From Opitutia bacterium Tous-C4FEB (GTDB taxonomy: Bacteria > Verrucomicrobiota > Verrucomicrobiia > Opitutales > Opitutaceae), in contig NEVA01000001.1 in NCBI GenBank assembly GCA_002304445.1, positions 62,001-126,000 on the forward strand: a DNA stretch of 64,000 nucleotides, read 5' to 3'. The position numbers were made by a program, and so were the translations under genes. This document shows positions 1 through 64,000 of this stretch, piece after piece. The notes beneath the pieces were generated by a model, which saw only the letters and a list, made by a program, of their open reading frames with translations, was not told the origin of the DNA and did not search any database. Position 1 is the first letter of the stretch, and every line of letters starts with the position of its first letter.

Positions 1-44
1 AAAACCAACTTGAATCCACGCGAAAGCGAATTCTCTTCGATACC

Positions 45-914
45 ATGCGCTCCCACTGTTTGCCCTTAGTTCTGGGTTTGGTTCTCGCCCTGCTCACGCC
101 CATCGCTTTCGCCCAAGAGGTTCCATTGACCACCCTCGCGCGCAATACCGGCCCTACCGGTCGTCCACTTTGGGAGGTCGGCCTCGCCGGCATTAGCGGT
201 TACGTCGCCGATTACCCCGGCGCCGCCCAATCCCGCTTTCGCGGCTTTCCCGTTCCCTACTTCATCTATCGGGGAAAGGTTCTGCGCGCCGGTGACGGCG
301 GGATTGTGCGCGGGCGTTTTCAGCTCAGTGAAACGCTTGAATTTGACCTGAGCTTCGACGGTTCGCTCAACGCCGACTCTGACAAAAATACCCTACGTCG
401 CGGTATGCCAGACCTCGACTTTCTCGGCGAGATCGGCCCCCAGCTCACTTGGCGCGCTTGGGAAGAGAAGGATCGCTCGGTCACCGTGAACCTCCCGGTC
501 CGCGCCTCCCTGAGCTTCGGCGACGGCGGGATCCGCTCCCGTGGTTTTGTGCTCAATCCCCGCCTTACCTACCGCGACCGCGACTTCATCGGTGGCAATA
601 CCCTCTCGCTCGGTGTCGGCCCCATGTTTTCCTCGGAAAAACTCATGGATTATTTCTACGAAGTCCGCCCGGAATTCGCTCGGCGTGATCGTCCGGTGTT
701 CGACGCCGAGTCAGGTTATTTGGGATCCGAGGTATCGATCGGTCTTTCCCGCCCGCTCACCCCACAAGTCCGCCTCTTCGTCGGCTCACAGACCGGGCTC
801 TATCACGGCGCGACCAACCGCCGCAGCACGTTGCTCGCCCGCAAGGCCAACTGGAACTTCGCCTTCGGCTTGTCTTGGGCGATCTGGGAAAGCTCCCGTC
901 GTTCCGTCGACTGA
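45..914 (+). CDS. MipA/OmpV family outer-membrane protein
   Basis: A 289-residue protein with a clear signal peptide (hydrophobic residues 8-20, AFA-Q cleavage near 23/24). The mature part has the MipA/OmpV pattern: an early segment with SGYVADYPGAAQSRF, then alternating amphipathic strands and aromatic-rich turns, and a C-terminal strand with NWNFAFGLSWAIW. The family forms small outer-membrane beta barrels; MipA in E. coli scaffolds a murein synthase and hydrolase, but many relatives have no known role. It runs convergent with the next gene, with only 5 bp between the stops. No partner gene for cell-wall synthesis is adjacent. The family call is firm; the function is inferred only at the level of outer-membrane location. 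Confidence 0.85.
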   Translation: MRSHCLPLVLGLVLALLTPIAFAQEVPLTTLARNTGPTGRPLWEVGLAGISGYVADYPGAAQSRFRGFPVPYFIYRGKVLRAGDGGIVRGRFQLSETLEFDLSFDGSLNADSDKNTLRRGMPDLDFLGEIGPQLTWRAWEEKDRSVTVNLPVRASLSFGDGGIRSRGFVLNPRLTYRDRDFIGGNTLSLGVGPMFSSEKLMDYFYEVRPEFARRDRPVFDAESGYLGSEVSIGLSRPLTPQVRLFVGSQTGLYHGATNRRSTLLARKANWNFAFGLSWAIWESSRRSVD

Positions 915-919
915 TCTCG

Positions 920-1999
920 CTACAACGTCACCGTCCGCCGCTCGCGGAACGATTGATCAGCCGCGAGCACGATTCTCAAGCTGTCCACAGCGCTCTGCCA
1001 ATGCGCCGTCAGATCGCGGTCCTCGCGGATCGCCCGCAGGAAAACCTCCTGCTCGCGTCGACACAGTTCATCGTGGTTCGGCTCATCGTTGACGTCGATG
1101 ATCTCGTCCGCGCGGTCAAAGTTTCCATCGGCCTTGCGCGTCGCATGGTGCAATCGCAACGACTCCGTCTTCGAGTGAGAATCCACGTCGGCCGACATCC
1201 CCGCGGCCGCCGCCGATTTCGCAACGATACTCACGCACCCTTTCGGTCCGATCACGTCCTTCACGAAAAACGCCGTCTCGCTCATCATCGGCCCCCAACC
1301 CGCCTCATACCATCCGATCGAGCCATCCGCGAACGTCACCTGAAGATGTCCGTAGTTGATCTGATCGGCCGCGATTTCGTCCGTCAGCCGCGCCCCGATC
1401 CCGCTGACGCTCACCGGCCTTGAGCCGGTCATACGGCACATCACATCCACGTAGTGCACCCCGCAATCAACGATCGGCGAGGTCGTGCGCAGCAAATTCT
1501 TGTGCGTTTCCCAATTCGCACCCGAACTCTGTTGGTTCAGATTCATCCGCATCACCAGCGGCTTGCCCAACGTCTGCGCGAGCTCGGTAAACTTCTGCCA
1601 CGATGGGTGAACGTGCAGAATATAACCCACGACCAGCTTCCGGCTGAGCCGCTTCGCCGTCGCGATCACCCGCTCGCAGTCGGCGAGGTTGTCGGCAACC
1701 GGCTTTTCCAGAAATACATGGGCTCCCGCTTCCATCGCCGCCACGGCGTAGTCGGCGTGCGTCTCCGCATACGTGCTGATGCACACCGCATCCGGCCGCG
1801 TCGCCGCCAACGCCGCCGTGAAATCGGAAAACTCCGCGCACCCGCCGCCGAGTTCCGCGTTGAGTTTTCCCCGCGACCCCGGTCCTCGGCTAACCAGACC
1901 CACGATTTCAAAGTCTCCCGCCATCGCCCGGTAAGCCCGCGCGTGGGAGATTCCCATGTGCCCGCAACCCACGACCAGAACACGAATTTTCGCCGTCAT
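920..1999 (-). CDS. Gfo/Idh/MocA family oxidoreductase, cytosolic
   Basis: A 359-residue NAD(P)-dependent sugar or cyclitol dehydrogenase. It starts with a Rossmann fold (VLVVGCGHMGISHARAY, residues 7-23). The EKP motif of this family is present (VFLEKPVADNL near residue 95-105), as is the C-terminal GFO_IDH_MocA_C region (MSETAFFVKDVIGPKGCVSI). No signal peptide is present, unlike the paralogue at 4921, so this one acts in the cytoplasm. The ATG at 1999 starts directly at the Rossmann strand. Its 5' end lies 37 bp downstream of the MFS permease stop on the same strand, so the two are probably cotranscribed as uptake plus oxidation. The substrate cannot be read from the sequence. Confidence 0.88.
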   Translation of the reverse strand: MTAKIRVLVVGCGHMGISHARAYRAMAGDFEIVGLVSRGPGSRGKLNAELGGGCAEFSDFTAALAATRPDAVCISTYAETHADYAVAAMEAGAHVFLEKPVADNLADCERVIATAKRLSRKLVVGYILHVHPSWQKFTELAQTLGKPLVMRMNLNQQSSGANWETHKNLLRTTSPIVDCGVHYVDVMCRMTGSRPVSVSGIGARLTDEIAADQINYGHLQVTFADGSIGWYEAGWGPMMSETAFFVKDVIGPKGCVSIVAKSAAAAGMSADVDSHSKTESLRLHHATRKADGNFDRADEIIDVNDEPNHDELCRREQEVFLRAIREDRDLTAHWQSAVDSLRIVLAADQSFRERRTVTL

Positions 2000-2036
2000 T
2001 TGAAGTGATAGTTTCGAGTTTATCCGGACTGAACGA

Positions 2037-3380
2037 TTAATGTGCCGGTGCGCTTCCGCCGATCGCTTCGCCCGGCCTGGCGCTTGGCGGCCGGAAACAA
2101 ATGGCCAACGCGATCGCCGCGACCGAGGCTACCGCCATCGGCACAATGAACAACCCGCGGAAATCCGTGACACCGCCGGTGGTGTAGACTTTTTGAATCA
2201 GCCACGGGCAGATCGAATTGGCCAACAAAGCACCGACTCCGAGAATCTGAAGATTGAAGAGCCCCTGCGCGCTCGAACGGATGTCCTTCGGACAATGCGC
2301 GTCCACGAAGATGTAAACCGTCGCAAAGAAAAACGCGTAGCAAACCCCGTGGAGCAACTGGACCGCGATGATCATCGCCGTACTATCCGGCCAAAACGCA
2401 TACACCGCGAATCGGCCCGCGTGACCCAGCACCCCGACCACCAACGTCGTGCGCCACCCCAAATTCTTCAACACCACGCCAAGCACGAGCATGGTCAAAA
2501 TCTCCGCGATTTGCCCCAAGCTCATCACCGGCGCGATCCAGTTCGACGCGATCCCCACACCCCCCGCTTCCTTCGAAGTGCCGAGAAACACACCGGTCCA
2601 GTTGAAATAGCAGTTGTGCACAAAGGAGTCGACCAACGTCACCAACCACAGCACGAGCAGGAACGGGTGCTTCAACAGCTTGAACGCCTCGACCCAGGCG
2701 AGTTTCTCCACCGCCCCCGGCGCCGCCGCGATTTTCGGCGCGCTCTTTGGCAGCACAAGGCTGAACGCCGCCAGCGCCAGCGAGGCGAGTCCCGCCACGA
2801 TAAAGGTCCACTTCGTCGCCGCTTTCGCCGCATCGCCCGACAGCGGATTCGCGAGCGCCTTACCCAACCAGTCCACGAAACCGACGGGGTTCGCCGCCTC
2901 GACCGCCGCCCAATTCACAAAAATAAATGTGAACGGCCACGCCGCGAGAATCCACCCGATCGTCCCGCCCACCCGCACCACGCCGAACTCCTTTTCGGGG
3001 TTCTTCATGTTGGCGAAGGCGATCGAATTCGTGATCGAGATCGTCGGCACGTAGAACAGGCAATGTACCAGCATCAGCAGAAAAAACGGCCAAAACTCCT
3101 TCGTGAGTCCGCACCCGAGGATCGCGATTCCGCCCACAAGGTGGGAGAAAGCCAAAAATTTCTCCGGCGCAAATTTCCGGTCCGCCCACTGGTTGCTGAA
3201 GAACATGCCGATGATCGAAGCCACCGGAAACGCGTTCAAAATCAAGGCCTGCTGCCCGGGGGAAAATCCGAGACTCGGCAGGTAACCGAAGATCAACGGA
3301 AGCCAGGCGCCCCAGATGAAAAACTGGAGCACCATCATGAAGAAGAGCCGGCCTTTGCAGGAAGGAACAACGTGCGACAT
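2037..3380 (-). CDS. MFS transporter, nucleoside:H+ symporter-like
   Basis: A 447-residue, about 12-helix permease. The start at 3380 (MSHVVPSCKGRLFFMMVLQF) is preferred over the open frame extending to 3554, because it places the first helix near the N-terminus and leaves the divergent promoter region free. The opening helix (FFIWGAWLPLIFGYLP) and the loop after helix 2 (NQWADRKF) match the NHS/NupG-type MFS subfamily. In this group of bacteria such genes often sit next to Gfo/Idh oxidoreductases and import sugars or related small molecules. It is followed by a Gfo/Idh gene on the same strand and is divergent from the DUF1080 gene, with a 181-bp gap. The substrate is unknown. Confidence 0.82.
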   Translation of the reverse strand: MSHVVPSCKGRLFFMMVLQFFIWGAWLPLIFGYLPSLGFSPGQQALILNAFPVASIIGMFFSNQWADRKFAPEKFLAFSHLVGGIAILGCGLTKEFWPFFLLMLVHCLFYVPTISITNSIAFANMKNPEKEFGVVRVGGTIGWILAAWPFTFIFVNWAAVEAANPVGFVDWLGKALANPLSGDAAKAATKWTFIVAGLASLALAAFSLVLPKSAPKIAAAPGAVEKLAWVEAFKLLKHPFLLVLWLVTLVDSFVHNCYFNWTGVFLGTSKEAGGVGIASNWIAPVMSLGQIAEILTMLVLGVVLKNLGWRTTLVVGVLGHAGRFAVYAFWPDSTAMIIAVQLLHGVCYAFFFATVYIFVDAHCPKDIRSSAQGLFNLQILGVGALLANSICPWLIQKVYTTGGVTDFRGLFIVPMAVASVAAIALAICFRPPSARPGEAIGGSAPAH

Positions 3381-3561
3381 ATAGAGACGGGGTGACTGAA
3401 AATCGGCGGATAGCCGACGATGATTAAGCCGACGAACATTGCGCTCCGGTCTCATCAGGCCAAGCCGGAATAAAAAAGAATGTTCGAATAAATTCCCGTT
3501 TCCTTTCGCCTCAAATCCTCTTCCAGTTTCCTCCGTGCTTCCGACCGCCCCCATCTTGAAA

Positions 3562-4896
3562 ATGCACCGTCTTTACTTGGTTGTTTTGCTCGTCGTCGCC
3601 GCATCCTGCGGCCAGGCCGCGCCCCCTACCGGCTTCACATCGCTCTTTAACGGCACCGATCTCGCTGGCTGGCGCGGCGGCGACACCTACGACCATCGCA
3701 AGCTCATGGCCCTTCCCGCCGCCGAGCGCGACGCCTTGGTTGCCAAATGGACCGCAAGCCTCACCGCCCTCAAGGACGGCAAACCTCATTGGTCCGTTGA
3801 CGCCGGCGAACTGCTCAACGACGGACTCGGCGGCTACGCCACCACCGTGCGGGACTACGGTGACTTCGAGTTGCTCGTCGATTGGAAGATCACCACCGGC
3901 ACCGACTCCGGCCTCTACTTGCGCGGCGTACCCCAGGTTCAAATCTGGGATCCCGCCATGCCCGACCCCAAAGGCCACGGCGCCGCGAAAGGCTCGGGCG
4001 GTCTCTGGAACAACGCCAAAACTTCCCCCGGCCGCGATCCCCTCGTGCGCGCCGACCGCCCCGTCGGGGAGTGGAACCGCTTCCGCGTCATTATGGTCGG
4101 CAGTCGCGTCAGCATCTGGCTCAATGACCAACCCGTCGTCGACCACGTGATCCTCGAGAATTTCTACGACAAAAATCTCCCGCCCGCCCAGCGGCGCCCG
4201 ATTCCCGCGCGCGGCCCGATCCAACTCCAGACCCACGGCGGCGAGACCCGTTGGCGCAATCTTTACATCCGCGAAATCGGTCCCGCCGAGGCCACCCGGC
4301 TCCTCGCCGCCCGCGGCAACGATGGGTTTCAGCCGATCTTCAACGGTAAAAATCTCGACGGTTGGGCCGGACCGCTCGACGCCGTCGCCGCCAGAGACGG
4401 CGCACTCGTCTGGCAAAAGGGCAAGGGCGGCACGATCTACTGGAACCGCGAGCTCACCGATTTTCACGCCCGTCTGCATTTTAAACTGCCGACTGCCGGC
4501 AACAATGGTCTCGCCCTGCGCTATCCCGGCACCGGCGACCCCGCCTACGTCGGCATGTGCGAACTCCAGATTCTCGACGACAACTACGAGAAGACCAAAG
4601 GCCCCATCGATCCCCGCCAAGCCCACGGCTCGGCCTACGGCATGGTGGCCGCCGCCCGCGGCTATCAATTCCCCATCGGTGAATGGAATTTTCAGGAAGT
4701 TTCCGTCGTCGGCTCCCGCGTCCGCGTCGAGCTCAACGGCACGGTCATCCTCGATGCCGATCTCGCCACCGTCGATCTGCCTTCGGTGCTCGCCGGCAAA
4801 CCCCACCCGGGCAAGGACCGCCCATCCGGCTTTTTCGGTTTCGCCGGTCACAACGACCAGGTCGAGTTCCGCGATATTCTCCTCAAGTCCCTGTAA
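3562..4896 (+). CDS. Tandem DUF1080 (3-keto-disaccharide hydrolase family) protein
   Basis: A 444-residue exported protein. The start at 3562 gives a lipoprotein-like or standard signal (MHRLYLVVLLVVAASCGQAA); an open frame continues upstream to 3439 but has no signal sequence. Two DUF1080 (PF06439) jelly-roll domains follow: residues about 25-240 (FTSLFNGTDLAGWRGG ... GEWNRFRVIMVGSRVSIWLN) and about 255-444 (FQPIFNGKNLDGWAG ... GEWNFQEVSVVGSRVRVELN). Characterised members act on 3-keto-glycosides. It heads a plus-strand run with a Gfo/Idh oxidoreductase (24 bp downstream) and a TIM-barrel isomerase. That is the expected set for oxidation of a sugar to a 3-keto form followed by cleavage. The two-domain architecture in one chain is notable. 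Confidence 0.87.
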   Translation: MHRLYLVVLLVVAASCGQAAPPTGFTSLFNGTDLAGWRGGDTYDHRKLMALPAAERDALVAKWTASLTALKDGKPHWSVDAGELLNDGLGGYATTVRDYGDFELLVDWKITTGTDSGLYLRGVPQVQIWDPAMPDPKGHGAAKGSGGLWNNAKTSPGRDPLVRADRPVGEWNRFRVIMVGSRVSIWLNDQPVVDHVILENFYDKNLPPAQRRPIPARGPIQLQTHGGETRWRNLYIREIGPAEATRLLAARGNDGFQPIFNGKNLDGWAGPLDAVAARDGALVWQKGKGGTIYWNRELTDFHARLHFKLPTAGNNGLALRYPGTGDPAYVGMCELQILDDNYEKTKGPIDPRQAHGSAYGMVAAARGYQFPIGEWNFQEVSVVGSRVRVELNGTVILDADLATVDLPSVLAGKPHPGKDRPSGFFGFAGHNDQVEFRDILLKSL

Positions 4897-4920
4897 CGCT
4901 TTTTCTCTCCTCTCACTGCC

Positions 4921-6207
4921 ATGCTCACCCGCCGCCACTTCCTCCGCAATTCGTCCACCGTCGCCGTCGGCGGCCTCGTCGCCTCCGCCACGCTCAGTCG
5001 CGCCGCAGATTCGTCCACTCCCGCTCCTTCGGTCATTAAGGTTGGCCTCATCGGCTGCGGCGGGCGCGGCACCGGCGCCGCCCTTCAGGCCCTGAAGGCC
5101 GATCCCGGCGTGCGCCTCACCGCCCTCGCCGATGTGTTTGCCGACCGGCTCGACTCCAGCCTCGCGACGCTGAAAAAAATGGCCGCCGTCGCCAACCGGA
5201 TCGACGTCACCCCGGCCACGTCGTTCGTCGGGCTCGACGCCTATCAAAAGGTCATCGACAGCGGCGTTGACGTCGTCCTCCTCGCCTCGACGCCCGCCTT
5301 CCGCCCCGAGCATTTCCGTGCCGCCGTGGCCGCCGGAAAACACGTCTTCTGCGAGAAGCCCGTCGCCGTCGACGGCCCCGGTATTCGCTCGGTCCTCGCC
5401 TCTGCCGCCGAGGCCCAGCGCAAAAATCTCTCGGTCATGTCCGGTTTCTGCTGGCGCTACGACCCGCGCATGCGCGCCACCGTTGCCCAAATTCACGCCG
5501 GCGCCATCGGCGATCTGCGCGCGATCATCGCGACCTATCACACCGGCACGCTTACCACGAAATTCCCCGGCACACGCACCCCCGGCCAGACCGACCTAGA
5601 GTGGCAATTGCGCAACTGGTATAACTTCACTTGGCTTTCGGGCGACCACCTCGTCGAACAGGCGATCCACAACGTCGACAAAATCGCGTGGCTGATGAAG
5701 CAGGAAATGCCCACTCAGGCCATCGCAGTCGGCGGGCGCACGGTCCCCGCCTACGGCAACACTTACGACAATTTCAGCGTCGCCTACGAATACGCCAGCG
5801 GCGTCCGCGCCACCCTTTCGTGCCGCCAGCACGACGGCGTCTACAACGAGGTCACCGACTATGTCATGGGCACCGAGGGCATTTTCTCGAATGGCCGTCT
5901 CGCCACCCAGGGAATAACCGGCAAGACCAACTGGAAATACACCGGTCCCACCCGCGACATGTACCAGGTCGAGCATGATGAACTCTTCGCCGCCATCCGC
6001 GCCGGCAAACCCGTCAACGACGGCATCAGCATGGCCCACAGCACGCTCATGGCCATCATGGGGCGCATGGCCGCCTACACCGGGCAGGTCGTCACTTGGG
6101 ATCGCGCGCTCAACTCCGAAGAGGTGCTCGTGCCCGCCACCCTCGACTGGAACGCCCCGCGCCCCGTGGCCGCCCGCGCCATCCCCGGCCAGACCAAGCT
6201 CGCCTGA
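4921..6207 (+). CDS. Tat-exported Gfo/Idh/MocA family oxidoreductase
   Basis: A 428-residue oxidoreductase with a twin-arginine signal (MLTRRHFLRNSSTVAVGG; RRHFLR at 4-9) and cleavage near residue 28. The Rossmann fold begins at VIKVGLIGCGGRGTGAALQ, near residue 40. The EKP catalytic motif is present (HVFCEKPVAVDGPG, near 140-153). A late H-N-VDK segment (DHLVEQAIHNVDKIAWLM) matches periplasmic members of this family. Tat export implies that it folds with its tightly bound nucleotide before transport. It sits between DUF1080 and the TIM-barrel gene (8 bp downstream), so it is the likely oxidant that makes the 3-keto sugar. The substrate is not known. Confidence 0.88.
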   Translation: MLTRRHFLRNSSTVAVGGLVASATLSRAADSSTPAPSVIKVGLIGCGGRGTGAALQALKADPGVRLTALADVFADRLDSSLATLKKMAAVANRIDVTPATSFVGLDAYQKVIDSGVDVVLLASTPAFRPEHFRAAVAAGKHVFCEKPVAVDGPGIRSVLASAAEAQRKNLSVMSGFCWRYDPRMRATVAQIHAGAIGDLRAIIATYHTGTLTTKFPGTRTPGQTDLEWQLRNWYNFTWLSGDHLVEQAIHNVDKIAWLMKQEMPTQAIAVGGRTVPAYGNTYDNFSVAYEYASGVRATLSCRQHDGVYNEVTDYVMGTEGIFSNGRLATQGITGKTNWKYTGPTRDMYQVEHDELFAAIRAGKPVNDGISMAHSTLMAIMGRMAAYTGQVVTWDRALNSEEVLVPATLDWNAPRPVAARAIPGQTKLA

Positions 6208-6215
6208 TTTTCACC

Positions 6216-7121
6216 ATGAACCGCCGCGACTTCCTTCTCTCTTCCGCCGCGCTCGCCGCGCTCGCTCCTTTCGCCCGCGCCCAGCCCACGGCCGGTAAAA
6301 AACGCGCGCTCAAAAAGGGCTTCATGTATGGCACCTTCGGCGGCCCAAATCTTGAAAAACTGAAAGTCGCCGATCGCTTTGCCCTCCTGCGCGCCGCCGG
6401 CTTCGACGGCGTCGAAGTCAACAGCGCCATGGATCAGACCGAGGTCCTCGCCGCCCGCGACCAAACCGGTCTCGCCATCCCGAGCGTGGTCATCTCGACG
6501 CATTGGGCCAAACCGCTCTCCGATCCCAATCCCGCCACGCGCGAAATCGGCCTCGAAGGTCTCAAACAAGGCCTGCGCGACGCCAAGGCGTATGGCGCCA
6601 GTTCCGTTCTGCTCGTCCCCGCCGTCGTCACCAAAGAAACGTCCTACGCCGACGCCTACGCCCGCTCTGTCGCCGAGATTGCCAAAGCCGTGCCGCTCGC
6701 CGAATCGCTCGGCGTCGTCATCGCGATCGAGAATGTTTGGAACCGGTTTCTTCTCAGTCCGCTCGAAGCCGTCGCCTACGTCGACTCCTTCAAAAGCCCG
6801 TTCGTCCGCTGGCATTTCGACGTCGGCAACATCGTCAACACCGGCTGGCCCGAGCATTGGATTCGCACGCTTGGCCCACGCGTCGTCCAAGTTCACGTCA
6901 AGGAATACAGCCGTAAAATCCGCGACGAAAAAGGCCCCGGCGCCGGCTTTAGAGTCGATCTTTTCGAAGGGGACAGCGATTGGCCCAAGGTCCTCGCCGC
7001 CCTCGACGAGATCCGCTACTCCGGGTGGATGATCACCGAGCAGTATCGCCCGCCCGGCCTGGAAGACGCCGCGTGGCTCGCCCAACTTTCCGCCAAGCTC
7101 GACGCCGTCATCGCCAGCTAA
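6216..7121 (+). CDS. Tat-exported sugar phosphate isomerase/epimerase family protein
   Basis: A 301-residue xylose-isomerase-like TIM barrel (AP_endonuc_2 fold). The chosen ATG at 6216 is 8 bp after the upstream stop and gives a Tat-type signal (MNRRDFLLSSAALAALAP; RRDFLL at 3-8). Barrel motifs seen are GFDGVEVNSAMD, VVIAIENVWNRFLLSP (metal-ligand Glu), RWHFDVGNIVNTGWPE and EQYRPPG near the C-terminus. Such proteins isomerise, epimerise or cleave keto sugars. With the preceding DUF1080 and Gfo/Idh genes it completes a plausible periplasmic keto-sugar pathway. The exact reaction cannot be inferred. Confidence 0.85.
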   Translation: MNRRDFLLSSAALAALAPFARAQPTAGKKRALKKGFMYGTFGGPNLEKLKVADRFALLRAAGFDGVEVNSAMDQTEVLAARDQTGLAIPSVVISTHWAKPLSDPNPATREIGLEGLKQGLRDAKAYGASSVLLVPAVVTKETSYADAYARSVAEIAKAVPLAESLGVVIAIENVWNRFLLSPLEAVAYVDSFKSPFVRWHFDVGNIVNTGWPEHWIRTLGPRVVQVHVKEYSRKIRDEKGPGAGFRVDLFEGDSDWPKVLAALDEIRYSGWMITEQYRPPGLEDAAWLAQLSAKLDAVIAS

Positions 7122-7132
7122 GGCATCGCGTC

Positions 7133-8095
7133 ATGCCGGGCTGGAAATTCGCGGCGGTCGCCTTGGCCTTACTCGCGTCTTCGCTCGCACAGGAGCGCCG
7201 CGAATTCGTCGAGCCTCACATGGGCACGCTGTTTCGCCTCGTGGTTTATTCCCAAGCGCCGGCCGACTCGGCCGCCCGCGCCGCCTTTGACCGCATCGCC
7301 GAACTCGACCGCACGTTTTCCGATTATAACGAGGCCAGCGAGCTCTCACGTCTCTGCCGCCAACCTTCCGGGACGCCCACACCGGTCAGCGCCGATCTCT
7401 TCGCGATCCTGCAAATCAGCCAAGACCTCGCCGCAAAAACTCACGGTGCTTTCGATGTGACCCTGGGCCCTTTGACTCGCCTCTGGCGCGAATCCCGACG
7501 CGCGCGCGCACTTCCCTCCGCCGACGCACTCGCCTCCGCCCGTCGCGCCGCCGGCTTCGCCCACCTGCACCTCGATCCGTCGCGGCAGACCGCGACCCTG
7601 CTCCGCCCCGGCATGGCCCTCGACCTCGGCGGCATCGCCAAAGGTTACGCGGCCGATGCGGCGCTCGACCTGCTGACCCGCCTCGGATTTCCCGCCGCGA
7701 TGGTCTCGGCCAGCGGCGATCTCGCCCTCGGCGATCCTCCACCCGGCAAACGCGGCTGGAGTATCGAGCTTGCGCCCTTTGGCGACGCAACCGCCACGCG
7801 GACGACTCTCGTCCTCGCTGACGCCGCCGTCTCCACTTCGGGCGACGCGGAGCAATTCGTCGAGATTGGCGGGGTGCGTTTTTCCCATATCGTCGATCCC
7901 GCCACCGGTCTTGGCCTCACGCGGCCCGTCGCCGTCACCGTGGTTGCTCGCCGCGCCACGGTCGCCGACTCCCTTGCCACCGCCTGCAGCGTGCTCGACC
8001 CGGTTGCCGCTCAACGGCTCACCGACGCCTCACCCGAGCCCGTTCGTCTCATCGTCCACCGCCGCGACCCCGTCGCCCTGCTCACTTCACCATGA
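7133..8095 (+). CDS. apbE: FAD:protein FMN transferase (ApbE)
   Basis: A 320-residue exported flavin transferase. The start at 7133 gives a signal peptide (MPGWKFAAVALALLASSLAQ) 11 bp after the previous stop. Family motifs are present: MGTLFRLVVYS near the mature N-terminus, the flavin-binding LDLGGIAKGYAADAALDLL near 160-180, and FSHIVDPATGLGL near 255-268 with the metal and catalytic HxxDP.TG residues. ApbE attaches FMN covalently to Thr or Ser in periplasmic or membrane electron-transfer proteins. No obvious FMN acceptor is encoded nearby, so its link to the Tat-exported oxidoreductase upstream is only suggested by position. Its stop overlaps the next start (ATGA). Confidence 0.93.
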   Translation: MPGWKFAAVALALLASSLAQERREFVEPHMGTLFRLVVYSQAPADSAARAAFDRIAELDRTFSDYNEASELSRLCRQPSGTPTPVSADLFAILQISQDLAAKTHGAFDVTLGPLTRLWRESRRARALPSADALASARRAAGFAHLHLDPSRQTATLLRPGMALDLGGIAKGYAADAALDLLTRLGFPAAMVSASGDLALGDPPPGKRGWSIELAPFGDATATRTTLVLADAAVSTSGDAEQFVEIGGVRFSHIVDPATGLGLTRPVAVTVVARRATVADSLATACSVLDPVAAQRLTDASPEPVRLIVHRRDPVALLTSP

Positions 8096-9120
8096 AACTC
8101 ATCGCCGGCCTGTTCGTCCTTTGCGCCTCCGTCCTTCCCGCGTACTCCACACCGGAGTTCGACCCCAAGGAACTCGCTCTCGTCCGCCAGATTCGGGAGA
8201 AAATCCTCGCTGCCGCCGCGAGTTCCGCCGCCGCGGCCTACGAGGAAAAAATTCCTGACACCGCCGTCACCTTCAGGATGCAACCGATCCCGGCCGGCAC
8301 ATTCTTGTTGGGCAGCCCGCTCACCGAAAAAAACCGCCAACCCGACGAAGGCCCGCAAACCCGCGTCGCTCTGCCCGCGTTCTGGATCGGCCAACACGAA
8401 GTGACTTGGAGCGAATACGAAATCTTCATGTTCGCCTCCGATGCGGTCGGTCGCACCACGAAGACCGAGGCCGACGCCGTTTCTCATCCCACGAAACCTT
8501 ACGTCGAAATGAGCTTCGGCATGGGCCGCGAGGGTTATCCCGCGATCAGCATGACCCACCACGCCGCCTCAAAATACTGCCAATGGCTGAGCGCCAAGAC
8601 GGGCCGTTTCTACCGACTGCCCACCGAAGCGGAGTGGGAATACGCCACCCGCGCCGGCACGACGACCGCCTATTCCTCCGGCGACGATCCCGCCGCTCTC
8701 GCCGCCTACGCCGTCTTCAGCGCCGACAAATACGGCAAAGTCGGCAGCAAGAAGCCGAACGCTTGGGGCCTCTTCGATGTCCACGGCAACGTCTCCGAAT
8801 GGACCCTCGACCAATACGAGCCCGATGCCTACTCCCGCCTCAAAGGCGATCCCGCGGCAGCCGCATGGGTGCGCTCGACGCAGCCCTATCCCCACGCCGT
8901 GCGCGGCGGCAACTGGAGCGACGGCCCCGAGCTCTTACGCAGCGCCGCCCGGCGCGGTTCGAGCCCCGACTGGAAGATGCTCGATCCCCAGTTGCCGAAA
9001 AGCGTGTGGTATCACACGAGCGCCCCCTGGATCGGTTTCCGCGTCGTGCGCCAAGCGACGATTCCCTCGGCCGAGGAGATGTATCGCATTTGGAACAACG
9101 GCGTCGCGCTCGACCACTGA
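8092..9120 (+). CDS. SUMF1 (formylglycine-generating enzyme-like) domain protein, lacking the FGE cysteines
   Basis: A 342-residue exported protein (signal MKLIAGLFVLCASVLPAYS). From about residue 60 it is a SUMF1/FGE-sulfatase fold: MQPIPAGTFLLGS, FWIGQHEVTWSEYEIF, YRLPTEAEWEYATRAG, NAWGLFDVHGNVSEW, AVRGGNWSDG and IGFRVVR. True formylglycine-generating enzymes carry an active-site cysteine pair near the GG(S/N)W region. Here that region reads HAVRGGNWSDGPELLRSA with no cysteine, and the only mature Cys is in KYCQW. It is therefore probably not the activator of the sulfatase at 55724, but one of the expanded SUMF1 paralogues of Planctomycetes/Verrucomicrobia. It overlaps apbE by 4 bp, so translation is likely coupled. 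Confidence 0.86.
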   Translation: MKLIAGLFVLCASVLPAYSTPEFDPKELALVRQIREKILAAAASSAAAAYEEKIPDTAVTFRMQPIPAGTFLLGSPLTEKNRQPDEGPQTRVALPAFWIGQHEVTWSEYEIFMFASDAVGRTTKTEADAVSHPTKPYVEMSFGMGREGYPAISMTHHAASKYCQWLSAKTGRFYRLPTEAEWEYATRAGTTTAYSSGDDPAALAAYAVFSADKYGKVGSKKPNAWGLFDVHGNVSEWTLDQYEPDAYSRLKGDPAAAAWVRSTQPYPHAVRGGNWSDGPELLRSAARRGSSPDWKMLDPQLPKSVWYHTSAPWIGFRVVRQATIPSAEEMYRIWNNGVALDH

Positions 9121-9134
9121 GCGCCCCGAGTCGG

Positions 9135-10088
9135 TCAATCCACCGTCAATCCCAGCCCCTCGTCCACGCCGAGGTGCAGGTTCATGCATTGGATCGCCGC
9201 GCCCGATGCGCCCTTGCCGAGGTTGTCGAGCCGCGCGACCACGACCGCCTGATCGGCGTGCCCGAAGACCGCGAGGTCGCAACGGTTCGTACCGTTGGCC
9301 GCCTGCACGTCAAAAAATCCGGCGTCGAGCACCGCCTCATCGTCGAATGGTAACACCCGGATGAACCGCTCGCCGGCATACGTCTCCGTGAGTGCGTGGT
9401 GCAACGCCGCCGGCGACGGCGCGGCAGGGAGTTGCCGCAGCGGCAGAGGCACCGTGACCGCCAGCCCTTGATAAAAATTGGCCACCACCGGACTGAAAAT
9501 CGGCGAATGCACGAGGCCGGTGTGAACCCGCATTTCGGGCAGATGCTTGTGCATGAGCCCGAGTGCGTAGGGCCGCGGGCTGGTCAGTTTTCCCGGCAAC
9601 GGCGACTGGCCGTAATCGGCGATCATCTTTTTCCCGCCGCCGCTGTAGCCGGTGAGCGAAAAGACCGAGAGAGGAAAATCCGTCGGCACCAAGCCGCGCT
9701 GGACGAGCGGCCTCACCGCGAGGGCGAAGGCAGTCGCGTGGCAACCGGGATTAGCGATGCGTTTGCCCGCGCGAATCGCCGCGCGATACGAGGCCGCGAG
9801 TTCCGGCACGCCGTAGACCCAGGCCGGATCGATGCGGTGTGCCGTCGAGGCATCAATCACGCAGGTGCGGGGGTTGGTCACGAGCGCGGCCGATTCCTTC
9901 GCCGCGACGTCGGGCAGGCAGAGGAACGCGACGTCGGCCGCATTGAGCTGCGCGGCGCGCGCGGCCGGGTCTTTGCGGTGCGCGGCGTCGATGACGAGCA
10001 GCTCAATGTCCGCACGCACTGCGAGCCGCTCGTGGATTTGGAGCCCCGTGGTGCCCTCGTGACCGTCGACAAAAACCTTGGTTCTCAT
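9135..10088 (-). CDS. argC: N-acetyl-gamma-glutamyl-phosphate reductase, type 2
   Basis: 317 residues from the ATG at 10088 ([20 protein letters not shown]); the open frame continues to 10157 without family similarity. ArgC reduces N-acetylglutamyl phosphate to the semialdehyde, the third arginine step. The nucleotide-binding loop DGHEGTTG, the [21 protein letters not shown] segment and the catalytic Cys116 in [13 protein letters not shown] are all visible. The short length and the EGTTG loop fit the type 2 ArgC subfamily (AGPR_2). It is the last gene of the manA-to-argC string and lies 27 kb from the other arg genes. Convergent with the SUMF1 gene. Confidence 0.92.
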
Positions 10089-10153
10089 AGCACCGCCCAG
10101 CATCGGCTGCGACCTGGAAGTCGGCAAGACCCGAGGTGATCTCCGGCCAAAAC

Positions 10154-10726
10154 TCAACCCGCGCTCAGCTTCGCGATCACCGCCGGCAGCAACGCGTGCT
10201 CCGCCGCGTGCACCTTAACCGCGAGCGATTCGAGCGTGTCGCCCGCTTCCACACGCACCACCGCCTGGTCGATGATCGGCCCGCCATCGACCTCAAGCGT
10301 CACGCCGTGCACGGTGCAACCCGTCACTTTCACCCCGCGCCGAAAGGCCTGCCCGATGCCGTCGAGCCCCGGAAAACTGGGCAGCAAACTCGGGTGCAGA
10401 TTGATGATTTTCCCCGCAAACGCGGTGAGGAACCCCGGCTTGATCACACGCATGAAGCCCGCCAGCACGACCAGATCGGCCTGCGCCGCCCGGACCGCCG
10501 CGATGAAGCGCGCCTCGCCCTCGCCCTCGAGCTTGGTCTTGAACGGCGCCGGATCGACGTAGCTCGCCGGCACCCCGAAGCGCGGTCCGAGCGCGAGCAT
10601 GCCGGCGTCGGGTTTGTCGGCGAACAATGCGACCACGTGCGCACGGCCAAGTCGGCCCTCTTGTTGCGCAACGAGAATCGCCTCGGCGTTCGACCCGCGA
10701 CCGGAACCGAGAATGACAACGCGCAT
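10154..10726 (-). CDS. purN: Phosphoribosylglycinamide formyltransferase
   Basis: 190 residues from the ATG at 10726; a TTG three codons upstream is the only alternative. PurN transfers a formyl group from 10-formyl-THF to GAR in purine synthesis. The N-terminal [18 protein letters not shown] strand-loop, the [25 protein letters not shown] segment with the catalytic Asn-His region, and the [12 protein letters not shown] loop with the catalytic Asp are present. It lies 5 bp after the rfaE2 stop and 65 bp before argC on the same strand. Confidence 0.94.
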
Positions 10727-10731
10727 GACGT

Positions 10732-11226
10732 TCAAATCTCCCCCGCCGCCTTGATCCGCGCGATCAACGCCGTCGTGCTGAACCCCGGGAGAAACGGCAT
10801 GAACTCAATCTTGGCCCCGCAGGCTTGGAGCGCGCCGCGTTCGCCGGAATCGAGTTTCTCCAAGGTGTAGTCGCCGGCCTTGCAGTAAATATCGGGCCGG
10901 AGCGCCTCGATCTCCGCCGTCAGGCGCGGCTCACGGAAAATGATGACGCCCGAAACGAACCACAACGCACCGAGCGCGTACGCACGCTGTTCTTCGTTCT
11001 GGATCGGGCGCAACGGCCCCTTCAACGCTTTGACCGAGGCATCGGCATTGATCGCGACGTAAAGCGCCTCACCCAGACGCCGCGCCTCCTTGAGGTAGTA
11101 AAGGTGCCCCGTATGCAGGAGATCGAACACCCCGTTGGTGAGCACCAGCGATTTGCCGGCGGCGCGCAACTTCGCCCGCGCCGCGACCGCCTGCTCGAGT
11201 GTGAGCAGTTTGGGATTTTCGAGCAT
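10732..11226 (-). CDS. rfaE2: D-glycero-beta-D-manno-heptose 1-phosphate adenylyltransferase
   Basis: 164 residues from the ATG at 11226. This is the nucleotidyltransferase half of HldE as a separate protein. It transfers AMP to heptose 1-phosphate to make ADP-heptose for LPS core, consistent with a Gram-negative envelope. TNGVFDLLHTGHLYYLKEA holds the HxGH-type nucleotide-binding motif at about residues 30-45, and the ADASVKALKGPLRPI loop follows. The long upstream frame to 11736 lies over dnaJ and is not used. Glycerol-3-phosphate cytidylyltransferase-like enzymes share the fold, but the length and motifs favour RfaE2. Confidence 0.9.
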   Translation of the reverse strand: MLENPKLLTLEQAVAARAKLRAAGKSLVLTNGVFDLLHTGHLYYLKEARRLGEALYVAINADASVKALKGPLRPIQNEEQRAYALGALWFVSGVIIFREPRLTAEIEALRPDIYCKAGDYTLEKLDSGERGALQACGAKIEFMPFLPGFSTTALIARIKAAGEI

Positions 11227-11269
11227 CGGAGCGGACACGGTCAGATTCGATAGACCACGCGCGAGACGG

Positions 11270-12436
11270 TCAGAAGAACTTTTTTGCTTTCTCGAAAAAG
11301 CTCTTCGAGGTCGGCTCGGCGGCGTCGCCGCTGACGCGGGCGAACTCCTCGAGCAGCTTGCGTTGGTCCGAGCTGAGCGAGGTCGGCACCTCGACTTGCA
11401 CGCGCACGAGTTGATCTCCCTGGCGACCACCGCGGAGCGAGGGCATCCCCTTTTCGCGCAGACGGAAGGTCGTGCCGCTGGCGGTGCCGGCCGGGATCTT
11501 GAGCGAGCCTTTGCCGAAAAGCGTCGGCACCTCGATGCTGCCGCCGAGCGCGGCGAGCGTAAACTTGATCGGGATTTCGCAGGCGAGAGAATCACCGTCG
11601 CGCTCGAAGAGTTCGTGATCCTTGACCGTGATAACGATGTAGAGATCGCCGGCCGAACCGCCCGCCACTCCGGCTTCGCCGTTACCGCTGGAGCGGAGGC
11701 GAGAACCGGTTTCGACGCCGGCCGGGATCCGGACATTGATCTTGGTGGTCTGGGGCGTGCGACCTTCGCCGCGGCAAACCGAACACGGTTTTTCGATTTT
11801 TTGGCCGGAGCCGCCGCAGGTCGGGCAAGCTTGGGTAAACGTGATGATACCGCCGGAGCGGCGGATTTGACCCGCGCCGCGGCAGGTCGGGCAAGTCACG
11901 CGCTTCGAACCGGGCTCGGCGCCGGCGCCGGCGCACCGTTCGCACGTCATCGCCTTACGGAAGGAAATTTCCTTCTCCAGGCCGCGAGCGGCATCTTCGA
12001 GCGTGATTTCCAGGTCGTAGCGCAGATCGGAGCCGTCGCGGTCACCGCCGCTCCCGCCACCTCCGCCGCCGCCAAACATCTCGTCGAAAATACCTCCGCC
12101 ACCACCTCCGCCACCCCCACGACCTTGTTGGCCAAAAACTTCGCGGAAGATATCAAAGGGATCATGGAACCCGCCGCCGCCGGCCGGTCCGCGCGCGCCG
12201 CCACCGGGGCCCTGAAACGCCGCGTGGCCATAGCGATCATAGGCCGCCCGTTTTTCCGGGTCCTTGAGGGCCTCGTAGGCTTCGGAAACTTTCTTAAACG
12301 TTTCCTCCGCCTCTTTATTGCCGGGATTTTTATCCGGATGGAACTGCACGGCCTTCTTGTAATAGGCCTTTTTCAATTCATTCTCGTTAGCGTTTTTCTG
12401 GACGCCGAGTAATTCGTAATAATCTTCCTTCGCCAT
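11270..12436 (-). CDS. dnaJ: Chaperone protein DnaJ
   Basis: 388 residues. The J domain (residues 1-70) has the HPD motif in [19 protein letters not shown]-rich linker follows (about 75-130) with long glycine runs. The zinc-finger domain has four CxxCxGxG-type repeats ([32 protein letters not shown]). The C-terminal substrate-binding domain (about 220-370) ends with a dimerisation segment. DnaJ stimulates DnaK ATPase and presents unfolded clients. It lies 40 bp downstream of grpE; dnaK is not in the window. Confidence 0.97.
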
Positions 12437-12476
12437 AAGAATTCAGTGCTCGTTCGTAAGAGGGAGGAGGTGCCGG

Positions 12477-13058
12477 TCAAATGACCGCCGGTTGGGCTGG
12501 GCCGCTCGAGACGACGACGGACGCGGGGCGAAGCAATCGTCCATTGAGCGCGTAACCCGTGCGCACGACCGTGAGCACGTGTTCCGCCGGCACTTCGGCG
12601 CTCACGGCGTGCGAGATGGCTTCGTGTTGGTGCGGATCAAAGGGTTGTCCGGCGGGATTGATCTCTTTCAAGCCGTGATTGCCGAGGGCGCTCTTCAGCT
12701 GGGTGAGCACCATGTCGACCCCACCGGTAAGCGTCTTGAGGTCCGCGTTCGATTGTTTGGCGGCAGCCAAGCCGAGAGCGAGATTGTCGACCACCGGCAG
12801 TAAATCTTCGAGCACCCGAGCCGCGGAGAAAAGCCGGAGCTCCTCTTTTTCGCGGAGGGTGCGTTTGCGCAGATTCTCGAGGTCGGCGGCCGTACGCATG
12901 AAGCGGTCGTAGTTGTCAGCGGCCTCCTTCTTCGCGGCCGCGATGAGTGCGGTGGAGTCAGCCGCCGGCGGCGCTTCGACGGGCGCGGGCGCAGGAGTCG
13001 CAGCCGCAGCGGCGGCATCAGGAGTGGGCACAGAGGCAGGTTCGGATGACGGATTCAT
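12477..13058 (-). CDS. grpE: Nucleotide exchange factor GrpE
   Basis: 193 residues. An Ala/Pro-rich, low-complexity N-terminus (1-40) is followed by the long coiled-coil helix (about 40-90; NYDRFMRTAADLENLRKRTLREKEEL) and the compact beta domain (INPAGQPFDPHQHEAISH ... VLTVVRTGYALNGRLLRPASVVVS). GrpE releases ADP from DnaK. The pair grpE-dnaJ without dnaK between them is seen in several lineages. Upstream, 20 bp away, is the AsmA-like gene on the same strand. Confidence 0.95.
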   Translation of the reverse strand: MNPSSEPASVPTPDAAAAAATPAPAPVEAPPAADSTALIAAAKKEAADNYDRFMRTAADLENLRKRTLREKEELRLFSAARVLEDLLPVVDNLALGLAAAKQSNADLKTLTGGVDMVLTQLKSALGNHGLKEINPAGQPFDPHQHEAISHAVSAEVPAEHVLTVVRTGYALNGRLLRPASVVVSSGPAQPAVI

Positions 13059-13078
13059 GGCAAGAGAGGCAGACCTAA

Positions 13079-13870
13079 CTACGGCTTCCGGGTTTCTTCA
13101 AGCCTGTCGAGAAACCCGCGGAAGACTTCGCCCGGTTTATTCTCAGCAGCTTTCCGCGAGCCGGCTCTCCCGATCGCCGCCTCGTTTAGGACCCTTCTGA
13201 ATTCCGGCGGCAAAAAGGGCGCGAGTTCCGCCGCGACCTCGCGCTCGGCCAAGCCACGCAAAATCTCAGGCCCCAAAAGCTGACCGGCACTTGAAATAGA
13301 GCCGAATCGTTGATCCAGCTCCAAGGCAAACGTCCGCACGCGCGGTTTAGCTTCGGAGTAGTCGGCCAACACCAACGCATCGAGCCGGAGGCGCAATTCA
13401 CGGATCAAAAAGGACGATTTCGCAGTCGGCGGCCGAGGCTCGGATCCCACGAGGTTGGCCCGGAACAATTCAAGATTCGTCGGACCGTGAGCGCGCCTGA
13501 CCAAGGTGATTTGGCGCACATCGACCGAGAGCGTGCTGATCACGAAGCGTTCACCAAAAAGGGACCAGACATCGGCATCCGCTTCGAATGCACGCACCTG
13601 CAGGCAATCCCGTGAGGGGAAATTCGACGGGTTGGTCACTACCAAGCCCCGCAGCGAAACCCGGCCCGTAAAGGGATTCGCCGCGAGGCTCGTGATTTCG
13701 GCGTCGAACCCCGTGCGATCGAGCACCGCCCGAGTGAACAGAGACGGCAGCAACGTCATCCACGCCAGCGAACCGACAGCTCCGATGACGACCAACAGGA
13801 CCATCAGCCGCCAACCGCAACCACCCCGTTGCCGCCTCCGAGCCGGTCGCGTGCGGCCCGGTCCGATCAT
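13079..13870 (-). CDS. AsmA/DUF748-like single-pass membrane protein
   Basis: 263 residues. A basic N-terminus is followed by one transmembrane segment (about residues 22-42, MVLLVVIGAVGSLAWMTLLP) and a periplasmic region. The region after the membrane anchor (FTRAVLDRTGFDAEITSLAANPFTGRVSLRGLVVTNP) matches the opening of AsmA/YhjG/DUF748-type envelope proteins, where a short beta-taco domain starts after the anchor. The full family proteins are much longer, so this is a short version. Its start overlaps the manA stop by 4 bp (ATGA), suggesting translational coupling. The precise function is unknown. Confidence 0.7.
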   Translation of the reverse strand: MIGPGRTRPARRRQRGGCGWRLMVLLVVIGAVGSLAWMTLLPSLFTRAVLDRTGFDAEITSLAANPFTGRVSLRGLVVTNPSNFPSRDCLQVRAFEADADVWSLFGERFVISTLSVDVRQITLVRRAHGPTNLELFRANLVGSEPRPPTAKSSFLIRELRLRLDALVLADYSEAKPRVRTFALELDQRFGSISSAGQLLGPEILRGLAEREVAAELAPFLPPEFRRVLNEAAIGRAGSRKAAENKPGEVFRGFLDRLEETRKP

Positions 13871-14814
13871 CCCGCGAAATTCTCCGTCACCAGCACAATC
13901 GAGGTCGTTTCAGCGACAAACGCGAAGGCTGCACCAAATGGCAACAAGGCGTTGGTGCCGCTTTCCAGCCGTTCACCACCGCCCTTCACCGTTCCACTCA
14001 CGACACTGAGGATGCGCGGCTGCTCTCCGCCCGAGATGTGCAACCTTTCCCCGGCGCCCAAGACCGTGCGTTTGATCGAAAATTCCGGGCAGTCAGCAAT
14101 CACGCCCGACGTCGGCGCAGCCCGGACCGGTTTCGGCTCAAAGTCCGTCCAGTCGATCGAACGCAGCGACTGCTCGATGTGCATCTGCCGAGGTTTGCCG
14201 TCGAGGCCCACCCGCCCCCAGTCATAGACCCGGTAGGTCGTGTCGGAATTCTGTTGAATCTCCAAGATGAGATTCCCCGCGTCGATGGCGTGGACTTGGC
14301 CGCTGTGAACCAAAATCGAGTCTCCCGCCGCCACCGGGAAGCGGTGCACACAGGTCTCGACCGTCGCGGACGAGACGGCCTGTTCAAACTGCTCCTGCGT
14401 CACGCCGCGCTTCAGGCCCACAATCAGCTGGGCTCCCGGCCCGGTGGCCGCGATATACCAGTTCTCGGTTTTGGGTTCGCCTTTGAGGTCCCCCGCAACC
14501 GAGGCCGGCGGATGCACTTGCAGGCTGAGCCGCTCGCGACAATCGAGCCACTTGACCAACATGGGAAACGGCTTCTCGACCGGCCATTTTGGACCCATAA
14601 TCGCCGCTCCGTGCTTGGTGATGACCTGCCGCAACGTGCGCCCGGCGTATTTGCCGTTGGCTACGACCGACTGGGCCTCCGGTCGGTCGACAATCTCCCA
14701 GCTTTCGCCGATCGGCCGCGTATCGGGCAAGGTGCGGCCCAACGCAGCTTCCAGCGCTCGGCCGCCCCACACGCGCTCTTGATAAATCGGACGAAAAATT
14801 AGGACTTCGGGCAT
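13867..14814 (-). CDS. manA: Mannose-6-phosphate isomerase, class I
   Basis: 315 residues from the ATG at 14814; a TTG four codons upstream is possible. It interconverts fructose 6-phosphate and mannose 6-phosphate. Type I PMI motifs: FRPIYQERVWGGRAL at the N-terminus, the zinc-binding LSLQVHPP near residue 100, and HSGQVHAIDAGNLILEIQQNSD near 175-195 with its conserved His and Glu. The C-terminal cupin half is short, as in Bacillus-type ManA. It is the first gene of the minus-strand string ending in argC and is divergent from ftsK. Confidence 0.93.
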   Translation of the reverse strand: MPEVLIFRPIYQERVWGGRALEAALGRTLPDTRPIGESWEIVDRPEAQSVVANGKYAGRTLRQVITKHGAAIMGPKWPVEKPFPMLVKWLDCRERLSLQVHPPASVAGDLKGEPKTENWYIAATGPGAQLIVGLKRGVTQEQFEQAVSSATVETCVHRFPVAAGDSILVHSGQVHAIDAGNLILEIQQNSDTTYRVYDWGRVGLDGKPRQMHIEQSLRSIDWTDFEPKPVRAAPTSGVIADCPEFSIKRTVLGAGERLHISGGEQPRILSVVSGTVKGGGERLESGTNALLPFGAAFAFVAETTSIVLVTENFAG

Positions 14815-14868
14815 ATTTTGAATCAATGAAAGTGATTAAGGTCGGTCCGGGGCGGGGGGTGTTTACAT

Positions 14869-14897
14869 TTGACCGGCCCAGCCGTTAGCGTGCTATT
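14869..14897 (+). promoter_or_regulatory. Possible sigma70-type promoter for ftsK
   Basis: TTGACC at 14869-14874 is followed by a 17-bp spacer and GCTATT at 14892-14897, preceded by T to give a weak extended -10. The start codon of ftsK is 28 bp further. The -35 is a 5/6 match to the consensus, but the -10 is only 3/6, so this is a suggestion. Confidence 0.3.
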
Positions 14898-14925
14898 TCG
14901 TTCGACTTAGAGTCGGCCAACACAA

Positions 14926-17520
14926 ATGCGCAAGAACGAGACTTCAAACTCAAACGACGGACCCTCTTTTCAAGCTCCGCGCTACCGGCCAAACTGGACA
15001 GTAGCCCTCACCTGCTTGCTCGCCGGGGTCTTCGTTACCGTCGCTTTGTTGGCTTACGATCCGTCGCAAAGCAGCCATATAGGGACGGGCCCCAGGCCGA
15101 AAAACCCGATGGGCTGGGTGGGCGCCGACACCATTTGGGCGTTATTGGTCAGCATCGGTGCGAGCACATGGCTCTTGCCGGTCTTTTTCGGTTGGACGGT
15201 TTACATAGCACTCCGAGCCGCCCGGCATCTTAGCGGCACCCGCGTCATTGCCATGATCATTGCGATCACCGCCTTTTCCGGACTTTGGGCGATGGTCGAT
15301 TTTTTTAAAATCAGCGATTATTTCCAAGAAGGCGCCGGGGGAGTAATCGGCACGACCATCTACACGAAACTCCTGGCCGACGCCGTCGGCAGTTTCGGCT
15401 CGGCTATGCTTCTGGGCACGATCTACGCGATCTCGATGCTCTTTATTTTCACCCGGGATATCGGCACCGAGATCGACAAAATCTTCGCCAATTTTACGGC
15501 TTGGCGTGAAGCCCGGGCAAAGGAAAAAGCTGCTTTGGCCGCCGAACGCCAGAAAGCCCGCGCAGAACAAGCCAAGCAAAGAGCCGCCGGCGCAACTGCC
15601 GACGTCAGAGGTCGTGATCCCGCGCTCATCACACCGCAAAACAATAAAGACGCCGCCAACGAACTCGTGGGACCGAGCGGCGGCAAGAAAACGTTTGCAG
15701 CCAAGTTGGGCGACGACCCCTTGGCTAAGCCTCGCGTGCGGATGCCCCCTCTGCCCGAAAGCATTGAGGCCCCCGCACCAAAATCATTGATCGTGCCCGC
15801 GCCTCCGCCCCGAGCCCTGTCGCGCAACCCTCAGGTTGCACCTGCGCCCGCGCCAGTTCCGACCGTTCGTGAACTCGCCGAAACGGCCACCGATGTCCGC
15901 CCGCTCACCGTCGCGACCACCGGAAAATTCGAACTCAACATCGTCAAATCCGAGGAGCCCAAGAAGGCTGCCAAAATCAATCTGCCGCAGAGTGACGATA
16001 AAACTTACGAGTTCCCTCCCCTCTCCTTGCTAAAGGAGCAAGCCAAGCCCGACTCCAGCAACAGTGAGGGCGAGCACCGCGCCAACGCCGAGAACCTGCT
16101 CCGCATTTTGGGCGAGTTTGGCGTGGAAGTTACCCTTGGAGAAATCCACGTCGGCCCGGTCATCACCCGCTACGAAGTCGTGCCCGCCGCCGGCGTCCGC
16201 GTCGAAAAAATCGCCGGCTTGGACAAGAATATCGCCCTCGGCATGAGGGCACAGTCCGTCCGCATTCTCGCGCCCATCCCCGGCAAAGCCGCCGTCGGCG
16301 TCGAGGTCCCCAACCAGCATCCGACCGCCGTAGGTATGCGCGAGTTGCTCGAGAGCGAAGATTGGGCCAGCGCCAAAGCCGAGATTCCCATCGCTCTGGG
16401 CAAAGACGTCTCCGGCGCTCCGCTTATCTCCGACCTCGCGAAAATGCCCCACTTGCTCATTGCCGGCGCCACCGGCTCGGGCAAATCGGTCTGCATCAAT
16501 TCCATCGTCGCCTCGATCCTTTACTCCAAGAGCCCGAAGGATCTTCGCCTCATCATGGTCGACCCCAAGGTCGTGGAATTGAAGATCTTCAATTCGCTGC
16601 CGCACATGCTCATTCCCGTGGTGACGGAGCCCAAGAAAGTCCCCGCCGCCCTCAAATGGCTCCTCGGAGAGATGGAACAGCGCTACCAACTCTTCGCCAA
16701 GGTCAACGTCCGCAACATCGTCGGATTCAACACCCGCAAACGAACCCCGAAATCCGAGAATCCTCCTCCCGGCGAAACGCAGGGCTCACTCGAGGGGGTC
16801 GATCCCATGCTCGACGATGGCGCGGAGATTCCCGAACGCTTGCCCTACATTGTCGCGATCATCGACGAGCTCGCCGACCTCATGATGGTCGCACCGGCCG
16901 AGATCGAAACCAGCATCGCCCGGCTTGCCCAGCTCGCGCGAGCCGCCGGTATCCATCTCATCATCGCCACTCAACGTCCTTCGGTGAACGTCATCACCGG
17001 CGTCATCAAAGCGAATCTTCCCTCGCGAATTGCCTTCCAAGTCGCCTCCCAAGTCGACTCCCGAACCATTTTGGATACCAAGGGCGCCGATACGCTCATC
17101 GGTCGGGGTGACATGTTGTTCTCCCCGCCTGGCAGCTCCCGTTTGGTCCGTTCGCAAGGCGCATTCGTCTCCGACGAGGAGGTCATGGCCATGGTCGAAT
17201 TTCTCAAGAAAAACGGCCCGCCGCAATACGCCCAGTCCGTCCAAGCTCAAATCGACCGCGCGGCCCGCGAGGAAGAAGAGGAAGACGGCGAAGGCGACGA
17301 CGCTGAGGGGGACATGGGCGACGATCAGGAGCTCTACACGCAGGCGCTGGATGTGCTCAAATCCACGAAGCGCGCCAGCACCTCGATGATCCAACGCCGC
17401 CTCCGCATCGGCTACAACCGCGCCGCCCGCATCATGGATCTCATGGAGGAGAAAGGCATCGTCGGCCCCGAGAACGGTTCCAGCCCCCGTGAAATCTTGG
17501 TCGATCTCGATTCGCTCTAA
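14926..17520 (+). CDS. ftsK: DNA translocase FtsK
   Basis: 864 residues. The N-terminal membrane domain has about four helices (residues 25-185, starting NWTVALTCLLAGVFVTVALL). A Lys/Ala/Pro-rich linker runs from about 190 to 375. The alpha/beta motor domain contains Walker A GATGSGKS at 514-521 and Walker B IIDE at 645-648. The C-terminal gamma winged helix (about 800-864; RASTSMIQRRLRIGYNRAARIMDLME) reads KOPS/SRS-type sequences. FtsK pumps the chromosome terminus through the division septum and activates XerCD. An acidic stretch (EEEEEDGEGDDAEGD) links motor and gamma domains. The start at 14926 has no competing upstream ATG in a good context. Confidence 0.97.
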   Translation: MRKNETSNSNDGPSFQAPRYRPNWTVALTCLLAGVFVTVALLAYDPSQSSHIGTGPRPKNPMGWVGADTIWALLVSIGASTWLLPVFFGWTVYIALRAARHLSGTRVIAMIIAITAFSGLWAMVDFFKISDYFQEGAGGVIGTTIYTKLLADAVGSFGSAMLLGTIYAISMLFIFTRDIGTEIDKIFANFTAWREARAKEKAALAAERQKARAEQAKQRAAGATADVRGRDPALITPQNNKDAANELVGPSGGKKTFAAKLGDDPLAKPRVRMPPLPESIEAPAPKSLIVPAPPPRALSRNPQVAPAPAPVPTVRELAETATDVRPLTVATTGKFELNIVKSEEPKKAAKINLPQSDDKTYEFPPLSLLKEQAKPDSSNSEGEHRANAENLLRILGEFGVEVTLGEIHVGPVITRYEVVPAAGVRVEKIAGLDKNIALGMRAQSVRILAPIPGKAAVGVEVPNQHPTAVGMRELLESEDWASAKAEIPIALGKDVSGAPLISDLAKMPHLLIAGATGSGKSVCINSIVASILYSKSPKDLRLIMVDPKVVELKIFNSLPHMLIPVVTEPKKVPAALKWLLGEMEQRYQLFAKVNVRNIVGFNTRKRTPKSENPPPGETQGSLEGVDPMLDDGAEIPERLPYIVAIIDELADLMMVAPAEIETSIARLAQLARAAGIHLIIATQRPSVNVITGVIKANLPSRIAFQVASQVDSRTILDTKGADTLIGRGDMLFSPPGSSRLVRSQGAFVSDEEVMAMVEFLKKNGPPQYAQSVQAQIDRAAREEEEEDGEGDDAEGDMGDDQELYTQALDVLKSTKRASTSMIQRRLRIGYNRAARIMDLMEEKGIVGPENGSSPREILVDLDSL

Positions 17521-17574
17521 CACCCGAGTATTTCGTGCTGACTTCCCCTCTCCCCCAACCTTACTCAGCCCATT

Positions 17575-18393
17575 ATGCAGACCATCGGTGAACGCCTCGA
17601 AGACGCCCGCAAACAGAAAGGCATCTCCATTCGCGAGGCCGCCGAATCCACGAAGATTCGCGGCGAGTATCTCCAGAAATTTGAAAACAACCAATTCGAT
17701 CTCAGCCTGAGCGAGATTTACGTGCGCGGATTTCTGCGCACCTATTCAAATTTCCTAAAACTCCCGCCGGATCGGATTCTCAACGACTATGCTTCGCTCG
17801 GCCACGGCGAGCTTCGTCCCCGCCAACCCAGCCGCGAAGTCTACGGTCGCATGGATGTATCCGTCGCTTCCGCCGATGCACGCGGTGATCGCGGAGCTTC
17901 GCCCGCCGCCGAAACGCCTTCCGACAATCAACGCTCGCAACCCAAGCAGTCCCGCAGCCGCACCAATCTCCCTTCGGCCCCGCTCGTGGATCCCGCCTTC
18001 GCCCTGAAGGCCGTCAAGGTCATTGGGGGGATCGTCGTCTTCCTCCTCGTGGTCTGGGTCGTCCGCGCCGTCTATCAGAGCGTCACCGGCACTGACACGG
18101 CTTCGAAAACGGCCGCCCTACCACCGGTCGCCACCGCACCTGCAGCCGAGCCCACAATCACCCTCATCGCCCTCGACACCGTGCGGCTGAAAGTGGTTCT
18201 TGTCTCAGACGGGCGCGTGCTCTTTCCGGATACCAATCTGTCGCGTGGACAGACCCAAGTGGTGCCAAAGCCCGGCCCGGTCTTTATCACGGCCAGCGCC
18301 TTGGAGAACGTCGCCATCGAAGAAAACGGGCGGCGAACCAATCTGCGCGACCAAGGATTTAAGGGCTACGACCGCGTGAAACTCGGGCAATAA
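17575..18393 (+). CDS. rodZ: RodZ-like HTH/transmembrane cytoskeletal protein
   Basis: 272 residues with the RodZ layout. An N-terminal Xre-type HTH_25 domain (1-75; QTIGERLEDARKQKGISIREAAE ... YLQKFENNQF) is followed by a basic/Pro linker. One transmembrane helix lies at about 147-168 (VKVIGGIVVFLLVVWVVRAVY), and a periplasmic DUF4115 domain at about 190-272. RodZ links MreB filaments to the inner membrane. No mreB lies nearby. It is 54 bp downstream of ftsK and convergent with the next gene. It could instead be a HTH membrane regulator of another kind, but the DUF4115 end favours RodZ. Confidence 0.85.
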   Translation: MQTIGERLEDARKQKGISIREAAESTKIRGEYLQKFENNQFDLSLSEIYVRGFLRTYSNFLKLPPDRILNDYASLGHGELRPRQPSREVYGRMDVSVASADARGDRGASPAAETPSDNQRSQPKQSRSRTNLPSAPLVDPAFALKAVKVIGGIVVFLLVVWVVRAVYQSVTGTDTASKTAALPPVATAPAAEPTITLIALDTVRLKVVLVSDGRVLFPDTNLSRGQTQVVPKPGPVFITASALENVAIEENGRRTNLRDQGFKGYDRVKLGQ

Positions 18394-18413
18394 ACCCGCT
18401 TCCGGCACGGCGC

Positions 18414-18428
18414 GGAGCGCCCCGCTCC
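18414..18428. terminator. GC-rich hairpin between convergent genes
   Basis: GGAGCG (18414-18419) and CGCTCC (18423-18428) form a perfect stem around a 3-nt loop, followed by a second small palindrome GGGGCGCCCC (18432-18441). It lies in the 52-bp gap between the stops of the rodZ-like gene (plus) and the coiled-coil gene (minus). There is no T run on either side, so it may be a weak bidirectional terminator or a REP remnant. Confidence 0.4.
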
Positions 18429-18445
18429 TCGGGGGCGCCCCAACA

Positions 18446-19078
18446 TTATCGCATCGCCACGGGCGGCCCTAAAACTTCCCGCAAAACCATCGCGCGTCGC
18501 AAACTCCGCGGGTCGCGCAAATCATGACGTAGTTCGCTGCCGGCCAAATCCCGCCGGGCGACGACCGCCTCGCTCTCGGCCACCACTGCCGCACGACGCG
18601 ACGCCAACGCCCGCTGCTCGTTCAACGATTGCAACTCCAGCGCAAGCTGCTCCTGCCGCACCAATGAGGCTTCGAGCGTCTCGGACGCGACTTGGAACGC
18701 CGGCTCAGGCTGACGAGTGCGCCCCGGCGCCATCACCGGCAGTGGCACGACCGTCTCGGGGGGCTCTTCAAGCGGCGGCGAACGGAAGGAACGCTCTTCC
18801 TCCGGCTCCGGCATCAGCGGCGGAGGACTCCACTCGGTCGGCACCGATTCGCCCCTACGTTCCGCGATCTTGCGCCGGATCTCTTCCCGCACTTGCTCGG
18901 CGCGCATCTCATCGTCCGCGTCACCTTCAGCCATCGACGCGGGCTGCTGGCTCTTGCGCAGCTCGGCTTCTCTTTCGGCCTCGGCCTGTGCCGCCGCTTC
19001 ACGCCGCGAATTCAGCCAGTAGGCCAGCGCGCCGGCCACGGCGAGAATGACCTGAATATTTTTAGTGATCCATTCCAT
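18446..19078 (-). CDS. Membrane-anchored coiled-coil protein of the flotillin operon, unknown function
   Basis: 210 residues that I do not recognise. One N-terminal membrane helix (about 6-21, KNIQVILAVAGALAYWL) is followed by an Ala/Glu/Arg-rich helix (REAAAQAEAEREAELRKS), then a Pro-rich middle (about 85-130). A second long helix follows (about 135-180, LEASLVRQEQLALELQSLNEQ). The C-terminus (DPRSLRRAMVLREVLGPPVAMR) is short and basic. It is the last gene of the NfeD-NfeD-FloA minus-strand run, 71 bp after floA, so an accessory role at the membrane microdomain is plausible but unproven. Confidence 0.7.
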   Translation of the reverse strand: MEWITKNIQVILAVAGALAYWLNSRREAAAQAEAEREAELRKSQQPASMAEGDADDEMRAEQVREEIRRKIAERRGESVPTEWSPPPLMPEPEEERSFRSPPLEEPPETVVPLPVMAPGRTRQPEPAFQVASETLEASLVRQEQLALELQSLNEQRALASRRAAVVAESEAVVARRDLAGSELRHDLRDPRSLRRAMVLREVLGPPVAMR

Positions 19079-19149
19079 GACGGAAAGCGAACGGGTGACT
19101 CAGCCCGAAATTCGCCCAAGCGATTCCCGGGATCCAGTCACCCGTCCGA

Positions 19150-20148
19150 TCACTTGACGCCCTCGGGCTTGGCGATGCTCTGCCGCATCGCGGAGTCGGC
19201 CTGCACGTTTTCCATTTTGTAATAATCCATGACGCCCAGACGTCCGGACCGGAACGCCTCGGCCATCGCCTTTGGCACTTCGGCCTGCGCGCGGACAACC
19301 TCGGCCTGCATCTCCTGCACGCGGGCTTTCATCTCTTGCTCGACGGCCACGGCGGCCGCCCGGCGAATTTCGGCCTGGGCCTGCGCGATACTCTTGTTCG
19401 CTTCGGCCTGCGCCTCTTGGAGTTTCGCACCCACGTTCTCGCCCACGTCCACGTCGGCGATGTCGATGGAGAGAATCTCGAACGCCGTGCCGACATCGAG
19501 ACCGCGCGCGAGCACGGTTTTTGAAATACTGTCCGGAGACTCAAGCACCGTCTTATAGGTTTCCGACGTGCCGATCGTGGACACGATGCCTTCACCCACG
19601 CGGGCAATGATCGTCTCCTCTTTAGCGCCGCCCACAAAGCGATCGAGGTGCGTGCGGACCGTGACCCGGGCTTTCACTTTCACTTGGATGCCGTCCTTTG
19701 CCACGCCGTCGATCGTGGTGCGGCCGCTGGCGGGATTGGGACAGTCGATCACCTTGGGATCGACGGAAGTGCGCACCGCCTCGAGCACGGATTTGCCAGA
19801 GCCCTTGGTCGCGAGATCGATCGCGCACGCACGGTTCCAATCCAATTCGATGCCGGCCTTGCGTGCCGCAATCAGCGCCTGAATCGTCGGCACCACATTG
19901 CCGCCGGCGAGGAAATGCGCGGCGATGGTGTCGGTTGATATTTCGATGCCGGCCTTCACTGCCGTGATGCGGGCGTCGACCACGAGATTATAGGGCACGC
20001 CGCCGAGCCTCATTCCGAGCAGATTGGCGAAGCCCACGGGCGCGCCGTTGAGCTTGGCCTTCAGCCACGTGTTGATGAAAGCGATAACAATAAAGCCGAT
20101 GATCAGCGCGGGCACACCGATCAGAGCGACGAGGAATAGTGTAGGCAT
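19150..20148 (-). CDS. floA: Flotillin-like protein FloA (UPF0365)
   Basis: 332 residues. The N-terminal hydrophobic hairpin or helix ([21 protein letters not shown], about 4-24) is followed by the PHB/SPFH region with [22 protein letters not shown] and [20 protein letters not shown]. The Ala/Gln/Glu-rich C-terminal helix ([19 protein letters not shown]) is typical. FloA scaffolds functional membrane microdomains and usually sits with an NfeD partner, as here (the short NfeD gene ends 8 bp upstream). Length and motifs match the UPF0365 family closely. Confidence 0.95.
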
Positions 20149-20156
20149 AGTAGGAT

Positions 20157-20621
20157 TTAGGTTTTGATTACGATCAGGCGAAAATTATCCAGCCCCGTGA
20201 CGCGCAGTGCCGCGCCCTTGGCCACATGCCCCGCCGGGCAAAACGCCTCGTAGCGGCGGCCCTCCACGAGCACAAATCCCGTCGGCATCAGCGCAGTTTC
20301 CGCCTCGGCACTCTGCCCGATAATCGCGGCGGTAGCCACCGGCGGCTGACTGGTGCCGTCAACCGATGTCTGCACAATCATGCTTTTGCCGAGCCGCGTT
20401 TTCGGCAGCAAAATGAGTTCAATGTAGACGGTCAGTCCGAGCAACAGAGACGCCGCCACCGTTGCGACCGAACCTCCCGCGACACCCAACTTCGCAAAAG
20501 CCACGCCGCAGCCGGCCGCCATGGCCAGACCACCGATGATCCCGAGAACACCGCCCGGCACAAAGACCTCGGCAGCCAGCAGGATGACTCCAACAAAAAA
20601 CAAAAGCGCGATCGCGTTCAT
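20157..20621 (-). CDS. Short NfeD-type membrane protein
   Basis: 154 residues from the ATG at 20621, which overlaps the stop of the long NfeD gene (ATGA). It has two or three N-terminal helices ([21 protein letters not shown] ... [15 protein letters not shown] ... [17 protein letters not shown]) and a C-terminal OB-fold NfeD domain ([25 protein letters not shown] ... [12 protein letters not shown]). NfeD proteins partner flotillins or stomatins. The upstream open frame to 20666 is not used. Confidence 0.88.
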
Positions 20622-22069
20622 GTTGCGTCCCTTTCCACCACGAGCCCGAAGGCCGAGCGCCCGCACACCACGACTGACGCACCCGCTTCGATCGACCCCA
20701 CCGTAACCGACGCCTCGTAGCGCCGCCCGTCGATTTCCACCTGACCACTCGGAAACAACGCCGTTGCCGCGACCCCTCGTTGCCCGATCAAGTCCGCCAA
20801 TCCGCCCGCAGCCGAGGGCGCTCCTCCCGAATCTTGCGCCGTGCCGCCGATGACCCCGGTCACGGCCAACTGGTCCCAGAACCAGCCGTTCGGGATAAAG
20901 CGGATCAACGCTACGCCCAGCCCGACCGCGACCACCAATCCGAGACCCAAATTCTGCGCCGGCGCCAAAAACGCGTCACCCGACCACGCGATCGACAGCG
21001 GTTCGTTCGGCCAGAGGTCAGCCATCGCCCACACCAGCGAGCCCAACATCATGATCAATCCGGCCAAGGCCGCCACAATCACACCGGGGAAAAAAAGCAG
21101 TTCCGCCATGACCAACAAAAGTCCGACCGAAAAAACCAATATCGGCTCATGCCCCGATAGCCCGGCGACGTAACTGCTCAAAAACACCACACCAAGCAGC
21201 ACGAAGCCGGAGATTCCCATCAGTCCGAAACCGGGCGTCTTAAACTCGATGAAGAGGGCCAAAAGACCGAGTCCGAGCAGGATCGGGGAAATCTTATTAA
21301 GGAAAACGGCAAGCCTCTCCGACCAAGTAATCTCGAGTCGCTTCACCGTGAATCCACCGGCACCGAATTTCTTGGTCAAAAGTTCATCCATCGTCTTCGC
21401 CGTGCCCGCCGAAAGCAGAGCCCTCGCCGGATCGCCATAGGTCTTGGCCGATTCGGTCGCGGTGAGTGAAAGCAGCTCGCCTTTGGACTTCAGAACTTCG
21501 CCTTCGATTTTCAATTCATAGTCCGAGTCCACCATCGCGGAAATCACCTGTCCCCGATAGCCCTTGCCCTCGGAGATCGAGCGCAACCGCGCCTTCAGAT
21601 AGCTGACGATCTTCATCTTCATCGTCGCATCGACATCCTGACCCGTGCCCGACACCGGCGCAGCCGCGCCGATGATTCCGTCGGGCGCGAACCAGATCTC
21701 TCCCGTCATCGCCGAGATGAAAGCTCCGGCCGAGATGGCCTCGTTGTTCACGTAAGTGACTGTCTCGCCCGGGAATTTCCCGAGGGCCTCCATGATCTCA
21801 AACGTGACATCAAGGGCGCCCCCGGGCGTCTTCATATCCAGAACGACGGCATCGGCTTTTTCGTCGATCGCCTCCTTTAGTCCACGCCTGAGAATGTAGA
21901 GCACCGGCGAAGCAATCTCCCCTTCGACCGGGATTACCACCACCCGCTTTTGAGTCGCCGATCCGGTTGGCACCACCGGTCCGTCCACCGGAGAAAAAGC
22001 CGGCGCCGGCTCCGCCCCGAGCGGGAGAGTGAGGCCTGCGACCAACAAAAGTAGGCGACGGAAAAACAT
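20618..22069 (-). CDS. Long NfeD: membrane-bound ClpP-class serine protease
   Basis: 483 residues: signal sequence (MFFRRLLLLVAGLTLPLGA), a ClpP-like protease domain (about 45-235), four to five membrane helices (about 255-390) and a C-terminal OB domain (about 400-483). The protease segment shows the family nucleophile region VNNEAISAGAFISAMTGEIW and a downstream Lys-rich MKMKIVSYLKA, consistent with a Ser-Lys dyad. Family members cut stomatin or flotillin partners near their C-termini. It is the first gene of the four-gene membrane operon and is divergent from galM. Confidence 0.9.
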   Translation of the reverse strand: MFFRRLLLLVAGLTLPLGAEPAPAFSPVDGPVVPTGSATQKRVVVIPVEGEIASPVLYILRRGLKEAIDEKADAVVLDMKTPGGALDVTFEIMEALGKFPGETVTYVNNEAISAGAFISAMTGEIWFAPDGIIGAAAPVSGTGQDVDATMKMKIVSYLKARLRSISEGKGYRGQVISAMVDSDYELKIEGEVLKSKGELLSLTATESAKTYGDPARALLSAGTAKTMDELLTKKFGAGGFTVKRLEITWSERLAVFLNKISPILLGLGLLALFIEFKTPGFGLMGISGFVLLGVVFLSSYVAGLSGHEPILVFSVGLLLVMAELLFFPGVIVAALAGLIMMLGSLVWAMADLWPNEPLSIAWSGDAFLAPAQNLGLGLVVAVGLGVALIRFIPNGWFWDQLAVTGVIGGTAQDSGGAPSAAGGLADLIGQRGVAATALFPSGQVEIDGRRYEASVTVGSIEAGASVVVCGRSAFGLVVERDAT

Positions 22070-22213
22070 GGACCGTTAACCAAAGGCGCTCCGACCCGTC
22101 ATGCAAGCGCCGTGCGCATGGAGCGACCGCACGCCGTTTCCAAAAATCAACGACGACGCCCGCCGGCGGAAAAAATCCTTTTCCCCCGAGCGCAGCCCGT
22201 GCTTCCTCGCACT

Positions 22214-23137
22214 ATGGAAAAAGTTTCCCACCTCGGCCACACGCTCACCCGGTGGCGCGTCGGCCAATCCACCTTTCTTGCTTATCCCGAACGGGGCGCG
22301 CGCCTCATGAACTGGAACCTCACGCTCGGCGACGGCTCGGTGCGCGACATCGTTTACTGGCCCGAACTCACCAGCTTGGACGACTTCGTCAAAACCCGCG
22401 GCGGCAATCCCATTCTCTTTCCTTTCAACGCGCGCACGTTCGACGGCGGCGACATTTATTTTTGGCGCGCGGCCGACGGCATCCGGCGGCCCATGCCCAT
22501 GCACGGCATTGCCCGCCAATCCGATTTTGCCGTCACCCGCCTTGAACCGACCGGCTTTACCGCCCGCCTGACCCCAAATGCCGAGACGCGCGCCTGCTAC
22601 CCCTACGAATTCGATTTCGACGTCACGTATCGCTTCTCCCCGCTCGGCCTCACCTGTGAATTCGCCCTGACCAACCATGGGCAGGATCCGCTGCCCTGGA
22701 GCGCCGGCCATCATTTTTATTTCACCATGCCGTGGACCGAGGGCACGACCCGCGCAGACTACTTGATCCGCATCCCCGCCACCCGCCGTTACAAACAAGA
22801 CCCGAACAACGGGCAACTCCTCCCCGGACCCGCGCTCAATCTCGACGAGCCCCTTTCCAACCCCGCGCTGGTCGACACCTTGCACACCGCTCTTAAGAGC
22901 AACGAGGTGGTCTTCGGCGAACGCGGTCGTCCCGGTGACATCGCCGTGCGGATCGGCGCCGCCAAAGTCCCGCCGCCCGACGCCACGTTCGTGAGTTGGA
23001 CCCTCGAAGACACTTCGCCCTATTACTGTGTCGAGCCGTGGATGGGCCCGCCCAACGCGGCCGAGCACAAGGTCGGTCTGCACTTCGTCAAACCCGGCGA
23101 AACCGGGAAGTTCACGGTCAGCGTCGCCGTGAAGTAG
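22214..23137 (+). CDS. galM: Aldose 1-epimerase family protein
   Basis: 307 residues from the ATG at 22214 (MEKVSHLGHTLTRW); the frame extends to 22112 without similarity. GalM-fold features: NPILFPFNARTFDGGDIYFW, MHGIARQSDFAV with the conserved His, and LPWSAGHHFYFTMPW with the catalytic His. The C-terminal CVEPWMGPPNA supplies the Glu. It interconverts alpha and beta anomers of aldoses. No signal peptide is present, so it is cytosolic. Divergent members act on hexose 6-phosphates, so substrate preference is open. It is not in an obvious sugar operon. Confidence 0.88.
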   Translation: MEKVSHLGHTLTRWRVGQSTFLAYPERGARLMNWNLTLGDGSVRDIVYWPELTSLDDFVKTRGGNPILFPFNARTFDGGDIYFWRAADGIRRPMPMHGIARQSDFAVTRLEPTGFTARLTPNAETRACYPYEFDFDVTYRFSPLGLTCEFALTNHGQDPLPWSAGHHFYFTMPWTEGTTRADYLIRIPATRRYKQDPNNGQLLPGPALNLDEPLSNPALVDTLHTALKSNEVVFGERGRPGDIAVRIGAAKVPPPDATFVSWTLEDTSPYYCVEPWMGPPNAAEHKVGLHFVKPGETGKFTVSVAVK

Positions 23138-23189
23138 CCGGACGATTTTTACCGTTACAAATTTCCATCCACCGCCTCACACTGCTGCC

Positions 23190-23570
23190 ATGACCCTCTT
23201 TTTCTTCCCTGCCGCCTTTATCGAAGGCGTCGGTGGCCTCGAAATGATAGTGATTCTGACTTTGGTCTTGGTCATGTTTGGCGGGAAAAAACTACCCGAA
23301 TTTGCCCGGGGCCTCGGCAAGTCCGTCAAGGAATTCAAAAAAGCGGCCAGCGGGGTCGAAGAGGAATTCAAACGCGCCCTTGCCGACGACGAAGCCAAAA
23401 AATACGTCGCGAATCTCCCCGCCAGCCCAAGCAGCTCCGATCCCGTCCCCGCGCTGCCGGCGCCCGAAAACTCCATCGCCGCGTCGCCCATCGAGCCCGA
23501 AATCACGCCCGCGCCGGCTCCTCCCGCCCCACCCCCGCCGGAAAAACCCCGGCATTCGGCCGACGTTTGA
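23190..23570 (+). CDS. tatA: Sec-independent translocase TatA/TatE
   Basis: 126 residues. One N-terminal membrane helix (GGLEMIVILTLVLVMFG, about 14-30) runs into the FGGKKLPEFARGLGKSVKEF hinge and amphipathic helix that define TatA. The tail is acidic and then very Pro/Ala-rich (about 75-126), longer than the typical 60-90 residues. TatA forms the size-variable pore for folded proteins. The window holds at least three plausible Tat substrates (4921, 6216 and 50897 genes). tatB and tatC are not adjacent. Confidence 0.92.
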   Translation: MTLFFFPAAFIEGVGGLEMIVILTLVLVMFGGKKLPEFARGLGKSVKEFKKAASGVEEEFKRALADDEAKKYVANLPASPSSSDPVPALPAPENSIAASPIEPEITPAPAPPAPPPPEKPRHSADV

Positions 23571-23612
23571 GATACTCGTGATCGGCCGGGCGCTCCGCGG
23601 GATGATTCGGCC

Positions 23613-24824
23613 ATGAACATTGCATCCCTTCTACGCCGGCTTTTCTTCTTCGCCCTGTTCGGCGCCGCGCAAGCCCATGAGACGCCGCCTCTGCTGCTGA
23701 TCTCTATGGACGGCTTCCGGTGGGATTATTGTGCGCTGCATCCCGCCGAGACCCCAAATCTCCGCGCGCTTATCTGCGAGGGCACGACCGCCCGCAGCCT
23801 CATCCCCGTCTTCCCGACGAATACGTTTCCCAACCATTACTCGATCGCGACCGGCCTTCGCCCGGCTCGCCACGGGATGATCAATAACGAATTCTTCGAC
23901 TCATCGACCGGCGAGGTCTTCAACTACAAAAATCCCGCGTCCGTCGGCGCCGCCAAATGGTGGGGCGGTGAATCGATTTGGACCACCGCCGTCCGCCAAG
24001 GTCGCCCCGCCGCGAGCTACTTCTGGGTCGGTTCCGAAGCTGAAATCCACGGCGTGAGGCCCACGTTTTGGAAACGTTACGATTACTCGGTGCCGTTTGC
24101 GCAGCGCCTCGAAGAACTGGTCGCCTGGCTCCGCCTGCCCCCGGCCCAGCGGCCCGCCTTCATCGCCTTCTATTTCGAGGAAACCAATTCAACCGGCCAC
24201 AACCACGGCCCCGATTCGTCCGCGCTCGCCGCCGCCGTCCGCTTGCTCGACACGCAACTGGGCACATTGCGTACCCGTCTCGCCGCCGAAGGCGTCACCC
24301 CGAATTTTGTCATCGTCTCCGATCACGGCATGGCGCCCGTGAGCGTCGATCGCGTGATCGTGCTTGAGGATTACATCGATCCAAAAACCGTGCAGATCGA
24401 TTTCGCGGGTTCAGTCGTCGGACTCCAACCCCTCTCCGGCGACACCAACCGTCTCATGGCCCAGCTCGCGCGGATCCCCCATGCGCAGGCCTGTCTCGCC
24501 GCCGATCTGCCCGCGCATTTCCAACTAAAGGACAACCCTCGCATCGCGCCGGTTTGGGTTTTGCCCGAACTCGGCTGGCATGTCCTGCCTCGCAAAAAAT
24601 ACGAACTGACCCGCCCAACGTATATCAAGGGCGACCATGGCTACGACCCGGCTCTCCCCGCGATGCACGGCATCTTTGTCGCCAGCGGCCCCTCGTTCAA
24701 AGCCGGCGTCGTCACTGAAGCCGTCGAGAATATCCACATTTACAATCTGCTCTGTGCCGCGCTGCGCCTCACCCCGGCACCCAACGACGGCGACGATCGC
24801 CTCGTCCGCGCCGCCCTGCGCTGA
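23613..24824 (+). CDS. Nucleotide pyrophosphatase/phosphodiesterase (NPP) family, ectoenzyme
   Basis: 403 residues with a signal peptide (MNIASLLRRLFFFALFGAAQA). It is an alkaline-phosphatase superfamily member. LLISMDGFRWDY gives the first metal Asp. FPTNTFPNHYSIATGL contains the Thr nucleophile (near residue 70), as in ENPP enzymes. VIVSDHGM supplies the Asp-His pair, and KGDHGYDPALPAMHGIF the late His ligands. It hydrolyses phosphodiester or pyrophosphate bonds of nucleotides or lipids outside the cytoplasm. Its length matches bacterial NPPs. No operon partner is evident. Confidence 0.92.
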   Translation: MNIASLLRRLFFFALFGAAQAHETPPLLLISMDGFRWDYCALHPAETPNLRALICEGTTARSLIPVFPTNTFPNHYSIATGLRPARHGMINNEFFDSSTGEVFNYKNPASVGAAKWWGGESIWTTAVRQGRPAASYFWVGSEAEIHGVRPTFWKRYDYSVPFAQRLEELVAWLRLPPAQRPAFIAFYFEETNSTGHNHGPDSSALAAAVRLLDTQLGTLRTRLAAEGVTPNFVIVSDHGMAPVSVDRVIVLEDYIDPKTVQIDFAGSVVGLQPLSGDTNRLMAQLARIPHAQACLAADLPAHFQLKDNPRIAPVWVLPELGWHVLPRKKYELTRPTYIKGDHGYDPALPAMHGIFVASGPSFKAGVVTEAVENIHIYNLLCAALRLTPAPNDGDDRLVRAALR

Positions 24825-25051
24825 ATCCCGTCCGCGCAGATTCTGCCCAAGCACTTTTTTGAGTCATGCGATGGATCACTGAAACTTTTTGCGGACTGCG
24901 GCGTTCTCCGGGGGTTGCCCGCACATTTAATCCGCACCTTGCCATGAAATTCCCGACCATTTTCCTTTCGATCGTCCCGGGCCACAAAGGCCTGCTCCTT
25001 ACTGCCTAAACTCCGCTCAATCCTACTCCACGCATTTACTCCACCCACCCG

Positions 25052-25870
25052 ATGAATTCCTTCAATCCTCCCATCCTCTCCGGCAACACGATGCACGTCA
25101 TCGACTATAAAGTTCACGGCGACGACATGCAGTTCGTCGAGATCGAGCTCGATCCCAACGAGGCCGTGGTCGCCGAGGCCGGCGGCATGATGTTCATGGA
25201 CGACGGGATCGCGATGGAGACGATCTTCGGCGACGGCTCGACCCAGAATCGCGGCTTCGTGGGCGCATTGCTGGGCGCCGGCAAACGCCTGCTGACGGGC
25301 GAGTCGCTCTTCATGACGGTGTTTCAGAACCAGGGCGCAGGCAAACGTCGGGTCGCATTCGGCGCGCCCTATCCCGGAAAGATCCTGCCCATCCCACTGG
25401 CCTCGATCGGCGGGGAACTCATCGCCCAAAAGGACTCGTTTCTCTGCGCGGCAAAAGGCGTTTCCGTCAGCATTGCCTTCCAGAAAAAACTCGGGGCCGG
25501 CCTCTTCGGCGGTGAGGGCTTCATCATGCAACGGCTCCAAGGCGACGGCTGGGCCTTCATCCACGCCGGCGGCACGCTCTATGAGCGCACCCTCGCGCCC
25601 GGCGAAACCCTGCGCGTCGATACGGGCTGCATCGTCGCCTTCCAACCGTCGGTTGATTACGACATTCAAATGGTGGGCGGCATCAAAACCGCCTTCTTCG
25701 GCGGCGAAGGCCTCTTCTTCGCGACCTTGCGCGGCCCCGGTAAAGTCTGGCTCCAATCACTGCCCTTCTCCCGTCTCGCCGGCCGCATCGTCGGTGCCGC
25801 CCGCGGCGGACGAGAGGAAGGCTCCACTCTCGGCGGCCTCGGCCGCCTCCTCGACGGCGACAACCGCTGA
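25052..25870 (+). CDS. TIGR00266/AIM24 family protein
   Basis: 272 residues. The opening [38 protein letters not shown], the middle [17 protein letters not shown] and [25 protein letters not shown], and the end [30 protein letters not shown] match the AIM24 beta-helix family strongly. The biochemical role of bacterial members is not known. The ATG at 25052 is used; the internal Met14 (MHVIDYKV) is a possible shorter start. It lies 227 bp after the NPP gene; that gap holds no convincing gene. Confidence 0.9.
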
Positions 25871-26002
25871 GCGCCGTAAAACAGGCCGGTCTTTATGACA
25901 CGTACCACCCAAAAAATTCTCGACGCTGTCTGAACGATCAGCAGTTTGACCGATGCATCAGGAAAGAAGCCGCCCTTAAAAGCGGTTTCAGCCAACCGGG
26001 CC

Positions 26003-26118
26003 GGGAGCGGCCACGGTGGATCGGGCGAAAGCCCGGATGTGCGTCACCCGCAAAGGCGACGAACCACAACGCTCCCGAAGACGAAACCGATCTGATGCCC
26101 AGATCGGTTTTTTGTTTT
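26003..26118 (+). ncRNA. Candidate structured RNA: three-way junction plus terminator
   Basis: Manual folding on the plus strand gives a closing stem GGGAGCG (26003-26009) with CGCTCCC (26070-26076). An inner helix pairs GTGG (26016-26019) with CCAC (26063-26066). Hairpin 1 is CGGGC-GAAA-GCCCG (26022-26035). Hairpin 2 is CGTC...GACG (26042-26061) around CC/GG and a CGCAAA loop. An AAG-rich linker and a Rho-independent terminator (26084-26118) follow, 39 bp before the next ATG. The layout resembles a riboswitch with an expression platform, or a small RNA. It does not match c-di-GMP-I, TPP, cobalamin or purine consensus features that I know. No class is assigned. Confidence 0.55.
26084..26118 (+). 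terminator. Rho-independent terminator before a small-gene pair
   Basis: Stem AAACCGATCT (26084-26093) with AGATCGGTTT (26101-26110), loop GATGCCC, and a T run that begins in the stem and continues TTTGTTTT. It sits between the structured RNA and the ATG at 26157. The segment GATCGG at 26019-26024 repeats the 3' stem core and could pair with CCGATC (26087-26092). That would open the terminator and use up hairpin 1. Confidence 0.8.
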
Positions 26119-26156
26119 CATCCTGCGGCACGTTCCTCTCCACGAAAACTCCGCCC

Positions 26157-26411
26157 ATGAACCTCGAAGCAAAAGTCCCCGGCATCCGCGCCTGCGCGGG
26201 CAACCCGAACCATCACCTGTGGAACAACCATGGCACTTGGTTCCTGCACTACACGGCCTATCCCACGCCGTTCACCAAGGAGCGCATCCGCCGGTCCCTC
26301 GGCACCAAAGATGTCTTGGCGGCCCGGTCCCGGCGCGACCGTTGTTTCGAACAACTCACCCGCGAAGCCGCCAAGCTCGCTCCGCCCCCGCACAAACAGG
26401 CCGCCGCATGA
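26157..26411 (+). CDS. Small protein resembling a stand-alone tyrosine-recombinase arm-binding domain
   Basis: 84 residues. The segment NNHGTWFLHYTAYPTPFTKERIRRSLGTKDVLAARSRRD (residues about 23-61) resembles the N-terminal arm-type DNA-binding domain of phage/ICE integrases, where a short beta sheet is followed by RRSLGTKD and a basic helix. No catalytic recombinase domain follows: the frame stops after an Ala/Pro-rich tail. It could be a DNA-binding regulator or excisionase-like protein, or a truncated integrase relic. Against decay, it overlaps the next frame by ATGA and follows a structured leader. Family call by eye only. Confidence 0.5.
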   Translation: MNLEAKVPGIRACAGNPNHHLWNNHGTWFLHYTAYPTPFTKERIRRSLGTKDVLAARSRRDRCFEQLTREAAKLAPPPHKQAAA

Positions 26412-26710
26412 ACCCGCCTGTGCACAGCATCCGCTTCGCCCGGACCGACATTTCGGACGTCCACCCGAGCGGCGACGAGATTATCTCGCGGGTTTACCTG
26501 AACGAGACGGCGGCGCCCGTCGGCCTCGTACTGCGCGTGGCGGGATTTTGGGCCTATCGCTTGGTCGATGGACCGTCGCCCGTCCTCGACGGCCGACTCA
26601 CCCGCCGAGATCTCGAACGCCAGATCACCCTTTTTCACCTTGGCGAGGTCCCATGCGCCCCCGCCGCCGATGACACGACGATGCAGCCAGAGTTCGACGC
26701 TGCCATCTGA
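26408..26710 (+). CDS. Small protein of unknown function, coupled to the arm-domain gene
   Basis: 100 residues that I do not recognise. It is rich in acidic and hydrophobic residues. A likely beta region (IISRVYLNETAAPVGLVLRVAGFWAYRLVDG) precedes a short charged helix (LTRRDLERQITLFHLGEVP). There is no signal peptide or membrane helix. It starts at 26408 inside the stop of the preceding gene (ATGA), which supports a two-gene unit. Codon use looks like that of the neighbours. Function cannot be inferred. Confidence 0.5.
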   Translation: MNPPVHSIRFARTDISDVHPSGDEIISRVYLNETAAPVGLVLRVAGFWAYRLVDGPSPVLDGRLTRRDLERQITLFHLGEVPCAPAADDTTMQPEFDAAI

Positions 26711-26822
26711 TTTAACCTGCACGTCGAAGCTGCGGCCGAGATCGAAGTGGTCAGCAATGCCGTTTCGCTCGTCGCCCGTTTCGCGCCTTGCCGCGTCGCG
26801 GGCATTGTTGAATTGTACGCCT

Positions 26823-27848
26823 ATGCGCCCCACCCCTCGCCGCCTGTTTGCCTTCGCCGTCGCGTTGCTCGCCGCCGCGCCGCTTTCCACCGTTGCCTCC
26901 ACCGCCGAGATGGCCACCGCGGCCAAAAACTTCCTTGCCGGCCTCGATCCCGCGCAGACCGCGAAAGCGGTACTGCCGCTGAACGCGCCCGAGCGCGAGA
27001 AATGGTTCTTCGTTCCCATCGCCCGCGACGGCGTGCCGCTCAAGGCGATGACCGCCCCACAGCAAGAACTCGCCCGCGCGCTCCTTCGGTCCGGCCTCAG
27101 CCAACGCGGCGCCGCCCGCGCCGAGACCATCATCACCCTCGAAAATGTGCTCCGCGAAATCGAAAAGGACCCGGTCCGGCGCGATCCCTCTCTCTACTAC
27201 GTCACGATCTTCGGCGATCCCGCAAAAACACCCTGGGGTTGGCGTTTCGAAGGCCATCATCTGTCGCTCAACTTCACCATTTTCGACGCCGAGCGCGTAG
27301 CTATCACGCCGTCCTTCTTTGGCACCAATCCCGCCGAGGTCCGCGAAGGCCCGATGAAGGGCACCCGCGTCCTCGCCGAGGAGGAAGACCTCGGCCTCGC
27401 GCTCGTAAACTCCCTCGACGCCGCCCAGCGCGCGGTCGCCGTCATCGCGGCCAAAGCCCCGAACGATATCCTCACGAGCAACAAAATCCGCGTTGAGCCG
27501 CTCTCCCCCGCCGGCATCTCCGCCTCCGCCCTCACCGCGTCGCAGCGCGACCAGCTCCGCGCCTTGCTCCAACTTTATTTCACCCGCTACCGCGCCGAAA
27601 TCGCGGATCCCGCCCTCGCCGCCGCCACCGCTTCCAATCTCGAGGGCCTGACCTTCGCTTGGGCCGGCGTCCTCGATCGCAGCGCCGGGCACTATTACCG
27701 CATTCAGGGGAAAACCTTCGTGGTCGAATTCGACAATACCCAGAATCAGGCCAACCACGTCCACACGGTCTGGCGCAATTTCGACGGTGACTTCGGCCGC
27801 GATCTGCTCCGCGAGCACTACGCCCGCGACCACGCCAAGAAACCCTGA
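26823..27848 (+). CDS. DUF3500 domain-containing exported protein
   Basis: 341 residues from the ATG at 26823, which gives a signal peptide (MRPTPRRLFAFAVALLAAAPLSTVAS). The DUF3500 signature is clear: AKNFLAGLDPAQTAKAVLPL, REKWFFVPIARDGVPLKAMT, YYVTIFGDPAKTPWGWRFEGHHLSLNFTI (near 130-160) and HYYRIQGKTFVVEFDNTQNQANHVHTVWRNFDGDFG near the C-terminus. The role of this family is unknown; the conserved His, Asp and Glu residues suggest an enzyme. The upstream frame to 26568 overlaps the small gene and is not used. Confidence 0.88.
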   Translation: MRPTPRRLFAFAVALLAAAPLSTVASTAEMATAAKNFLAGLDPAQTAKAVLPLNAPEREKWFFVPIARDGVPLKAMTAPQQELARALLRSGLSQRGAARAETIITLENVLREIEKDPVRRDPSLYYVTIFGDPAKTPWGWRFEGHHLSLNFTIFDAERVAITPSFFGTNPAEVREGPMKGTRVLAEEEDLGLALVNSLDAAQRAVAVIAAKAPNDILTSNKIRVEPLSPAGISASALTASQRDQLRALLQLYFTRYRAEIADPALAAATASNLEGLTFAWAGVLDRSAGHYYRIQGKTFVVEFDNTQNQANHVHTVWRNFDGDFGRDLLREHYARDHAKKP

Positions 27849-27940
27849 TCGCCGGCCCCGCTCGCCGTTCATCCGTCCCCACGCCCACCGGTCAAGGGCC
27901 GGTTGCCCAACCCGCTTCTGCCAAAGCAATCTCCGCACCG

Positions 27941-28474
27941 ATGAAAACTTATCTGACCTACGGTTTCTACCTGTCGTGCGCGAGTGCGCTGCTCGTTTTC
28001 GCGCTCTATTTTCTCGGGCTCCACGATAGCGTGGAGAAACTGGGCACCGCTTCGACCGTCCAAACCGTCGTCGGCCTGGTCATCACTGTCGTTGGGATCG
28101 TGCTCGGCACCAAAGCGCGTCGCGCCGAAATTCCAGCCGAAGAAGCTTTCGGTTACGGATCCGCTCTCGGCGCCGGTTTCATGATCGCCCTGTTCGCCAC
28201 GCTGTTTGGCGCGGGCTTCAATCTGCTCTACTCCACCATGATCAATCCCGGCTTGACCGAGGTCATCCTCGAGGCCCAGACCGAAAAATTCGAAGCGGCC
28301 GGGATGAGCGCCGACGCCGCCGAGAAAGCGACCGCGATGGTGCGCAAGATGATGCATCCCGCCGTCCAATCGGCCATCGGCTTCGTCATGGGTTTGTTCT
28401 TCGGCACCTTGGTCTCGCTCGTCACCGCCGCGTTTCTCAAGCGGCCGGCCACCGACGAGGTTGTTTCTGCCTGA
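27941..28474 (+). CDS. DUF4199 family membrane protein
   Basis: 177 residues with about four membrane helices (approximately 5-27, 40-60, 78-100 and 143-166). The pattern KTYLTYGFYLSCASALLVFALYFLG, GIVLGTKARR and AFGYGSALGAGFMIALFATLFGAGFNLLYSTMINPG is that of DUF4199. A helical loop with ...EKATAMVRKMMHPAVQSAIGF connects helices 3 and 4. Function is unknown. It lies 92 bp after the DUF3500 gene and probably has its own or shared transcription. Confidence 0.85.
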   Translation: MKTYLTYGFYLSCASALLVFALYFLGLHDSVEKLGTASTVQTVVGLVITVVGIVLGTKARRAEIPAEEAFGYGSALGAGFMIALFATLFGAGFNLLYSTMINPGLTEVILEAQTEKFEAAGMSADAAEKATAMVRKMMHPAVQSAIGFVMGLFFGTLVSLVTAAFLKRPATDEVVSA

Positions 28475-28968
28475 GACGCGACGGCGCGCGCGGCGCGAAC
28501 CCTCGGGCACGCGGACCTGCAATTCGGGCGCAGACGCGGCGGGGCGCAGCGCCCCCAGTTCGGCCGCAAGTTTCAGCGGCTCGTCATCCTTGGCCGTGAG
28601 TGGCCGTCGTCTCTTTGCGCAGCGCGCGAGGGCATCGCGGTAGCGCGACGCGCCTTCGGATCGGGCGAAAATTCCACCTGCATCGCTATCTGGTCGAAGG
28701 TGGTTCATCTTTGGAAAAGTCCTCCATGCGGGAGTTGCGGTCATGCGCCTCTCAAGCGTCACGATCAGACCCGTTTGTCTGATCCGGCAAAAATAAATCT
28801 AACTGTCCTGAACACCGGTTGGGTGACGAAAAGGGGACAAAGTCGTAAAACCGGTCTCTCCACGAACCTTCGGCGTGAAATTTCCGGCAACAATTCCACT
28901 CTCGCTCTCGTCAGGCCCCCGCTAACACGTTTAGCTCAAACCACGCTTTTCTCCATTACATTTTCTTC
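28475..28968. other. 494-bp intergenic region before the efflux operon
   Basis: No convincing gene is visible. A minus-strand frame through the first 290 bp has an Arg/Ala-rich translation without a recognisable motif. The only clear structure is an 8-bp perfect palindrome at 28763-28783, listed separately. The last 170 bp are less GC-rich than the surroundings and probably hold the efflux promoter. Confidence 0.5.
28763..28783. promoter_or_regulatory. Perfect palindrome, possible operator of the RND operon
   Basis: GATCAGAC (28763-28770) and GTCTGATC (28776-28783) are exact inverted repeats with a 5-nt spacer, CCGTT. They lie about 190 bp before the adaptor ATG. No T run follows on either strand, so it is not a terminator. 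The size fits a dimeric TetR- or MarR-type site, but no regulator gene is adjacent. Confidence 0.4.
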
Positions 28969-30222
28969 ATGTCGAACGCTCCCTCTTCCTTCGGCCGTCG
29001 CTGGATTCTCTACACTTTGGTTGCCGGTGTTTTCGCCGGCGGCGTCTGGTATTTCGGAATCCGAAAGGTCGCCCCCACCATATCCGCCGGCTCTCCTTGG
29101 CGCAGCAACTCCATGGCGCCGACCCCCGTTCGGGCCGTGCCCACCACCAAACAAGACCTCGCGGTGCATCTTCGTGCCATCGGCACGGTCGCTCCGGTCA
29201 ACACCGTTACCGTGCGCAGCCGCGTCGAGGGCCAGTTACTCCAAGTCGCCTTCACCGAGGGCCAAGAGGTCGTCGCCGGCCAGTTGCTCGCCGAGATCGA
29301 CCCGACCCCCTACCGCCTCCGGCTCGCCCAGATGGAAGGCCAGCTGCGCCAAAGCGAATCCCAAGCCCGGACCGCCCAAAGCGACCTCGAGCGTTTCAAA
29401 CAGCTCCACGCCCAAACGCTGATTTCATCGCAACAACTCGAGGGCCAACAGGCCCTCGTATCCGAACGCCTCGGGGTGCTCGCCGCCGAGCAAGCCCAGG
29501 TCGAGGATGCCCGCCGCCAGCTCGCCTATACCCGCATCGAGGCTCCCATCGCCGGTCGCCTTGGTCTCCGCCAGGTTGATGCCGGTAATCTCGTCCGCCC
29601 CGGCGAAGCCGGCGGGCTCGTTGTGATCACCCAAACCCGCCCGATTTCCGTCATGTTCACGATCCCGGAGCTCGACCTGCAAAAGGTCATCGAGCCTCTT
29701 CGCGCCGGCGAAGCGCTGACCGTCGAGGCATGGGACCGCGGTGAAAATATCGTCCTCGCCACCGGCGCGTTGAGAACCGTGGACAACCAAATCGATCTCG
29801 CCACCGGCACGCTCCGGCTCAAAGCCGAGTTCCCCAACACCGACGAACGCCTCTTCCCCAATCAATTCGTCAATGTTCGCCTGCGCGTTCGCACGTTGAA
29901 GGACGCGATCGTCATCCCCGCTGTCGGCGTGCAATTCGGATCGCGCGGGCCCTACGCCTTTGTGGTCGGCGCAGAAAACAAAGTCGCCGTACGCGATCTC
30001 GTGCTCGGCCCCGTCGACGGCGCCATGCAGGCCGTCATCAAGGGTATTTCCCCAGGCGAACTCGTCGTCACCGAGGGCGTGGACCGGCTGAGAGAGGGCC
30101 GCCCCGTCACGATCATTTCCGGTGAATCCGCCCCACCGCTCCCGCCCGCCGCACCGGCCGCACCGGGTTCGGGTAAAGGTGCGCCCGACGCCGCCAAGAA
30201 AAAGAAGAAATCAGGCGCATGA
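28969..30222 (+). CDS. RND efflux periplasmic adaptor subunit (MdtA/MexA-like)
   Basis: 417 residues. An N-terminal membrane anchor ([20 protein letters not shown], about 10-29) is followed by the lipoyl/barrel-sandwich domain split by a coiled-coil hairpin: [30 protein letters not shown], then helices about 105-165, then [24 protein letters not shown] beta-barrel domain with [13 protein letters not shown] and a C-terminal membrane-proximal domain follow; the tail is Pro/Ala/Lys-rich. It bridges the inner-membrane pump and an outer-membrane channel. Its stop overlaps the first permease start (ATGA). No TolC-like gene is in the window. Confidence 0.94.
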
Positions 30223-33200
30223 GCCCGTCACGTCCGTTTATTCTCCGGCCGGTCGCGACCAGCCTGCTGATGGTCGCCTTGCTGCTGTCCGGCATCATGG
30301 CCTACCGGCTCCTCCCGGTCGCCGCGCTGCCGCAGGTCGATTTCCCGACCATCCAGATTTTTACGTTTTATCCCGGCGCGAGCCCCGGCGTCACCGCCAG
30401 CGCCATCACCGCTCCGCTCGAACGCCGCTTCGGCCAGATCCCCGGCGTCAACCAGATGTCCTCGTCCAGCTCGGGCGGCTCCTCGGTCATCACGCTCCAG
30501 TTTTCCCTCGAAGTTTCGATGGGCGTCGCCGAGCAGGAGGTTCAGGCCGCCATCAACGCCGCCAGCAATCTCCTGCCCAACGACCTCCCGACCCCGCCGA
30601 TCTACCGCAAGGTCAACCCCGCCGACACGCCCATCCTCACCCTCGCCGTCACTTCGGCGAGCATGCCGTTACCGAGGGTCCACGATCTCGTGGACACCCG
30701 CATCGCCCAAAAACTCGCGCAGATTCCCGGCGTCGGCATGGTCAGTCTCGCCGGCGGCCAACGTCCGGCCGTCCGCGTGCAAATCAATCCGGGCGAGCTC
30801 GCCGCCCGCGGCCTCAGCCTCGCCGAGGTGCGCACCGCCATCGGCGCCGCCAGCGTTAACGGTCCCAAGGGCAGTTTCGACGGCCCTCTCCGCGCGATCC
30901 TGATGGACGCAAACGACCAGCTCCGCTCCGTCGAGGAATACCGCAATTTGATCATCGCCTGGCGGGATAACGCCCCGCTCCGCCTCGGCGACGTCGCCCG
31001 CATCGAGAACGCCGCCGAAGATCGTCGTCTTGCCGCGTGGTCCGGCGAACTCCCCGCCGTCCTGATCAACGTCCAGCGGCAACCCGGGGCCAACGTCATC
31101 GAGGTGGTTGATCGCGTGCGTCAATTGCTCCCGCAGCTTTCCGCCAGCCTGCCCGCGTCGGTCGATGTCGAAGTCCTCACCGATCGCACCCAGAGCATCC
31201 GCGCCTCCGTGCGCGCCGTGGAATTCGAGCTGATCTTCGCCATCGGCCTCGTCGTCCTCGTGACGTTCATGTTCCTCCGGAATTTCGCCGCCACGATCAT
31301 CCCGAGCATCGCCGTGCCGTTGTCGCTCATCGGCACGTTCGGCGTGATGTATCTCGCCGGGTATTCGATCAACATCCTCACGCTGATGGCGCTCACCGTC
31401 GCCACCGGTTTCGTCGTGGACGATGCCATCGTGATGCTCGAAAACATCGCCCGCTACCGTGAAGAGGGCGCCTCCCCGATGGAAGCCGCGCTCAAGGGTG
31501 CCGCGCAGATCGGCTTCACCCTCGTCTCGCTGACAATCTCGCTCATCGCCGTGCTGATCCCGCTGCTCTTCATGGGCGACGTCGTCGGCCGGCTGTTTCA
31601 CGAATTCGCGATCACTCTCGCCGTCGCGATTTTGATCTCCCTCGTCGTCTCCCTCACGCTCACGCCGATGATGTGCGCGCGCATGTTGCCCGAACCGCCC
31701 GCCCACGGTTCCGTGAAAACCACCTTCCTCGACACCGTGATCGCGCGCTACGCCGTCTGGCTCGACTGGGTGCTGCTTCGCCAACGCGCCACCTTGCTGG
31801 TCACCCTCGGCACGTTGGTCCTCACCGCCGTCCTCTACGTGATCGTGCCAAAAGGGTTTTTCCCCGTGCAGGACAACGCCGCGATCCTCGCCGTCACCGA
31901 AGCCCCGCAGTCGGTTTCTTTCGCCGCGATGGCCGAGCGCCAGCAAGCCCTCGCCCGCATCGTGCTGGCCGATCCCGCGGTGCTCAGCCTCTCGTCGTTC
32001 ATCGGAGTCGACGGCACCAACGCGACGCTCAACAGCGGCCGGATGCTCATCAACCTGAAGCGCCATCAGGACCGACCCGATTCCGCGCTCGAGATCATCG
32101 AGCGTCTCCGCACCGCCGCCCTCGCCGTTCCCGGCATCACGCTCTACATGCAGCCCGTGCAGGAACTCACGATCGAGGACAAGGTGAGCCGCACGCAATT
32201 TCAGTTCACGCTGACCAGCCCCGACGAACAACTGCTCCAGTCATGGGTACCGACGTTGGTCGAGCGTCTGCGGGAAAAGACCGCTCTCTCCGATGTCGTG
32301 AGCGACCAGCAAGACGAGGGGCTGCAGGCCTTCATCGAGATCGACCGCGACGCCGCCAGCCGCCTCGGCGTCAGCGTGGCCGACATCGACGACGCGCTCT
32401 ACAGCGCCTACGGCCAACGCCAAGTTTCCACGCTGTTCACCCAATCGAGCCAGTATCGCGTCGTGCTCGAAGTCGATCCACGCCTCGCCACCAGTCCCGC
32501 CGCGCTCACCGGGCTTTTCGTGCGGACCCGCGCCGGAGCGCCCGTGCCGCTGTCGAGCATCGCCCGCGTCTCGGAGCGCTCGACCACGCTCCTCATCAAT
32601 CACGTCGGCCAATTTCCCGCCGCGACCGTTTCGTTCAACCTCGGGGCCGATGCCTCGCTTGGCGACGCTGTCACAGCGATCGAGAAAACCGCCGCCGAAC
32701 TCGGCGTGCCGCCCGCGATCGAGCTCCAATTCCAAGGGGCGGCCCACGCCTTCCGCTCCTCCCTTTCCAGCACGTTGCTGCTCATTCTCGCCGCCGTTCT
32801 TACCATGTATCTGGTCTTGGGCGTGCTTTACGAAAGCCTCATTCATCCGATCACGATTCTCTCGACGCTTCCTTCGGCCGCCGTCGGTGCGTTGCTGGCG
32901 CTCTGGTTCACCGGCCGGCCGCTCGATATGATCGCGATCATCGGAATCATTCTGCTCATCGGCCTCGTTAAAAAGAACGGTATCATGATGGTCGATTTTG
33001 CCCTTGAGGCCACCCGCCAGCGCGGGCTTTCCGCCGTCGAAGCGATCCGCGAGGCCGCCCTACTCCGCTTCCGCCCAATTCTCATGACCACGCTCGCCGC
33101 GCTCTTCGGCGCGCTTCCGCTCATGCTCTCGAACGGTTCCGGCGCCGAACTCCGTCAACCGCTCGGTCTCGTCATGGTCGGCGGTCTGATCGTGAGCCAG

Positions 33201-33344
33201 ATTCTCACGATCTTCACCACGCCCGTCGTCTACCTCTACTTTGACCGGCTCGCGCAGCGGATCAGCCCCAGCCCCGTGCGCGCACCTCGGCCCACCCCGT
33301 CCCCGCTCGTGCCCGGCCCGCTCGCCGGCCCCGCTTCGCGATGA
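30219..33344 (+). CDS. RND multidrug efflux permease, first of a pair (MdtB-like)
   Basis: 1041 residues, the usual size for an HAE1-type RND pump with 12 membrane helices and two large periplasmic loops. It starts [25 protein letters not shown]. Helix 4 carries the proton-relay pair in [18 protein letters not shown], and the second half repeats with [21 protein letters not shown]. It starts within the adaptor stop and its own stop overlaps the second permease start (ATGA). Two-permease operons such as MdtABC form heterotrimeric pumps. The substrate cannot be predicted. Confidence 0.95.
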
Positions 33345-36300
33345 ACCTTTCCCGCCCCTTCGTCCGCCGGCCCATCGCGAGCAGTCTGATCGCGGTCGCC
33401 ATCATCTTGGCGGGGGCTCTCGCCTACCGGTTGCTCCCGGTCGCGCCCTTGCCGCAAGTGGACTTTCCCACGATCCGCGTCAATGCCTCGCTCCCCGGCG
33501 CGAGCCCCGAAACCATCGCCGCCAGCGTTTCCGCCCCGCTCGAACGCGCGCTCGGCGCCATCTCCGGGGTGACCGCGATCACCGCCGATAATCGCCAAGG
33601 CTCGGTCAGCATCACCCTTGAATTCGGTTTCAACCGCGACATCGACGCCGCCGCCCGCGACGTCCAAGCCGCGATCAACGCCTCCCGCGGCCAGCTTCCC
33701 GCCGGCATGCCCGGCAACCCCACCTACCGGAAATCCAATCCGTCGCAGGCCCCGATCATGGCCCTCGCGCTCAGCTCGCCGAACCTCTCCCCGGGTACAC
33801 TCTACGATACCGCCGCCACCGTCCTCGCGCAAAAAATTTCCCAGATCAACGGCGTCGGCGAGGTCTCCGTCGGCGGCAGTTCGTTGCCCGCCGTGCGCGT
33901 GCAGTTAAACCCGCATGCACTCGCCCACCACGGCATCGCCCTCGACGAGGTCCGTCGCACGATTTCATCCGCCAACTCCATCCGGCCGCGCGGGGCCATC
34001 GAAAGCGCCGACCGGCAATGGCAGGTCCAGATCAGCGACCAACTTCGCCGCGCCGAAGAGTATCTGCCGCTTATCATCCGCTACCGCGACGGCGCGCCCA
34101 TCCGCTTGGGCGACGTGGCCAAGGTCACCGACTCCGTCGAGGACCGCTACAGCAGCGGCTTTCACAACGACCGCCCGGCCGTCGTTCTGATGATCAGCCG
34201 CCAACCTGGGGCCAACATCATCGCGACGATCGACGCGATCTCCGACCAACTGCCCACCCTTCGCGCCCTCCTGCCCGCCGACTCCGATCTCTCCGTCGTC
34301 ATGGACCGCTCACCCGGCATCCGCGCCACCCTGCGCGAATCCGAGCATACGCTCATGATTTCCGCCGGGCTCGTCATGCTCGTGGTGTTTTTGTTTCTCG
34401 GCAGCGCCCGTGCCGCCCTCATCCCGAGTCTCGCGATCCCCGTGTCCCTCATCGGCACGTTCGCGATCATGTATCTCTACGGTTTCTCGCTCAACAATCT
34501 GTCGCTGATGGCTCTGATCGTCGCGGCCGGGCTCGTGGTGGACGACGCCATCGTCGTGCTCGAGAACATCTCCCGCCACATCGAGCGCGGGCTCTCCCCG
34601 TTCCGCGCGGCGATGCGCGGCTCCGCCGAAGTCGGCTTCACGCTGCTCGCGATGAATCTCTCCCTCGTCGCGGTCTTCATCTCGATTTTGTTCATGGGCG
34701 GCCTGGTCGAGAAACTCTTCCGCGAGTTCTCCATCACCCTCGCCGCTGCGATGCTGCTCTCCCTCGCCGTTTCGCTCACCCTCACGCCGAGCCTCTGCTC
34801 GCGTTGGCTCGTCAAAAAAGACGCCCGCCCGCCCGGGCCGCTGCGCCGCACGACCGAACGCGCCTTCGACGCCGTTCGCGGCACCTACGCCAAGTCCCTC
34901 GGTTGGGTCCTGCGTCACTCGACGCTCACGTTGATCGTCCTGCTGGGCACGATCGCCCTGAATGTCTCGCTCTACATCAATATCCCCAAGGGATTTCTCC
35001 CCAACCAAGACACCGGCCAGCTCAGCGGATTTGCCCGCGGCGACGACGCGTTTTCCTACCAGGTCATGCAGCCGAAGATCGATATCTACCGGAAGTATAT
35101 CCTCTCCGATCCTGCCGTCCAAGATGTGATCGGCAGCTCCGGCGGCACCAGCGGCATCAGCAACTCGCGCATGATGGTCCGGCTCAAGCCGCTCGCCGAG
35201 CGCGGCATCTCGGCCAACGACGTCGTCAACCGGATGCGGCTAAACGCACCCCAGGTCCCGGGCGGCATGTTGTGGCTCATGCCCACGCAGGATCTCGAAG
35301 CCCCGCGGATGTCCGACGGCGGCGGGCACAGTCTGTCTTTGATGGGCGACGACATCCGCCAGATTCGGATCTGGGCCCCCAAGGTCACCGCCGCATTGGA
35401 GGAGTTGCCGGAGCTGACCGACATCGACGGCCCAAGCGAAGGCGGCACCACCCAGGTGAGTCTCAAGATTGATCGCGAAGCCGCCCGCCGTCTTGGCGTC
35501 GACATGCAGTTGATCTCCTCGGTGCTCAACAGCTCGTTCAGCCAACGCCAGGTCGCGACGCTCTACGACCGTTTGAACCAATACCGTGTGGTGATGGAGT
35601 TGGAGCCCCAGTTCACGGCCGACCCCGCTGTGCTCGACCAAGTCCAAGTCATCGGCGCCGGCGGCACCCGCGTTCCGCTCTCCGCGTTCACCCGTTACGA
35701 TTACTCACTGGTCGACGACCGCGTGCGCCATCGCAACCAGTTCGCTTCGGAGTCCGTCGGTTTCTCCTTGGCCGAGGGCGTCTCGCTCGATCAGGGCCTC
35801 GCCGCGATCGATACCGCGATGGCGAAGATCATGTTGCCCACCAGCATCCAGGCGAAGATGTCCGGCGCGGCGAATAATTTCCAAAAGAGCGTGCAGACCC
35901 AACCGCTGCTCATCCTCGGCGTACTCATCGCCGTCTACCTCGTGCTCGGCGTGCTTTACGAAAGCCTCATTCACCCGCTCACGATTCTCTCCACCTTGCC
36001 GTCCGCGGGTCTCGGTGCGTTCCTCGCGCTCCGCCTCACCGGCACGGAGTTTTCCCTCATCGCGCTGCTCGGATTGTTTCTGCTCATCGGTATCGTGATG
36101 AAGAACGCAATTCTGATGATCGACTTCGCCATCGCCACCGAGCGCAACGAGGGCCGCAGCCCCCGCGAAGCGATCTACGAAGCCGCGCTCATGCGCCTGC
36201 GCCCGATCTTGATGACCAACTTCGCCGCACTGCTCGGCGCGTTGCCCTTGGTGCTCGCCAGCGGCGAAGGCGTGGAACTGCGGCGCCCCCTCGGCCTCGC

Positions 36301-36472
36301 GATCGTCGGCGGGCTGATGGTCAGCCAACTCCTCACCCTCTACACCGTGCCTGTCGTCTACCTCTGGCTCGACCGCGTCGGCCGCGCGACCCGGTGCCTG
36401 TGGCGCGGCGCCCCCGCGCCGGCCGTGCCGCCCACGGCAGTGCCTTCCGCCAGTCGATTGTCCGAGCTGTAG
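33341..36472 (+). CDS. RND multidrug efflux permease, second of a pair (MdtC-like)
   Basis: 1043 residues, a paralogue of the gene just upstream and collinear with it throughout ([42 protein letters not shown] with both relay Asp residues; [22 protein letters not shown]). DNA identity is high around the ninth to tenth helix (for example the [11 protein letters not shown] coding segments at 32818 and 35946), as expected for ancient tandem duplication with possible gene conversion. It overlaps the first permease by 4 bp, giving a coupled adaptor-permease-permease operon. Confidence 0.95.
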
Positions 36473-36503
36473 AACCCACCGCCGGTCGGGCGTTAACCGC
36501 CCC

Positions 36504-36576
36504 GGTGGAGCCTGATGTCCCCATCGGGCTTCCCACGTCCACGTCCGAAAGCCCGATGCGGACATCGGGCTCCACC
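36504..36576. repeat. REPIN: paired inverted REP elements, GATGTCC hairpin family
   Basis: Arms 36504-36530 and 36550-36576 are 27 nt each and match as inverted repeats at 25 of 27 positions. Each begins with GGTGGAGC and contains an internal hairpin (CCCGATG-TCCG-CATCGGG in the right arm read on minus; CCTGATG-TCCC-CATCGGG in the left). The two differences fall at a G-T/G-C pair and in the loop, so both hairpins stay paired. It lies between the second RND permease stop and the rhaM stop. Confidence 0.85.
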
Positions 36577-36582
36577 TTCGGG

Positions 36583-36897
36583 TCAATCCAAGTGGAACAC
36601 CTCGTCGAGTCCGGTCGCAACCGGGCTGTTGTCCGCGTTGCTCGGCATCAGTTCGCGCATGTGCGCCCACCATCGCCGACACACCTCGGTCTGCGCGATC
36701 GCAGCCCATTGCGCTTCATCCTCGATCTCCGCGTAACCGAAGAGCTGCCGCGTCTCCGGGTGCAAAAAAATCGAATAGTTGGCGACACCGTGCGCCTTCA
36801 GGACCTCCTCCAACTCGGGCCAAATCGGCGAATGCCGACGCCGGTATTCGGCCTCAAGTCCGGGATGCACCGACATAACGAACGCTTTGCGGATCAT
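36583..36897 (-). CDS. rhaM: L-rhamnose mutarotase
   Basis: 104 residues from the ATG at 36897 (MIRKAFVMSVHPGLEAEYRR); the frame upstream to 37014 runs through a repeat and is not used. The RhaM pattern is complete: VHPGLEAEYRRRHSPIWPELEEVL with the catalytic His, NYSIFLHPETRQLFGYAEIED, and CRRWWAHMRELM. It interconverts rhamnose anomers. No other rhamnose gene is in the window. The gene is tightly bracketed by two REPINs of different families (36504-36576 and 36911-37000), which may hint at local mobility or just at REPIN-tolerant spacers. Confidence 0.92.
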   Translation of the reverse strand: MIRKAFVMSVHPGLEAEYRRRHSPIWPELEEVLKAHGVANYSIFLHPETRQLFGYAEIEDEAQWAAIAQTEVCRRWWAHMRELMPSNADNSPVATGLDEVFHLD

Positions 36898-36910
36898 AGA
36901 GAAAATTCCT

Positions 36911-37000
36911 GAGGTCAGGACGCCTCTCCGAGGCGTCCTCCTCCTGCCGGCACGTTGGTTGCCCGCCGAGGCGGACGGCTCGGAGAGCCGTCCCGACCTC
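36911..37000. repeat. REPIN: paired inverted REP elements, GCTCTCCGAGC hairpin family
   Basis: Arms 36911-36938 and 36973-37000 are 28 nt each and match at 25 of 28 positions as inverted repeats. Each arm holds a hairpin with a TCC loop: GGACGCCTC-TCC-GAGGCGTCC on the left, and GGACGGCTC-TCC-GAGCCGTCC on the right read on minus. Two of the three differences are at positions that pair with each other in the hairpin (C-G versus G-C), a compensatory change. The outer head is GAGGTC. It fills the gap between argG and rhaM. Confidence 0.85.
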
Positions 37001-37014
37001 GAAGAAGGCCTCAC

Positions 37015-38241
<1,227 letters not shown>

Positions 38242-38270
38242 GATGAGAGTGCGTTAGTGTGGATGAAGAG

Positions 38271-39218
38271 TTACTTGCGCGCCGATTGCGCGAGGACCGC
38301 CATGATCGCTTTTTGCGTGTGCAGGCGGTTCTCGGCCTGGTCGAAGATGATCGAGCGCGGATTGTCCAAAACCGCCTGTTCCACTTCCTCGCCCGCATGG
38401 GCCGGCAGGCAGTGCATGAACAGCGCATCGGGCTTGGCGGCGGCGAACAACTTCGCCGTGACCGCATAGGGCGACATCTGCCGGATGCGCTCCGCTTTCT
38501 CGTCTTCCTTGCCCATGCTCACCCAGACATCGGTATAAACCACGTCGGCGTCTTTCACCGCTTCATAGGGGTCGGTCGTGAACTGATACGAATCGGCCGG
38601 AAACCCCTCCCGTTCGAGCTGGGCCTTGATCTCGGCGCCGGGCGCGAACTCCGCCGGACCCGAAAGCGCGATCTTCATCCCGAAAAGATTGGCGCCGAGG
38701 ATCCACGAATTCGCCATGTTGCACGCCGTGTCGCCAAGAAACGCGATCTTCCGCCCGCGCAACGAGCCGACGAGATCGTCGTTCTTCGCCCACCGCTCGA
38801 TCATCGTGAACGCATCCGTGTAAATCTGGCAGGGGTGGAGAAAATCGGTCAGCGCGTTGATCACCGGCACTGTGGCCCGGGCGGCCAACCGCTCGACCTC
38901 CGTGTGGTCGTAGGTGCGGACAATCAAACCGTGGACAAAGCGCGATAGCACCTGCGCCGTATCTTCCACGGATTCGCCGCGCCCGAGCTGGATGTCGTTT
39001 TTATTGAGAAAAAGCGGATTGCCACCGAGCTCGTGGATCCCGACTTCAAACGAGACCCGGGTGCGCGTGGAGGACTTGGAAAAAATCAGGGCCCAGGTCT
39101 GGCCGGCGAGCACGCGGGCGTCCGGCTGCCCGCGTTTGGTTTTGAATTCGCGGGCCAGCGCGAAAACCCCGCCCAATTCGCTGGGCTTGAAATCGGTCTC
39201 CTTCAGGAAGTGTTTCAT
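38271..39218 (-). CDS. argF: Ornithine carbamoyltransferase
   Basis: 315 residues. It makes citrulline from ornithine and carbamoyl phosphate. The carbamoyl-phosphate loop SKSSTRTRVSFEVG is near residues 51-64, the HPCQI segment near 130-134, and the ornithine-binding MHCLPAHAGEEV near 265-276. VSMGKEDE matches the SMG ornithine-contact motif. Complete and of normal length; 61 bp downstream of argD and 29 bp upstream of argG on the minus strand. Confidence 0.96.
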   Translation of the reverse strand: MKHFLKETDFKPSELGGVFALAREFKTKRGQPDARVLAGQTWALIFSKSSTRTRVSFEVGIHELGGNPLFLNKNDIQLGRGESVEDTAQVLSRFVHGLIVRTYDHTEVERLAARATVPVINALTDFLHPCQIYTDAFTMIERWAKNDDLVGSLRGRKIAFLGDTACNMANSWILGANLFGMKIALSGPAEFAPGAEIKAQLEREGFPADSYQFTTDPYEAVKDADVVYTDVWVSMGKEDEKAERIRQMSPYAVTAKLFAAAKPDALFMHCLPAHAGEEVEQAVLDNPRSIIFDQAENRLHTQKAIMAVLAQSARK

Positions 39219-39279
39219 CGCGTAAACGAAAAACGTAAAACGTCCGGCCCGCGCCGCACGAGAGCAAAAACGCCTGCGT

Positions 39280-40506
39280 TCAGGCTTTCGCCTTCAGCAC
39301 CGCCCGGAAAATCTCAACCGAGCGTGCCAGCTCTTCCTCCGTGGCGTTGAGCGGCGGGAGCAGCCGGATCACGTTTCCCCCGGCCATGGGCGCCAGCAGT
39401 CCGGCCTCGCGCAGGGCGATCACGTAGGGCGGCGCTTCGCCGGTGAGCTGCACGCCCACCATAAAGCCCATTCCGCGCACGCCCGTCACTTGCGCCGGAA
39501 AATCCCGCGCCAGCCCTGCCAGCTCCGCGATCCAAGGCGCGCTCGCCTTCAGCACGTGCGGCATCAACCGCTCGCGCTCCAAGACATCAAGCACCGCAAG
39601 CCCGGCCGCACACGCCAGCGGCGTGCCGCCAAACGTCGTGCCGTGCGAGCCCGGCTGGAAAAGATCCGCCGCACGCTCGCCCACCCAAATCGCGCCGATG
39701 GGAAATCCGCCGCCAAGCCCTTTGGCCATGCCCACCGCATCCGCCCGCACGCCGGCGTGATCGAACGCGAAAAATTTACCCGTGCGCCCGATCCCGCACT
39801 GCACTTCGTCGAGGATGAGCAGCAGATTGTGCTGGTCGCAGAGCCGGCGCAGGCCGACGAGAAACTCGGGCGTGCAGGGGTGGACGCCACCTTCGCCTTG
39901 GATCGTCTCCACAAAAATCGCCGTCGTCTGGTCGTCGATCAACGCCTCAAAGGACACGAGATCGTTCAAGTCGCCAAACGAGAAGCCCGGCACCAGCGGC
40001 CGAAATCCTTTTTGGATTTTCTCCTGCGGCGTCGCGCTCATCCCGCCAAACGTGCGGCCATGAAATGCCTGTTTGGCGCAGATGACTTTGTAGCATTTGC
40101 CTTCCTCACCGCTTTTCCGCACTCCGTGCAACCGCGCCAGTTTGATCAGCGCTTCATTGGCCTCGGCTCCGCTGTTGCAGAAAAACACCCGGCCCGGTCC
40201 CGCGTAGCCGACGAGCCGACGGGCAAGTTCACCCTGATTCGGGTGACGGAACAGGTTGCTGGTATGAATCAACTCGCCCGCCTGCCGCTGGATCGCCGCC
40301 ACCCAATGCGGATGACAATGCCCGAGCGCGCTCACCGCGATGCCCGACGTGAAATCCAAATAGCAGTTCCCCTGATCGTCCCAGACTTTGGCGCCCAGGC
40401 CGCGGGTAAGCGTGATGGCCGCGCGGCCGTAGTTCTTCATGACGTGCGCGTCATAAAGCTCGGCCGTGCTCGTGCGAATCAGGGAGGGACTGGTCGGACT
40501 GTTCAT
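39280..40506 (-). CDS. argD: Acetylornithine aminotransferase
   Basis: 408 residues from the ATG at 40506 (MNSPTSPSLIRTSTAELYD); the frame to 40551 is not needed. A class III PLP aminotransferase that converts N-acetylglutamate semialdehyde to N-acetylornithine. The glycine-rich FCNSGAEANEALIKLAR contacts the PLP phosphate, EVQCGIGRTGKFFAFDH supplies the pyridine-contacting region, and the Schiff-base Lys is in GMAKGLGGGFPIGA (near residue 255). Such enzymes may also serve in lysine synthesis. It lies between argB and argF. Confidence 0.95.
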   Translation of the reverse strand: MNSPTSPSLIRTSTAELYDAHVMKNYGRAAITLTRGLGAKVWDDQGNCYLDFTSGIAVSALGHCHPHWVAAIQRQAGELIHTSNLFRHPNQGELARRLVGYAGPGRVFFCNSGAEANEALIKLARLHGVRKSGEEGKCYKVICAKQAFHGRTFGGMSATPQEKIQKGFRPLVPGFSFGDLNDLVSFEALIDDQTTAIFVETIQGEGGVHPCTPEFLVGLRRLCDQHNLLLILDEVQCGIGRTGKFFAFDHAGVRADAVGMAKGLGGGFPIGAIWVGERAADLFQPGSHGTTFGGTPLACAAGLAVLDVLERERLMPHVLKASAPWIAELAGLARDFPAQVTGVRGMGFMVGVQLTGEAPPYVIALREAGLLAPMAGGNVIRLLPPLNATEEELARSVEIFRAVLKAKA

Positions 40507-40619
40507 GGAGAAAACTCTAAGAATGATGAAGCGTCCGGCCCCAGGGGCCAATCCGTCTGACCGGGCGCGGCCGGATTAGTAGCGGGGCGAATCCCAGAAT
40601 TCGAAAAATCACTTTCCGT

Positions 40620-41507
40620 TCAACCGTGCACGATTTCCGTGCCGATGCCCTTGTCGGTGAAAATCTCCAACAGCAACGAATGGGCGAGACGTCCGTCGAT
40701 GAAGTGCACACGCTGCACGCCCTCGGCCAACGCCCGCACCGCACTGCCGACTTTCGGCCTCATGCCTTTGTCGATCACACCCCGGGCTTTCAACGCTTCG
40801 ACTTGGCTGATCTTGAGCGTCGAAATCAGGGTCGAGGCATCGGGCGGAGCGGAAAGCAGCCCCGGCACATCGCTCATATACACCAACCGCCGCGCGCGCA
40901 GGGCACTGGCGACGCGACCGGCTACCAGATCCGCGTTCACGTTGTAAGGCTTGCCGTCGTAGCCCTCGGCCACCGGCGAAATCACGGGGATATTTCCCTC
41001 CGCGATCTCTTTCTTGATGAGCTTCACTTTCACCTCGGTCACCTCGCCCACGAAGCCGAGATCCACGGTGTTGCCGTCGTCGTCGGTCGTGAGTTTTTGG
41101 CACACGAGCACGCTGTCGCCCGCGAGTCCCTTGGGCTTGCCCTTGGCCGTGATGATCGCGTCGCACACATCTTTGTTCACGATCTCGTCGAGCGTGCGTT
41201 TCACGATGGCAACCGTGGCCTCGTCGGTGACGCGCAGGCCGTTGACGAAATTCGCCTTCAAGCCGGAGGACTCCATCGCCTTGGTGATCGCCTTGCCGCC
41301 GCCGTGGACGACCACGACGTTGACCCCGACCGCCGCGAGAAACGCGATATCGTAGGCCACCCGCGTGCGGGCGACCGGGTCCGGATCGTCCATGAAACTT
41401 CCGCCGTATTTCACGACGAAGGTGGAACCACGGAAATCTTGGATATAAGGCAGCGCCTCGAGCAGCACCTTCGCCTTGGCGGTTACTTCGGCAACATTCA
41501 CATTCAT
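40620..41507 (-). CDS. argB: Acetylglutamate kinase
   Basis: 295 residues. It phosphorylates N-acetylglutamate, usually the committed and arginine-inhibited step. The amino-acid kinase fold shows [12 protein letters not shown] at the ATP loop (near residue 30), [19 protein letters not shown] for substrate binding, and [27 protein letters not shown] with its conserved Lys, Asn and Asp. The long N-terminal helix ([22 protein letters not shown]) resembles arginine-sensitive hexameric forms. First gene of the minus-strand arg run and divergent from argJ over a 202-bp gap that must hold both promoters. Confidence 0.95.
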
Positions 41508-41709
41508 GGGTAAATCAAGCGCCGCTCCGGGCGGAACGAAGCGGGAAAAAACGATTTTTGGCGTGCACGGTATTTGTCGGGATGCAGAGAAGTAGCGCAG
41601 TCGGCCGGCGCATTTCCATCACATTCGCAGAGCGCGGAATAATTTCACCAAACTACAATCCGGAAAAAATCAGCTTCACACAACGGCCCCGCGCGCCCAC
41701 TTCTCCCTC

Positions 41710-43026
41710 GTGGCCAGCACCGCCCTTACCTTCACCGACCGCGACTCCCATCGCGCTTGGCTCACCCGCCAAGCCCAACTCCCCGCCGGGTTTCGCGTGG
41801 GTACGACCCGGTTTGAGTTCATGCCTCGCGAGGCGCCAAAGCCCGCGAAGATGACACTTACGTTGATCGCTCTCGATCAACCGACACCCGATTTTGCCGC
41901 CTTGTTCACCCGCAACGCCCTGCCCGGTGCACCCATCATCGTCGGTCGGCAACGGCTGCACGAGCCGACGCTCGGCGCGATCATCGTAAACAACAAAGTC
42001 TCCAACGTCTGCGCGCCCGGCGGTGTCGAAGCGTCGGAACGCATCTGCTCCGAACTCGCAAAATTGCTGGGGCTCTCCGCCGGCCAAATTCTCCCGAGTT
42101 CAACCGGCGTGATCGGCTGGGGTCTCCCGGTGGACGCCATCGTCAGCGCGCTACCACAGACTACGGCCACACTCACCGGCGCCTCCATTTTGCCCGCCGC
42201 CGAGGGCATCGTGACGACCGATCTCTACCCCAAGATTCGCCGCGCCCACGTCGGCGCGGGCAGTATCGTCGGCATCGCCAAGGGCGCCGGCATGATCGAG
42301 CCCAACCTCGCGACGATGCTCGTCTACGTCTTGACCGATCTCGCGGTGCCCCGGGCCGAGCTGCGCGCCGCGCTCACCCGCGCGGTCGAAACCAGTTTCA
42401 ACACCATCAGCGTCGACAGCGACACGAGCACCTCGGATACCGTCGCCCTCGTTTCCTCCGGCCGCGTGCCCTGCCCCGATCTCGCCGCGTTCGAGACCGC
42501 GCTTACGCAGGTGTGCCGCGACCTCGCCGAGGATGTCGTGCGCAACGGCGAAGGCGTGCGTCACGTGATCCGCGTCGCGGTCAGCGCCGCAGCCACCGTG
42601 CCGCTGGCGCGCGCGGTCGGCAAAGCGATCGTCAACGCCCCGCTCTTCAAGTGCGCCGTCGCCGGCAACGACCCCAATGTAGGCCGACTCGTGCAGGCGA
42701 TCGGCAAATACGTGGGCGCCGAAGCCCCGGGCACCGACCTGTCGCAGTTGAAACTGCGGCTCGGCGGGATCGAGATTTTTTCAGGCGGCGTGTTTCAATT
42801 GAACCCCGCCAAAGAAGCCGCCTTGGTCGCGCATTTGCGAGGCGCAGAACTCTACGCCAGCGCGCCCCCGAAAGACGGAGTCTTCACTGCCCCGATCGAT
42901 TTTCCGCCGCATGAACGCTGCGTCGAGATCGAGGTCGCGATCGGAAACGGCACGGCCGAAGCTGTCGTCATCGGCGGCGATCTCACCCACGAGTACGTGA
43001 GCGAGAACGCGGACTACCGGAGCTGA
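41710..43026 (+). CDS. argJ: Bifunctional ornithine acetyltransferase/N-acetylglutamate synthase
   Basis: 438 residues from a GTG start at 41710. ArgJ recycles the acetyl group from N-acetylornithine to glutamate and splits itself before a Thr nucleophile. Here the site is in GIAKGAGMIEPNLATML, with Thr202 after Ala201. The oxyanion Thr pair lies in ILPSSTGVIGWGLP, and here it reads Ser-Ser-Thr-Gly. The late KCAVAGNDPNVGRLVQAIG is the substrate loop. The C-terminus ends in ENADYRS, close to the usual Y-R-S/T end. With argB, C, D, F and G the cyclic route is encoded. Confidence 0.93.
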   Translation: MASTALTFTDRDSHRAWLTRQAQLPAGFRVGTTRFEFMPREAPKPAKMTLTLIALDQPTPDFAALFTRNALPGAPIIVGRQRLHEPTLGAIIVNNKVSNVCAPGGVEASERICSELAKLLGLSAGQILPSSTGVIGWGLPVDAIVSALPQTTATLTGASILPAAEGIVTTDLYPKIRRAHVGAGSIVGIAKGAGMIEPNLATMLVYVLTDLAVPRAELRAALTRAVETSFNTISVDSDTSTSDTVALVSSGRVPCPDLAAFETALTQVCRDLAEDVVRNGEGVRHVIRVAVSAAATVPLARAVGKAIVNAPLFKCAVAGNDPNVGRLVQAIGKYVGAEAPGTDLSQLKLRLGGIEIFSGGVFQLNPAKEAALVAHLRGAELYASAPPKDGVFTAPIDFPPHERCVEIEVAIGNGTAEAVVIGGDLTHEYVSENADYRS

Positions 43027-43037
43027 TTGGCCTTCTA

Positions 43038-43112
43038 GGTGGAACGCGTTGTCTCCAACGCGTTGCCGCGTACCCGCCCCAAACCAGCGCGTTAGGGACA
43101 ACGCGCTCCACC
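43038..43112. repeat. REPIN: paired inverted REP elements, AACGCGTT hairpin family
   Basis: Arms 43038-43062 and 43088-43112 are 25 nt each and match at 22 of 25 positions as inverted repeats. Both begin GGTGGA and contain hairpins: AACGCGTTG-TCTC-CAACGCGTT on the left, and AGCGCGTT-GTCCCT-AACGCGCT on the right read on minus. The A to G change in the stem is matched by T to C in its partner. It fills the 106-bp gap between the convergent stops of argJ and the peptidase-like gene, so it could also serve as a bidirectional terminator. Confidence 0.85.
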
Positions 43113-43132
43113 CCGCTCACATCGCTGGGGCA

Positions 43133-44932
43133 TCACGACTTTGCCGGCGCCGCCGCCTTGGCTTTCGCCTTCGCGGCGTCGGCGGCTCCCGGTGGTAGGT
43201 TGTCCCGGAGCGCAGCAAACCGAGCCTGCGGCGTGCCCGCCGGAGCGTAACGCAGCCCGTGCTCGATCAGGAGCGCCGCGTTGTCGACCGCCCCGCCGTA
43301 GAGACACAGCACCGCCGTCTGATAGACCAGCCCGAGCCGGCGCGGGTAGAGCTGCACGCCTTCCACCAACATATCCAAAGTCTCCGGTTTCGCCGTGTCG
43401 GCACTGCGCACGTAAGTCTCCGCCATGAGTTCGTAGAGTTCGTTCATCGTCGGCGGCTGCGTACGCGCGACGAGTAACGGCGCGATGATCGCCTGGGTTT
43501 GGACCGCCGAAAATTTTCCTTCGGCCCCGCCGGGCTGGTTCTTGGCGGCATCGAAGCGCAGGCGGGCAAGCTCCACATAGGCCAGCGGACGCACGACTTT
43601 CCCCGTCGTGGCGGCTTCGAGAAACTTTGCCGCCCGGTCATCCCGGCCCGCCGTCCGCTCGTAGAGACCAAGAGCCGCCAAGAGCCGTGGATCGCGTTCT
43701 CCGCGGGTATAGGGGGCAATGAGCGCGGCCCGCGCGGCCTCGGGTTTCTCGGCCAGCAACAGCGCCTCGCCTTTGATCCGGCCCACCTCGGACTCCGTCG
43801 CCTCGCGCAACGCGAGCGGCGCCGGATCGGGAAACCCTTCGCCCTTTTTCGCGCTCCAGCCGAGCGAGGTATAATTTGTGAAATCCAAGTAGCCGCGCAG
43901 CTCGAGCAGCATGTCGTTGTAGCTGCTGCCGAAACACTCCTTGAAGAGCGCCTCGGTCGCCGGCTCGCGCGCCGAGCGCGTGATATACGTGACGAAACCT
44001 TTTTGGTGCCGCTTGCCGGTTTGATAGAGGCACATGTGGACAAACGCCGTCGCCTGCTTGGCCCAACGGCTGCCGATCGGATTGCGGGCCGTCGGCGAAT
44101 CGTGTGTCACGGCGAACAGTTCCTGGAACGACATCAGGCGCGAACGCGCCAGCGCGGCGTTGAAGTCGCGGTCCTCGGCCGCCGCCGCGATTGATCCACC
44201 GCCCTCGCCGGCAGCGGCGCTGGCTTCATTGAGCATGGCGGCATTGGCCTGAGAAATCGAAACGGTGTTGGGGTCTTCGAGCTTCGCGAACTCGATCATC
44301 GTCGGACTGAACTTCATGCTCATGAGCAGCTGCGCGAGTCCTTCTTCGAGCCACGCCGCCATGCGCGGCGTGTTGCGCGAGAGCAACGAGTGCACGTATT
44401 CGCGATAAAGTTGTTTGTAGGAATCGACCTCGATGAAGCCGTTGTTCTCGACCCCGCCCGCCGCTTCCAGACCCGCCAAACCGAGTTCGCGGGTTTGCAG
44501 ATCGACAATGATCGTCGAGCGCTCGGCATTGCGGAGAAACAAACTGGCCAAGCCGACCTGCGGACCGCCATCGGCCTTCGTGGGGACGAACGCGTCGAAC
44601 TTCCCGCCGCGACCGCAAAGGATCAACGTGGTCGGCGTCGGGCTACGGCCGATCAGCGCCGGCCACACCACGCCGATGGCCTGATTGAACTGCTGGAAAT
44701 CACGCATGAGCCGCTGGGTCTCGCGGTCGGAGGCGTTGGTGAGGATTTCGAAATTGGGAATCTGCGCATGGCGCCACGACTCGGGCGGCGGCAACTCGCG
44801 GGAATCGGTCACCGTAAAGGTCGGGAGCGAAATCGGGGCGTCTTTGGCGACGTCTTCCGCCGCCGTGCCGACGACCGCGAGCAACAGCCAGGAAACCAAC
44901 AGCCGAAGGCGAAACGAGGAGGAGAAATTCAT
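43133..44932 (-). CDS. Exported protein with degenerate gluzincin-like motif and helical repeats
   Basis: 599 residues from the ATG at 44932, which gives a signal peptide (MNFSSSFRLRLLVSWLLLAVVGTAA). Residues about 50-215 look like DUF1570-type peptidases. In those, HExxH is followed about 16-20 residues later by a Glu in WL-EGLA. Here the motif reads REYVH at 177-181, followed by WLEEGLAQ at 194-201, so the first zinc-ligand His is replaced by Arg. The C-terminal half (about 370-585) looks like TPR-type helical repeats. It may be a pseudo-peptidase or a scaffold. Found convergent with argJ. Confidence 0.7.
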   Translation of the reverse strand: MNFSSSFRLRLLVSWLLLAVVGTAAEDVAKDAPISLPTFTVTDSRELPPPESWRHAQIPNFEILTNASDRETQRLMRDFQQFNQAIGVVWPALIGRSPTPTTLILCGRGGKFDAFVPTKADGGPQVGLASLFLRNAERSTIIVDLQTRELGLAGLEAAGGVENNGFIEVDSYKQLYREYVHSLLSRNTPRMAAWLEEGLAQLLMSMKFSPTMIEFAKLEDPNTVSISQANAAMLNEASAAAGEGGGSIAAAAEDRDFNAALARSRLMSFQELFAVTHDSPTARNPIGSRWAKQATAFVHMCLYQTGKRHQKGFVTYITRSAREPATEALFKECFGSSYNDMLLELRGYLDFTNYTSLGWSAKKGEGFPDPAPLALREATESEVGRIKGEALLLAEKPEAARAALIAPYTRGERDPRLLAALGLYERTAGRDDRAAKFLEAATTGKVVRPLAYVELARLRFDAAKNQPGGAEGKFSAVQTQAIIAPLLVARTQPPTMNELYELMAETYVRSADTAKPETLDMLVEGVQLYPRRLGLVYQTAVLCLYGGAVDNAALLIEHGLRYAPAGTPQARFAALRDNLPPGAADAAKAKAKAAAPAKS

Positions 44933-45225
44933 GGGGCTACAAAGTTTAAGGGGAGAACGCACTAGATCGCAGAACGCGATCCAGCGTGCGGAGCTTCAGG
45001 GTCGGATAAAGTCCGAAAACGCTCCTGCGAGGGAATATCCGGCGTTCGCCGAACGTCGCCCGCCGACCGCCGCCCGACGACCGCCGCCCGACGACGGCTC
45101 ACGCGCCCGTTTTGGCTCGGATGCAGGGCCCAGATCATACCGTCCACCGCGCCCCCGTTGGTCCCCCGAGCAACCGAACCCATGTCCATTAACCGCAGCA
45201 GCCGACCGCATGGAACTTGGCCGGA

Positions 45226-46137
45226 TTATCTCCGCTCGCTGAATTCCAGCAGCGCCGTCGCGAAGCGGCGGCCGATCTCTAGCGTGCCTTTCGCGGTGAA
45301 ATGCGTGTGCGACGGCGGCAGCGTCTCCGCGCCCTCGGTGTCCACGTAGCGGGTGAGCGGATCCATCGCGGCCAACGCCCGTTGCTGGGCGACAATCACC
45401 GGCATGTGGGGATTCTTGTCGTTGCCGAAACGCGTGTTCACCCCGACCAACGCGAGCAAGTGCGGCGCCTCCAGATCCCGCCGCAACCGTGCGAGCATAT
45501 GCGCCAGATTCTTCGCATACTCCGGGGCGGCCGTCTTCGTCGCATCACTCTCCCCTTGCACCCACACGAGCGCGCGCAGGCGGAGCGTGATGCCTTGCGC
45601 CTGCGCCGCCGCCAACGCCGCTTTCGTCTCCGTCACCAACGCCCGGTAGCACGCGCCCGTCGGGCCCGCATCGTCCGGGTTCCAATCCTGCATCAACGCC
45701 GTGCCGCTGAAGGCCGCTTTCACGATGGCCAACGGCCGGCCTTCCCGCGCGCGGAGCTCGCGCGCCAAGCCTATCTCCGGACCGAAGCCGCCTTCGGCCT
45801 TTCTGAAATTCCCATTTTGGCGCGGCGACTTCGCTTTTGCCTCCGCCGTGGTCGTTTCTAGCGGCGTGCCTTTCGGCTGGGGCTGGAGCTGCGTCCACTT
45901 CCCGCCGCTCGTAACATCATAGTCGTCGGGCGGCGGATCGCCGACCCGCCACCAAAACATCACGTCCCGATCCGACGCGTCCGTCGGCAGCTCCGACGCA
46001 TACGCATCAAAGCCGACCGCATTCGACTGACCCGCGATCAGCACCAGATCGCGCGTCGCAGTGGGCCCCCGCGAGCCCGTGTGACTGCAACCGGCCGAAA
46101 CGAATAGAAGCAGAAGGAACGAGAAAAGGCGTAGCAT
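45226..46137 (-). CDS. Sialate O-acetylesterase-type SGNH lipoprotein
   Basis: 303 residues from the ATG at 46137, giving a lipoprotein signal with lipobox VSAGC (Cys near residue 18). The SASA (PF03629) carbohydrate-esterase fold is evident: DLVLIAGQSNAVGFD has the Ser nucleophile in GQSN. WVQGESDATKTAAPEYAKN has the GES block, and LPPSHTHFTAKGTLEIGRRFA supplies the catalytic His block. It would remove acetyl groups from sugars at the cell surface or in the periplasm. No carbohydrate operon is adjacent. The upstream frame to 46305 runs through a REP and is not used. Confidence 0.88.
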   Translation of the reverse strand: MLRLFSFLLLLFVSAGCSHTGSRGPTATRDLVLIAGQSNAVGFDAYASELPTDASDRDVMFWWRVGDPPPDDYDVTSGGKWTQLQPQPKGTPLETTTAEAKAKSPRQNGNFRKAEGGFGPEIGLARELRAREGRPLAIVKAAFSGTALMQDWNPDDAGPTGACYRALVTETKAALAAAQAQGITLRLRALVWVQGESDATKTAAPEYAKNLAHMLARLRRDLEAPHLLALVGVNTRFGNDKNPHMPVIVAQQRALAAMDPLTRYVDTEGAETLPPSHTHFTAKGTLEIGRRFATALLEFSERR

Positions 46138-46277
46138 GACCTGAAGAATGCGGCCTACGACACGTGCTTTGTAAACACCCCGTGCGCGGCATGGGCCGAC
46201 GGCACGCGCTCGGTGCGTTCGTAGCCGGGCTTCTGACCTGTGAACGAGCAGACAACTTGCCACGTGGTTTCCGATTC

Positions 46278-46301
46278 CATGGGCGGGACGCCCATGCCAC
46301 C
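46278..46301 (-). repeat. Single REP element, CATGGGCG hairpin family
   Basis: Read on the minus strand this is GGTGG followed by hairpin CATGGGCG-TCC-CGCCCATG, an exact 8-bp stem with a TCC loop. The head and loop are the same type as in the REPINs at 36504 and 43038, but no paired arm of good quality is nearby. It lies in the 263-bp gap between the SGNH esterase and tRNA-Leu, in which nothing else is recognised. Confidence 0.7.
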
Positions 46302-46400
46302 TCAATCACGGACTTCACCTCGGGTTACACTCTGGTCGTCACCGGCTAGTAATCGTGCTCGCCCGCTCGGCCGGACCTCTTCAACTTGCTGCGGTTCGTC

Positions 46401-46484
46401 GCTCGGGTGATGGAATGGCAGACATGCGGGTCTTAGAAGCCCGTGCCGTAAGGCGTGCAGGTTCGAGTCCTGTCCCGAGCACCA
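46401..46484 (+). tRNA. tRNA-Leu (anticodon TAG)
   Basis: Acceptor arms GCTCGGG (46401-46407) and CCCGAGC (46474-46480) pair fully. The discriminator A is at 46481 and CCA is encoded at 46482-46484. The anticodon loop CTTAGAA places TAG at 46434-46436, which reads CTA and other CTN leucine codons. A long variable arm (TGCCGTAAGGCG) typical of Leu, and the T-loop GGTTCGAGTCC, are present. It ends 11 bp before the psd stop, which is on the opposite strand. Confidence 0.96.
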
Positions 46485-46495
46485 AAAACGCCTCT

Positions 46496-47419
46496 TCAGC
46501 GTGGCGCGACCCCGAGGCGGTCACCCATCTTGGCGTAGGTCTCGATGTACTCAGCGCTCTGGGCGAGCACATCGGCGTCGAACGCGATCCGGCCTTTTTG
46601 GAAAATCGTGATCACGCACGAGCCGCCGAAAGCGAACAGCCCCTTTTCATCGCCCTTGGCGTAATCGCGGCCGAAGACGAAGCTTTGGACGATGCTGCCG
46701 ACGTTCGTCGCACCCACCTCCAACATCGCAACCTCCCCAAATCCCGGCGCCGCGATCACGGTGAGCGCGCGCTTGTTTTCGACGAGGTAGCCGATGTTCC
46801 GCCGCAGCGCGATCGGACTGACGGAGAAAAGCCAACCGTTAATGATCTTGGATTCGCTTGGGGTGCCGCCGACGGCGAAGTGGAACCGGTGATAGTCGAC
46901 CGGACAAAGTCGCGAAATCACCATCGAGCCGCCGGCAAACTTTTGGGCGAGCACGCGCTGTTCCTCAGGCAAAGCCGCTTCGCCGAAAAGCTCGGCGAGG
47001 GTAAATTTCATGCCTTTGACGTAAAACCCTTCGACCGTGTCTACATCCTGAAAGACGAGGTGCCGACCGTCGGCCGGAAAAATCGCGACGTTGGACTCCG
47101 GCGCAATAGGACGCGCCTCGGGCTTCAGCGCGCGGTAGAAAAACTCGTTGAACGTCTTGTAGTCGAAGGGCGACTTCGCGAATTCATCCACGTTGAGCCC
47201 GTACTTCGTGATGAAAGGGATGATCTCCAGCGCACTGACCCGCTTGGTCATCTTCCGCCCATACCACTGGGAAAACCAGGCGCGCTTCGCGAGTAACCAC
47301 ACGAAGAACAATCCGGCGGGATTCTCATAGGCGAACCGCAGCCAGCCCTCGCCGTAGATCTGCTCGGTCTTGAGGGCCTTTTCGTAGCGGTCGTAGTAGC
47401 GAATGGGTGCGGCGGACAT
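46496..47419 (-). CDS. psd: Phosphatidylserine decarboxylase
   Basis: 307 residues. The enzyme makes phosphatidylethanolamine from phosphatidylserine in the inner membrane. It matures by serinolysis at a Gly-Ser bond; the site here is FAFGGSCVITIF, with Ser267 becoming the pyruvoyl group. PADGRHLVF (Asp117) and CPVDYHRFHFAVGG (conserved His residues) complete the family triad. The GGSC form differs from the E. coli LGST and is closer to larger PSD subfamilies. The length suits a proenzyme. The gene is convergent with tRNA-Leu. Confidence 0.93.
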   Translation of the reverse strand: MSAAPIRYYDRYEKALKTEQIYGEGWLRFAYENPAGLFFVWLLAKRAWFSQWYGRKMTKRVSALEIIPFITKYGLNVDEFAKSPFDYKTFNEFFYRALKPEARPIAPESNVAIFPADGRHLVFQDVDTVEGFYVKGMKFTLAELFGEAALPEEQRVLAQKFAGGSMVISRLCPVDYHRFHFAVGGTPSESKIINGWLFSVSPIALRRNIGYLVENKRALTVIAAPGFGEVAMLEVGATNVGSIVQSFVFGRDYAKGDEKGLFAFGGSCVITIFQKGRIAFDADVLAQSAEYIETYAKMGDRLGVAPR

Positions 47420-47516
47420 CTCACAACGGTCACGTTTCGGGGCACGGGCGCAAAGGAGAAATCGCGTGATGGAAACAGCGATCCAAAAACGAGGCCGGAC
47501 GGTAACTGCGGTCTCT

Positions 47517-47540
47517 TGTAGCCGGGGTCGCTGACCCCGG
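47517..47540 (+). repeat. REP unit, left flank of RAYT
   Basis: TGTAG head followed by a perfect hairpin CCGGGGTC-GCT-GACCCCGG. It ends 8 bp before the RAYT stop codon. It is identical, in inverted orientation, to the unit at 48067-48090 (24 of 24). Confidence 0.92.
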
Positions 47541-47548
47541 AGCCTTTC

Positions 47549-48013
47549 TTAGTCAAAATCCACCGCGCCCGCAAACGGCCAATCCTCGGCCCGGATCACC
47601 AATCCGACACGAACCGGATTCTCGCGCACATAGGCCCATTTCTCAGCTCTAGATGCGGCAGAGCGCACTAGGTGATCAAAAAACTCCGGCTGCCACAGAG
47701 GTGCGGCTTGCCCGCTTAACTTCAAGATCTGCTTCGCCGACCACTCCTTCCATTTCCCAATGACCGACGAAAGCGGCTTTGCCCCGTCCGAAAGCGGCAT
47801 AATGAAGAAATGCACATGGTCCGGCATAATCACGTAACGACCCACGGCCCAACCGTGTCGTTCGCGCAGTCCTTTCCACTCTGCCAAAAGAATCTCATGC
47901 ACGGAAGCGTTGGACAATAACGGCCGGCGTGCGGCGGTGCAGGACGTGACAAAATACACCGGCTGCTTTTCCCATACCGCGGCAAGACGCTTGAGGTGCC
48001 GTTGATCGGACAT
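47549..48013 (-). CDS. REP-associated tyrosine transposase (RAYT)
   Basis: 154 residues from the ATG at 48013; a GTG at 48067 would add 18 residues but starts inside the flanking REP. It is a Y1-type HUH single-strand transposase. VYFVTSCTAARRPLL is the opening strand, YVIMPDHVHFFIMPL carries the HUH metal motif (His66, His68), and WAYVRENPVRVGLV at 127-140 carries the candidate catalytic Tyr128. GTRG-headed REP hairpins are the expected substrates, and two sit immediately outside the gene. All key residues are present, so it may be active. RAYTs are usually single-copy and kept as domesticated genes. Confidence 0.93.
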   Translation of the reverse strand: MSDQRHLKRLAAVWEKQPVYFVTSCTAARRPLLSNASVHEILLAEWKGLRERHGWAVGRYVIMPDHVHFFIMPLSDGAKPLSSVIGKWKEWSAKQILKLSGQAAPLWQPEFFDHLVRSAASRAEKWAYVRENPVRVGLVIRAEDWPFAGAVDFD

Positions 48014-48066
48014 GTCGAAGACGTGGAACCGGCAACACCCAATCTCAAGGTTTTCTAGGGCAAACA

Positions 48067-48090
48067 CCGGGGTCAGCGACCCCGGCTACA
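48067..48090 (-). repeat. REP unit, right flank of RAYT
   Basis: On the minus strand this reads TGTAG followed by CCGGGGTC-GCT-GACCCCGG, an exact copy of the unit at 47517-47540. It lies 53 bp upstream of the RAYT start and 13 bp downstream of the clpB stop. The RAYT promoter would therefore have to lie in or next to the REP. Confidence 0.92.
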
Positions 48091-48103
48091 CCCTACCTCC
48101 TGT

Positions 48104-50689
48104 TCACTTCATCACCAACTCGTCGTCCTTGACCACGAACTTCGCCTCCGCTCCTTCGGCGACGGTGCCCGCAATGAGTCCGCGGGCGAGCTGCGTTTCG
48201 ATATTGCGCTGCAGGAAACGCTTCAGCGGACGCGCGCCGAAAACCGGATCGTAGCCTTTTTCCGCGGCCCAGTCTTTCGCCTTTTTGTCCAAGACCACGG
48301 TGACACGGCGGTCGGCGAGGCGTTTGTTCAGGTCGGCGAGCAGGAGATCTACGATGCTGGTGATTTCTTCCAGCGTGAGCGGCTTAAAGAGAATCGTCTC
48401 GTCGATGCGGTTGAGGAACTCGGGGCGGAAACTCTTCCGCAGCTCCATCATGACGCTCTCGCGCACGCTCTCGGGGATCGTGTCACCGGTCACGCCCTCA
48501 AGCAGGAAGCGCGAACCGAGGTTTGAGGTCATGATGATAACGGTGTTTTTAAAGTCCACGGTACGGCCCTGCGAATCCGTGATGCGGCCGTCGTCGAGCA
48601 CTTGGAGCAGGACGTTGAACACGTCCGGATGCGCCTTCTCGATCTCGTCGAAAAGGATCACGGCGTAAGGCTTGCGGCGCACGGCCTCGGTGAGCTGGCC
48701 GCCCTCGTCGTAGCCGACGTAGCCGGGAGGAGCTCCGATCAGCCGCGAAACGCTGTGCTTCTCCATGTATTCGGACATGTCGATGCGCACCATCGCGCCT
48801 TCGGTGTCGAAGAGCGTCTCGGCGAGCGCCTTCGCTAGTTCGGTTTTACCCACACCCGTGGGGCCGAGAAACAGAAAGCTGCCGACCGGGCGGCGTGGAT
48901 CCTTGATGCCGCTCCGGGCGCGTAGAATCGCCTCGGTCACCAGCGTCACGGCCTCGTGCTGGCCGATCACGCGTTGATGCAATACGTCTTCGAGGCGGAG
49001 AAGCTTGTCCTTCTCGCCCTCGACCAGACGCGTGACGGGCACGCCACTCCACTTGGAGACGACTTCGGCGATCTCTTCCTCGGAAACTTCTTCCTTGAAC
49101 AAGGTCGTCTGCTCGCGGCCTTTCTTCTCCAGCTTCTTCAACTCCTCTTCCATCTGTGGGAGTTTGCCGTGGCGAAGCTCGGCTACCTTGTTGAGGTCAT
49201 AACCGCGTTCGGCTTTGTCCATCTCGATGCGGGTCGCATCGATTTCCTCGCGCAGTTTCCGCGTCTTCTGGACCGAGGCTTTTTCTTTCTCCCAATGGAG
49301 TTTGATGCCCTTGGATTTCTCGCGCGCCTCGGCCAGCTCGGCGCGGAGTGCTTCCAGACGCCGTTTGCTGGCGTCGTCTTTCTCTTTCGCGAGCGCCGTT
49401 TCCTCGATCTCGAGGCGGAGCACTTTGCGCGTCAGTTCGTCGAGCTCCTGCGGCATCGAGTCCATTTCCGTGCGGATCATCGCACAGGCCTCGTCCATGA
49501 GGTCGATGGCTTTGTCGGGCAGAAAGCGGTCGGTGATGTAGCGATTCGAGAGCGTGACGGCGGCGACGAGCGCGTTATCTTGGATGCGCACACCGTGGTG
49601 CAGCTCGAAGCGCTCCTTGATGCCGCGCAAAATCGAAAGCGCATCCTCGACCGTGGGCTGGTCAACGACGACGGGCTGGAAACGCCGCTCGAGCGCCGCA
49701 TCCTTCTCAATGTGCAGCCGATACTCGTCGAGCGTGGTGGCACCGATACAGTGCAGCTCGCCGCGCGCGAGCATGGGTTTGAGCAGGTTGCCCGCGTCCA
49801 TCGCACCTTCGGTCTTGCCGGCGCCGACGATGGTGTGGAGCTCGTCGATAAAGAGGATGATCCGGCCATCGGCTTGTTTCACCTCATTGAGCACAGCCTT
49901 GAGGCGTTCTTCGAATTCGCCGCGGTATTTCGCGCCGGCGACGAGCGAACCCATGTCCAGCGAGAAGATCGTCTTGTCCTTCAGGCCCTCGGGCACGTCG
50001 CCGCGGAGGATGCGCTGCGCGAGGCCCTCAACGATGGCGGTCTTGCCCACGCCGGGCTCGCCGATCAGGACGGGATTGTTCTTCGTCTTGCGGGATAGAA
50101 TCCGGATCGTGCGGCGAATCTCTTCGTCGCGGCCGATGACGGGATCCATTTTCCCTTTGCGCGCCTGAGCCACGAGATCGACGCCGTATTTCTCCAGGGC
50201 GGCGTAGGTCGCCTCAGGGTTGTCGGTGGTGACGCGCTGGTTGCCGCGCACGTCCTTTAGGGTCTTGAGCACTTTCGCCCGGTCCAAGTCGAAGCTCTTG
50301 AAAAGTTTCTTGAGGCCTTCGGGCTTGGCCACGTCGAGGAGACCGAGCAGCAGATGCTCGACGGAGACGAAATCATCCTTGAGCGACTTTGCTTCCTCTT
50401 CGGCGCGGGTGAACACGTCGTTGAGCGCCTGCGTCACGTAGATTTTCGAGGTGTCGACGCTGCCCGTGACCTTCGGCAGGCGCTCCAGCTCGCGGTCCAC
50501 GGCCAGCGCAAGCGCGGCGGCCGTGAGGCCAAGTTTGTCGACGATACCGGAGACCAGTCCGTTCTCCTGCGTGAGCAACGCGGAAAGCAGGTGCCAGGTG
50601 TCCACCTCGTTATGGTTGAGCCGGCGGGCGACGTTTTGCGCGTCGGTGACAGCCTGACGCGACATCTGGGTGAGTTTGGCGGTGTCCAT
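48104..50689 (-). CDS. clpB: ATP-dependent chaperone ClpB
   Basis: 861 residues, normal length. An N-terminal double Clp repeat (1-145) is followed by AAA+ domain 1 with Walker A GEPGVGKT (near 205-212) and Walker [10 protein letters not shown]. The long ClpB-specific middle coiled coil follows (about 405-525; [28 protein letters not shown]). AAA+ domain 2 has Walker A GPTGVGKT (near 605) and a C-terminal D2-small domain. It pulls apart aggregates together with DnaK/DnaJ/GrpE; dnaJ and grpE are also in this window, though distant. Confidence 0.97.
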
Positions 50690-50835
50690 AATGATTATCT
50701 ATCGCACGCCCTGCGCCAAATTACGATGGGGTGATTTCCCCCGCGGAGTCCGGGCGAACGACGTTTCCAAGCGGGACAGTGGGACAAAATGGACCCATGG
50801 GTTGGGTCAAAATGCAGCGGGGAGCAACTCCGCCG

Positions 50836-50900
50836 GCAGGAGCCCGCTGGCGTGCCATTTTTCGCCGCGCCGCACGCATCGCGCGCAAGCGCGCTCCTAC
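50836..50900. repeat. Degenerate REPIN-like pair, AGGAGC hairpin family
   Basis: The arm 50880-50900, read on minus, is GTAGGAGC followed by GCGC-TTGC-GCGC. A weaker inverted partner at 50836-50856 (GCAGGAGCCCGC...) matches 16 of 21 positions. The stop codon TAG of the DUF1501 gene (50897-50899) is the TAG of the GTAG head. It lies in the 207-bp gap between DUF1501 and clpB, in which no other gene is seen. Confidence 0.6.
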
Positions 50901-52375
50901 GCCAGAATCGCCCGGACCACGTGCGCTTCTTCGACGCCGGTGAGGCGGGCGTTGAGGCCGCGGAAGCGATGGGTGAACCGCGCGTGATCGATCCCGAGAC
51001 AGTGCAGAATCGTCGCGTGCAGATCGCGCAGGTGCACCGGGTTCTCCGTGATGTTGTAGCAAAAATCATCGGTCGCGCCGTATTCCATGCCGCCCTTGAT
51101 GCCGCCGCCGGCGAGCCAAACAGTGAACGCCCGACCATGATGATCGCGCCCGCTGTTGGGGTCGCCCAGTTTGCCTTGGCTAAAGACGGTGCGGCCGAAC
51201 TCGGTCGCAAATACCACGAGCGTGTCCTCCAACAGGCCGCGCTGTTTCAAATCCCGGATGAGCGCGGCGGTCGGCTGGTCGATGTCACGGCATTGGTTGG
51301 GCAACTGCCGCGCCATCGCGATGTGTTGATCCCAACCCCGGTGAAAGAGCTGCACGAAGCGCACGTCCCGTTCGAGCAGCCGGCGGGCGAGCAGACAATT
51401 GGCCGCATAACTGCCGGGCTTTTTCACCTCGGGACCGTAGTCGGCCAACGTCGCGGCCGATTCCTGGCTGATATCGGTCAACTCGGGCACGGAGGTCTGC
51501 ATCCGAAATGCCATCTCATAGGCGTCGATCCGCGCAACGGTCTCCGGATCGCCGAGCTCGGCCGCTCGGCGGTGGTTGAGTTTGGCCAGATCGTCGAGCA
51601 TCGCCCGCCGTTGGGGGCGGTCTACGCCGGGAGGATTGTTGAGGTAGAGCACCGGGTTGGCTCCGGCCCGCAAGCCGACGCCTTGATGCGAGGCAGGGAG
51701 AAATCCGCTGCTCCAAAGCCGCGAGAAAATCGGCTGGCCGGGGTTTTTTCCCGTGCCTTGCGAAACCATGGCGATGAACGCCGGAAGATTTTGGTTCTCC
51801 GTGCCGAGACCGTAGCTCGCCCAAGCCCCCATGCTGGCATAACCGGGCAACTGATTCCCCGTGTTCATGTAGGTGATCGCGGGGTCGTGGTTGATCGCCT
51901 CGGTGTGCAGGCTTTTGATGATGCAGATGTCGTCCGCAATCGTCTGAATATTGGGCAACAGATCGCTGATCCAGGTGCCATGTTTGCCGCAGCGCCTGCC
52001 GGTCATCAATGGCGGCACGACCGGGAACGCGCTCTGGTTGCTCGTCATGCCGGTGATGCGCTGCGTGCCTTTGATCGAGGCGGGCAGGTCAAGCCCGGCG
52101 TGCCGGTGCAACATGGGTTTGTCGTCGAAGAGATCGACGTGCGAGAGGCCGCCGCTTTGAAACAGGCAGAGCACGCGCTTCGCTTTGGGCGCGAAATGCG
52201 GCAGACCGGGCAGCCCCTTTCCCACCGCGCCGCCGGCCGCACCGGGCGCACCCAACGCGAGGGCGAGGTCGGAGGAAAGCAGGGCGCCGAGCGCGACGCC
52301 GCCGATCCCGCGGGCATTACGACCGATAAAGGTGCGACGGGTGAGATGACGGAGGTAATCGTGAGCCGGTTGCAT
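50897..52375 (-). CDS. DUF1501 family protein, Tat-exported
   Basis: 492 residues with a Tat-like signal (HLTRRTFIGRNARGIGGVALGALLSS; RRTFIG at 13-18). DUF1501 proteins have a sulfatase/alkaline-phosphatase-like fold: HFAPKAKRVLCLFQSGGLSHVDLFDDKP near 65-92, TFIGRNARGIGG, LRDLKQRGLLEDTLVVFATEFGRT near 385-405, and GRDHHGRAFTVWLAGGGIKGG with its His pair. In Planctomycetes and Verrucomicrobia they are encoded next to DUF1549/DUF1553 cytochrome proteins, as here (2-bp gap). The role is thought to be polysaccharide breakdown but has not been shown. The stop codon falls in a REP. Confidence 0.93.
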   Translation of the reverse strand: MQPAHDYLRHLTRRTFIGRNARGIGGVALGALLSSDLALALGAPGAAGGAVGKGLPGLPHFAPKAKRVLCLFQSGGLSHVDLFDDKPMLHRHAGLDLPASIKGTQRITGMTSNQSAFPVVPPLMTGRRCGKHGTWISDLLPNIQTIADDICIIKSLHTEAINHDPAITYMNTGNQLPGYASMGAWASYGLGTENQNLPAFIAMVSQGTGKNPGQPIFSRLWSSGFLPASHQGVGLRAGANPVLYLNNPPGVDRPQRRAMLDDLAKLNHRRAAELGDPETVARIDAYEMAFRMQTSVPELTDISQESAATLADYGPEVKKPGSYAANCLLARRLLERDVRFVQLFHRGWDQHIAMARQLPNQCRDIDQPTAALIRDLKQRGLLEDTLVVFATEFGRTVFSQGKLGDPNSGRDHHGRAFTVWLAGGGIKGGMEYGATDDFCYNITENPVHLRDLHATILHCLGIDHARFTHRFRGLNARLTGVEEAHVVRAILA

Positions 52376-52377
52376 GG

Positions 52378-55300
52378 TCAGTTGCGGGTGATGGTTTCAC
52401 TCAAATTGAAGAGTAGCGATGCGACTTGGGTCCAAGCCGCGTGCTCCGCCGGCCGGAGACGTTGGTTCCGGGGCGACTTACCGACCGCGAGCAACGCGAG
52501 CGCGGCCGGGGTGTCCTTGGCATAATGCTGACGTTCGCGCCGCAGGGCCGACTCGATCACGCCGAGCTCGGCGGCCTCGGGCGACCGGGAAACCGTCGCG
52601 GCAAAAGCCCAGCGCAAGCGCGCCGCATCGTCGCCCGGCTGAGCGAGCACCTGTTCCGCCAACACCCGTGAGGCCTCGACGAATTGGGGGTCGTTCAACG
52701 TCACCAGAGCCTGAAGCGGGGTGTTGGTGGTGCTGCGCGCTACCGTACAGACCTCGCGGTTGGGCGCGTCGAAGGCAGCCATGTTCGGCGGCGGCGCCGT
52801 GCGCTTCAAATATGTGTAGAGCGAGCGCCGGTAAAGTTTCTCGCCGTGATCCTGCACAAACGTCTGCGCCGTCGCCGGTGTGCTCCCATAATGGCTGACT
52901 TCGCGCCACAGGTCGCCGGGCGTGTAGGGATTCACGCTTGGTCCGCCGAGTCGCGGCACCAGCAGGCCGCTGACGGCCAGCGCCTGATCGCGCACAAACT
53001 CCGCCGGCAGCCGAAAACGCGGCCCGCGCGCCAGCAACTGATTGGCCGGGTCGGTCTCCAATTGCCCGGCGGTCGTGGCCGAGCTCTGGCGATAGGTTCC
53101 GCTCGTCACGATCAGCCGCACGAGGCGCTTCACATCCCAACCGCTCTCGACGAAATCAACCGCGAGCCAATCGAGCAACTCCGGGTGCGTGGGCCAATCG
53201 CCCTGCAAACCAAAATCGGCCAACGTGCCGACCAAGCCTTCGCCAAAAAACAACTTCCAGATGCGATTCACCGCCACCCGGGCGGTGAGCGGATTTTCCT
53301 TCATCGTGATCCATTGCGCGAGCCCGAGTCGGTTCTGCGGCGCACCGGCCGGCATCGGCGGCAGCGCGGCGGGGGTGCCTACCTCGACCTTTTCCCCGGG
53401 CTGCGCGTAGTCGCCGCGGTTCAATATGAACGTGTCGCGTGGAGCCGCGGCGACGGCCATGACCATCGTCGGAAACGGCTCGGTGAGCGCGGCCAATTGC
53501 TCGCGGGCGTTCTTGAGTTCAACCCGGTCACGCCACAACTCCGTCGCCTGTTGAGCGCACTGCGCCCAAAGGGTCGCCGTCGCCTCGGGCGGACGCGTCG
53601 CCGGGGCCAACGCCAGCGCGTCCACCACAGCGGCCGGCAGATCCGTGCCATCGTCGGTGCCGGTGACCACCGCGATTTGAATCAAGCCCGGCAGCAACGC
53701 GCGTCCGGCACCGAAGCCGAGCTGGAAGTTTAAATAAGGTCCCGCCCCTTGGCCGAGCGGGTTGGCCAGCGTGGCGGTGAGATGCACGGGGCCGTCGGTC
53801 GCAGGATCTGGAGACCAACCCGACTCACTGCGCCGGTCGAGGCAGCCGACGGCGGGATGCTCCGCTTCCCACGAACTGGCGGTCACGCGGGCAAACGTCT
53901 CGAGTTTATTCACGTCAACCTGATCACTGGGCAACGCGCCGATGGACGCGTCGATGGCCGTAAGTTTGAAGGTGCCTTTTTTCACCGGCTCCGCGGGGTC
54001 CGGGACGGCCGGGACGGGCGCGGGTTGAGGGGATGATTTGAGGCGCGTGCCCTTGCCCCAGCCATTGAGCGGGAACTCCGCCACCGGATGCATCGTGACG
54101 CGCAGGCCGGTAATCGGGCGGTCGGTCTTCGGGAGTTCGGCCAAGATATCAAACGCCGCGAGCTCACCACCGCGAATGACCCTGACGCGGTCGTCGCCCA
54201 CGATCTCGAGCACCGAAGCGTTCGGCGTCGAAACTTTTACCACCTTCACCGGCAACACTTGGAGATCGCGGCCGCGCTCCGCGAGCCGCGCCCGCTCGCG
54301 CGTTTCCCAGACGCCGAGCACCGCGGGATCGGGCTGCGCGAGCTTGGCTTCGAGCGCCGCGATGCGCGCGCGCAGCACGGGCTGGTCGTTGGTTTTCAGC
54401 ACGGTGCGGGCGCGGATAAACGGCCCCGGATTCACCCCGCCGTTGCCGTCGAGCCCTTTGTCGCCGAGCGAATTGAAAAATGCGAACGTGCGGAAATAAT
54501 CCTTCTGCGTGATCGGGTCGAACTTGTGGTCGTGGCACTGGGCGCAGGCGAGCGTGAGCCCGAGCACGGCTTCGCCGAGGGTTTTGACGCGGTCGGCGTT
54601 ATAGTTGGTGAGGTTCTCCTCGGGAATCGTGCCGCCCTCGTGGGTGACCATGTTGTTGCGCTGAAATCCGGTCGCGATCTGGTCGGACTCGGTGCGATTC
54701 GGAAGCAGATCACCGGCAAGTTGCGTCGCGAGAAAGCGATCGTAGGGCAGATTGTCGTTGAACGCCTGGATCACCCAATCGCGCCAGAGCCAGAGGTGAC
54801 GGCCACCGTCGATGGAGAAACCGTTGGTGTCGGCATAGCGCGCGGCGTCGAGCCAATCGAGCGCCAGCCGCTCGCCGAAATGCGGGCTCGCGAGCAGGCG
54901 GTCAACGAGCCGCTCGACGGCGTGCGGCGCGCGATCGGCGGCGAAGGCCTCGACCTCCGCGACCGAGGGCGGGAGTCCCGTGAGATCGAACGCCAGCCGA
55001 CGAATCAGCGTGCGGCGATCCGCCTCGGGCGCGGGCCGAAGCTTCTGCGCGGCGAGCTGCGCCTGCACAAACGCGTCCACCGGGTTCTCGATTTTCGATG
55101 TTGAATTTTCGATTCGCGGTAGAGGCGATTTTTGCGGCGCAACAAACGCCCAATGCTCGGAGTAGTTCGCGCCGGCCTCGATCCAGAGTTTGATTTTTTC
55201 CTTCTGCGCGGCCGTGAGCTTGGAATGGGAATCCGGCGGCGGCATCACTTCGTCCTCGTCGGGGCTGATGATGCGGAGCCAGGCCTCGCTGTTCGCGAGA

Positions 55301-55539
55301 TCACCGGGCTTGAACGCCGTGAACCCGTCGCGGTCGGCGTGGGCGAACTCGGCACCATCGAGCCGTAGCTTGGCCTTGCGGGCCTTCTCGTCGAAACCGT
55401 GGCAGGCAAAACAATTCTCCGAAAGGATGGGCCGGATATCGCGGTTGTAATCGACGGCACGGGCGGTCGATCCGATCCAGACCGCCACGCTGAGGACCAT
55501 CAATCGCGGGGTGGCGGCGAAAATTTTCGTTCGATTCAT
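52378..55539 (-). CDS. Planctomycete-type cytochrome c / DUF1549 / DUF1553 protein
   Basis: 1053 residues from the ATG at 55539, giving a signal peptide (MNRTKIFAATPRLMVLSVAVWIGSTARA). A single haem-c motif CFACH lies at 43-47 in the PSCyt1 domain, with KLRLDGAEFAHADRDG after it. DUF1549 (about 145-355; DAFVQAQLAAQKLRPAPEADRRTLIRRLAFDLTGLPP, CAQCHDHKFDPI, which gives a second CxxCH) is followed by a central beta domain. DUF1553 lies at about 770-1030 (RLGLAQWITMKENPLTARVAVNRIWKLFFGEGLV). Always paired with DUF1501 proteins in these phyla; proposed to oxidise or cleave sugars with electron transfer, unproven. Confidence 0.93.
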   Translation of the reverse strand: MNRTKIFAATPRLMVLSVAVWIGSTARAVDYNRDIRPILSENCFACHGFDEKARKAKLRLDGAEFAHADRDGFTAFKPGDLANSEAWLRIISPDEDEVMPPPDSHSKLTAAQKEKIKLWIEAGANYSEHWAFVAPQKSPLPRIENSTSKIENPVDAFVQAQLAAQKLRPAPEADRRTLIRRLAFDLTGLPPSVAEVEAFAADRAPHAVERLVDRLLASPHFGERLALDWLDAARYADTNGFSIDGGRHLWLWRDWVIQAFNDNLPYDRFLATQLAGDLLPNRTESDQIATGFQRNNMVTHEGGTIPEENLTNYNADRVKTLGEAVLGLTLACAQCHDHKFDPITQKDYFRTFAFFNSLGDKGLDGNGGVNPGPFIRARTVLKTNDQPVLRARIAALEAKLAQPDPAVLGVWETRERARLAERGRDLQVLPVKVVKVSTPNASVLEIVGDDRVRVIRGGELAAFDILAELPKTDRPITGLRVTMHPVAEFPLNGWGKGTRLKSSPQPAPVPAVPDPAEPVKKGTFKLTAIDASIGALPSDQVDVNKLETFARVTASSWEAEHPAVGCLDRRSESGWSPDPATDGPVHLTATLANPLGQGAGPYLNFQLGFGAGRALLPGLIQIAVVTGTDDGTDLPAAVVDALALAPATRPPEATATLWAQCAQQATELWRDRVELKNAREQLAALTEPFPTMVMAVAAAPRDTFILNRGDYAQPGEKVEVGTPAALPPMPAGAPQNRLGLAQWITMKENPLTARVAVNRIWKLFFGEGLVGTLADFGLQGDWPTHPELLDWLAVDFVESGWDVKRLVRLIVTSGTYRQSSATTAGQLETDPANQLLARGPRFRLPAEFVRDQALAVSGLLVPRLGGPSVNPYTPGDLWREVSHYGSTPATAQTFVQDHGEKLYRRSLYTYLKRTAPPPNMAAFDAPNREVCTVARSTTNTPLQALVTLNDPQFVEASRVLAEQVLAQPGDDAARLRWAFAATVSRSPEAAELGVIESALRRERQHYAKDTPAALALLAVGKSPRNQRLRPAEHAAWTQVASLLFNLSETITRN

Positions 55540-55723
55540 TTGAGGTGGAGCAACAGGAGAGGACGAAAGTATCAAAAACCAAAGCGCAAACCTCAGCCGT
55601 GCAACGTCACTTTTCAGTGGAACGACCAAGCGTCGCGCTCATGCCTTGGCTAGACGTAAGGTGAAAGGGGCATCGGTGGTCTGGGGGCCGGGCGGAACGC
55701 AGGTTGAACGAAACGGGGCCGAC

Positions 55724-57259
55724 TCACTCGGGAACGGGATCGCTGCGGAGCACGGGCTTGCCCTCCCAACTGGCGATATCGGTGGTTGGGTCGTAGGTCA
55801 GGATGCGGCTGGCGCTGTTCAGCGCGGGCGGGAGGTCGATTTTCGGCAGCCACTTTTTGTGCTCGGCGATGACGGCGGCGTGTTGCGGCCGGCCGGCGAG
55901 ATTGGTCCATTCGTTCGGGTCGGCCTTCAGGTCGTAGAGTTCCTCGCTGCCATCGGCGTAGCGGATGTAGCGCCAACGCTCGCTGCGGATGCCGTGGTTG
56001 CCCTGATTGTGGCTGGTGATGGCAGGACGGTCGCGTTTGGCGGCGGCATCCTTAAGTTGTGGCGCGAGGCTTAGTCCTTCGAGATCGGTGCGGGCAGGGA
56101 CGCCCGTGAGGTCGATGAGCGTGGGATAGAGGTCGAGCAACTCCGCTGGCTGGAGGCAGCGCTGGCCACGCGTCACTCCGGGCCCGGCGAAGATGAGCGG
56201 CACTTTGGTGCTGCGATCCCAAAGGGTGTTTTTGCCGGTGATGCCTTTTTCTCCGAGGTGCCAGCCATGATCGCTCCACACGACGACGATGGTGTTCTCG
56301 GCGACGCCCGCTTCGTCGAGGGCGGCGAGCAGGCGGCCGACTTGCGCGTCCACGAAGCTCGTGCTGGCGAGATAGCTGCGGACCAGATTACGCCACTGGT
56401 TGTTTGCTTTGACCCAATCGAGGCGCGGCTCGGGCAGGTTCCAATGCAGATACCAAGAAAAACGCGGCGTGTCCTCCCGATCGTTTTTCAGCACCTTCGG
56501 CAGCACGCTGTCGTCATCGGGATATAGATCGAACCACTTCTGCGTCGCGTAGCACGGCACATGCGGCAGGAAAAATCCGGCGGCGATGAAGAACGGCCGG
56601 TCCTTCGGTGCGGACTTGATCTGCTCCACCGTCCAACTCGCGACCTTGTAATCGCCTTTGCCGGTATCGTCGTTGTCGAGCGGCCACACGCCCCAATCCA
56701 TGAGCGGGTTATTGCCCATGGGGGTGGCGGGGATGAGTTTCTGCGGTGGCCTCGTGCCAACGCCGCCGAAGGGCGCGGTGACTTGAAATTCGGGGCGGAC
56801 CGGTGCTGCGACCGCGGCGGTGTTCGCCTTGGCTTTGCCTTTGCCGGCTCCGGCACCGGGCGCGCCCGTGCCAGTATGGAAGATTTTCCCCGTCGCAGCC
56901 GTGCGATAGCCGTGATCGGCGAAATACTGCGGGAGAGTCACGCGGTCTTTCCACTCGGGTAACGTGCGAAACCACGGCGAGAGCCCGTAAATGCCGGTGG
57001 TGGTCGGGCGCAAACTGAGCAGCAGACTGGTGCGCGAGGGGTTGCAAAGAGGCGATTGGCAATGGGCGTTGAGGAACGTGGTGCCGCGCGCCGCCAGCCG
57101 GTCGAGATGCGGAGTCTTGGCCATCGGATGACCACCAAGATGGCCGACCCAGTCGTTCTGATCGTCGATGGCGATGAAGAGGATATTTGGCTTCGCCGCG
57201 AAGGAGAGCGCCGGGCCGGCCGCGGCGATCAGGAGTGCGATGAGGGTGAGTGACTTCAT
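55724..57259 (-). CDS. Sulfatase, iduronate-2-sulfatase-like
   Basis: 511 residues with a signal peptide (MKSLTLIALLIAAAGPALSFA). The family N-terminal KPNILFIAIDDQNDW has the metal Asp pair (32, 33). The formylglycine site is C72 in SPLCNPSRTSLLLS, a full CxPSR motif. WSDHGWHLGEKGITGKNTLWDRSTKVPLI supplies the Asp-His ligands, and the C-terminal subdomain has YADGSEELYDLKADPNEWTNLA. It should act on sulfated glycans in the periplasm. Activation needs FGE or anSME from elsewhere, since the SUMF1 protein at 8092 lacks the cysteines. Upstream lies a sulfatase remnant. Confidence 0.95.
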   Translation of the reverse strand: MKSLTLIALLIAAAGPALSFAAKPNILFIAIDDQNDWVGHLGGHPMAKTPHLDRLAARGTTFLNAHCQSPLCNPSRTSLLLSLRPTTTGIYGLSPWFRTLPEWKDRVTLPQYFADHGYRTAATGKIFHTGTGAPGAGAGKGKAKANTAAVAAPVRPEFQVTAPFGGVGTRPPQKLIPATPMGNNPLMDWGVWPLDNDDTGKGDYKVASWTVEQIKSAPKDRPFFIAAGFFLPHVPCYATQKWFDLYPDDDSVLPKVLKNDREDTPRFSWYLHWNLPEPRLDWVKANNQWRNLVRSYLASTSFVDAQVGRLLAALDEAGVAENTIVVVWSDHGWHLGEKGITGKNTLWDRSTKVPLIFAGPGVTRGQRCLQPAELLDLYPTLIDLTGVPARTDLEGLSLAPQLKDAAAKRDRPAITSHNQGNHGIRSERWRYIRYADGSEELYDLKADPNEWTNLAGRPQHAAVIAEHKKWLPKIDLPPALNSASRILTYDPTTDIASWEGKPVLRSDPVPE

Positions 57260-57289
57260 GGGGTGAGCAGAAGGGGTTCGGAGCGCGGG

Positions 57290-57565
57290 TTAATTGAATT
57301 GGTTCCGCGCCTTGCTAGAAACACCTTTCGGCCGGGGCTGGCTGGCGAGCGTTTTTTTCACGAGTTCGGTGAAGCTGTCCGCCTGCCGCTGCCAGACTCG
57401 CTCCAATTCCCGCACCTGCTGTGGCAGCGCGGCGGCGAGGTTTTGCTGTTCGGCGCGGTCGGTCTTCAGATCGTAGAGCTCCCACGGCTCACCAGCGGCG
57501 CCCACGAGCTTCCAATCATCGACCCGCACGGCGCGATGCCGGTCGTGTAACGGCGTTGTCGTTTT
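57290..57565 (-). pseudogene. C-terminal remnant of a second sulfatase
   Basis: The frame reads HDRHRAVRVDDWKLVGAAGEPWELYDLKTDRAEQQNLAA and continues to a TAA at 57290-57292. This is the usual last about 85 residues of an arylsulfatase (xRAVRxxDWKLV followed by ELYDL). It has no N-terminal domain and no CxPSR site. The frame is closed by a TGA at 57566-57568, and the stop of the metallopeptidase gene follows at 57588. The catalytic 80% was therefore lost by deletion. It is a paralogue rather than the missing part of the intact gene downstream, which has its own C-terminus. Confidence 0.75.
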
Positions 57566-57587
57566 TCACCCCGCGAAACGGGCTAAC

Positions 57588-60035
57588 TCACCGTGGATTC
57601 ACCTCAAACACCTCGACGATCGCCACGCCCGGGCGCTCGGGTTGGCTCGGGAGCAATTCGAACGGCTCGACCGAGACCGTGTAGTTTCCGGGCGCGAGGT
57701 CGGCCATAATGCACGGTTCGCGGCGGTTACCGGGGGCGAAGCCCGTCGCGAAAATCTGCCGTTCGCTGTAGTAGGTCACGTCTGGCCGGAAGTCGTCTCG
57801 CACGCCGTTCACGCGGGCGGCGCCGGTGCTCCAATCGTCGTTCTTCATGATCCGCTCGCCGGCGGAATTGAAGATTTCCATGATGGGATCGTCCATCGCG
57901 CCGAGGCCAAACTTGGCCAGCGACGGACCTTGCGCGCGGATAAGGATTCGCTTCGTCGGGCCGGCCCCCGCCTTGACGACAAATCCCGCGATCATCTTGC
58001 GATCACGGTCGGCGAAGCCGCGCGTCGAGAGACTCAGAAACCGGTTGTCCGTCGCCTCGGCCCCGTAGGCTTCCACGAGGGCGACGCCGGGCGCCGGGCC
58101 GGTCACGTTGATGGTGTAGTTGCCGGGCGCGAGCGTGGTGAGCAGCGCGGCGTCGGCACTGCCGGCCACAAGGGGAAACGCACCGGTCTGCGCCGCCGCC
58201 GCCGCGAGCGCCGCCGGGCCGGAGGCCGCCCCGATGGGCGTGCCCCAATCATCGTTCACGCCGACGATGACGGGCGGATTCACGTCGACGTTGAACACCG
58301 TGAGGCGCGGATCGGCGAGGACCTGGGCGACGTTAAACGGCGCGGCCGCGAGCGCCGGACCGGTGGCGCGAAGCAACACGCGCCGCGGGCCGGTGCCGCC
58401 GACCGCGAAGCCGGCAATGAGTTGCTGTTCGCCGAGGCCGCTAAAGGCGCGGGTCGCCACGTTGAGCAAGGTGCCGGTGTTGGAGGCGGAGCGGGTTTGC
58501 AGGCGGAAATTAGCGACCTCGAAGGCGCACTGGTCGATTGTGAGCGCATTATGCGCTTCGCCGGATTCCCCGGGCGGCACGCCCACCGGCACGCTGATCG
58601 GCGCGGGCGCGATCACATTGGGATTCGAAAAATAACCGATCCGCGTGCCCGGCGCGTAGGCCATAATCGTGCGATAGGTAAGACCATCCTGACCGCGAAA
58701 TCGATGGCCGAAGCTGTAAGGATAGGCTCCGTAGGAGAGCGCGCCGAGAGCGTTGCGGGAGTTGTTGCGGTCGTGGGTACAGCCCAAGTTGTGCCCCAAC
58801 TCGTGCGAGACCACTTCGGTCCCGGAGACGTAGGCGTATTCGACGACGGTGAAACCATAGAGCGGATTGGTGTTCTCGGCGGGTGCTTCGAGCACGTAGC
58901 CGAGGCCGCTGCTCGACGAATCCACGCGTTGCAGAATCAGGCAGACCAGGTCGGCCCCGGCTTCATCGCGGATCGCGTGGATCTCGTCCATTTGACCATC
59001 CGTCGTCTTGCGGAGCGCATCCAAGGCCTCGCTCTGAACCATCAGACCGGTGCTGACCGATTCGTCGTAGCGCACTTCGGCGATACGCACGAGCCGCACC
59101 CGGGCCGCGACTCGGCTGGCGGAGAGATCGCTGTTGGTTTTTGCGATGGCGTTGTCGAAAAGGCTCTGCAGCGCGGCGGTGCGGGCCGCGCCCGTCAGGG
59201 TCGGCAATACACTTTGGGTGTAGGCAAACATTACATCGACGACGACGCCCGTGCCCGCGCTGGCCGCTACTCCAGAGGGCGGCGCGGGCTCCGCGCCGGC
59301 CTGAGCCTCCGACCCCGTCGCCGCGCCGGCCGCTTTGCGCCGGGCGAGCGTGAGCATCGCATCCGCGTCGAGGACAGGGCGCGGCGCATCGATCCGGGCA
59401 CACGGCGGCACGAGTTCGTCGTCGATTTCGTAAAACTGCGACAGCTCGGCGGTGGCCGTGCGCAGCGCATAGTTGCCCAACTCCACGTCTTGGATCGTGG
59501 CGTGGAGGAAGCCGTCGTTGTAGGAGAACAACACCCGGCTCTGCGGCCGGCCCTCGATCGTGCCGATGCTCGTAAAGCGATCCGGGCCGAGCGTCGTGGT
59601 TTCGGCGATCATGACCTTGAGCGTAGCGCCGCCGGGTAGCGGCACATCGAGACGCCCCTCGCCGGCCCGGGCCCAAAACGGCGACGATTTTCCGAGGAAC
59701 AGCTCCGGGTTGAGCCGCACATAATGCATCGCCCGCGTCGGCGCCGGCAGCGCGCGGGTGAGCGCGGGCCCATCGGCCGGAGCCGCATAGCTGAACAGAT
59801 CCCGCTCGCGTGCCGGCGAATTCAGCACGGGCGCCGCTGCGATGGTCCGAGGCTCGGACTCATTGGCGGCACCCAAGGGCAGCTTCGCGGCTCTTTCTTT
59901 CGCCCTCGTGCTCGCTTCAACCGGCGCAGAACGGCGCGGCCCCGGCATCAGCGCCCACCAACCGCCGCCGCTGGCGACGAAGAGCAGAAGCAGAGGCCAG
60001 AGCGCCCGGCTTGGGTGACGACGTTCAAAACGCAT
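57588..60035 (-). CDS. Reprolysin-like zinc metallopeptidase with two C-terminal beta repeats
   Basis: 815 residues with an N-terminal hydrophobic anchor or signal (ALWPLLLLFVASGGGWWAL, about 11-29). A pro-region (about 95-215) is followed by the catalytic domain (about 260-490). This holds the extended zinc motif HELGHNLGCTH (His411, Glu412, His415, His421) and a Met-turn TIMAY (Met458), a metzincin signature. Two similar modules follow (about 525-660 and 665-810), each with LL-V-TR-F...LIAGF-V-G-GP-R-L-RA-GP-L and a closing DDW. These modules are common at the C-termini of exported Opitutaceae proteins. Likely a secreted or surface peptidase. Confidence 0.85.
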   Translation of the reverse strand: MRFERRHPSRALWPLLLLFVASGGGWWALMPGPRRSAPVEASTRAKERAAKLPLGAANESEPRTIAAAPVLNSPARERDLFSYAAPADGPALTRALPAPTRAMHYVRLNPELFLGKSSPFWARAGEGRLDVPLPGGATLKVMIAETTTLGPDRFTSIGTIEGRPQSRVLFSYNDGFLHATIQDVELGNYALRTATAELSQFYEIDDELVPPCARIDAPRPVLDADAMLTLARRKAAGAATGSEAQAGAEPAPPSGVAASAGTGVVVDVMFAYTQSVLPTLTGAARTAALQSLFDNAIAKTNSDLSASRVAARVRLVRIAEVRYDESVSTGLMVQSEALDALRKTTDGQMDEIHAIRDEAGADLVCLILQRVDSSSSGLGYVLEAPAENTNPLYGFTVVEYAYVSGTEVVSHELGHNLGCTHDRNNSRNALGALSYGAYPYSFGHRFRGQDGLTYRTIMAYAPGTRIGYFSNPNVIAPAPISVPVGVPPGESGEAHNALTIDQCAFEVANFRLQTRSASNTGTLLNVATRAFSGLGEQQLIAGFAVGGTGPRRVLLRATGPALAAAPFNVAQVLADPRLTVFNVDVNPPVIVGVNDDWGTPIGAASGPAALAAAAAQTGAFPLVAGSADAALLTTLAPGNYTINVTGPAPGVALVEAYGAEATDNRFLSLSTRGFADRDRKMIAGFVVKAGAGPTKRILIRAQGPSLAKFGLGAMDDPIMEIFNSAGERIMKNDDWSTGAARVNGVRDDFRPDVTYYSERQIFATGFAPGNRREPCIMADLAPGNYTVSVEPFELLPSQPERPGVAIVEVFEVNPR

Positions 60036-60395
60036 CCCCCGAGTTCATCCGGCGGCGACAGCTTGGCAACGCGACTTCCCACCAAAACCGATCGCAGCCA
60101 AACCGAGCAAATCGCCGCTAGCTTTTTTGCCCGTGGCGGCCGAGGTCACGAGGCCTCATGCGCTGCGCTGCCTGCCCACCTGCTCGCCCGCTCGCCACCT
60201 CGCCACCTCACGACGTCGGCTACACACAATCTGCCGCGATACCCAATCGTTGGAGCCAATCTTCCTGCGGCAAAAATCGCGCCGAGTGTTACAAACGCGT
60301 GAACGCACAATTACGCAGAAATTTTTTGAACACACTGCATGCACCCGCGTCTTCCGCTCCGTAGTTCAAGGTTTGTTTGGTGTTAGGGTTAGGTT
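60036..60395 (+). other. Gene-free 360 bp upstream of an orphan terminator
   Basis: No coding region is supported: the frames are short, Arg/Pro/His-rich and show no family similarity. The left part must hold the promoter of the minus-strand peptidase. The right part is comparatively AT-rich and runs directly into the plus-strand terminator at 60396, so a small RNA could be encoded here. I cannot place its 5' end. Confidence 0.4.
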
Positions 60396-60429
60396 GAAGG
60401 CCGTCTAGGGGTAGACGGCCTTCTTTTTT
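60396..60429 (+). terminator. Strong plus-strand Rho-independent terminator
   Basis: GAAGGCCGTCTA (60396-60407), a GGGG loop, and the exact complement TAGACGGCCTTC (60412-60423) form a 12-bp stem, followed by six T (60424-60429). There is no A run on the left, so it works on the plus strand. No plus-strand gene lies between tRNA-Leu at 46484 and here. Confidence 0.88.
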
Positions 60430-60540
60430 GCCAACCTTCGAGTCGCTGGTTGGTCAACGGCTTTGGCCGGAGTTGCTCAAGGAGATGGCCATCTCTCAAT
60501 CCAGCTAAAATGCCCGATGGATGGCCACATCGCTGCGCTC

Positions 60541-60617
60541 CTCGCCATGACAAACGGCGTTCATCGGCTCATTCACCCAACGGCCCGACGTTGGGCCTAC
60601 TCTCGCCATGACAAACG
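60541..60617 (+). repeat. 16-nt direct repeat
   Basis: CTCGCCATGACAAACG occurs at 60541-60556 and again at 60602-60617, 61 bp apart, in the gap before the TonB-dependent receptor. The surrounding text (CGCTGCGCTCCTCGCCATGACAAAC) resembles widespread bacterial repeat sequences. No function is assigned. Confidence 0.6.
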
Positions 60618-60685
60618 TCTAAAAATTAAGGGACGTCGGCATCACACCCTCGCGATTCGAATTAGCGAGTTCGCCCGAAATATAC

Positions 60686-60717
60686 AAAAAAGGCGGCCGA
60701 AATAATTCGGCCGCCTT
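60686..60717 (-). terminator. Rho-independent terminator of the TonB-dependent receptor gene
   Basis: On the minus strand AAGGCGGCCGAA and TTCGGCCGCCTT (60690-60701 and 60706-60717) form a 12-bp stem with a 4-nt loop, and a T run follows (A run 60686-60690 on plus). It lies 31 bp after the receptor stop. Confidence 0.9.
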
Positions 60718-60748
60718 GATTAGAAGCTAGGAATCTACGAGAGGACGC

Positions 60749-63727
60749 TCAGAAGGTCTTGCGGATAGACACGTAGAAGAAACGGCCCGCCGGACGTGAT
60801 ACGAAGCTTTGATCGTAACCGACGCTATCATAGTAGAGGTGAGGCTCTTTATCCAATGCGTTATCCACACCGACCGTCAGCCGGGTATTCTCCGCGAATG
60901 GCACGAGGCCGGTCGGAATATCCCAGCCGTAAAAGCCGTTGAATGTGTAGTAAGATTCAACTTCATAACCGTCACGCACGTAGTCGCCGTAGGGGCCGAC
61001 AAAATTGTGGGTGAGGCCCGCGCTGTGCTCCTTGCGAGTCCAAAGCACGCTGCTTTGAATTCGGACGCGAGGGTAACCATCTCGCCCGGCAAGATTCGCC
61101 GGATTGCTCGTACGGGTGAAACCGTAGAACTTGCTATAGGAGGCGCTGCTACGGAGCGAGAATTGGCCGTAATCGGTCGTGCGCTTACGATAATTCACCT
61201 CGATATCGTACCCCTCGACCTTTTGGAAGGCTAGGTTGAGCACGCCGTCGAGAATTGAAACAATGCGACCGGGAACAGTCACCGTCTGCCCAGGAGCCAC
61301 CGGGGTCGTCGCGTTGTTTGGACCGCTCAATACGTTGATCGGGCTGGCCGTGGTATTAGTGTAAGTCTCGGTACCGGGAGCACGCGTAACCAAGCCGGCC
61401 GTGCCGCCGCCAACTTCGTTCTGGCGAATGAAGCCGGTGCCAGTCGTCGTGATGACGTTCTCTTGCTCGATACGGAAATATGAGCTGCCAAAGGAAAGGC
61501 CCTGCAATTTTTTGAAAGGAACTTCATAGACAAATCCGTACTGCATGCCTTTGGCGAGTTCAGGGGTGAGGTTTGCGTTACCACCAGCACGAACGAGCCG
61601 CTGGGTGGAGGCACCATCAAAGGGGTCGCCGGTGAGAGCTTGGGGACGACGAAGGTCCGGCAGACCGTTAGGCAGGGACTCGCGCACGCCGCCGAAGAGC
61701 TGGGGCAGAGTCGGAGCGCGGAACGCTTCGTTATAAGTCGCGCGGAGCACGAGCGACTTGAACGGCTGGTAACGGATGCCGTAGTAGGGCTTCACGCCGG
61801 AATCGTAGCCCTCGCTGAACTTCTCGAAGCGACCGGCCGCGGTAAGCGAGAGCGAGTGCAGGAACTTGACGGTGCCGGGCTTCACGAGCGGCGCGGTCAA
61901 CTCCATAGCGACGGATTCAACCGTGCGTCGGGCGTCGGTCGAATCGGCGAGCTTAACTTGGCCAATGATATCGTCCAGCTTGGTGGAGATCGCGTCGTTG
62001 GCTTCGCCGAACTTCTCTTTGCGGGCCTCAAGCAAGAAGGCTCCGCCGAGCGTGCCGGTAGGCAATTCGAAGAGATCGCCGGAAACTTGGCCGTGCCAGA
62101 GATCGAGGGTCGAATACCCGCCCTTTTGCGTAGTCACGCGGAAGCTATCGAGCGTCGACGTTGGGTTGCGATAGTTGGCCCCGCCGAAGATGTTGAGGGC
62201 GTCGGGGGTGCTCCGAGCCAAGGACGCGCGAAGGCGACTCTCGGAAATCGCATTGGAGGTCACGTCGACCACCTTGTCATTGTCATAGGAGTAGTAGGTG
62301 TCCCAATTCCAGCGACTGCTGATCGTGCCCTTGACGCCAGCAACGAGGCGGTAGGAATCGTTGGTGATGTCGGCCTTACGCGGCCCGATATCGACGGGGC
62401 GGAAGTTGAAGTTCAGGTCCACGCCAAAAGGATTCCAGTAATTGGTCTTGGGCAGCAGGAGATTGTTGTCACCCGCAGTCGAGATTGGCGAGGGCGCCAG
62501 CTCGATGTGTGATTTATTCTGCTGGAACGCCGTCTCGAGGTAGAGGCTGGTGTTCGTGGTCAGATCGTAGCGGAAGGTGGTGTTGATACCCGTGCGCAAG
62601 GTCTCCGGGGTGAGCCAAACAAACTCCTGGAAATTGTAGAGATTGGACGGATTGCCACCGGGCGAAAGCCGCTGAGCTTCATAGGTCGCAGCTGCAGCGG
62701 CATTAAACGCGCCACCGGTGCCAATCCTCGAAGGGCTGGTAAAGCTCGGTGTCGCCGAAGCCAAGGTGCCGGCGACGGCCCCACCGGTGCCGGGCAGACG
62801 GGTGATCGGAGTCCCCAGAGCCAAACCGGGAATGTTAACTCCATTAACGCCGTTGACTTGGCCAGCGGCGAATCCCGACAGGCTCACCCGAGCTTGAGGA
62901 CCGGTGCCAGACCGCAGGTCGAAATAGCCAGCCTGTGAATCAGCGACGTAGTCGCCTCCCAACGCAGCAAATCGAGTGGTCAGATCTGCCGTCTTTGCAA
63001 AAGAGGTGTCAGAGGCCTTGAGCGCTCCGCGCTCGAATACCGAGATGCCTACCGTGGCGCTGGCCTTGCCGCTAGAAGCACCGCCGAAGAAAGAGAAAGA
63101 CTTCTCGCTAACGTCCGTATTAAACGAATTGCCGTAGCTGAGACCAACCTCGGCACCGGTGTAATCCTTACGAAGGATGATGTTAACGACGCCTGAAGTG
63201 GCATCAGCGCCGTAGATGGCAGAGGCACCGTCCTTAAGGACTTCAATGCGCTCAACCATGGCGATCGGGAAACGGTTAAGATCAACAAAGACCGTGCCGC
63301 CCGAGTTGTTGCCGGTCGGGGCGACCCGACGGCCGTTGACGATAATTAAGGTGTTATTCGCACCCAGACCGCGAAGGTCGAGAGCGGTGGAGCCACGAAC
63401 GGCTGCAACTGTGCCTCCCTCGTTGATCCCGATTTGACCAGCCTCGGGCAGATCGCGAAGCAAATCGGTCAAGTTGGTGCGACCAGTGGCGTCGATTTCC
63501 TGACGCGAGATCATTTTGATCGGCGACGGGCCCTCTAGGTCGACACGCTTAATATTCGACCCCGTAACCTCGAATTTCTCGAGTTTTTGGGGACCTGAGT
63601 TAGCGGCGGTGGTAGTCTCCACGACCGGCTTCACCGTCGTTTGCGCGACCAAAAGGCCGGCACCGAGAAGAGAAGCAGTCGTGAGACGCAAGGCCGCAGA
63701 AGCGGCAGCGGACATCGATTTGTTCAT
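60749..63727 (-). CDS. TonB-dependent receptor
   Basis: 992 residues from the ATG at 63727 (MNKSMSAAASAALRLTTASLLGAGLLVAQ, signal peptide); the frame to 63889 is not needed. The plug domain (about 45-180) has KLEKFEVTGSNIKRVD, SRQEIDATGRTNLTDLLRDLPE and VERIEVLKDGASAIYGADATSGVVNIILRK. The 22-strand barrel follows and ends in the usual Phe (RFFYVSIRKTF). It imports large or scarce substrates across the outer membrane with TonB energy. No substrate genes are adjacent. Insertion-rich loops (about 330-410) resemble other verrucomicrobial receptors. Divergent from the truncated gene at 63920. Confidence 0.95.
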   Translation of the reverse strand: MNKSMSAAASAALRLTTASLLGAGLLVAQTTVKPVVETTTAANSGPQKLEKFEVTGSNIKRVDLEGPSPIKMISRQEIDATGRTNLTDLLRDLPEAGQIGINEGGTVAAVRGSTALDLRGLGANNTLIIVNGRRVAPTGNNSGGTVFVDLNRFPIAMVERIEVLKDGASAIYGADATSGVVNIILRKDYTGAEVGLSYGNSFNTDVSEKSFSFFGGASSGKASATVGISVFERGALKASDTSFAKTADLTTRFAALGGDYVADSQAGYFDLRSGTGPQARVSLSGFAAGQVNGVNGVNIPGLALGTPITRLPGTGGAVAGTLASATPSFTSPSRIGTGGAFNAAAAATYEAQRLSPGGNPSNLYNFQEFVWLTPETLRTGINTTFRYDLTTNTSLYLETAFQQNKSHIELAPSPISTAGDNNLLLPKTNYWNPFGVDLNFNFRPVDIGPRKADITNDSYRLVAGVKGTISSRWNWDTYYSYDNDKVVDVTSNAISESRLRASLARSTPDALNIFGGANYRNPTSTLDSFRVTTQKGGYSTLDLWHGQVSGDLFELPTGTLGGAFLLEARKEKFGEANDAISTKLDDIIGQVKLADSTDARRTVESVAMELTAPLVKPGTVKFLHSLSLTAAGRFEKFSEGYDSGVKPYYGIRYQPFKSLVLRATYNEAFRAPTLPQLFGGVRESLPNGLPDLRRPQALTGDPFDGASTQRLVRAGGNANLTPELAKGMQYGFVYEVPFKKLQGLSFGSSYFRIEQENVITTTGTGFIRQNEVGGGTAGLVTRAPGTETYTNTTASPINVLSGPNNATTPVAPGQTVTVPGRIVSILDGVLNLAFQKVEGYDIEVNYRKRTTDYGQFSLRSSASYSKFYGFTRTSNPANLAGRDGYPRVRIQSSVLWTRKEHSAGLTHNFVGPYGDYVRDGYEVESYYTFNGFYGWDIPTGLVPFAENTRLTVGVDNALDKEPHLYYDSVGYDQSFVSRPAGRFFYVSIRKTF

Positions 63728-63919
63728 AGCAGTTGTGTTTGGGTTGTAGCGGTTCCGGAACAGCGGTTGTGACACCATTCCGTTTAGATAACTCTCCAGA
63801 CGTAGGCCCCGCGTCGCATTTTGGCAACGCGAATTTTCAAGAACGTAACCTTCATAACATCTGGCTACCGGGGTTGACTCGTCGGGCAAATCCGCCTGAT
63901 TTCGCGAAAGTATCCGTTC

Positions 63920-64000
63920 ATGAGACCCCCTCGCTTCTTCCTGTTGTTGCTCCTTTCAATCACCGGCCTTCAGGCCGCGCCGGCTCCGCTCATCCCGCTG
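63920..64000 (+). CDS. Start of an exported protein, cut by the window edge
   Basis: 27 codons are visible, MRPPRFFLLLLLSITGLQAAP and so on: a textbook signal peptide with a likely Ala-x-Ala cleavage site. The gene diverges from the TonB-dependent receptor with 192 bp between the starts. The product cannot be identified from this fragment. Confidence 0.6.
   Translation, partial: MRPPRFFLLLLLSITGLQAAPAPLIPL

Follow-up and report, generated by a model that had tools for sequence, protein, structure and literature searches.

The window, a stretch of 64,000 nucleotides of contig NEVA01000001.1 from Opitutia bacterium Tous-C4FEB, carries on its forward strand a structured RNA composed of an aptamer (25954–26076) and a terminator (26077–26119), followed by two short genes. 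The first of these (26157–26411) encodes an 84-amino acid protein that is a stand-alone relative of the N-terminal (arm-type) domain of recombinases according to profile searches. The second (26408–26710) overlaps the small gene at an ATGA and encodes a 100-amino acid protein that has no Pfam or NCBIfam match and for which related sequence is found in 51 loci, redundant loci included. Upstream of the RNA lie a possible operator, TTATGACA (25893–25900), which belongs to an enriched TATGACA-type element, and a promoter-like sequence with CTCGAC (−35) and CAGTTT (−10) separated by 17 nucleotides (25919–25947). A CTGGAC/CTCGAC-like hexamer is located 36 nucleotides before GCATCA in 48 of 107 leaders; a −35-like hexamer at that spacing would place the transcript start near helix P1 of the aptamer, and we infer the promoter position from sequence on this basis. 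The stretch 25995–26125 folds far better than its shuffles (z −4.8; 0 of 200 as good), and the element begins at 25954, approximately 50 nucleotides upstream of the start given in a preliminary description of the locus. The idea of a multicopy RNA was rejected, as there is a single copy in the genome.

Our sequence comparisons identify the hairpin RNA as the 3′ portion of a riboswitch of the SAM-I/IV type (RF01725). A scan of the window with Rfam at curated cut-offs gave no match at the RNA; with relaxed limits, RF01725 (SAM-I-IV) is the best Rfam match (25950–26077, 34.2 bits, E 0.00099) and also the best match within its clan. The RNA had seemed unclassified because this score lies below the RF01725 gathering score of 41.1 bits, which is a homology cut-off and not a structural feature. 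With an E value of at most 0.001 and stricter filters, RF01725 has a match in 43 of the 200 family genomes searched, a set that does not include the genome of the window, and only 6 of these exceed the gathering score while 37 fall below it. The gathering score is passed in two genomes of the same genus (G197 and G143, 42.3 and 41.2 bits) and at L002, L003, L008, L213, L217, and L230 (15 sources given). A search of the window's genome for RF00162 (SAM-I) at an E value of at most 0.001 returned no match. The preliminary description could not match the RNA to a class known to it and named a known Rfam class as grounds against novelty; the RNA matches SAM-I/IV, though the window scores under the curated cut-off, and the riboswitch class is therefore one already known.

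The window RNA shares with RF01725 the core, an undivided P2, P4, P5, and a pseudoknot that joins the P3 loop to the 3′ tail; undivided P2, P4, P5, and the pseudoknot PK-2 are the features ascribed to SAM-I/IV riboswitches in passages of PMC6890682 and PMC2864571. It differs from RF01725 in a derived J1/2 (AGGAA for AAGAG), in a score under the Rfam cut-off, and in that the gene 3′ of the RNA is small and DUF6538-like. P5, the P3-loop pseudoknot (PK-2), and the common SAM pocket are also found in SAM-IV (RF00634), which, according to the same passages of PMC6890682, has no P4, has a second pseudoknot (PK-1), and has P2 split in two, whereas the window RNA has P4 and an undivided P2. The binding core is likewise common to SAM-I (RF00162; PMC6890682, in part); unlike SAM-I, the window RNA has no kink-turn in P2 and possesses P5 and the 3′ pseudoknot.

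We assessed this architecture on an alignment of 43 leaders (A1), the rows of which were partly chosen by CATCA/CAACC/GGTGG anchors. The 5′ strand of P1 (25954–25959) pairs with its 3′ strand GATGTG (26036–26041, kept in 76 of 77 full-length hits), and 99.6% of P1 cells are paired. P2 (25966–25989) is a hairpin of eight contiguous pairs without an internal loop, 95.3% paired, with two-sided changes in seven of the eight pairs; P3 together with the core strands CCAACC and CGGTGG (25992–26019) is paired in 98.3% of cells. P4 (26022–26035), which has a GAAA loop, is supported by A1, and P5 (CGCAAA loop, 26042–26061) shows two-sided changes in five of six pairs. The P3 loop GGGAGCG (26003–26009) pairs with CGCTCCC (26070–26076) as a pseudoknot, with covariation both in the alignment and independently of it. 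The SAM-I/IV structure plus terminator is paired in 93.1% of A1 cells with two-sided changes in 31 of 57 pairs, a score as high as which none of 500 shuffles gave, and a shift by one to three columns leaves less than 50% paired. Because the A1 rows are partly core-anchored, we also examined 77 full-length hits among the named relatives that were chosen by a covariance model alone (itself built from related leaders); GCATCAGGAA, CCAACC, and CGGTGG are present in all 77. Similarly, given that the pseudoknot is misaligned in the four most distant A1 rows, it was re-tested without an alignment: the P3 loop finds at least five Watson–Crick pairs in its own tail in 111 of 121 leaders, compared with 24% for shuffles and 29% for draws from leaders with another loop. 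The co-varying strand pairs include GGGAGCG/CGCTCCC, AGGAGT/ACTCCT, GGAGA/TCTCC, ATAGG/CCTAT, and GGGAAAA/TTTTCCC.

The preliminary description, which proposed a covariance check on homologues, is thus answered by strong covariation of both the structure on A1 and the pseudoknot, and the stems it named are present. Its 7-bp closing stem is a genuine, covarying pairing, but its role is that of the pseudoknot between P3 loop and 3′ tail; its two hairpins are real, but they are P4 and P5 of the SAM-I/IV fold. The inner GTGG/CCAC helix shows no covariation: just 4 of 41 sequences have a standard outer pair (three G-C, one G-U), the other three pairs are mostly kept and never show a two-sided change, and the GGTG of this helix is part of P3 and the core. 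Vienna nevertheless includes this helix when the ligand-free state is folded, and it might form in that state.

The residues that contact the ligand are conserved. Passages of PMC6890682 list positions 6–8, 11–12, 44–47, 57–59, and 87 as the ligand core of SAM-I; in our own mapping, via the SAM-I sequence in the part of PMC5393176 concerned, these correspond to AUC, GA, CAAC, UGG, and A, which are invariant in the 43 rows of A1. Contact position 59 is G instead of C, the same as in the RF01725 consensus. The J1/2 pattern of the SAM-I/IV class is AnGAG; J1/2 of the window, AGGAA, has G at position 14 and A at position 17, and J1/2 of the 4L81 SAM-I/IV RNA is ACGAG, with C at position 14 (PMC5393176, in part). 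G and A occupy positions 14 and 17 in 83 of 121 leaders; the last J1/2 position, which is outside the listed ligand contacts, is A in 89, G in 29, and C in 3. The regular expression used to collect the leaders fixes several core positions, and the invariance of those positions among the 121 leaders is therefore no evidence of conservation; a wider set of 122 leaders contains one chance match of the expression (L002, forward strand), which was dropped from the counts on 121.

The predicted intrinsic terminator, already recognized in the preliminary description and supported by sequence and the A1 structure, ends approximately 38 nucleotides upstream of the ATG at 26157. Its loop contains CTGATGC (26092–26098), the complement of the 5′ strand of P1 plus J1/2, and pairing counts and Vienna energies point to GCATCAGG (25955–25962) as an anti-terminator strand that pairs with 26091–26098. 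All 77 named relatives have CTGATG within the 60 nucleotides that follow the aptamer. On A1 this anti-P1 helix is 99.1% paired, with position 14 in G-C (39), A-U (3), and U-A (1) pairs; it has four two-sided cells, a number that none of 500 shuffles reached, and one two-sided pair, which 113 of 500 shuffles reached. At least seven contiguous anti-P1 base pairs are found in 112 of 122 leaders, which include related sequences and other classes of the phylum, compared with 9.9% of mononucleotide shuffles; the remaining 10 leaders lack a 7-bp helix. In the helices that are kept, position 14 forms G-C (93), A-U (7), C-G (7), U-A (2), G-U (2), and U-G (1) pairs. Leaders with a residue other than G at this position form 7 bp with their own tail in 17 of 24 cases and with the tails of G leaders in 8.3% of draws; the reverse swap is weaker, with 95 of 98 G leaders pairing with their own tail and 58% of draws doing so with non-G tails. 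C at position 14 with a G partner occurs in L027/L028, L079, and L086/L088 of the window's family and in L233 and L236 of another, and this combination spans several genera and two sampled families. Comparative sequence data thus support an alternative pairing of P1/J1-2 with the terminator loop. In Vienna calculations on transcripts ending at 26098–26103, the anti-terminator is favored over the P1 state by approximately 8 kcal/mol; at 26119 the preference is reversed, and P1 plus terminator is favored over the anti-terminator. The modeled order is that which a kinetic transcription switch would need. For the full-length transcript the minimum free energy is −76.0, compared with −74.9 for P1 plus terminator, in a calculation that ignores pseudoknot and ligand.

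The preliminary description was thus correct about the kind of element, a riboswitch-like leader with a terminator and mutually exclusive pairings, but not about the strands. The pairing it had put forward, GATCGG with CCGATC, is possible in the window; across 43 aligned leaders it shows no two-sided changes, and 21 of them do not keep the second pair. Separately, L009, L011, L013, and L016 have a hairpin, TGATGCGCGA...CGCATCATG, around the start codon of the small gene that repeats the anti-P1 and P1 letters; this hairpin is absent in the window.

The RNA is widespread in the phylum: a covariance model (R1) detects it in 54 of 387 sampled genomes and 33 of 197 genera, and 28 of the 54 RNA-bearing genomes are outside the window's family. 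We retrieved 35 R1 places, 34 from outside the family and one (L240) from the window's genus. The gene metK lies directly 3′ of the RNA in four of them (L230, L231, L238, and L239; confirmed with Pfam for L230 and L238). The small gene lies 3′ of the RNA in 14, of which 13 were assigned by reading (L212 and L215 by eye, with profile confirmation) and L245 by profile search; the remaining places have other genes, in part of unknown family, or a sequence too short to tell. Within the window's family, metK comes after the small gene in 10 loci; R1 finds the RNA in 8 of these but not at L081 or L083. Since related RNAs precede metK directly or via the small gene and the contact residues are conserved, SAM is very likely the ligand. 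The host's own metK lies elsewhere and has no upstream R1 match. The same holds for the 30 top-scoring metK places in 61 genomes of the family; the RNA-linked copies ranked lower and are outside these 30. The case for SAM rests on homology because the switch in this genome controls no recognized SAM gene.

Several observations were made alongside this survey. A second, weaker R1 match (27.9 bits) is located at 2819–2952 of L004, near a metK-linked unit, and stand-alone metK genes in L246 (1430–1450), L247, and L254 are preceded by a common CGTTGAT...CTTGC-like stretch, noted by eye, that is perhaps another control element. A MoxR-like AAA ATPase is encoded directly after the riboswitch in L234 and further down, after the small gene, in L214 (Pfam) and L023 (sequence likeness). 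N-formylglutamate amidohydrolase-like genes follow the RNA in L235 (Pfam) and L244 (sequence likeness) and the small gene in L289 (sequence likeness). Two further protein families occur after SAM-I/IV-type RNAs: one of approximately 150–170 amino acids with ‘VRNWA’ near its start, directly 3′ of the RNA in other families (L221, L223, and L226–L228), and one with an ‘LLRLLIRNIPF’-like start (L232, 262 amino acids; L242, 278 amino acids; L229, start only).

The small gene is present in 115 of 200 genomes of the same family and has a match in 94 of the 387 genomes of the phylum sample, 12 of them weak (E above 1e-6), with 10 of these 12 in frames of 354–530 amino acids. Among the 80 named loci, which are the best 80 of 268 relatives, the RNA lies upstream of the small gene in 79; in the exception, L172, the small gene is at base 118 of its contig, and contig ends truncate L137 and L138. 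The RNA is missing at 11 of 40 small-gene loci mostly picked for divergence, 9 of the 11 in genomes with at least two copies, and 12 of 16 small-gene loci of other families have no convincing RNA match with E values up to 0.0025 accepted. The 84-amino acid protein has a sub-threshold Pfam match to DUF6538 (20.1 versus 27 bits), and DUF6538 is matched at an E value of at most 0.01 in 24 of 27 members of its family. The profile of the small protein reaches the first 50–80 residues of proteins of 373–455 amino acids, and all four such long proteins tested match Phage_integrase, three of them over the cut-off. Hence, the profile finds the N-termini of tyrosine recombinases, whose arm-type domain has a fold composed of a three-stranded sheet plus a helix; unlike the recombinases, the small protein stands alone, at approximately 80 amino acids, and lacks a catalytic domain. 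An AlphaFold model (pLDDT 64, pTM 0.46) with two strands and helices is too weak to use, and the predicted structure has no match in the PDB at an E value of at most 0.001. The profile evidence suggests that the protein is a stand-alone arm-type domain and probably binds DNA. A C-terminal ‘AA’ was considered as a protease tag and rejected, since the GCATGA at which the two genes overlap accounts for it better.

The TATGACA element or a close form, on either strand within 130 nucleotides upstream, accompanies 51 of 107 leaders compared with 5 of 928 random stretches and is mostly positioned at −52 to −71. Its presence goes with the small gene: in the 35 retrieved places it was found in 12 of 14 with the small gene versus 3 of 21 (Fisher test on a hand recount that places L245 in the small-gene group), and two of the three exceptions, L240 and L243, end too early for the gene to be read. 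This distribution suggests that TATGACA may be an operator. TATGACA also precedes the small gene in the RNA-less loci L288 and L291–L293, and it is absent in eight RNA-less loci of another family (L280–L286 and L295). Regulation of metK by the small protein via TATGACA was considered and rejected, the element being near only 2 of 28 scored metK genes (of 31).

Taking together the aptamer architecture, the pseudoknot, the alternative pairing, and the metK linkage, which are established by sequence comparison, we infer both SAM binding and the direction of switching, and we consider it highly probable that the RNA is a riboswitch of the SAM-I/IV type acting as an OFF switch. At low SAM, P1 would be weak and the CTGATGC of the emerging terminator loop would capture the 5′ strand of P1 and J1/2; with this strand captured the terminator could not form, and the small gene would be transcribed. 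With SAM bound, P1 and the pseudoknot would retain the 5′ strand, so that the terminator would form and transcription would stop. In metK-linked relatives, by contrast, a downstream anti-P1 copy lies close to the start codon, where it may affect translation; the metK-linked arrangement is perhaps the older one.

Other readings of the locus were weighed against this one. The SAM-clan fold could now sense S-adenosylhomocysteine or another SAM derivative in the branch that lost metK and has a changed J1/2, a reading favored by the frequent G/A at positions 14/17 and by the placement of the switch away from metK in this genome. We regard this as improbable: the SAM-I contacts given in passages of PMC6890682 fall in conserved columns and do not include position 14, the solved SAM-I/IV RNA (PMC5393176, in part) itself differs from the window at position 14 in having C, and the drift of this position needs no change of ligand because position 14 follows its anti-P1 partner. 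A leader that senses no ligand, being either a small RNA that ends at the terminator or an attenuator under protein control to which the small protein perhaps binds, seems to us quite improbable; the conservation of the small protein beside the RNA and the further regulator suggested by TATGACA would be in keeping with it, but against it stand the retained SAM core and the related RNAs found ahead of metK where the small gene is absent. The new class of the preliminary description, a three-way junction with a GATCGG/CCGATC switch, has stems that exist in the window and that Vienna also predicts for the ligand-free state; it is largely refuted by the match to a known class and by the lack of covariation in its inner helix and named switch, and we give it hardly any credence.

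Starting from the OFF switch, we offer one further, decidedly tentative speculation concerning the small protein, namely that it relays SAM status as a dedicated regulator: a recombinase arm domain standing alone, which would regulate its own gene at TATGACA, be produced only at low SAM, and pass on what the riboswitch senses to a broader group of genes throughout Verrucomicrobiota. On this view the switch would have left metK in the window's branch, and its sole targets would be the regulator gene and the small gene that accompanies it.

In the open-licence literature, supplements aside, we found neither ‘SAM-I-IV’ nor ‘SAM riboswitch’ together with Verrucomicrobi, no association of the RNA with the small gene, and no mention of DUF6538. 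For a riboswitch together with Opitutaceae, there is a genome table counting two riboswitches (PMC2474590, in part). The SAM-I-IV variant was described from ‘several phyla, marine’ in PMC2864571, and its main text names neither Verrucomicrobia nor Opitut. In Verrucomicrobiota, many SAM-I/IV members escape the Rfam cut-off; our results extend the class in this phylum and tie it to a conserved, unstudied small gene. The covarying pair of P1/J1-2 and downstream anti-P1 reveals a putative switching helix from sequence alone. The locus offers a testable entry to SAM control in Verrucomicrobiota, for which we found no described case in the open-licence literature, and if the relay were true, a single RNA sensor would control numerous promoters by way of a protein.
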